Positions 1-26,855 of a DNA stretch of 26,855 nucleotides are shown one piece after another. The DNA lies in IMG/VR virus record IMGVR_UViG_3300044825_001410, positions 1-26,855 of that record; one strand, 5' to 3'. Every line of letters starts with the position of its first letter. The stretch's first letter is position 1. Source of the DNA: a virus. The notes under the pieces were generated by a model. The model was not told the origin of the DNA, searched no databases, and saw nothing but the letters and a program-made list of their open reading frames with translations. The position numbers were made by a program, and so were the translations under genes.

Positions 1-49
1 GCTAAATTTTTTCGCGCGCAGGTTTCGGAGAATTTTTCTGAGGTAGGTG

Positions 50-583
50 ATGGGCGCTAGGGGACCCAAGCCGCTGCCGTCGAACGTCCGTGCGTTCACG
101 GGCACCTCGCACCGGCCGCTGCGGGCTGCCGACCTGGCCGATGGCGTGCACCCGGAAGTCGGGCTGCCGCCGATGCCGCAGCACCTGGCGCCCGAGGCCC
201 GCAAAGAGTGGCGGCGCATCACGCCGCTGCTGCTCGAGCTGAACCTGCTGACGCGCATCGACCGCTCGGCGCTCGAGCTGTACTGCCGCGCCTACGGTCG
301 GCTGCAGCAGGTCGAGCGCGCCCTGGCCGCCGAGCAGGGCCGCCTGGCCGACGCCGGCGAGGACGTGACGCGCGCGCTTTGGCAGCCCACGCCCACCGGC
401 TTCGCCCGCGAGTCGATCCTGTCTCGCCTGGCCGGAGATCTCAGCCAGCAGGTCGACCGCTACCTGGCCAGCTTCGGCATGAGCCCATCCAGCCGCAGCC
501 GCGTGACGGCCAGCCGCAACGATGCGCAGTACCGCCTGCCGGGCATGGACGACGACAAGCCCACGGGCTTCGGGGCGATCTGA
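50..583 (+). CDS. terS: Phage terminase small subunit (P27 family)
   Basis: This is the DNA-recognition subunit of the packaging motor, which selects the concatemer and hands it to the large subunit encoded at 1109. The 177-residue protein begins MGARGPKPLPSN, an opening typical of P27-family small terminases, followed by the alpha-helical segment EARKEWRRITPLLLEL and a leucine/arginine-rich helical stretch to about residue 110. The length suits the family. ATG at 50 is preferred over GTG at 47 because GAGG at 40-43 then lies six bases upstream. Its stop overlaps the next ATG by one base. The 49 bases in front contain an AT-rich patch but no recognisable gene; a cos or pac site would be expected near here, yet nothing in the bases proves one. 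Confidence 0.9.
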   Translation: MGARGPKPLPSNVRAFTGTSHRPLRAADLADGVHPEVGLPPMPQHLAPEARKEWRRITPLLLELNLLTRIDRSALELYCRAYGRLQQVERALAAEQGRLADAGEDVTRALWQPTPTGFARESILSRLAGDLSQQVDRYLASFGMSPSSRSRVTASRNDAQYRLPGMDDDKPTGFGAI

Positions 584-789
584 TGCAGACGGCCGGCATC
601 GTCGTGGACGCATGGAAGTTGCCAATCTTTGAGCGGCACCTTGGCCAGTCTGGCTATGCGTGGGAGAACAAGGGCGCCTTCACGCCTGACACGCTAGTGC
701 TGCATGTGAAGACCGAGAACCTCGAGGCGCTGGCGGGTGTTGTGAAGGCCGCGAACACCGAAGCCGCGATGACTAGGGCGCCGAAGTGA
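583..789 (+). CDS. Conserved hypothetical phage protein between terminase genes
   Basis: A 68-residue protein of unknown function. The ATG at 583 shares its first base with the last base of the terS stop codon, so translation is probably coupled. The protein is mixed alpha/beta, with the segments VVDAWKLPIFERHLG and TLVLHVKTENLEALAGVVK. I associate similar small proteins with the packaging region of proteobacterial phages, but that is recollection rather than a search. It has no signal peptide, membrane segment or catalytic motif. The end overlaps the GTG start of the next gene as GTGA. A packaging-accessory role is suggested only by position. Confidence 0.72.
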   Translation: MQTAGIVVDAWKLPIFERHLGQSGYAWENKGAFTPDTLVLHVKTENLEALAGVVKAANTEAAMTRAPK

Positions 790-1106
790 GCAAGACCACC
801 TTGACCGACGGCACACCGGTCACGCCGGACCACCGCGACATCGATCCGGCGACTGGCATGCAGAAGGGCTACGTGGTCCTGTCCGCCGAAGAGCGCGCCA
901 AGGGTTTCGTGCGGCCGGTGCGCAGCTCTTACGTACACGACAAGTGCGGCGGCGTCACCACCATGGGCCTGTCGCTGGCCGAGACCTATGCGCGCGACCC
1001 GGCCTTCTACAGCGGCACCTTCTGCGCGATCTGCCGCACACACTTCCCGGTCGGCGCCGCTGGCGAGTTCACCTGGAAGGGCACCGACGAGAAGGTCGGC
1101 ACCTGA
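786..1106 (+). CDS. Conserved phage protein with a putative zinc-binding motif
   Basis: A 106-residue protein starting at GTG 786, with a weak AGGG Shine-Dalgarno match about eight bases upstream and a four-base overlap with the preceding stop. The second half carries HDKC followed, about 30 residues later, by CAICRTH. These Cys/His pairs could form a small zinc ribbon. The region between reads GGVTTMGLSLAETYARDP, a conserved-looking helix, and the C-terminus is FTWKGTDEKVG. It lies two bases before terL, so it belongs to the packaging cluster. I do not recognise a biochemical role; zinc binding is inferred from residue spacing only. Confidence 0.75.
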   Translation: MSKTTLTDGTPVTPDHRDIDPATGMQKGYVVLSAEERAKGFVRPVRSSYVHDKCGGVTTMGLSLAETYARDPAFYSGTFCAICRTHFPVGAAGEFTWKGTDEKVGT

Positions 1107-1108
1107 CC

Positions 1109-2842
1109 ATGCGCGACTACATCGCCCTGGCCGAGCAGTACGTCGACGACGTGCTCAGCGGCCGCCGGCCGGCCTGCAAGTGGGAGCGCCTGGCCTGCCA
1201 GCGCCACCGCAAGGACCTGGAGCGCCAGGGCACCGACGCCTTCCCGTACGCCTTCAACCCCGAGCTGGTCGACGCCAAGGGCAAGGCCTACCGCCCGGCG
1301 CTGCGCGTGTGCGCCTTCGCCGAGCTGCAGCCGCACATCAAGGGCGACTGGGCCGCGCGCGGCGAGCGCATCCACCTACAGGGCTGGCAGGCCTTCATCC
1401 TGGCCAGCATCTTCGGCTGGGTGCACCAGCACACGCAAAAGCGCCGCTTCCGCGTGGCCGACCTGTACGTGCCGCGCAAGAACGCGAAGAGCACGCTGGC
1501 CGCGGTGATCGGCCTGTACATGCTGGCGGCCGACGGCGAGCACGGCGCCGAGGTCTACAGCGGCGCCACGAGCCGCGACCAGGCGCTCGAGGTGTTCCGC
1601 CCCGCGCGCCTGATGGCCAACGGCGACGTGGGCGCCGCGTATCGGGCGCACTACGGCGTGCTGGTCAACGTCACCAGCCTGGTGGTGCTGGACACGAACA
1701 GCAAATTCGAGCCGGTGATCGGCAACCCGGGCGACGGCGCCAGCCCGAGCTGCGCACTGGTCGACGAGTACCACGAGCACACCAGCAGCGAGCTCTACGA
1801 CACCATGCGCACCGGCATGGGCGCGCGCCGCCAGCCGCTGCTGCTGATGATCACCACCGCCGGCAGCAACATCGGCGGGCCGTGCTACCAGCACCAGGTC
1901 GAGCTGCAGAAGATGCTGGAAGGCGTGCAGGTCGACGAGACCCGCTTCGGCATCGTCTACGGCATCGACGCCGGGGACGACTGGACGCAGCCCGAGGCGT
2001 TGATCAAGGCCAACCCCAACTTCGGCGTGTCGGTGTTCGAAGACTTCCTGCTGACCGCCCAGCTCGAGGCCGTGCGCGACCCGCGCAAGGCGGCCGTGTT
2101 CAAGACCAAGCACCTGAACGTATGGGTGGCTGCGGCGTCGCCCTGGCTGAACCTGGAGAACCTGCAGCGCTGCGCCGACCCGGCGCTCAACGCCGAGGAC
2201 TTCCGCGGCGAGACCTGCTGGACCGGCACCGACCTGGCCAGCAAGAACGACATCGCGAGCAAGGCCAAGGTGTTTCGCCGCCTGATCGACAACGACTGGC
2301 ACTACTACGCCTTCACCCGCAACTGGCTGCCGCAGGCCGCCGTGCAGAAGCCGGAGAACGGCCACTACCAGGCCTGGGTCGAGCAGGGCCACCTGGTGCA
2401 GACGTCTGGAAACATGATCGACCTGCGCCAGATCCAGGAGGACATCGAGGCCGACAGCGAGCTGCACGTGGTGGCCGAGGTGGCAATGGACGCCTGGGGC
2501 AGTCGCGAGATCTCGCCGGCGCTGCAGGCCGGCGGCTTCGAGGTGGTCGACGTGCCGATGACCACCAAGAACCTCAGCGAGCCCATGAAGCTGATCGCCG
2601 CGCTGGTGGATGCGGGGCGCTTCCACTTCGACGGCAACCTGGCCACCGTCTGGATGCTGGCCAACGTGGAGGTGTTCGAGGACCGCAACGAGAACGTGTT
2701 CCCGCGCAAGAGCAAGGCCGAGAACAAGATCGACGCCGCGATCGCCATCATCCTGGCGGTGGGGCGCGCGATGCAGGAAACGCCCGACCCGATGGCCTCG
2801 TTCATGGCCTACGTCGAATCGTCGCAAGGCCAGCCCGCATGA
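1109..2842 (+). CDS. terL: Phage terminase large subunit (ATPase/nuclease)
   Basis: This is the motor that pumps DNA into the prohead and cuts the concatemer. The 577-residue protein has the expected two-domain order. The N-terminal ATPase has a Walker A-like loop PRKNAKST at about residues 122-129 and a Walker B stretch ALVDE at about 216-220, then a coupling-like segment LLLMITTAGSN. The C-terminal RNase H-like nuclease begins near WTGTDLASKND, with Asp375 a likely metal ligand. The family is Terminase_1 (YmfN-like). The start at 1109 is chosen because upstream in-frame residues are arginine-rich shadow of the preceding gene and do not resemble the family. The stop overlaps the portal ATG as ATGA. 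Confidence 0.96.
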   Translation: MRDYIALAEQYVDDVLSGRRPACKWERLACQRHRKDLERQGTDAFPYAFNPELVDAKGKAYRPALRVCAFAELQPHIKGDWAARGERIHLQGWQAFILASIFGWVHQHTQKRRFRVADLYVPRKNAKSTLAAVIGLYMLAADGEHGAEVYSGATSRDQALEVFRPARLMANGDVGAAYRAHYGVLVNVTSLVVLDTNSKFEPVIGNPGDGASPSCALVDEYHEHTSSELYDTMRTGMGARRQPLLLMITTAGSNIGGPCYQHQVELQKMLEGVQVDETRFGIVYGIDAGDDWTQPEALIKANPNFGVSVFEDFLLTAQLEAVRDPRKAAVFKTKHLNVWVAAASPWLNLENLQRCADPALNAEDFRGETCWTGTDLASKNDIASKAKVFRRLIDNDWHYYAFTRNWLPQAAVQKPENGHYQAWVEQGHLVQTSGNMIDLRQIQEDIEADSELHVVAEVAMDAWGSREISPALQAGGFEVVDVPMTTKNLSEPMKLIAALVDAGRFHFDGNLATVWMLANVEVFEDRNENVFPRKSKAENKIDAAIAIILAVGRAMQETPDPMASFMAYVESSQGQPA

Positions 2843-4137
2843 ACCTGCTCGACCGCATCCGCAACTTCGTGTACCGCCGCCAGCCCGGCGACCCGCGTAT
2901 CTACGTCGCGCCGCGGCAGGCCGGCGTGCTGGTCACCGAGGACACCGCGCTGACCTTCGGCGCCGTCTGGGCGGCCGTGTCGCTGATCAGCCGCACGGTG
3001 GCCGCGCTGCCGTGGCACGTGTACGAGCGCACCGGCGAGGGCCGGCGCCCGGTCGAGGGCAGCGTGGCCTGGCTGCTGAACAACCGGCCCAACACCGAGA
3101 TGTCGGCCTTCGCCTTCCGCGAGTCGCTGGTGCTGCACGCCTTAACCTGGGGCAACGGCTATGCCGAGATCGTGCGCGACGCCGCGCAGCGCCCGGCCGC
3201 GCTGTGGTTGCTGGCGCCTGACCGCACCCGCCCGAAGCGCACCGACGCGGGCGAGCTGGTCTACGAGGTGACGCTGGACGACGGCACCACGGTGATCCTG
3301 CCCCCCGAGCGCGTTCTGCATGTGCACGGCATGGGCTTCGACGGCCTGGTGGGCTACTCGCCGATCGCCATGGCCGCGCGCTCCATCGGCGTCGGCATGG
3401 CGCAGGACGTTTTCGGCCAGGCCTTCTACGCCAACGGCACCACCTTCGGCGCGCTGATTGAGATGCCCAGCGGCCTGAACGCCGACCAGATCAAGACGCT
3501 GGAGGCGCACTACAACGACCGCAGCCGCGGGCCCGACAAGGCGTTCCGGGTGCAGGTCGGCAGCGCCGGCACCAAGGTGCACCAGATGGCCATGCCGCTG
3601 ACCGACGCGCAGTTCCTGGAGTCGCGCAAGTTCAGCGTCACCGAGGTGGCGCGCTGGTACGGTGTGCCGCCGCACAAGATCGCCGACCTGGACCGCGCCA
3701 CCAACAACAACATCGAGCACCAGGGCATCGAGTTCGTAACCGACGCCATCGTGCCGTGGGCCATCCGGCTGGAGCAGGAGGCCAATGCCAAGCTGTTCAG
3801 CGCTCGGGCTCAGGGCCGGGTCTACACCAAGCTGAACGTCAGCAGCCTGATGCGCGGCGACAGCAAGAGCCGCGCCGAGTACTACCGCGCCATGTTGCAG
3901 GCCGGCGTGATGACCATCAACGAGGTGCGCGCGCTCGAGGAGCTGAACGGCATCGGCCCGAATGGCGACGAGCAGCTGGTGCAGCTCAACCAGACCACGC
4001 TGGAGCGCATCATCAACCCGCCCGAGCCCGTGGCTACGCCTGCGCCCGAGCCCGCGCCGCAGCCCGAGCCGGCGCCCAACAACGTCATCCGGCAGGAGGC
4101 CCTGGCCTTCCTGCGTGCGCAAAGGAACAACCAATGA
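2839..4137 (+). CDS. Phage portal protein (HK97 family)
   Basis: This encodes the dodecameric portal ring at the capsid vertex through which DNA enters and leaves and to which the tail is attached. The 432-residue protein has the HK97-portal signature YGVPPHKIADLDRATNNN at about residues 274-291, followed by IEHQGIEFVTDAIVPW, and the N-terminal block TFGAVWAAVSLISRTVAALP. The length is normal. The C-terminus ends in a proline/glutamate-rich segment built on PEPA units, a probably disordered tail that could contact the protease or internal proteins. It starts inside the terL stop and its own stop overlaps the protease ATG, so terL, portal and protease are translationally coupled. Confidence 0.96.
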   Translation: MNLLDRIRNFVYRRQPGDPRIYVAPRQAGVLVTEDTALTFGAVWAAVSLISRTVAALPWHVYERTGEGRRPVEGSVAWLLNNRPNTEMSAFAFRESLVLHALTWGNGYAEIVRDAAQRPAALWLLAPDRTRPKRTDAGELVYEVTLDDGTTVILPPERVLHVHGMGFDGLVGYSPIAMAARSIGVGMAQDVFGQAFYANGTTFGALIEMPSGLNADQIKTLEAHYNDRSRGPDKAFRVQVGSAGTKVHQMAMPLTDAQFLESRKFSVTEVARWYGVPPHKIADLDRATNNNIEHQGIEFVTDAIVPWAIRLEQEANAKLFSARAQGRVYTKLNVSSLMRGDSKSRAEYYRAMLQAGVMTINEVRALEELNGIGPNGDEQLVQLNQTTLERIINPPEPVATPAPEPAPQPEPAPNNVIRQEALAFLRAQRNNQ

Positions 4138-4823
4138 CCATCCGCTTCATCCAGGCCAAGGGCAACGCCGCGGCCGAGATCTGGCTGTACGAGCAGGTCG
4201 GCGAGTCCTTCTGGGGCGACGGCATCAGCGCCAAGACCTTCCAGAAGGAACTGACCGCGCTCGGCAAGCCCAACACCATCAACCTGCACATCAACAGCCC
4301 CGGCGGCGACGTGTTCGACGGGTTCACCATCTACAACCTGCTGGCGCAGCACCCGGCGCGAGTGGTGGTCGACATCGACGGCCTGGCCGCCAGCATCGCG
4401 TCGATCATCGCGATGGCCGGCGACGAGATCCGCATCGCCAGCAACGCCATGATGATGATCCACAACCCGCACGCGATGGCCATGGGAGACGTGCGCGAGA
4501 TGCACCGCGTGGCCGGCCTGCTGCAGCAGATCAAGGGCAGCCTGGTCGACACCTACGCCGCGCGCACCAACCAGCCCGCCGACAAGCTGGAGGCCTGGAT
4601 GGATGAGGAGACCTGGCTGACCGCCGACACCGCGGTGCAGCAGGGCTTCGCCGACCTGGTGGCGGCCGAGCAGCGCGTAACCGCCTGCTTCAGCCTGCTG
4701 AAGGACTACCGCAACGTGCCGGCGCGACTGCGCCAGCAGCCCGTCGACAACACCACGCCGCAGCGCGACATCGCCGCGGTGCGCATCGCACAACAAGCCG
4801 AGCGCCTTCGTGCGCAACGCTGA
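4134..4823 (+). CDS. ClpP-like prohead maturation protease
   Basis: This serine protease of the ClpP/crotonase fold probably acts inside the prohead to remove the capsid scaffold domain. In the 229-residue product the ClpP-type block INLHINSPGGDVFDG is followed by GLAASIAS with the likely nucleophile Ser87, then MMIHNPH with the likely base His110. The Ser-His spacing is close to that of bacterial ClpP. The acidic residue of the triad should lie in MDEETWLTA near residue 160. The C-terminal 40 residues are charged and alanine-rich. ClpP-type prohead proteases commonly sit between portal and capsid, as here. The stop is followed by 67 non-coding bases carrying a terminator-like hairpin. Confidence 0.95.
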   Translation: MTIRFIQAKGNAAAEIWLYEQVGESFWGDGISAKTFQKELTALGKPNTINLHINSPGGDVFDGFTIYNLLAQHPARVVVDIDGLAASIASIIAMAGDEIRIASNAMMMIHNPHAMAMGDVREMHRVAGLLQQIKGSLVDTYAARTNQPADKLEAWMDEETWLTADTAVQQGFADLVAAEQRVTACFSLLKDYRNVPARLRQQPVDNTTPQRDIAAVRIAQQAERLRAQR

Positions 4824-4851
4824 CCGTATCCGGCCGCAAGCCGGCAAACCC

Positions 4852-4878
4852 GCCCGCCAACCCGGCGGGCTTTTTTTT
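4852..4878 (+). terminator. Intrinsic-terminator-like hairpin in front of the capsid gene
   Basis: GCCCGCC (4852-4858) and GGCGGGC (4864-4870) form a perfect 7-bp GC stem around the loop AACCC, followed directly by eight T residues (4871-4878). This is the complete form of a Rho-independent terminator. The capsid Shine-Dalgarno sequence GGAG starts at the next base (4879), so there is no room for a promoter between terminator and gene. The capsid message must come from read-through, antitermination or RNA processing. Confidence 0.8.
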
Positions 4879-4890
4879 GGAGTGTCTGAA

Positions 4891-6348
4891 ATGCAATCGA
4901 TCCGCAGGGAGCGCGCGGCGCTCGCAATGGCTGCGCTCGCCTCTTTGGCGGGTTCGGCGATCTTCCTCAATGATGCAAACACCATCGACTCGCTGCGCGC
5001 GAAGCTGGTGGAGCTGCACGAGGTGTCCAAGGGCATCCAGGCCAGGGCCGACGCCGCCAAGCGCGACCTGAACGCCGAAGAGCAGACCGAGCTGGACGCG
5101 GTGATGGCCGAGTTCGACCAGGTCGAGGCCGACATTCAGCGCCGCGAGCGCATCCAGGCCCAGCAGTCGCGCCTGACGCAGCCCGAGCCGCGCCTGGTGC
5201 CGCCGAGCCAGCCGGCTGCCAGCACGCCCGCCGCGGCCGCGCCGTCGCGCGACGGCCTGCGCAACACTCGGCTGACCACGGTGGAAGAGCGCCAGCGCTG
5301 GGGCTTCCAGAACATGGGCGACTTCGCGGCTTCCGTGCGTCGCGCAGTGCTGAACCCCAGCGCGATCGACCAGCGCCTGGTCCAGAACGCGGCCATCAGC
5401 ACCCCGGGCAGCGAGCTGGCCGGTGCCGACGGTGGCTTCGCGGTGCCGCCCGAGTGGCGCGCCGAGATCCTGGCCATGGTCGACGCCGAGGGCTCGCTGT
5501 TGGGCATGACCGACCAGCAGCGCGTGTCGGGCAACACCATCACATTCCCGACCGACGAGACCACGTCGTACCAGACCACGGGCGGCATCCAGGCCTACTG
5601 GGACAGCGAGCTGGACACCATCACCCAGTCGAAGCCGCAGATCGGCGATTTGACCATGAAGCTCTCGCGCCTGACCGCGCTGGTGCCGATGACCGAAGAG
5701 CTGCTCGAGGACGCGCCGGCCATGGCCAGCTACGTCACCCGCAAGGCCGGCGAGAAGATTGCCTTCAAGGTCAACGACGCCATCGTCAACGGCACGGGCG
5801 TCGGCCAGCCACTGGGCATCCTGAACGCTCCGTGCACGGTGCAGGTGTCGAAGATCAGCAGCCAGGTCGCGGCCACGATCCACGCCAAAAACGTGGTGAA
5901 CATGTGGGCGCGTCTGCCGGCGGCCAGCCAGCGCACGGCCGTGTGGCTGGTCAACCAGGACTGCCTGCCCAGCATCTACCAGCTGGGCTTCGCGGTCACG
6001 GACGGCACCACGACCAACGTCGGCGCCGGCGCGCTGTACATGGGACCCGGCCAGATGGCCAACGGCGCCCCCAGCGGCACGCTGCTGGGCCGCCCGATCG
6101 TCGTCACCGAGGCCTGCCCGACCGTGGGCACCACCGGCGACATCATCCTGGCCGACCTGAGCAAGTACCTGACCGTGGTCAAGGGCGCGCTGAAGTCCGA
6201 CGTGTCGATCCACCTGTGGTTCGATCAAAACGTGACGGCCTTCCGGTTCGTCATGCGGATGAACGGCCAGCCGTGGCTGAAGTCGGCCATCGCGCGCAAG
6301 TCTGGCAGCAACACGCTGTCGCACTTCATCCGCCTCGAGGCGCGCTGA
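4891..6348 (+). CDS. Major capsid protein (HK97 fold)
   Basis: This encodes the main shell subunit. The 485-residue protein has an N-terminal scaffold (delta) region, predicted as coiled coil at about residues 30-90 (LRAKLVELHEVSKGIQARAD and on), then a proline/alanine/glutamine linker to about 130. The HK97-fold body starts around residues 145-180, where STPGSELAGADGGFAVP is a typical entry. It contains LVPMTEELLEDAP and ends VTAFRFVMRMNGQP. It is longer than HK97 gp5 mainly because of the scaffold part, which the upstream protease probably removes. ATG 4891 has GGAG eight bases upstream. Residues 8-27 are unexpectedly hydrophobic for a scaffold domain. Confidence 0.95.
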   Translation: MQSIRRERAALAMAALASLAGSAIFLNDANTIDSLRAKLVELHEVSKGIQARADAAKRDLNAEEQTELDAVMAEFDQVEADIQRRERIQAQQSRLTQPEPRLVPPSQPAASTPAAAAPSRDGLRNTRLTTVEERQRWGFQNMGDFAASVRRAVLNPSAIDQRLVQNAAISTPGSELAGADGGFAVPPEWRAEILAMVDAEGSLLGMTDQQRVSGNTITFPTDETTSYQTTGGIQAYWDSELDTITQSKPQIGDLTMKLSRLTALVPMTEELLEDAPAMASYVTRKAGEKIAFKVNDAIVNGTGVGQPLGILNAPCTVQVSKISSQVAATIHAKNVVNMWARLPAASQRTAVWLVNQDCLPSIYQLGFAVTDGTTTNVGAGALYMGPGQMANGAPSGTLLGRPIVVTEACPTVGTTGDIILADLSKYLTVVKGALKSDVSIHLWFDQNVTAFRFVMRMNGQPWLKSAIARKSGSNTLSHFIRLEAR

Positions 6349-6359
6349 TCCATCGAGCC

Positions 6360-6381
6360 GCGCGGGCTTGACGGCCCGCGC
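6360..6381 (+). other. Intergenic GC-rich hairpin after the capsid gene
   Basis: GCGCGGGC (6360-6367) pairs perfectly with GCCCGCGC (6374-6381) around the loop TTGACG. No T-run follows, so it is not a canonical intrinsic terminator. It lies in the 59-base gap between the capsid stop and the decoration gene, 14 bases before that gene's GGAG. An mRNA-stabilising or processing role is possible. Confidence 0.6.
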
Positions 6382-6407
6382 CTCACCATCCATCTGGAGT
6401 ACCTGAC

Positions 6408-6908
6408 ATGGCTATCTCTCTGAACGCTCGCCTGGACGAGCAGACCACCACTGTCATGGCGGCCATCGGCCTGCTGATGACGTCCACCCTCGGCGACACG
6501 ACGTACGTGTCGATGAAGGGCTACCGCAAGCTGCAGATCGTGATCGGCATCGCCGACGGCACCACCGTCACCGGCTCGACCGTCACGCTGAAGCAAGCCA
6601 CGGCCATCGCCGGCACCGGCGAGAAGGCCCTGGCCTTCACCCGCATGCTGGCCAACACTGACTACGCGGCCAGCAAGACGATGGTCGAGACTGCGGTCAC
6701 GTCCAACACCTTCACCACCCAGACGACCAACAGCAAGGACTCGCTGTACATCATCGAGGTGGACGCCGACGACCTGGACGTGGCCAACGGCTTCGACTGC
6801 GTGCGCGTGGACATGACCGGCCACGCGGCGACCTCGTCGCGCGGCGCGTTCGTGCTCTACAACCTGTTCGGCGCCCGCTACAGCGGCGTGAACCCGCTGG
6901 TCGACTGA
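6408..6908 (+). CDS. Probable capsid decoration / head-stabilising protein
   Basis: A 166-residue protein immediately after the capsid gene, the usual place for a decoration or head-stabilising protein. A strong GGAG (6396-6399) eight bases upstream suggests high expression. The sequence is rich in Thr, Ser, Gly and Ala with alternating hydrophobic residues (KLQIVIGIADG, LYIIEVDADDLD, GFDCVRVDMTGHA), consistent with a beta-sandwich virion protein. It has no membrane segment, signal peptide or catalytic motif. GC-rich hairpins lie on both sides of the gene. The function rests on position and composition; a generic structural protein of the head surface is the cautious reading. Confidence 0.7.
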   Translation: MAISLNARLDEQTTTVMAAIGLLMTSTLGDTTYVSMKGYRKLQIVIGIADGTTVTGSTVTLKQATAIAGTGEKALAFTRMLANTDYAASKTMVETAVTSNTFTTQTTNSKDSLYIIEVDADDLDVANGFDCVRVDMTGHAATSSRGAFVLYNLFGARYSGVNPLVD

Positions 6909-6914
6909 TGACGC

Positions 6915-6939
6915 CAGGCCGGGCCCGGAGCCCGGCCTG
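6915..6939 (+). other. Intergenic 10-bp hairpin after the decoration gene
   Basis: CAGGCCGGGC (6915-6924) pairs perfectly with GCCCGGCCTG (6930-6939) around the five-base loop CCGGA. It fills most of the 47-base gap before the next gene, whose GGAG lies at 6945-6948. No T-run follows, so a barrier to exonuclease or an RNA-processing site is likelier than termination. Confidence 0.6.
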
Positions 6940-6955
6940 AGCGCGGAGCATCTGC

Positions 6956-8152
6956 ATGCCTCACATCGTCATCGTCAACCCCTGCCAGGCTGAGACTGGC
7001 GGGGGGCAGTGGCGCGCCGGCGGGACGTACCCCGCCAGCGACAGCTACGCCAAGGCGCTGATCGGACGCGGTGACGCCTACGATCCGGCCGGCGGCATCG
7101 AGGACATCGGCAACACCGGCCTGGTCGGCGACGGCCTGGCGCCTGGGTCCTACGGCGACATCATCGCTGTCGGCAACCCGACCACCGGGCTGAACATCAG
7201 CTCGTCGGTGTTGAGCGCAGCCGCGCGCACGGTCGCCGACGACGCGACGGTGGCCGACATGGTCAACACGCTGGGCGGCGCCAGCAGCACCGGCACAGGC
7301 GGCCTGGTGCGGGCCACATCGCCCACGCTGGTGACGCCGATCCTGGGCACGCCGCAGTCGGTCACGCTGACCAACGGCACCGGCCTGCCCGTTACCACCG
7401 GCCTGAGCGGGATGGGCAGCAACGTCGCCGCCTTCCTGGCCACTCCATCAAGCGCGAACCTGCGCGCGGCGCTGACCGACGAGACCGGCACCGGCGCTGC
7501 CGTGTTCGCTAACTCGCCTACCCTGGTTACTCCCGCACTCGGCACGCCGTCGAGCGGGGTGCTGACCAACTGCACCGGCCTGCCGGTTGCGTCAGTCGTC
7601 GGGCTGACCACGGTGGCCACCGACACCATCTTCAACGCGTCCGGCGACCTGGTGGTCGGCACCGGCAGCGACACCGCGGCACGCCTGGCGATCGGCGCCA
7701 ATGGCAACGTGCTGCGCAGCAATGGCACCACGGCGGCCTGGGCCGCGCTGGCTGCCTCGGACATCGCCATCTCCGATGCCGGGGGCTACTTCCCGGGCAG
7801 CGGTTCAGTCGAGGCCGCCCTGCAGGTGCTGGGCGCGACCATGGGCGCCGACATCAAGGTGCACTACCTGAACGGCGCCACCGCGGCGGCCGGCGAGATC
7901 GTCTGGCTGGGTGCCAGCGTTGCCCTGGACTTCGTGCTGGATTCGTTCCCGAGCGCGGCATGGGTAGAGCTTTGGGACAACACCACCAACGCCGCCCCGG
8001 CGCTGCTGGCCAGGACGACCAACGGCACCGGCAGCACCCTGACCAACTACGTCATCACGGTCGGCGCGGCCCCGTTCTACGGCGTCGCCAGCACTGCCAT
8101 CCTGCTGGTCGTCAGCGGCACGGTCACCGGCCGCCTTCACTTCAGAGCCTGA
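6956..8152 (+). CDS. Fibre-like virion structural protein with phage-fibre repeats
   Basis: A 398-residue glycine/threonine/alanine-rich protein. The centre contains two copies of SPTLVTPxLGTPxS followed by LTNxTGLPV, 65 residues apart, joined by FLATPSSANLRAALTDETG. This motif set recurs in many phage tail-fibre and virion proteins, and I recognise it as a fibre shaft signature. A coiled or strand-forming block follows (LAIGANGNVLRSNGTTAAWAALA), and the C-terminal 100 residues look like a compact beta domain. GGAG at 6945-6948 gives a clear start at 6956. Its place between head genes, far from the tail-fibre locus, suggests a head-attached fibre or capsid decoration. It is probably paired with the beta-helix protein that starts four bases after its stop. 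Confidence 0.65.
   Translation: MPHIVIVNPCQAETGGGQWRAGGTYPASDSYAKALIGRGDAYDPAGGIEDIGNTGLVGDGLAPGSYGDIIAVGNPTTGLNISSSVLSAAARTVADDATVADMVNTLGGASSTGTGGLVRATSPTLVTPILGTPQSVTLTNGTGLPVTTGLSGMGSNVAAFLATPSSANLRAALTDETGTGAAVFANSPTLVTPALGTPSSGVLTNCTGLPVASVVGLTTVATDTIFNASGDLVVGTGSDTAARLAIGANGNVLRSNGTTAAWAALAASDIAISDAGGYFPGSGSVEAALQVLGATMGADIKVHYLNGATAAAGEIVWLGASVALDFVLDSFPSAAWVELWDNTTNAAPALLARTTNGTGSTLTNYVITVGAAPFYGVASTAILLVVSGTVTGRLHFRA
7319..7588 (+). repeat. Two-copy 25-residue fibre repeat, 195-bp period
   Basis: The segments encoded at 7319-7393 and 7514-7588 share the pattern SPTLVTPxLGTP, LTN, TGLPV. The DNA copies have diverged at many synonymous sites, so this is an old protein-level repeat rather than a recent duplication. 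Confidence 0.7.
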
Positions 8153-8155
8153 GCG

Positions 8156-9937
8156 ATGCCCTACTACGTTGCCGGAAAGGCCACCTGGGGCGGGTCGTGG
8201 GCCGCAACGCCTTCGCAGGCGCTCAACGCATCCACTCCGGCCACGGCCAAGCAGATGGCCGCCTGGATGAGTTCGGGCAGCCTTACCGATCCGTCGCGGC
8301 ACATCCAGTTCAATGGGCTGTACCCGCTGACCCTGGCCGACGCTGCTGACTGGTCGGCGGCCAGCATGCCGGCCGACACTGCGGTGCTGGACACCACCGG
8401 CACGGTCAATGCTCCCACCACGGGCGCGTGGGGCCGCAATATCCTGTTCGGCGACGACAGCGACAACACATCGGGCAGCGCAACCACAGCGGCCGACGGC
8501 TTCACGTTTGAAGCGGTGGGCCAGAACGGCGCAGGCTACAACATTGACATGCGCGGCGGCACCACCGGGTCAGACCGCCAGATGGCCGCGCTGTTCATCC
8601 AGGGCTATGACTTCACGGTCACTGGGTTCAGGATTCGCTGCGCTGACCGCAACCCCTATCTGACGGGCGGCGTGGCGGCGCAGCTGGGCTCTGGCCAGTA
8701 CACCGACTACAGCCTGGACAACGGCGGGCTGAAGGTGCGCGGCGGATGGGGCTGCCGGGTCACCAACAACTACGTGCACGGCGGCGATCTGTCGTCGCAC
8801 GGCATGTGCGTCGAGTTCCGCACCCACGGCAGCACGTTCACCTACAACCAGAACAAGATGCTGGAGGTTGACAACAACACCGTCACCTCGTGCGGCTCGG
8901 AAGGGATCATCGTCAAGCCCGGGGCAGGCATGGACGGCACCGTGCGTAAGCTGCCCTATGGCGCCATCGTGCTGGTGCATCACAACACGTGTTCAGACGC
9001 GCACTGGGGCACCGGCGGCATCGAGGCTGCCAAGTACCACAGCAACTTGCTCAGTGTGTACGGCAACGCCATCAACGGCAGCGCCATCCTGGTCTACAGC
9101 AACACCCTGTACGGCAACTGCGAGGATGCCATCGCGTCGCTGGGCGCGAACATCGACATCTTCAGCAACACCATTCTGTACACCTGCCTGGGTGACACCT
9201 GGGGCGGCACGGTCACAGGTTTCTACGGCATCGAGAGCGGGGCGCCCGGCCACTCCACGCTGGCGGGCTACGCCTCGGGCTGGGACATCCGCACGCACGG
9301 CACGCAGGGCCAGGGCATCAAGACCGGCCTCGGCGACGGCGACTGGGGCACGGCCGGCACGGGCTGGCTGGTGCGCGGCACCGACGCGGCCAACTACGCG
9401 CTGGACGAGCAGCGCAGCAAGGTGTACCGCAACATCATCATGGATACCTCGGGCGACGGCGCCATCACGATGAACGCGGCCAGCGGCACGCTGGCATGGG
9501 CCAACGAGATCGTCACCACGCGCGGCACGGGCATCACCGGCGGGGCCGCCAGATCCCAGAACGGCAACATGCACGTCAGCCACAACTACGTGGAGGCCAT
9601 TCGCGCGCTGGACCTGCGCAACTACTACACCGTCTGGGCCTTCAACAACATTTTCGTTGGGTCGAGCTACGCGGCATACAAGTCGGGCGCCAATTGCTTC
9701 GTCTACGGTTCCACCAACCTGCTCAGCGGAGCCAAGTTCGGCACCTTCGACTGGCAGGACGAGCGCAGCGGCACGCCGGCCTACACGGTGGGCGTCGGCC
9801 CCACGGCTGGCGGCAACTGCGACGCGCAGGGGTTGTGGGGTGCCGTCATGCACGCCCGGTGCACTGCCGCGCTGCGCGACATCAATAACCGCCGCTGGGG
9901 CGCAAACCGCCTGCCGCTTGGACCGAGGCAGCCGTGA
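8156..9937 (+). CDS. Right-handed parallel beta-helix protein (pectate-lyase-like fold)
   Basis: A 593-residue protein whose middle (about residues 200-500) is a run of beta-helix rungs with the asparagine ladder of this fold: VTNNYVHGG, VDNNTVTSCGSEGI, VHHNTCSD, VYSNTLYGN, IFSNTILYT, VYRNIIMD, VSHNYVEAI and AFNNIFVG. The N-terminal 180 residues (VAGKATWGGSWAATPSQ and on) may form a capping or attachment domain. Such folds in phages usually bind or cut surface polysaccharide; no catalytic residues can be assigned by eye. The gene starts four bases after the fibre-like gene stop and overlaps the connector gene by one base, so it belongs to the head operon. That is an unusual place for a tailspike-like protein. 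Confidence 0.75.
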   Translation: MPYYVAGKATWGGSWAATPSQALNASTPATAKQMAAWMSSGSLTDPSRHIQFNGLYPLTLADAADWSAASMPADTAVLDTTGTVNAPTTGAWGRNILFGDDSDNTSGSATTAADGFTFEAVGQNGAGYNIDMRGGTTGSDRQMAALFIQGYDFTVTGFRIRCADRNPYLTGGVAAQLGSGQYTDYSLDNGGLKVRGGWGCRVTNNYVHGGDLSSHGMCVEFRTHGSTFTYNQNKMLEVDNNTVTSCGSEGIIVKPGAGMDGTVRKLPYGAIVLVHHNTCSDAHWGTGGIEAAKYHSNLLSVYGNAINGSAILVYSNTLYGNCEDAIASLGANIDIFSNTILYTCLGDTWGGTVTGFYGIESGAPGHSTLAGYASGWDIRTHGTQGQGIKTGLGDGDWGTAGTGWLVRGTDAANYALDEQRSKVYRNIIMDTSGDGAITMNAASGTLAWANEIVTTRGTGITGGAARSQNGNMHVSHNYVEAIRALDLRNYYTVWAFNNIFVGSSYAAYKSGANCFVYGSTNLLSGAKFGTFDWQDERSGTPAYTVGVGPTAGGNCDAQGLWGAVMHARCTAALRDINNRRWGANRLPLGPRQP

Positions 9938-10506
9938 TGTACCTCCTCACCGCCCCCGCTGCCGAGCCCGTGACCGTCAGCCAGGCCAAGGCCGCGCTGC
10001 GCATCGACGACACGCGCTTCGACTCGCTGCTGCCGGGCCTGATCTCCAGCGCGCGCCAGGTGGCCGAGCAGGAGACCGGCCGCCAGCTGGTCGAGCAGAC
10101 CTGGCGCATCGAGCTGGCCGACTGGCCCGAGTCGACCGACGTCATCGCGATCTATCGCGCCACCGCCGCGGCCGTGGCCTACTGGGATGGCAGCGCCTGG
10201 ACCACGCTGTCAGGCAGCGCCTACGCCTACGCGCCCGACAGCATCACCGGCAACGGCACCAGCCTGGCGCCGGCGCTGACGGCCGCCTGGCCCACGCTGC
10301 CCGAGGTGGCCATTGGCCCGCGCGTGCGCATCGACCTGACGGCGGGCGTGGCCACGGCGCAGGCAAGCACTGTGCCGGCCGGCATCCAGACCTTCATCGT
10401 CGCCCTGGTCGGGCAGATCATCCAGTCGCCTGAGCTGAGCGCGCAGGCCGCCGTGCAGGCGCACCCGCTGCTGGCCAGGCTGCTCGATCCGTGGAGGCTG
10501 TACTGA
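9937..10506 (+). CDS. Head-tail connector protein (phiE125 gp8 / gp6-like family)
   Basis: A 189-residue adaptor that docks under the portal to link head and tail. The N-terminus LTAPAAEPVTVSQAKAALRI followed by DDTRFDSLLPGLISSARQVA is the hallmark of the phiE125 gp8 family of gp6-like connectors, with helices ending in EQETGRQL. The middle carries a beta insertion, and the C-terminus is helical (PAGIQTFIVALVGQIIQSP). ATG 9937 is chosen over GTG 9934 because GAGG at 9925-9928 is better spaced; this start overlaps the beta-helix stop by one base. Four head-completion genes follow without gaps. Confidence 0.9.
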   Translation: MYLLTAPAAEPVTVSQAKAALRIDDTRFDSLLPGLISSARQVAEQETGRQLVEQTWRIELADWPESTDVIAIYRATAAAVAYWDGSAWTTLSGSAYAYAPDSITGNGTSLAPALTAAWPTLPEVAIGPRVRIDLTAGVATAQASTVPAGIQTFIVALVGQIIQSPELSAQAAVQAHPLLARLLDPWRLY

Positions 10507-10865
10507 TGGCCACCACCGCTGCCACCGCGCGGATTCACGCCGGCCTGCTGACGCAGCGCATCACTCTGCAGAGCCGCAATTCAGGCGTAGACGTGCTTGG
10601 CCAGGCCTCGGGCTCGTGGTCGACAGTTGCCGAGGTGTGGGCCCGCGCCCGGCCACTGCGCAGCCGCGAGCTGTTCGCCGCGGGGCAGATCCAGAACCTG
10701 ACCGACGTCGAGTTCGCGATCCGCTGGCGTGCAGACGTCCGCAGCACCTGGCGCGTGCTGTGGCGCGGGCAGCCCTACGACATCACCGGCGAGCCGATCG
10801 ATGTGGACGGGCAGCAGCAGTGGCTGGAGATCCTGGCCACCAGCGGCGTGAGGGACGGGCGATGA
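10506..10865 (+). CDS. Phage head closure protein (head-tail joining, SPP1 gp16-like)
   Basis: A 119-residue protein of the Phage_H_T_join family, which closes the head after packaging and forms the interface to the tail. Typical segments are LTQRITLQSRNSGVDVLGQ, STVAEVWARARPLRSRELF, VEFAIRWRADVR and VLWRGQPYDITG. The family is about 110 residues, which fits. ATG 10506 has GGAGG (10493-10497) eight bases upstream and overlaps the preceding stop by one base, so an upstream in-frame GTG at 10491 is not needed. The stop overlaps the next ATG. Confidence 0.92.
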   Translation: MATTAATARIHAGLLTQRITLQSRNSGVDVLGQASGSWSTVAEVWARARPLRSRELFAAGQIQNLTDVEFAIRWRADVRSTWRVLWRGQPYDITGEPIDVDGQQQWLEILATSGVRDGR

Positions 10866-11401
10866 TCCAGGCCAAGGTCAGCGGCATCCCCGACCTGCGC
10901 GAAGCCCTGCGCAGCATCGTGCCGAAGCTGCGGGTGCGAGCACTGCGCAATGCGCTGGCGGCAGGCGCCCGTGTGGTGCAGCGCGCGGCGCAGGGCGCCA
11001 CGCCTGTCATCAGCCCGGGCTCGCTGTCGGTGCAGAAGGGCTACCGCAAGCCGGGCACCGTCCGCAAGGCCATCAGTGTGCGCACCAGCAAGATCGCGCG
11101 CCGCGAGGGCAATGTGGGCGTGTTCGTCAACGTCAAGCCCGCCAAGGGCGCCCGCTACACGGTGGCGCGCGGCGCGTTTGGCACCAAGAAAGTCACGCTC
11201 AAGCGCGCAAGCCAGCGCGGGGCAAAGAGCCCCAACGATCCGTTCTACTGGCGTTTCCTGGAGTTCGGCACGCGGCACATCCGGCCGCGCAGGTTCCTGG
11301 AAAGTGGCGCCGCACAGCTGGGCGAAGCGCTGCGCGTGTTCAGCGCCAAGCTGCCGGCGATCATCGAGAAGCTGAACAAGCCCAAGGCGCCGGCGCCATG
11401 A
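10862..11401 (+). CDS. HK97 gp10-like tail-component / neck protein
   Basis: A 179-residue basic protein of the HK97 gp10 family, positioned as always between the closure protein and the tail terminator. It begins with GIPDLREALRSIVPKL and a helix AGARVVQRAAQGATPV, and contains the family hallmark FYWRFLEFGTRHIRPRRFL near its end. A lysine/arginine-rich insertion lies at about residues 55-125. Its stop and the following ATG form an ATGA overlap. Members act in joining the tail to the head. The middle is longer than in HK97 gp10, which may be a loop. Confidence 0.9.
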   Translation: MIQAKVSGIPDLREALRSIVPKLRVRALRNALAAGARVVQRAAQGATPVISPGSLSVQKGYRKPGTVRKAISVRTSKIARREGNVGVFVNVKPAKGARYTVARGAFGTKKVTLKRASQRGAKSPNDPFYWRFLEFGTRHIRPRRFLESGAAQLGEALRVFSAKLPAIIEKLNKPKAPAP

Positions 11402-11760
11402 GCATCGAATCCGACTTCCGCGCCCTGCTGGCTGCCAATGCCGGCGTCGCTGCGCTGGTAAGCACGCGCATTGCGCAGAACGCGGTGCCGGCCGGCTCGC
11501 TGATGCCGCTGATCGTGTTCGGCGCCGTGCACGACCGCACGCTGTCCTTGGACAACACGCTGCAGGCTGATCGCTGCCAGCTGGTAACGCAGTGCTGGGC
11601 CGAGACGGCGGTGCAGGCTGACGCGGTAGCTGATGCGGTGGTGGCCGCTGTGGCGACCGCGCCGGCTGCGGCTTGCGCCGTGGTGCTGGAGCGCAGCGCA
11701 AGCTTCGATGCCGAGCAGGATCTGCACGCCACCGAGCTGACCGTGGAGTGGTGGGCCTGA
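11398..11760 (+). CDS. Tail completion/terminator protein (DUF3168, gp17-like)
   Basis: A 120-residue protein of the DUF3168 family (SPP1 gp17 / lambda U-like), which caps the tail tube and meets the head connector. It shows the family opening FRALLAANAGVAALVSTRIA, the strand PLIVFGAVHDRTLS, the central QLVTQCWAETAVQADAVADAV and the ending LHATELTVEWWA. It overlaps the gp10-like stop. It is the last gene of the head-completion block; a terminator-like hairpin follows before the tail-tube gene. Confidence 0.88.
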   Translation: MSIESDFRALLAANAGVAALVSTRIAQNAVPAGSLMPLIVFGAVHDRTLSLDNTLQADRCQLVTQCWAETAVQADAVADAVVAAVATAPAAACAVVLERSASFDAEQDLHATELTVEWWA

Positions 11761-11783
11761 CGGCCCGAGTGCTTAACCCCAAG

Positions 11784-11811
11784 GGGCCGCTGATGCGGCC
11801 CTTTTCTTTTT
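11784..11811 (+). terminator. Intrinsic-terminator-like hairpin in front of the tail tube gene
   Basis: GGGCCGC (11784-11790) pairs with GCGGCCC (11795-11801) around the tetraloop TGAT and is followed by TTTTCTTTTT (11802-11811). AAGGAG of the tail-tube gene begins at 11818. The arrangement repeats the one in front of the capsid gene: a terminator form immediately before a strong ribosome binding site, leaving no room for a promoter between them. Confidence 0.78.
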
Positions 11812-11829
11812 CAACGAAAGGAGCCAGCG

Positions 11830-12471
11830 ATGGCAACAGTCAAAGGCCGCGGCGTCAAGGTCGAAATCGCGGCAACCTACGCAAGCGCGAAAACCGTCTC
11901 CGCGGTCACGCAAGCCAGCCCCGGCGTGGCGACCAGCACCTCGCACGGTCTGGCCAACGACACGGTCGGTTACTTCTCCAGCGTCGGCGGCATGGTCCAG
12001 TTGGAGGACCAGGCTTGTCGCGTCAAGAACCAGGCCACCAACACCTTCGAGCTGCAGGGCTTGAACACCACCAACTACACGGCCTACACCTCTGGCAACT
12101 TCACGCCGGTGGCCACCTGGGCGACGTTGGGCGAGGCCACCAGCTACAGCTTGGGCGGCGGCGCAAGTGAGAAGCTGGATGTGACCACGCTGCTGGACAC
12201 AGTGCGCAAGGAAGAGATCGGCCTGCTGCCGGTGCAAAGCGTCACGATGAACGTGCTGGCGCAGGACACGCCCAGCGCCGCGATGCAGCTGCTGGAAAGC
12301 GCCGTGCAGACCCAGGCCAAGGTCACCGTGCGCATCACGCTGGCCAACGGCGCGGTACGCATCTTCCGCGCCGAGCCGTCGACGCCGGGCGAGGACGTGC
12401 AGCAGGGCGCGGTCGGCACCGGCTCGATGGAAATGGCCGTCAAGGGCTTTATCCTGAAGCTGGCTGCCTGA
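11830..12471 (+). CDS. Major tail tube protein
   Basis: A 213-residue protein whose position, between the tail terminator and the tail chaperones, is that of the tail tube subunit. The sequence is beta-rich with Thr/Ser/Gly: GVKVEIAATYASAKT at the start, LGEATSYSLGGGASEKLDVT in the middle, and an ending GTGSMEMAVKGFILKLA typical of tube proteins. Alternating strands VTMNVLAQDTPS and KVTVRITLANGAVRIF fit the tube beta-sandwich. AAGGAG at 11818-11823, six bases before ATG, predicts strong translation, as needed for an abundant protein. The gene is preceded by its own hairpin leader. Confidence 0.88.
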   Translation: MATVKGRGVKVEIAATYASAKTVSAVTQASPGVATSTSHGLANDTVGYFSSVGGMVQLEDQACRVKNQATNTFELQGLNTTNYTAYTSGNFTPVATWATLGEATSYSLGGGASEKLDVTTLLDTVRKEEIGLLPVQSVTMNVLAQDTPSAAMQLLESAVQTQAKVTVRITLANGAVRIFRAEPSTPGEDVQQGAVGTGSMEMAVKGFILKLAA

Positions 12472-12475
12472 TCGC

Positions 12476-12826
12476 ATGGACGCTGCAGCCCTCATCGCCC
12501 GCATGGAAGAGCAGCGCAGCACGTGGGTGCCGCTGCCTGGCGGCCAGCGTGTGCGCCTGCGCCGGCCCAACGAGGTGGACTTCCACCGCTTCGTCGGCGG
12601 GGTCGGCATCGAGCCGATCGTGGAGTACGCGAACGGCTGGGAAGGTTTCACCGAGGCGACCCTGCTGGGCGACGCCGTGGGCGCGAGCGATGCGGTGCCG
12701 TTCGACCGCGGGCTGTGGGGCGTCTGGGTGCGCGACCACATCGACGCGGCCAAGGTCTGCGTGGATGCCATGGTGAAGATGGTCACCGACCACCTCGCAG
12801 CCAAGGACGCATCCGCAAAAAACTGA
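12476..12826 (+). CDS. Tail assembly chaperone G
   Basis: A 116-residue protein four bases after the tail-tube gene, in the position of lambda G. It is thought to coat the tape measure protein during tail assembly and is not expected in the virion. It is acidic/alpha-helical with WVPLPGGQRVRLRRPNEVDF at the start and ends in the codons for A-K-N. The stop TGA directly follows the slippery heptamer A AAA AAC, so a fraction of ribosomes should continue into the downstream T frame. No good Shine-Dalgarno sequence is seen, which suggests coupling to the tail-tube gene. Confidence 0.88.
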   Translation: MDAAALIARMEEQRSTWVPLPGGQRVRLRRPNEVDFHRFVGGVGIEPIVEYANGWEGFTEATLLGDAVGASDAVPFDRGLWGVWVRDHIDAAKVCVDAMVKMVTDHLAAKDASAKN

Positions 12827-13062
12827 CCGCCCTGCTCGATGCATATGCAGGCATCGAGCTTGAGGGCGCCGAGATTCCCGAGGCCAGCGATGACGACCTG
12901 CAAGCGCTGCGAGTGCGCGACATGCTGAACAACGGCATGGGCGGCGTCGACTGGGCCGGGCTCCCGTATGCGTGCGCGTTCTTCGGTGTGCGCGATGTCG
13001 AGGGGCTGATGCACCGCCTGTACGTCATCAAGACGCACGACCCCAAGCGCGAGGACCGCTGA
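12476..13062 (+). CDS. Tail assembly chaperone GT (programmed -1 frameshift product)
   Basis: The frame -1 to G is open without stops through 13062 and encodes, directly after the slippery site, LTALLDAYAGIELEGAEIP followed by helical sequence ending KTHDPKREDR. It has no start codon or ribosome binding site of its own at a sensible place. Slipping at 12817-12823 joins 116 G residues to 79 T residues, giving a 195-residue fusion. In lambda the GT fusion recruits tail tube subunits to the tape measure, and the short/long ratio is set by the frameshift. Coordinates to read as a join: 12476-12823, then resume at 12823 to 13062. Confidence 0.88.
12817..12868 (+). promoter_or_regulatory. Programmed -1 ribosomal frameshift signal of the G/GT gene
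   Basis: The heptamer A AAA AAC (12817-12823) is in the correct phase of the G frame and its last codon abuts the G stop TGA. Downstream, GCTCGATGC (12834-12842) pairs with GCATCGAGC (12851-12859) around an 8-base loop. The stem extends by six more pairs, CGCCCT (12828-12833) with AGGGCG (12863-12868), across a 3-base bulge. The spacer is four bases to the outer stem or ten to the inner stem. Confidence 0.9.
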
Positions 13063-13063
13063 G

Positions 13064-14776
13064 ATGCCCATTGCAAGGCTCAGCATCGACCTGGAGGCGC
13101 GCCTCGCCGGCCTTCAGCAGGGTCTGGACAAGGCCGGCTTCATGGCCGCCAAGCAGGCCGAGAAGATCGAGAAGGCCTTCAGCTTCGGCAACATCGCCAA
13201 GGGCGTGGCCGGCGGCACCATCCTGGCGAACGTGCTGCAGGACTTCGGCCGCCGCATCGTGCAATTCGTGCCGCAGGTGATCGACGGCCTGGACGCGCTC
13301 AACGACATGAGCGACGCCACCGGGGCGTCGATCGAGAACCTGAGCGCGCTGGAGGACGTGGCGCTGCGCACCGGCACCAGCGTCGAGACGATCAGCTCCG
13401 CGCTGATCAAGATGAACAAGACGCTGTCCGATGCCAAGCCCGGCACGGACCAGGCGCAGGTGTTCAAGAACCTGGGCCTCAGCGTCGAAGAGCTGCAGAA
13501 GCTCGACCCGGTCGAGGCCTTCCAGCGCCTGGCCGTGGCACTCAACGGATACCAGAACAACGCCACCAAGGCCACGTACACGCAGGAGCTTTTCCAGAAG
13601 AGTCTGCGCGAGGTGGCGCCGCTGCTGAAAGACGCGGCCGAGAAAGGCCGGCTGCAGGCCACCGTGACCGCCGATGCGGCTGCTGCTGCCGAGCAGCTGA
13701 ACAAGAACTGGAACGCGCTCAAGAAGGACGTGCTCGACCTGTCGCGCGCCCTGGCCGGGCCGCTGGTGAGCGGTCTGAATTCGGTGGCCGAGGCGATGCG
13801 CGGCATCAGCAAGGAGCGCGAAAGCGGCAAGGGCTGGTGGGATTCCCTGAACCTGGCGCTGGCCCGCAAGATGCCGCAGTTCGCGTTCGGCGCGCAGAAG
13901 GCGCAGCTGCTCGGCACCGATCAGCCGAACGCCCGCGGCACCTTCCTGCGCAGCGACAAGGACACCACCCAGGTCGATCTGCCCACGCTGGCCAAGCTGC
14001 CGGACCAGGATGCGCTGAAGAAGGCCATCGAAAAGGCGCGGAAGCTGCGAGAGGACGCTGCCCGCGCCATCGTGGATGTCGAAGAGCAGGCTGCAGCCGA
14101 CACCGCCGCGGCGTGGGGCTACTGGGAGCAGCAGATCCTGGCCCAGCAGAAGGAGCGCGTCGACGCCGAGAAGGAGCAATGGAAGCAGGTGTTCGAGTTC
14201 ATTGACGCCGAGCAGGAGCGCGCCATCGAGCAGGGCCAGCAGATGCTGGACGCGCAGGAAGAGATGGCCAAACGCTCGGCCGAGCTTGGCAAGGACATCG
14301 GCCTGGTGTTCACCAGCGCCGCCGGTGATGCCATCCGCGAGTGGCAAGGCTTCCGCAACCTGCTCGACGGCATTGGCAAGGACCTGCTGCAGCTCGCGTT
14401 GAAGCGCATGGTCACCGACCCGCTGGACAAGGCGCTCGGCTCGGTGTTCTCCGGCTTCAACGTCGGCAACATCTTCTCCAGCATGTTCGGCGGGGCGCGC
14501 GCTGGAGGCGGCCCGGTCGAAGCTGGCAAGGCCTACCTGGTCGGCGAGAAGCGCCCCGAGCTGTTCGTTCCGCGCAGCAGCGGGACCATCGTGCCGAGCG
14601 TGGGCGGTGGCGGCGCTCCGGTGTTCAACCTGAGCATCGACGCGCGTGGCGCAGACCCCGGCGTCGAGCTGCGCCTGCACCGTGCGGTTGAGAAGCTGAA
14701 GGCGCAGATTCCTTCCATCATGGTGGCTGCTGCCAATCGTGACGCGCTGGTGGCCAAGGCGGTGGGCCGGCGATGA
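13064..14776 (+). CDS. Tail tape measure protein
   Basis: A 570-residue protein that sets tail length and is ejected ahead of the DNA. It follows the chaperone pair directly, with GAGG nine bases before its ATG. The N-terminal third is helical (ARLAGLQQGLDKAGFMAAKQ), with a glycine-rich hydrophobic segment GVAGGTILANVLQDFG. The middle has long charged coiled-coil stretches (ALKKAIEKARKLREDAARA; KERVDAEKEQWKQVFEFIDA). The C-terminus carries the tape-measure signature GGPVEAGKAYLVGEKRPELF at about residues 482-502. At about 1.5 angstroms per residue it predicts a tail near 85 nm, shorter than lambda's. Its stop overlaps the next ATG. Confidence 0.92.
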   Translation: MPIARLSIDLEARLAGLQQGLDKAGFMAAKQAEKIEKAFSFGNIAKGVAGGTILANVLQDFGRRIVQFVPQVIDGLDALNDMSDATGASIENLSALEDVALRTGTSVETISSALIKMNKTLSDAKPGTDQAQVFKNLGLSVEELQKLDPVEAFQRLAVALNGYQNNATKATYTQELFQKSLREVAPLLKDAAEKGRLQATVTADAAAAAEQLNKNWNALKKDVLDLSRALAGPLVSGLNSVAEAMRGISKERESGKGWWDSLNLALARKMPQFAFGAQKAQLLGTDQPNARGTFLRSDKDTTQVDLPTLAKLPDQDALKKAIEKARKLREDAARAIVDVEEQAAADTAAAWGYWEQQILAQQKERVDAEKEQWKQVFEFIDAEQERAIEQGQQMLDAQEEMAKRSAELGKDIGLVFTSAAGDAIREWQGFRNLLDGIGKDLLQLALKRMVTDPLDKALGSVFSGFNVGNIFSSMFGGARAGGGPVEAGKAYLVGEKRPELFVPRSSGTIVPSVGGGGAPVFNLSIDARGADPGVELRLHRAVEKLKAQIPSIMVAAANRDALVAKAVGRR

Positions 14777-15537
14777 GCTACGCAGCCGACACCCCGATCA
14801 CCATCCTGCCGTGGCCGCAGACCCTGCAGCCGAGCCTGATGCAGCTGCACCTGCAAAGCCTGACCGCTCGCTTCACCAGTCCGCTGACGCGCGGCGTGCA
14901 GACGCAGGAATTGCCCGGCGGGCGATTCCGGCTGTCGCTGAATCTGCCGCCGATGCGCGAGGACAAGGCGCGCGAGGCCCGTGCGTGGTTCGCCAAGCTG
15001 CGCGGTGGTGCCGGGCGCTTCTACTTCCGCGCCGAAGTCAACGGCGGAACCATCCCGGCACTGTTCGCCGCCGAGCCTGTCAACACCCGCGCACTGACGG
15101 TCGACGGCGACACGATCACTGCCGACCTGTCCAGCACCCGGCTGACGGCCGATGCGACACAGATCGAATCGCCGTTCAGCGCGGCGGCCACCGGATCTAC
15201 CGCCGACCCGATGGTCATCGAGGCGACCACCACCGCCTACACGGGCGCGGTGGTGGCTGAAGTGGGGCAGCACATCAGTTTCGACGGCGCCAGCGGCTGG
15301 CGCCGCCTGCATGTGCTGACCGAGGACGCTATCGCCGCAGCCGATGGCACCGTGCAATTCACGGTCGAGCCGCCGCTGCGCGAGTTTCCGATGGTCGGCT
15401 CACCGCTGCACCTGTTGTGCCCATCGGGAGTGTTCATGCTGGCCGACGACGACCAGGGCGCGCTGACCCTGCAGCCCGGACGAGTCACCGCGGGCATCAC
15501 GGTCGATGCCATCGAGTCCTACCCGGCGCCAGTATGA
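14773..15537 (+). CDS. Minor tail / distal tail protein
   Basis: A 254-residue beta-rich protein immediately after the tape measure, overlapping it as ATGA. That is the usual place of a distal-tail or lambda M-like protein starting the tail tip. It has short Trp/Pro-containing N-terminal strands (ITILPWPQTLQPS), a segment RFRLSLNLPPMREDKAREAR, and repeated aromatic/valine strands through VGQHISFDGASGWRRLHVL, ending with GVFMLADDDQGALTLQPGRV. I cannot place it in a named family by eye; the role comes from gene order. It has no signal peptide or membrane segment. Confidence 0.72.
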   Translation: MSYAADTPITILPWPQTLQPSLMQLHLQSLTARFTSPLTRGVQTQELPGGRFRLSLNLPPMREDKAREARAWFAKLRGGAGRFYFRAEVNGGTIPALFAAEPVNTRALTVDGDTITADLSSTRLTADATQIESPFSAAATGSTADPMVIEATTTAYTGAVVAEVGQHISFDGASGWRRLHVLTEDAIAAADGTVQFTVEPPLREFPMVGSPLHLLCPSGVFMLADDDQGALTLQPGRVTAGITVDAIESYPAPV

Positions 15538-16088
15538 GCCGCGATCTGGACACCGCCACCGCCGCGCACTCGCAGGGTGCTGTCGTTCGCCCGGTGCTGC
15601 TGGTCGAGCTGGACTATCCCGACGGCATGGTGCGCTGTTGCTCGGCCGATCAGTCGATCACCTGGAGCGGGCAGACCTATCTGGCCGTGGGCGCCATGGG
15701 TGCCGTCAGCGCCGTGCAGGAGGGCACCGAGGCGCAGAGCTACGGTGTCACGCTCAGCCTGTCCGGAGTGCCTGGCCGATGGGGGCGCTACCTGATCGAC
15801 CAGCAGGTGCAGGGGCGCTCGGCCGTCATCCGGCTGGCGTTCCTGAATGCAGGCTGCCAACTGATCGGCGAGCCGCTGCCGGTGTTTGTGGGGCGCATGG
15901 ACACGCAGGACATCAGCGTGGGCGAGGACACCAGCGTGCAGGTCGCGCTGGAGTCGCTGCTGGTCGACTGGGAGCGCAATTGCAGTCGGCGCTACACCGA
16001 CGTGGACCAGCGCGCGCGCTGCCCGACAGACCGCGGGCTTGAATACGTCGCGGCCACGGCCAACGCAGAGTTCCACTGGGGCGGATGA
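15534..16088 (+). CDS. Tail-tip hub-like protein (DUF2163/lambda L-like)
   Basis: A 184-residue protein in the slot of lambda L and of the DUF2163 hub protein of gene transfer agents. It contains the typical ITWSGQTYLAVGAMGAV motif, a beta block YGVTLSLSGVP, and FVGRMDTQDISVGEDTS, then a Cys-containing end NCSRRYTDVDQRARCPTDRG and a final WGG. Six cysteines are spread along the chain. Lambda L holds an iron-sulfur cluster, but the pattern here is not close enough to claim one. It overlaps both neighbours by one to four bases. The NlpC-like protein and the J-like protein follow, as in GTA-type tail tips. Confidence 0.76.
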   Translation: MSRDLDTATAAHSQGAVVRPVLLVELDYPDGMVRCCSADQSITWSGQTYLAVGAMGAVSAVQEGTEAQSYGVTLSLSGVPGRWGRYLIDQQVQGRSAVIRLAFLNAGCQLIGEPLPVFVGRMDTQDISVGEDTSVQVALESLLVDWERNCSRRYTDVDQRARCPTDRGLEYVAATANAEFHWGG

Positions 16089-16486
16089 TGAGGGCGCCTG
16101 GATGGGAGCAACGTCTGCACGCGCTGATTGACCAGCGGCGCTCGGTGCCGTTCGCGTGGGGGCGGGCTGACTGCTGCCAGCTGGTGCTCGATGCGCTGCA
16201 GGCGCTTCGCGGTGAGCGGCCGCAGGTCAGACCCTACCGCAGCGAGCGCGGCGCCTTGCGTGTGCTCGAGCGGCTCGGCGGCCTGCCGCAAGCCGCGGCC
16301 GCGCTGGTCGGCGGCGAGATCCCGCCCGGTCACGCACAGCGCGGCGACGTGGTGCTGATCCCGGCGCCCGCGTCGCACTTCAGGCGCGCGCTGGCTGTCT
16401 GTGCTGGTGGGTATGCCTACGCGCAGGGCGCCGATGGCCTGGTGCAAATCCCGCGCAGCCACTGGCTGCGGGCGTGGAGGGCCTGA
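16085..16486 (+). CDS. NlpC/P60-like tail-tip protein (DUF6950-like)
   Basis: A 133-residue protein in the place where siphophages carry the tail-tip peptidoglycan hydrolase. It has the family block VPFAWGRADCCQLVLDAL, where Cys30 aligns with the catalytic cysteine of NlpC/P60 enzymes, and later RGDVVLIPA and LAVCAGGYAYAQGADGL. The histidine normally found at the start of the following beta-strand is not in its expected place; the nearest is in ASHFRRAL. The protein may therefore be structural or only weakly active. ATG occurs at both 16085 and 16088, and neither has a good Shine-Dalgarno match. The stop overlaps the J-like gene by one base. Confidence 0.82.
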   Translation: MMRAPGWEQRLHALIDQRRSVPFAWGRADCCQLVLDALQALRGERPQVRPYRSERGALRVLERLGGLPQAAAALVGGEIPPGHAQRGDVVLIPAPASHFRRALAVCAGGYAYAQGADGLVQIPRSHWLRAWRA

Positions 16487-18519
16487 TGCCTCAAGTCGCA
16501 GTTGTCGCTGCTGCTTACTTCGCGTCCACGGCGGTGGAGGCCGCGTTCATCTTTACCGGGGTCAGCGCCACCACGATCAGCGTAGTTTCGGCCGCTGCGG
16601 GAGCCGCGGTTCTGGTCGGAGGGTCGGCGCTGCTGGCGCGCGACCCCGAGCTGCCATCGCAGCAGCGCACATCGGTCATCCGCCAGGCCGCCGCCCCGCG
16701 CCGGCTGATCTACGGCGAGGTACAGGCCGGCGGCGTGCTGGCCTGTCCGCCGCTGGCCAGCACCAGCAACCGCAAGCTGGCCAATTTGGTGATCATGCTC
16801 GGCGACGGCCCGATCGAGTCGGTCGACGCGGCATTCTGGATCGGCGAACTGCCATCTACCGACAGCCGATTCGACGGCCTGGTGCAGACCAGCTGGAACC
16901 TCGGAACCGACGACCAGCCCGCGCTGGCCTCGATGATCGCCGAGCGTGCAGACGTCTGGACGACAGACCACAGGCTGGCCGGCATCGCCCATGGGCACAT
17001 CCGGCTGGAGTGGGACGCCAATGCGTTTCCGCAGGGTCTGCCGAATTTGCGATTCCTGGTGCGCGGCCGTCTGCTGTACGACCCGCGCACCAGCACGACC
17101 GCCTGGAGCAACAACCCGGCGCTGGTGATGCTGGACTACCTGCGCAGCCCGCTCGGCCTGCGCTGCCCCGATGAGCTGATCGACTTCGATGCCTTCTCTA
17201 CCGCGGCCAGCGTCTGCGATGAGGCCGTGGCCAGCGCCGACACCGCGAACGAGGTCGACGGCCTGCCGGGCTACGTCAAGCGCTACACCTTCGACGGCGT
17301 CATTGACCTGAGCGCCGGCCGTGCGTCGATCCTGGAAAGCATCGAACAGGCCTGCGCCGGGAAGCTGACATTCAGCGCGGGCCAGTACCGCCTGCACGTC
17401 GGCGCCTATGCCGAGCCGCACGAGCTGACGCTGACCGAGGGCATGCTGCGTGCGCCCTTCACCTTCCGCCCGCAGCCTACCCGGCAGACGCTGTGCAACC
17501 TGATCACCGGCACCTACATCGAGCCGCGCCAGGACTGGCAAGACGTGGACTACGAGCCGCAACGCGACGAGGACGCGATCACCGCCGACGGCGACGAGAT
17601 CGTGCAGGCACAGGCCTACAAGTACACGACCACCGGGGCCATTGCCCAACGGCTGGCCAGGCAGGCATTGCGCAAAGTGCGCAACAGCGCCACGCTGTCG
17701 GTGCAGTGCAACTGGGCGGCGCTGAGCTACCGGATCATGGACGTGGTCCGCGTGGATCTGCCAGAGGCCGGCATCGAGGGCGATACCTACCGCGTCATCG
17801 GCTGGAGCATCGCCGAGGGCGGCGGTGTGGATCTGTCGCTGTCGCGCGAGTCGGCTGACGACTACGCCTGGACCGCCGCCGACGAGGTGCTGGTGCAGGA
17901 CGTGGTCAAACCCGACAGCGGCACCAGCTCGGCGCCTGATGCCGTCACCAGCCTGGCCGTGAGCGGTGCCCCGCGCCTGGCCGACTACGGCACCGTGCCG
18001 CTGCTGTCGGCCACCTGGGATGCGATCGAGGACTTCGGCGAGCCGAGCTATGAGGTGCAGTGGAAGCTCAGCACCGACGCCGAATACAACCGCGGCGAGA
18101 CCGTGACGACCACGCAGTGGGAAACGCTGTCTGTCGTCGCCGACACGGAATACGACGTGCGGGTACGCGCCGTCATGGGCGGCACCCTGCGCAAGAGTGA
18201 ATGGGCCGAGGTCCTTGCCACGCTGGTGCAGAACGACACCAGCGCGCCGGGCGTGCCGACATCGCTGAGCGTGACGGGCTCGGGCCTGCTGACGATCGGC
18301 TGGACCACGCCGAGCAGTGACGACTTCAAGACCAGCCGCGTCTACATCAACACCTCGGCCACGCCTGTCGGCGCCACGCTGCTGCAGTCGATCAACGGAC
18401 TGGCAAGCACGGCCTACACCACCACGCACACGCCCGGCGCCACGCGCTACTACTACGTGGCCGCGGTCGATCGCACGGGCAACGAATCCGCACTCACCTA
18501 TGCCGGCTCCGGCAGTTAA
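16486..18519 (+). CDS. Tip attachment protein J-like, with two C-terminal FN3 domains
   Basis: The 677-residue central tail-tip protein, which forms the baseplate hub. GGAGG (16476-16480) stands five bases before ATG 16486. Residues 1-50 are hydrophobic and alanine-rich (TTISVVSAAAGAAVLVGGSA), as in this family. Residues about 60-450 match the Phage-tail_3 type (RRLIYGEVQAGGVLACPPL; GHIRLEWDANAFPQGLPNL; TFRPQPTRQTLCNLITGTYI). Two fibronectin type III domains follow, at about 484-580 and 588-675, seen from their repeated P-x-x-V-T-S-L start and ATRYYYVAAVDRTGN ending. It is much shorter than lambda J; host-range domains may instead lie in the downstream fibre and accessory genes. Confidence 0.9.
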   Translation: MPQVAVVAAAYFASTAVEAAFIFTGVSATTISVVSAAAGAAVLVGGSALLARDPELPSQQRTSVIRQAAAPRRLIYGEVQAGGVLACPPLASTSNRKLANLVIMLGDGPIESVDAAFWIGELPSTDSRFDGLVQTSWNLGTDDQPALASMIAERADVWTTDHRLAGIAHGHIRLEWDANAFPQGLPNLRFLVRGRLLYDPRTSTTAWSNNPALVMLDYLRSPLGLRCPDELIDFDAFSTAASVCDEAVASADTANEVDGLPGYVKRYTFDGVIDLSAGRASILESIEQACAGKLTFSAGQYRLHVGAYAEPHELTLTEGMLRAPFTFRPQPTRQTLCNLITGTYIEPRQDWQDVDYEPQRDEDAITADGDEIVQAQAYKYTTTGAIAQRLARQALRKVRNSATLSVQCNWAALSYRIMDVVRVDLPEAGIEGDTYRVIGWSIAEGGGVDLSLSRESADDYAWTAADEVLVQDVVKPDSGTSSAPDAVTSLAVSGAPRLADYGTVPLLSATWDAIEDFGEPSYEVQWKLSTDAEYNRGETVTTTQWETLSVVADTEYDVRVRAVMGGTLRKSEWAEVLATLVQNDTSAPGVPTSLSVTGSGLLTIGWTTPSSDDFKTSRVYINTSATPVGATLLQSINGLASTAYTTTHTPGATRYYYVAAVDRTGNESALTYAGSGS

Positions 18520-18528
18520 GGACGAATC

Positions 18529-20349
18529 ATGACCGACGTAGTCAACGTAGGCACCAGCGCGAACAGCGGCACCGGCGATACCCTGCGCGCCGCATTCCAG
18601 GCCATCAACACGAAATTCGACCTGCTGGACGCGCAGGCTGCATACAACGCCAGCCTGTACACCAACCGCGGCAACTGGTTGACGGCAACGGTCTATGCGC
18701 TGAACGACTTGGCGGTGCAGTCCAGCATCGTCTACGTGGCCACCACGCCGCACACCAGCGGCACATTCGCCACGGACTTGGCCGCAGGTAAGTGGGCCGT
18801 CCACCAGGGCATTACCGCAGCCGAACTGATGGACGACACCGGCGCTGGCCTGGTGGGCTTCGACGCGGGCGCTGGGTACAGCAACGGCACGGTCGGCTCG
18901 CGGCTGGCCGGGGTGTTTGCGACCGACTCTTATGCGACCTTTGCCGATGCGATCACCGCCGCAGACAACGCCACGCTGCGCATCAACAGCGCGATTGTCG
19001 TCGCGGCCAACACGAGCATCCCGGCCACGGTCGACGTCGAGGTGGTGCGGCCCGGTGCCATCTCGGTCAACAGCGGCGTCACGCTGACGATCAACGGCGC
19101 ATTCAAAGCCGGCCAGCGGCAGATCTTCAGCGGGTCGGGCTCGGTGGTATTCGGCAACGGGTCGCGCGCCATCAGCCCGCGGATCTGGTTTGGCACCTCG
19201 GGGGCTGTGTACGACACGCGCCGCACCGTGCTGCAAACCGACGGCGACACCACCGGCCCGGTGCACGCCTACGAGGACAACAACACGCTGGCGATGACGC
19301 ACACCAGCGCGGCCAACTACAACGCCTACGCATCCTTCGACGCCAACCCAGCCATCACCGGCGCGGGCGCTTACGACCACCACGTCAGTTTTCAGGCGCG
19401 GCCCACCTACTCGGGCAGTAACTCGATCTGGTCGCGCTGGGACGGCTTCAACTTCCTAGGCACGCACTCAGGCAGCGGCACCGTGGCTGCAATGCGCGGG
19501 GTGCACATCCAGGACCCGCTCGGCAGCGGCGTCATCACCGCCCTGTATGGCATCTTCGTGCAGAAGCTGACCCGCGGCGCCGAGTCGTGGGGCATCTACT
19601 GCGCCACGCCGGCCAACACCATCAGCGTGGGCGGTGGCGAGGCGGCCTCCTGGTTGCTGCGTGGCAACGGACAGACCGGCGGCTATGGCCTGTCTCTGCA
19701 GTCGCGCACCGACAGCTCGGCGCACGTGCTGCAGGTCGCCAATTCTTGGCTCGGCTTCGGCACGAACAACGCTTACCAGGGATACATCACCGCGGCGGGG
19801 CTGTGGAAGATCAGCACCAGCATCGCCGACGTGCTGTCGAGCAATCAGAAGCTCGAGGTCGAGGGCACCGGGGCGGCCACGTTCAAGGCCACCGGCGGCG
19901 CCACGGTCGGCGCGGTGCTGAACTGGCATGCGGCGACCACCGGGAACAACCTGTTTGAGGCGTTCTACACAGAGGGCACGGCCACGCTGCGCGGGTCGAT
20001 CGACTTCAACCGCGGCAGCCTGGTGACCCGCTACAACACGACGTCGGACGCCGCGCTCAAGACGGTGCTAGGCGACGCCCCGCCGGAGGCCTCCACTGCC
20101 ATCCTGGCCTCCACCCGGATGCGTGAGTACACATGGAAGGCCGACCCGACACAAAAGCCGCAGATCGGCGTGATCGCGCAGGAGCTGCACCAGACCTTCC
20201 CTGGTGCGGTGTCGGTCGGCGACAAGAAGCGCCCCTGGGCGGTGGACAAGACTGCCTTCACTTTCCACCTGATCGCCGGCTGGCAGCAGCATCAGCGAGA
20301 GATCGCCGAGCTGCGCGCCGAGATCGATGCGCTCAAGAGGCGCGGGTAA
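18529..20349 (+). CDS. Tail fibre with intramolecular S74 chaperone domain
   Basis: A 606-residue trimeric-fibre candidate. The N-terminus VNVGTSANSGTGDTLRAAFQ is a known virion-attachment motif of fibre and baseplate proteins. Residues about 130-220 resemble the beta-helix entry domain of tailspikes (TINGAFKAGQRQIFSGSGSV). A long Ser/Gly/Thr-rich beta region follows. The C-terminus is a Peptidase_S74/endosialidase-type chaperone with the dyad TTSDAALK (Ser506, Lys511), then YTWKADPTQKPQIGVIAQEL and a final coiled coil REIAELRAEIDALKRR. This domain trimerises the fibre and then cleaves itself off before Ser506. AAGGA at 18518-18522 supports the start. Confidence 0.9.
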   Translation: MTDVVNVGTSANSGTGDTLRAAFQAINTKFDLLDAQAAYNASLYTNRGNWLTATVYALNDLAVQSSIVYVATTPHTSGTFATDLAAGKWAVHQGITAAELMDDTGAGLVGFDAGAGYSNGTVGSRLAGVFATDSYATFADAITAADNATLRINSAIVVAANTSIPATVDVEVVRPGAISVNSGVTLTINGAFKAGQRQIFSGSGSVVFGNGSRAISPRIWFGTSGAVYDTRRTVLQTDGDTTGPVHAYEDNNTLAMTHTSAANYNAYASFDANPAITGAGAYDHHVSFQARPTYSGSNSIWSRWDGFNFLGTHSGSGTVAAMRGVHIQDPLGSGVITALYGIFVQKLTRGAESWGIYCATPANTISVGGGEAASWLLRGNGQTGGYGLSLQSRTDSSAHVLQVANSWLGFGTNNAYQGYITAAGLWKISTSIADVLSSNQKLEVEGTGAATFKATGGATVGAVLNWHAATTGNNLFEAFYTEGTATLRGSIDFNRGSLVTRYNTTSDAALKTVLGDAPPEASTAILASTRMREYTWKADPTQKPQIGVIAQELHQTFPGAVSVGDKKRPWAVDKTAFTFHLIAGWQQHQREIAELRAEIDALKRRG

Positions 20350-20392
20350 TCGCACACCAGCCTAACCCGATCTTCAACAGAAGGACGCCACC

Positions 20393-20857
20393 ATGGCAGC
20401 AGGAACATTCACCCTCTACCGCGCGAATCTCGATGATCTGCGCATTCAGGATCTGGTCGGCGCCACCGTCAAGGTGGCCCTGGTCACGTCCAGCTACACG
20501 CCCAATGCCGCCAACAACGGGCACAGTTTGTGGTCGGATGCCAGCAGCAACGAAATCGCCAACGGCAACGGGTACAACACCGGCGGCGTGACACCGGGAT
20601 CGTTGACGACATCGCTGGTCACCAACGGCCATAACTTCGACTCAGCAGACCCGAGCTGGACAGCCAGCGGCGGAAACATCCCGGCCTGGCGCTATGCCGT
20701 GATGTACGTCAGCGGGTCGCTGTGGGGCAAGACCAACCCGCTGATCGGGTACTTCCTCGGCGACAACACCCCGGCCGATGTCCCGGCAACCACCAGCGGC
20801 AACCCGCTGACCATCACCGTGCCGGCCGCTGGTTGGTTCGACATCACGCAGGCTTGA
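20393..20857 (+). CDS. Conserved phage virion/tail accessory protein
   Basis: A 154-residue protein beginning AAGTFTLYRANLDDLRIQDL and continuing with VKVALVTSSYTPNAANNGHS, NEIANGNGYNTGG and AWRYAVMYVSG. I recognise this pattern as a widespread small phage structural protein without assigned function, usually found beside fibre genes. It is beta-rich with no catalytic motif or membrane segment. AAGGA (20381-20385) seven bases before the ATG supports the start. A 43-base gap from the fibre stop contains only this ribosome binding site. It probably contributes to the tail tip or fibre assembly. Confidence 0.78.
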   Translation: MAAGTFTLYRANLDDLRIQDLVGATVKVALVTSSYTPNAANNGHSLWSDASSNEIANGNGYNTGGVTPGSLTTSLVTNGHNFDSADPSWTASGGNIPAWRYAVMYVSGSLWGKTNPLIGYFLGDNTPADVPATTSGNPLTITVPAAGWFDITQA

Positions 20858-20859
20858 CC

Positions 20860-22113
20860 GTGTTCGCACTGAACGGCCCTAACCCTCGGCGGGGTGTTCC
20901 TGCCGTGGCGCCGCTTGAAACCTTCCAGATTGCCGCTGACGGCATTTGGACATGGTTTACAGACCCGCGCGCCCGTGTGGTGGGGGATCAACTGTTCACG
21001 ATGGCGGTGGACAGTGCCGGAACATGCCGCATTCACGCTACCGACTTGACCGACGCAACGACCTCCTCGTTTTCGCTGTCATCGACAGGGCTGGAGATTG
21101 ACGACCACAACAACGGCAGTATCAACGTGCTGTCCAATGGCAAGCTGCTGGCGTTCTATGGAAAGCACAACGACGACTACTTCCGCTATCGAGTCAGTTC
21201 GTCGGCGGGCGATATCAGTGCGTGGAGCGCGGAGCAGGCGCGAGGCACCGCGCAGGGTCCATACAGCTACCCCAACGCATTTCAATTTGCCAACGCAGGC
21301 ACATCGCGCTGGTTCCTGTTCTACAGGCAGGGCAGCGGTGGAGGGGCGGCGCCGTCGCTGAGCTATCGCACATGCGACGACATCGAGACCTTCCCGGCAA
21401 CCACATGGTCATCGGAGGTGGATGTCTACTTCATGACCGGGTACACGCCTTACTGGAAGCTCGCCCACGATGGCGAAAACCGCTTGCACGTGGTCTGTAC
21501 GAACATTCATCCTGTTCAGGGGCAGTCGAGCATCTATCACTTCTACATCGACTGCGACGGCTCGGGAGTGCTGCACTACTACCAGAGCGACGGCACCGAA
21601 ATCACATCGCCTCCGTTCGTGGCTTCTGAGTTCACGCCGGTCTATGACGGCAGCACTACGAAGGCGTGGATTTCCGACATCACCATCGACAACAACGGGC
21701 ATCCGCGCGTGCTGTGGATGAAGTACCCAGGCAACAATGGGTCGGCCATTGAATACTGGCACGCGCGATGGACAGGATCAGCCTGGACGAATCACAAGAT
21801 CACCGACGACGGCGCGGGACTCTACAGCCCTGAGGTGTACTACCACGGTGGCATGTGCTTCGACTCCACCAACCCCGCTGCGGTGTTCCTGTCTGCGCCC
21901 GTATCCGGCAAGCGGCAGATCCAAGAATGGCGCACTTCTGACAGCGGGGCCACCTGGGCGCAGCATCGGGCCATCACCACGGACAGCGCCAGCGGGCAGC
22001 GCCTGCGGCCGTACTCGCCGCGCGATCACGATGCCCGGCTTTCTGTTATCTGGTTTGAGGGCACCTACACGACCTTCACCAGCTACAGCACCAAAGTTAT
22101 GGGGGCCGGCTAA
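20860..22113 (+). CDS. BNR-repeat beta-propeller protein (putative glycan binding)
   Basis: A 417-residue protein with the repeated aromatic/Asp/Gly strands of a sialidase-like beta-propeller (BNR_4-like). One clear Asp box, SDSGATW, is at about residues 360-366. Weaker blades are visible at NNGSINVLSNGKLLAFYGKH, RWFLFYRQGSGG, PYWKLAHDGENRLHVV, DITIDNNGHPRVLWMKYPG and TNPAAVFLSAPVSGKRQIQE. GTG 20860, two bases after the preceding stop, is the likely start; TTG 20854 is an alternative. Codon use is visibly less GC-rich than in the head genes. It probably binds host glycans, and enzymatic activity is not demonstrated by the residues I can see. It overlaps the next ATG by one base. Confidence 0.75.
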   Translation: MFALNGPNPRRGVPAVAPLETFQIAADGIWTWFTDPRARVVGDQLFTMAVDSAGTCRIHATDLTDATTSSFSLSSTGLEIDDHNNGSINVLSNGKLLAFYGKHNDDYFRYRVSSSAGDISAWSAEQARGTAQGPYSYPNAFQFANAGTSRWFLFYRQGSGGGAAPSLSYRTCDDIETFPATTWSSEVDVYFMTGYTPYWKLAHDGENRLHVVCTNIHPVQGQSSIYHFYIDCDGSGVLHYYQSDGTEITSPPFVASEFTPVYDGSTTKAWISDITIDNNGHPRVLWMKYPGNNGSAIEYWHARWTGSAWTNHKITDDGAGLYSPEVYYHGGMCFDSTNPAAVFLSAPVSGKRQIQEWRTSDSGATWAQHRAITTDSASGQRLRPYSPRDHDARLSVIWFEGTYTTFTSYSTKVMGAG

Positions 22114-22766
22114 TGGCGCAATTTGCATCTGCCACCTTTACTGGCTCCAACGGCACAGAGCTGTCAGCCGCAGACTCCAACTGGTCGAAGTTCAGAACCT
22201 GCGACAACGCGGTGATTCAGAACAACAGGGGCGCGTCATCTTCAAACATCACGCCACCCTCATACAAGCACAGCGGCACGCCAGCATCAGCAGACTATGA
22301 GGTTGCGGCGGATTTCTACATGGTAGATGTGGACACTACGGTTTCCGCTGGCGTTTGCGCCCGAATTGTTGACGGGCAGTTAACGTGCTATTGGGCTCGC
22401 TACAGGCGCGGCACTGGGTGGCAATTGTTCCGCTACAACTCGGGCACGGCGACGCAGCTAGGCAGCACTTATGCAGAAACCATCGGCGCCGGGTCAACGC
22501 GCCGAATCAGGCTGCGCTGCGTCGGCAGCGTTATCAGTGTTTACCGTGACGCTGAGACGAGTCCGATCATTTCCGTGACCGACGGATCGCCGCTTTCGTC
22601 GGCGGGGTACGCCGGCATCTTGACAACCAGCACGACCACGACCGGGCCGCATCTGGACGACTTCAGCGCCGACGACATTGGCGGTGGTGGTGGCGGCTCT
22701 AACGTCCCGCTGAACGTCTTGGTTCCCGCGCAAGGCATCTTCTTAACTTCGGCCTTCGGGCGCTAA
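22113..22766 (+). CDS. Lectin-like (concanavalin/LamG jelly-roll) accessory protein
   Basis: A 217-residue protein with jelly-roll features: FTGSNGTELSAADSNWSKFR at the start, YEVAADFYMVDVDTTVSAG, YWARYRRGTGWQLFRYNSG, TRRIRLRCVGSVISVYRDAE and SAGYAGILTTS followed by HLDDFSADD. This order is typical of LamG/concanavalin-like carbohydrate-binding domains in phage and bacterial surface proteins. A poly-glycine linker then leads to a short hydrophobic end LNVLVPAQGIFLTSAFGR, possibly an attachment tail. Base composition is more AT-rich than in the structural genes, suggesting a recently acquired module. No hydrolase residues are recognised. It is coupled to the beta-propeller gene. Confidence 0.7.
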   Translation: MAQFASATFTGSNGTELSAADSNWSKFRTCDNAVIQNNRGASSSNITPPSYKHSGTPASADYEVAADFYMVDVDTTVSAGVCARIVDGQLTCYWARYRRGTGWQLFRYNSGTATQLGSTYAETIGAGSTRRIRLRCVGSVISVYRDAETSPIISVTDGSPLSSAGYAGILTTSTTTTGPHLDDFSADDIGGGGGGSNVPLNVLVPAQGIFLTSAFGR

Positions 22767-22777
22767 GGAGCACACAC

Positions 22778-23497
22778 ATGGCATCGACTGACGCACTACC
22801 CGTTCCCCGCAAGAACGCGGCCTACCGCGTGACCTTCGGCATTTTCAAGAACGACGGCACGCTGATCACAGGCGCGACCGGGCTGGACTCCGAGGTGTCG
22901 AAGGACGCCGGCACCTTTGCCGACTGCACCAACGAGGCGACCGAGATTGCCACGTCGAGCGGCATCTACTACCTGGACCTGACCAGCACCGAGATGAATG
23001 CCGACACGGTGGCGATTCTGGTGAAGTCAAGTAGCACCGGCGCGGTGCCTGTGGTGCTGTCGCTGTACCCGCAGGAGGCCGGCGATATTCAGGTGAATAC
23101 GACCTACTGGAGCGGCACGGCGGTGGCTTCGCCTGACACTGCCGGCTATCCGAAGGTGACGATCAAGAGCGGCACCGGCACCGGCGAAGTCTCGCTTTCG
23201 TCGGGCCGCGTGGCAGTGCAGGCAGGCATCCGCAAAAACCAAGCGCTGGCGAACTTCCCGTTCCTGATGACCGACAGCACGAACCACAACCCGCTGACCG
23301 GGTTGACGGTCACTGCGACCCGCAGCATCGACGGCGCAGCGTTCGGCAGCGGCACGATTGCCAACATGACCGAGGTTGCAAACGGCATTTACCAGTGCGA
23401 CCTGGGGGCTGGTGACTTGAACGGAGACACCATCGTTCTACGGTTCACCGGCTCGGGTGCTGACGACCTGTTCGTGACCCTCGTCACCGAGCCTTGA
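22778..23497 (+). CDS. Virion-associated protein with a duplicated beta-sandwich
   Basis: A 239-residue protein starting DALPVPRKNAAYRVTFGIFK, preceded by a strong AAGGAG (22765-22770) seven bases upstream. Residues about 19-97 and 160-239 look like two copies of one domain: both have xTGxT near the start, a central GIY (SGIYYLDLTSTEMNADTVAI and NGIYQCDLGAGDLNGDTIVL) and end in a valine strand plus P. A linker (IKSGTGTGEVSLSSGRVAVQ) separates them. Similar Ig-like proteins occur in phage tail and baseplate clusters. No specific function can be named. The stop overlaps the next ATG by one base. Confidence 0.72.
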   Translation: MASTDALPVPRKNAAYRVTFGIFKNDGTLITGATGLDSEVSKDAGTFADCTNEATEIATSSGIYYLDLTSTEMNADTVAILVKSSSTGAVPVVLSLYPQEAGDIQVNTTYWSGTAVASPDTAGYPKVTIKSGTGTGEVSLSSGRVAVQAGIRKNQALANFPFLMTDSTNHNPLTGLTVTATRSIDGAAFGSGTIANMTEVANGIYQCDLGAGDLNGDTIVLRFTGSGADDLFVTLVTEP

Positions 23498-24069
23498 TGT
23501 TGCAATACCGCTCCAGTCGCGGCGCGATCATCGCGTGGCGGCAGTCCGAGGCAGTGCCGGCCGCCACCGGCACGGCCAAGCCTCGGCGCGGCTGGCTGCT
23601 GTATGCGAATGGGCGATGGTATGAGCCGCGCAGGGCGGGCGGGTCCACCACGCCCAACAGCGTCGCGCCATCAAAGGGCGCTGCGCTCTACACCGGCAAG
23701 CAGCCGACGATCACCCAGCCGCGCACCATCGCGGCGGTCAAGGGCGCAGCGGTCATCGGTGGCTACTCCCCGGTCATCTCGCAGATCGCGTCAATCGCTG
23801 TCGGCAAGGGCGCCATTGTCTACACCGGCAAGCAGGCGACGATCACCCAGCCGCGCACCATCGCAGCGGTCAAGGGCGCTGCCGTCTACGCCGGCAAGGT
23901 GCCGACGATCGGCGCAGTCGCCGACTACCGCGAGCTGCGCCGATTCACATCACCGATCTGCACGGCCGTGGATGCTGAGTCTGCGATCTGCCAGGCCGTG
24001 AGTGCCGACAGCCCGATCACCCGCAGCGTCACCGTGGCCAGCCACATCGACATCGAAAGCACGACATGA
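23497..24069 (+). CDS. Tail-associated protein with four 22-residue repeats
   Basis: A 190-residue protein, basic at the N-terminus (LQYRSSRGAIIAWRQSEAV; GWLLYANGRWYEPRR). Residues 60-147 form four tandem 22-residue units with the pattern KGAxVYxGKxPTIxQxxxIA, suggesting stacked beta turns. The end, from about residue 155, is SPICTAVDAESAICQAVSAD. I do not recognise the family as a whole. The position within the fibre accessory cluster and the beta-repeat character suggest a fibre or spike component. ATG 23497 overlaps the preceding stop by one base and has no clear Shine-Dalgarno sequence. It ends in an ATGA overlap. Confidence 0.7.
   Translation: MLQYRSSRGAIIAWRQSEAVPAATGTAKPRRGWLLYANGRWYEPRRAGGSTTPNSVAPSKGAALYTGKQPTITQPRTIAAVKGAAVIGGYSPVISQIASIAVGKGAIVYTGKQATITQPRTIAAVKGAAVYAGKVPTIGAVADYRELRRFTSPICTAVDAESAICQAVSADSPITRSVTVASHIDIESTT
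23674..23937 (+). repeat. Four tandem 66-bp coding repeats
   Basis: Units at 23674-23739, 23740-23805, 23806-23871 and 23872-23937 each encode a 22-residue repeat. Units 1 and 3 are almost identical in DNA: 23689-23739 and 23821-23871 differ at two of 51 bases, while unit 2 is much more diverged. This implies a recent 132-bp duplication or gene conversion on top of an older 66-bp repeat. Confidence 0.85.
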
Positions 24070-24350
24070 CCAGCAAGAGCTTCGTCGGGGACATCGGAAC
24101 CCGCATCACCCTGGACTGCGGCACCAACATCAGCGCGGCCAGCGCGCTGTCGATTGAAGTGCGCAAGCCCGACGGCACGGCCACCAGCTGGACCGCCACG
24201 CTCAGCGGCACGGACAGCCTTTACTTCGACACCGTCGCCGATACGCTCGACCAGGCCGGCGACTGGCGGCTGCAGGCCAAGGTGGTGATCGGCACCGGCA
24301 CCTGGCGCGGCGAGACCGTGCTGCTCACGGTGTACCCGCAGTTCGCCTAA
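24066..24350 (+). CDS. Small beta-sandwich phage protein
   Basis: A 94-residue protein in ATGA overlap with the repeat protein. It reads as one compact Ig-like domain: KSFVGDIGTRITLDCGTNIS, LSIEVRKPDGTATSWTATLS, LYFDTVADTLDQAGDWRLQA and GETVLLTVYPQF. Such domains commonly form the end of tail-fibre or baseplate accessory clusters, before the lysis genes. It has no signal peptide or catalytic motif. After it, 53 non-coding bases precede the membrane protein. The function is not known; a virion component is inferred from neighbours. Confidence 0.72.
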   Translation: MTSKSFVGDIGTRITLDCGTNISAASALSIEVRKPDGTATSWTATLSGTDSLYFDTVADTLDQAGDWRLQAKVVIGTGTWRGETVLLTVYPQFA

Positions 24351-24403
24351 ACCCCAGAACAAGACGCGGCCACCGCGCATCCAACCACATCACCGAAAGC
24401 ACC

Positions 24404-24721
24404 ATGCGCACCGAAACGATGAACCAGAACGACATCACCCCTGAGATCATCAAGGCGGTGCCCGGCACCGTGGGCGCGATTGTCGCGCTGCGATGGATCG
24501 CCGGCCCGCCCACGCAGCGCGTCATGGCGCTCGTGGGTGGCGTGGCTGCCAGCTACTACGGCAGCGCTCACGTGGCCAGCCTGCTGGGCACCGACACCGG
24601 CTTGGCCGGGTTCATGGTCGGCTTGTTCGGCATGGCGTTGGCCAGCAAGGTGTTCGAGGGCATCTCGGCGCTCAACCCGAGCGGCCTGGTCGAGCGCGTG
24701 CTCAAGCGCCTGGGGCTGTGA
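24404..24721 (+). CDS. Putative holin (small membrane protein)
   Basis: A 105-residue protein with hydrophobic segments at about residues 20-33 (weak), 39-60 (VMALVGGVAASYYGSAHVAS) and 66-80 (GLAGFMVGLFGMALA), and a basic C-terminus VERVLKRLGL. Small size, multiple membrane segments, a charged tail and a position directly after the virion genes suit a holin, which would form the lesion that triggers lysis. No family signature is recognised, so another phage membrane protein is possible. ATG 24404 (weak GAAAG upstream) and ATG 24419 are both possible starts. Its stop overlaps a GTG start as GTGA. No endolysin gene follows within the window. Confidence 0.6.
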   Translation: MRTETMNQNDITPEIIKAVPGTVGAIVALRWIAGPPTQRVMALVGGVAASYYGSAHVASLLGTDTGLAGFMVGLFGMALASKVFEGISALNPSGLVERVLKRLGL

Positions 24722-25110
24722 GCCCGGTGCCGATCGACACTGCGACGGGGCTGCAATCAGGCCAGGCGACCTTCATGTCGACGGACCTCTACCAGACGGC
24801 GCTGATCTGGTACGGCCCGCGCGGTGGCGTGGCCAAGCTCCACGGGCACCAGGTCAAGCTGGCGGCAGCGCCGCCGCTCGACGGCCTGCGGGTGGACTGC
24901 ATCGACTATCGGCCGGAGATCGGCGAGCGGCGCATTCAGCTGCACGCCGAGGGCTGGCGCGACATGCTGCCGGCTGAGGTGGCCGCGGCGGATGCCGCGC
25001 TGCGTCGGCTGTGCGTCTACACCGAGCCGCCGGACCTCGAGCCGGACTGCCGAAGCGGAAGTGCCGCAGCTCACCGGCGGCGGCCAAAGCGTACACCTTG
25101 CGCGGGCTGA
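24718..25110 (+). CDS. Unknown phage protein, 3' end possibly replaced
   Basis: A nominal 130-residue protein from GTG 24718, overlapping the holin-like gene by four bases. Residues 1-110 look genuine: IDTATGLQSGQATFMSTDLY, TALIWYGPRGGVAKLHGHQV, LRVDCIDYRPEIGERRIQLH and MLPAEVAAADAALRRLCVYT, with near-universal G/C at third codon positions. From about 25050 on, third-position preference collapses and the residues become arginine/serine/alanine-rich, because the bases are the antisense of the helix-turn-helix gene. The true C-terminus may therefore be missing. I do not recognise the family. It is not an obvious endolysin or spanin: it has no lysozyme or amidase motif, signal sequence or lipobox. 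Confidence 0.6.
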   Translation: MSPVPIDTATGLQSGQATFMSTDLYQTALIWYGPRGGVAKLHGHQVKLAAAPPLDGLRVDCIDYRPEIGERRIQLHAEGWRDMLPAEVAAADAALRRLCVYTEPPDLEPDCRSGSAAAHRRRPKRTPCAG

Positions 25111-25147
25111 GCCCGAGCTGCTTGCCGGCTTCGGTTGCGGTGAGCAT
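24854..25147 (-). CDS. Excisionase-like helix-turn-helix protein, truncated at its C-terminus
   Basis: From ATG 25147 the protein begins LTATEAGKQLGLSPRKVYAL followed by AAAGELRHFRFG. This is the winged-helix HTH_17/excisionase start (helix, turn, recognition helix SPRKVYALAAAG). Family members then normally continue with a strand like AVRF and a D-L-x-A-Y helix of about 20 residues. Here that part is absent: after Gly33 (base 25049) the frame runs on to 24854 through arginine/proline-rich antisense of the plus-strand gene. Only 25049-25147 is therefore convincing. It overlaps the stop of the upstream minus-strand gene by one base. It would bind DNA in recombination or regulation if intact. 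Confidence 0.55.
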   Translation of the reverse strand: MLTATEAGKQLGLSPRKVYALAAAGELRHFRFGSPARGPAARCRRTADAARHPPRPPQPAACRASPRRAAECAARRSPADSRCSPPAGRRAAALPPA

Positions 25148-25596
25148 CACGCCGGCGTGCCCTGCTGCTGGCCGGCGCGGATGGCGTCGATGCGCCGCTC
25201 GCTCCACTCGGCCGCAGCGATCGCGGTGGGCAGGTCGACCAGGCGGGCCAGCTCGTCCATCACGTCGACGCCATCCTTGGCCAACTGGTACTCGGGACCC
25301 GCGAAGCCCACGCGGCCGGTGCGCTGGTAGCGATGCAGCACGGCCTCGAGCATGTGCAGCTGCGCGGCCATCTCGGCCTGGCCGATGTCCATGAGCTGGG
25401 CAGCGCGGCTCCATGTGAAGGCCGAGGCCACAGCTTCCCATAGGGTGGCGCCGTCGGCCTGGCCCTTGGCGATGGCGTCCAGGTTCTGCAGGTGCACCAG
25501 CGCGAGGTCCTGCAGCTGGCTGCGGTCGAGCTTGGGGCGCAGGCCGCGGGGAGGCATCGGCACGACTGCGCGGCGGTGGCAGCGCTTGCGGGTCAT
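25147..25596 (-). CDS. Conserved phage hypothetical protein (RKRCHR family)
   Basis: A 149-residue alpha-helical protein. The N-terminus TRKRCHRRAVVPMPPRGLRP resembles a small family I recall from phages of Burkholderiales and their relatives, without known function. The remainder is a chain of amphipathic helices (LQDLALVHLQNLDAIAKGQA; LWEAVASAFTWSRAAQLMDI; AAQLHMLEAVLHRYQRTGRV; VMDELARLVDLPTAIAAAEW). ATG 25596 is preferred over the ATG 12 bases upstream because it makes the standard ATGA overlap with the preceding gene. No catalytic motif is visible. It sits in the leftward chain between the cysteine-motif protein and the HTH protein. Confidence 0.78.
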   Translation of the reverse strand: MTRKRCHRRAVVPMPPRGLRPKLDRSQLQDLALVHLQNLDAIAKGQADGATLWEAVASAFTWSRAAQLMDIGQAEMAAQLHMLEAVLHRYQRTGRVGFAGPEYQLAKDGVDVMDELARLVDLPTAIAAAEWSERRIDAIRAGQQQGTPA

Positions 25597-25823
25597 GGCG
25601 CTGGCCACCTGTCGAAGTCATGCAGGGCGCGCAGGTCATCGTCCGAGGGATGGCTGTCGTAGTGCACCACAAGCACGTTGGGGTCCGACGCATCGCGCGA
25701 AACGCCTACGATGCGCGCCCGGCTGTGCCACGCGCGCCAGTTCGCGCACGCCTGCACGCGCCCAGCCGCCACGCGGCTGTCATCGCCGCAGCGGTTGAGG
25801 CAGTCACATGGCTGCAGCGCCAT
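25593..25823 (-). CDS. Small cysteine-motif phage protein
   Basis: A 76-residue protein beginning MALQPCDCLNRCGDDSRV, with Cys6, Cys8, Cys12 and a later Cys near residue 26 (QACANWRAW). This cluster could bind a metal ion, though the spacing is not a standard zinc finger. The second half, IVGVSRDASDPNVLVVHYDS, is a short beta element. ATG 25823 overlaps the previous gene's stop by one base; an upstream in-frame ATG would add eight residues but overlap more. I know no function for it. The dense overlap with its neighbours indicates a co-translated operon. Confidence 0.7.
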   Translation of the reverse strand: MALQPCDCLNRCGDDSRVAAGRVQACANWRAWHSRARIVGVSRDASDPNVLVVHYDSHPSDDDLRALHDFDRWPAP

Positions 25824-26014
25824 CACTTCCCCCGGATGAGCACCCACGGGCCCATGTGCCGCACCTCGTCGGCCTCGGTGGCGTCCTCGTCGCAGCAGTT
25901 GATCATCGCCTCGCCGCTCTCGTCGTGGTAGTAGATCGTGCCGGGCACGACTCGCACGGGCGAGTGCTGGTTCGGCAGCCGCTGTAGCTCACGGATCAGA
26001 TCGGCGACGGTCAT
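25823..26014 (-). CDS. Small phage protein (TVADLIRELQRLP type)
   Basis: A 63-residue protein with the opening TVADLIRELQRLPNQHSPVR, a helix-strand pattern common to many small phage proteins, then VVPGTIYYHDESGEAMINCC and acidic DEDATEADEV. ATG 26014 has GGAG seven bases upstream on the minus strand (26022-26025). Two bases separate it from the regulator's stop. The longer in-frame extension upstream is antisense to nothing useful and is arginine/histidine-rich shadow sequence, so it is excluded. The role is unknown. Confidence 0.68.
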   Translation of the reverse strand: MTVADLIRELQRLPNQHSPVRVVPGTIYYHDESGEAMINCCDEDATEADEVRHMGPWVLIRGK

Positions 26015-26016
26015 GC

Positions 26017-26247
26017 TCAGGCTCCATCCGCCGGCGGTACCAGCAGCTGCCAGGCGTGCATACCGAAGGCCTTGGCCAGCGGCTCCAGCTCGTCGACGCG
26101 CGTGGCCACTGCGGCCCGCCTGATGCGGTCCAGCGTGCCGTTGCTGACGCCGCTGGCTCGGGTGATCTTGGGCAGCGTGTCCAGCGCGGGCGTGGTGGCC
26201 ATCAGGCGCCGCAGGTTGGCGGCCAGGATGTGGCGGGGCGCGCTCAT
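26017..26247 (-). CDS. XRE/Cro-type helix-turn-helix regulator
   Basis: A 76-residue DNA-binding protein. ILAANLRRLMATTPAL is helix 1; LPKITRASGVSNGTLDRIRR is the helix-turn-helix at about residues 25-44; ATRVDELEPLAKAFGMHAWQ is the typical XRE helix 4-5 region. It resembles small Cro-like or lambda-repressor-like regulators and may control the leftward operon or bind phage operators. Such proteins also occur as accessory genes in early operons rather than as the lysogeny switch. It overlaps its upstream neighbour as ATGA. No operator sites are evident within the window. Confidence 0.8.
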   Translation of the reverse strand: MSAPRHILAANLRRLMATTPALDTLPKITRASGVSNGTLDRIRRAAVATRVDELEPLAKAFGMHAWQLLVPPADGA

Positions 26248-26510
26248 ACCGGCTCACCCGTGCGCGCGTCGTACCACCCGCGCGTCAGCTCCCAGCGCAG
26301 CAGCACTTCGCCCAGGCTGTCGTCGATGCAGATGCGCAGCGTGGGGCAGTGCTTCGGGTCCTCGCTGTTGTGCAGGGTCTTGATCAGCTCCTCGGCGGCG
26401 TCCATCACCAGCGCGGCCTGGTCTTCGTCGGCAGCGTCGAAGCGGCCCAGGCGCTTCCAGCTGCCGCTGTTGTTCAGCTCCAGCTTCACGGGCTTGGTGG
26501 GCTTGGTCAT
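26244..26510 (-). CDS. Conserved hypothetical phage protein
   Basis: An 88-residue protein with one of the best ribosome binding sites of the leftward operon: AGGAGG (26519-26524 on the minus strand) eight bases before ATG 26510. The sequence TKPTKPVKLELNNSGSWKRL, DEDQAALVMDAAEELIKTLH and TLRICIDDSLGEVLLRWELT alternates strands and one long helix, giving a compact alpha/beta fold ending in WYDARTGEP. No catalytic or DNA-binding motif is recognised. ATGA overlap with the XRE regulator suggests both are made together. The longer in-frame ORF upstream of ATG 26510 is shadow sequence. Confidence 0.72.
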   Translation of the reverse strand: MTKPTKPVKLELNNSGSWKRLGRFDAADEDQAALVMDAAEELIKTLHNSEDPKHCPTLRICIDDSLGEVLLRWELTRGWYDARTGEPV

Positions 26511-26671
26511 GTGGCGTGCCTCCTGTAGGCCTTGGTGAGTGCTCCGTCGACGCAGTGGCCCCGGCGTCGCACGGCGTTGGCAAGTGCCGCGCGCTCGGCG
26601 TGGCTGTGGGAGGCCTGGCGCAGCAGGCCGAAGTAGCTGTTGGCGGCCTGGTGCACGTCGGCCGCGGGCAT
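26507..26671 (-). CDS. Small phage protein, probably the C-terminal part of a frameshifted gene
   Basis: A 54-residue reading frame (PAADVHQAANSYFGLLRQAS, then AERAALANAVRRRGHCVDGA, ending KAYRRHAT) with strongly G/C third positions, closing in ATGA overlap with the next gene. The same frame remains protein-like upstream of its first ATG (DWREPSARAIGRIQH) back to about 26716, where a different frame takes over. The natural protein is therefore probably longer. It is predicted to be helical. No function is recognised. Confidence 0.6.
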   Translation of the reverse strand: MPAADVHQAANSYFGLLRQASHSHAERAALANAVRRRGHCVDGALTKAYRRHAT

Positions 26672-26847
26672 GTGCTGGATGCGGCCGATGGCCCGGGCCG
26701 AAGGCTCGCGCCAATCAGCGGGGCGACTGCGCCGGACCGGGCCTGCACGCTGGCAGCGGTGTCCGTGGTGCGCATGGCGGTGGCCTCGTGGGCCAGCGGC
26801 ACGACCAGATTCATGTTGCGCACGGGCATGAGGGCCTTGACCGTCAT
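26672..26847 (-). pseudogene. N-terminal part of an apparently frameshifted phage gene
   Basis: From ATG 26847 a frame encodes TVKALMPVRNMNLVVPLAHE followed by ATAMRTTDTAASVQARSGAV and APL, all with high G/C third positions. An internal ATG preceded by GAGG, encoding MRTTDTAAS, is an alternative start. Near 26716 the convincing coding signal passes to the frame encoding DWREPSARAIG. Adding one base there would fuse both parts into one protein. The original frame itself stays open to 26254 but reads as arginine/proline-rich shadow. A sequencing or assembly indel, a real mutation, or two overlapping genes are all possible. Confidence 0.45.
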
Positions 26848-26855
26848 GCTGCAGG

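Follow-up and report, generated by a model that had tools for sequence, protein, structure and literature searches.

A fibre-like gene and a probable beta-helix gene in the head operon of an uncultured tailed phage: candidate cargo of an exchangeable accessory-spike cassette

The host range of phages is usually read from their tail-fibre genes. What, then, is the role of a fibre-like gene and a probable beta-helix gene that lie among the head genes, far from any tail fibre? We addressed this question in a 26,855-base virus record of an uncultured tailed phage (IMG/VR record IMGVR_UViG_3300044825_001410), referred to here, at its full length, as the window. An earlier note on this DNA had proposed that the two genes encode head-attached fibres or capsid spikes that bind or cut surface polysaccharide. 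The features of the window on which the argument depends are the following:

47-583: TerS
~1109-2842: TerL, assigned from its position and from homologues in relatives
2839-4137: portal
~4134-4823: ClpP-type protease
4891..6348, + strand: major capsid protein, HK97 type (PF05065, E 4.8e-49; phrog_10, E 1.3e-62)
6408..6908, + strand: head gene of 166 aa that forms the slot's constant left border; possible decoration protein (from position; phrog_28483)
6913..6942, + strand: strong RNA hairpin of 30 b with no U tract, between the 166-aa gene and the cassette
6956..8152, + strand: P0001, fibre-like, 398 aa
6956..7105, + strand: N-domain of P0001, candidate virion anchor (from alignment and tblastn)
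8156..9937, + strand: P0002, probable right-handed beta-helix protein, 593 aa
9937..10506, + strand: gp6-like head-tail adaptor, which forms the slot's constant right border (phrog_442, E 2.5e-14; PF05135, E 1.3e-5)
18529-20349: S74 tail fibre
20393..23497, + strand: post-tail-fibre genes (154 aa, BNR propeller, 217 aa, 239 aa)

Both open reading frames lie exactly where the earlier note had placed them, on the same strand and as tightly spaced as it had described: 47 b separate the 166-aa gene from P0001, 3 b separate P0001 from P0002, and the stop codon of P0002 overlaps the start of the adaptor gene (TGATG). Both are intact, and their third-position G+C content (GC3 of 0.90 for P0001 and 0.89 for P0002) compares with 0.83-0.97 in the neighbouring head genes; the pair is phage-like in its codon use and forms part of the operon of head genes. 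The adaptor is followed, in this order, by Hc1, a gp10-like gene (assigned from its position and from homologues in relatives), the tail terminator, the major tail protein, the tape measure, Dit, a J-like tip protein and the S74 tail fibre, which puts the tail-fibre gene 8.6 kb downstream of the pair, in line with the more than 8 kb claimed before. As for the 166-aa gene, its naming as a probable decoration gene is based on its position, and its match is to a function-unknown family (phrog_28483, E 1e-7). The 55-b stretch that follows this gene (6906-6960) folds at -31.2 kcal/mol (z -3.1), and a second GC-rich hairpin is found between the capsid gene and the 166-aa gene (6355-6384, z -1.9), so that the 166-aa gene is flanked by hairpins on both sides.

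P0001 comprises three parts, namely an N-domain (residues ~1-50), a fibre repeat (~110-295) and a C-terminal beta domain (~300-398). The phage-fibre repeats reported earlier were recognised correctly, as residues ~118-213 resemble podophage fibre-like genes with 54-68% identity. In the podophages this repeat is encoded near portal and hub genes, and we therefore rejected it as a marker of tail fibres. The last ~100 residues of P0001 match the end of a protein of the relative L027 (40% over 58 aa), and this homologue, 202 aa in length and 39% identical over the aligned part, lacks the repeat; a short form similar to that of L027 also occurs in L012, and the repeat of P0001 thus reflects an insertion or a loss. 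The predicted structure of P0001 was unreliable.

The N-domain recurs in slot proteins of L027 (75% identity), L012 (~40%), L023 (~37-41%) and, weakly, L020 (22%), and the proteins that carry it are encoded directly 3' of the 166-aa gene in 5/5 cases. What it is joined to differs: the beta domain alone in L012 and L027, the fibre repeat and the beta domain in the window, a deacetylase-like domain in L020 (Pfam E 6e-4, under the cut-off) and a beta-rich part of ~1000 aa in L023. The five slot proteins thus combine a constant N-domain, the candidate anchor, with a variable outer part. The N-domain itself gave no matches in PDB and Pfam and a weak one to phrog_2616 (6992-7084, E 2.5e-4), while its comparison with standalone small genes that follow the 166-aa gene in L050, L053, L058, L043 and L062 (hhalign probability of 72% over 26 columns) is only suggestive of kinship.

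P0002 is probably a right-handed beta-helix protein. It matches the Pfam family Beta_helix with an E value of 0.0014, under the gathering cut-off; its AlphaFold model, built from two input sequences, has a pLDDT of 34 and a beta-helix core at residues 190-345; and Foldseek searches with this low-confidence model returned weak matches (best E 0.019), nearly all of them to beta-helix proteins, including the HK620 tailspike and 5g5o (Atadenovirus LH3). On these weak values the parallel beta-helix of the earlier note is likely, whereas the proposal that the pair cuts polysaccharide found no support, as family searches detected no catalytic family in P0002. PHROG and Pfam searches likewise detected no known tail-attachment domain at its N-terminus, and no relative of P0002 was present in 50,697 phage records or in genome contigs. 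The only clear homologue in the collections searched is that of L027 (32-42% identity), also located just before the adaptor gene, so that the same two-gene order does occur elsewhere beside the same genes. An analogous pair, a small N-domain gene and a beta-helix gene, is found in L012. The homologue in L027 is frameshifted ~80% along its length (L027 ~2540-2640), and over the last 11 residues it is almost the same as P0002.

How unusual is it for this site to be filled? The earlier note had regarded the interval as normally empty or occupied by small genes. Among IMG/VR viral contigs, 92 encode a relative of the 166-aa gene, of which 80 were kept, and in nearly all the gene lies directly 3' of the capsid gene. 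We defined a slot as complete when it was bounded on both sides, which gave 20 slots, including that of the window and counting L025/L026 once. Fifteen of these hold 2.2-7.8 kb, four are empty (L009, L019, L030 and L054; 46-96 b) and one, that of L050, holds a 77-aa gene only, and thus in this phage group the expectation of an empty site does not hold. Slot length ranges from 46 b to 7.8 kb, as compared to a gap of roughly 20-70 b between the capsid gene and the 166-aa gene in the closer relatives. Compact versions of the slot, judged by position, were also seen in two cultured phages, Bradyrhizobium phage ppBdUSDA122-1 and Caulobacter phage Kronos. No description of such a head-module cassette slot was found in the open-access papers searched, which covered limited topics; the cassette slot is a new element that goes beyond the reading of the earlier note.

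The contents of the slot are, judged by their domain matches, strongly biased to surface and carbohydrate folds. A scan of 37 proteins (35 from slot regions and the two of the window) detected Beta_helix in 5, LamG_3 in 4, and Collagen, Polysacc_lyase, Polysacc_deac and a carbohydrate-binding family in 1 each, counts that are not unbiased frequencies because the proteins were picked by eye from the larger ORFs; matches to tail-fibre PHROGs were many. In seven distant relatives (L052, L055, L056, L062, L065, L066 and L067), glycosyltransferase- or methyltransferase-like genes, recognised by eye, lie near the adaptor among head genes, indicating that the site accepts non-structural genes too. 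Such enzyme-like genes, as well as the 4/20 empty slots and the frameshifts in P0002 of L027 and in P0001 of contig L002, would be compatible with moron-type cargo, i.e., non-structural or decaying genes that are tolerated in the late operon and have no role in the virion. We consider this explanation very improbable: both ORFs of the window are intact and native in codon use, the N-domain is conserved, the contents carry the bias described above, and each frameshift comes from one metagenome contig and may be an error of assembly.

Three pairs of relatives combine closely similar flanks with different contents. Between L015 and L016, identity is 99.7% across 1855 b on the left of the slot and 96% across 361 b on its right, while their slot contents are unrelated except for the terminal ~100 b of the last gene. 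L007 and L008 share flanks of 94% and 88% identity around a replaced middle, and L006 and L013, at 88% identity in both flanks (7.9 and 13 kb), have a part of the slot replaced. By these alignments the slot is a hypervariable site of cassette exchange. The window and L027 differ in a graded manner, with identities of 77% for the adaptor, 75% for the N-domain, 61% for the 166-aa gene and 32-42% for P0002; at the sequence level P0002 diverges faster than the flanks of the slot, a pattern that would be expected for surface proteins under diversifying exchange. Together, the empty slots and those with unrelated contents suggest that the swapping of accessory spikes in these phages is not limited to the tail tip but extends to the head or neck.

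Where on the virion might the products of the slot sit? The pair is encoded within the head module, between the capsid-side 166-aa gene and the gp6-like adaptor; homology to a characterised head fibre was not found, and the PDB search gave no match of note. A tblastn comparison of the window's 20393..23497 genes with the head slots showed that three post-tail-fibre genes have relatives in the slots of L013 (35/31/49%), L007 and L008 (81% over 105 aa) or L006 (35%). The 239-aa family, for its part, occupies slot-like positions in L106, L110, L007, L008 and L013, and the tail side in the window and in L136. Since cassette genes are found at both the head slot and the tail-fibre end, genome position alone cannot place a product on the head, and slot-encoded products might sit on the tail. 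P0001 and P0002 would then be tail-associated fibre or spike genes whose place in the head module is incidental, with the slot as a landing site for late-expressed surface genes, a reading in keeping with the shared families and with the many cargo PHROGs named tail fibre. The pair itself behaves otherwise: homologues of the N-domain occur in the head slot only (5/5), and the family searches gave P0002 no known tail-attachment domain. The earlier note had held that homologues lying consistently in tail-fibre loci would speak against it, and none of the N-domain or P0002 homologues was at such a locus, every one found being in a head slot. We therefore regard a tail location of the pair as unlikely.

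A position at the head-tail joint, as whiskers or a collar on the adaptor or portal vertex, has a parallel in the lactococcal neck passage structure (NPS). The pair lies directly 5' of the head-tail adaptor gene, with P0002 overlapping its start, and 936 phages carry, upstream of the major tail gene, accessory neck genes that vary in presence and whose products were located to the neck by immunogold labelling (PMC4759559); the neck fibres of TP901-1 are non-essential (PMC4493119). The slot resembles the 936 NPS locus in holding an optional, variable appendage gene between capsid and tail genes (PMC4759559), and differs from it in lying upstream of the adaptor rather than of the major tail gene. 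No match to NPS or whisker proteins was found in PHROGs, Pfam, PDB sequences or phage records, however, the N-domain is tied to the left border gene no less closely than to the right, and the neck gene of TP901-1 is at the far end of its tail module. A neck appendage of this kind is a somewhat doubtful alternative.

The best reading of these comparisons is that the pair encodes an accessory spike or adhesin that is exchangeable and exposed on the virion, more likely at the head or neck than on the tail. The earlier proposal of head fibres or spikes accordingly survives in part: location in the head module, operon membership and the virion-surface type of the proteins agree with it, and genome position does not fix head versus neck or tail. 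To the reading as a whole, an exchangeable two-part accessory spike at the head or neck, we assign a probability of about 0.5. P0001 and P0002 would be the current cargo of an accessory-spike cassette in the head operon, P0001 most likely serving as base and stalk. Its N-domain would dock on a constant part of the virion that the adjacent head or neck genes encode. The fibre repeat may trimerise into a stalk, and the beta domain at the C-terminus may carry or contact the next protein, presumably P0002, whose beta-helix would form the outer part and bind, possibly cleave, a glycan of the host or the environment. Such a spike could provide a reversible first contact, the tail tip performing irreversible adsorption. 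The cassette would be exchanged whole, by recombination between its two conserved neighbours, the 166-aa gene on the left and the adaptor gene on the right. Against the spike count the unreliable models of both proteins, the relatives of slot cargo at the window's tail-fibre end, the fact that the one clear homologue of P0002 is frameshifted, the frameshifted P0001 of L002 and the enzyme-like genes that distant relatives carry in this region.

Several known systems resemble parts of this arrangement. The head spike of RcGTA consists of a spike base and a head spike fibre (rcc01080) anchored by its N-terminus, and is an accessory structure that binds capsular polysaccharide (PMC10218006). Its base-and-fibre architecture is the one proposed here for the pair; the RcGTA spike genes, in contrast, lie away from the head module, beside capsule genes, and have no sequence match to the pair. 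The turret of HFTV1 is likewise a two-protein head appendage with a polysaccharide-active outer part, composed of a gp30 base and a deacetylase-like gp31 head (PMC12494034), and the slot protein of L020 fuses the N-domain to a deacetylase-like domain. HFTV1 is, however, an archaeal virus with no detectable sequence similarity to the pair, and P0002 is a probable beta-helix rather than a deacetylase. For RcGTA, HFTV1 and the 936 NPS, the last of which also lacks a sequence match, the relation is one of analogy and not of membership by sequence. The beta-helix tailspikes of HK620, P22 and 9NA share the probable fold of P0002, judged by its weak Foldseek matches, whereas P0002 has no recognised tail-attachment domain or identified catalytic site and its gene is outside the tail module. 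In Atadenovirus LH3, a tailspike-like beta-helix serves as a capsid knob (PMC8156859); LH3, which belongs to an animal virus capsid, is among the weak Foldseek matches of P0002 (5g5o) and serves here as an analogy only. The phi29 head fibre gp8.5, T4 Hoc, T5 pb10 and SPP1 gp12 are non-essential capsid-surface proteins that aid attachment (PMC7602432), but they have other folds and are not known as exchange cassettes.

Should spikes that bind or modify glycans be encoded in head-module cassettes as well, and be exchanged among near-identical phages, then a second locus is missing from host-range prediction and from annotation. As a tentative extension of the accessory-spike reading, this would be a second, head- or neck-borne receptor-binding locus in which whole cassettes are swapped on a conserved anchor, with adhesin genes shuttling between the head slot and the tail-fibre end, such that one adhesin family could appear at one end of the virion or the other. 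Such cassettes should be simple to find in other phages, and to clone, by means of the conserved N-domain and the two genes that border the slot.

Some minor observations concern the sequences themselves. A run of six Gs in the window (7001-7006) forms codons 16-17 of P0001; in L002, a contig of metagenome 3300047557 with 99.99% identity to the window, the run counts seven Gs, which frameshifts P0001, and contigs L001 and L002 both break exactly at this run. The extra G is either an assembly error or slippage, and as it is the only difference from the window, L002 was rejected as a variant cassette. The frameshift of L002 and that of P0002 in L027 each stem from a single metagenome contig.

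At many loci, the final slot gene encodes a basic C-terminal tail (+5 to +7 over 30 residues) on a body that is unrelated from one locus to the next (L006, L007, L015, L016, L018, L021, L025, L031 and window 9845-9934). The mean charge of the final 30 residues of last slot genes was +4.0, against +0.45 in controls, a contrast inflated by related loci, and leave-one-out profiles gave E values of 0.9 or worse, so homology of this Arg-rich tail as a common anchor was dropped. At the tail-fibre end, the window encodes a BNR-repeat protein (20722-22113), a sialidase-like propeller (PF15892, BNR_4, E 2.6e-24). Finally, a relative of the 166-aa gene with 89% identity is present in L093 (1736-2233), a contig binned as part of an uncultured Pelomonas MAG, which provides a weak hint at the host.
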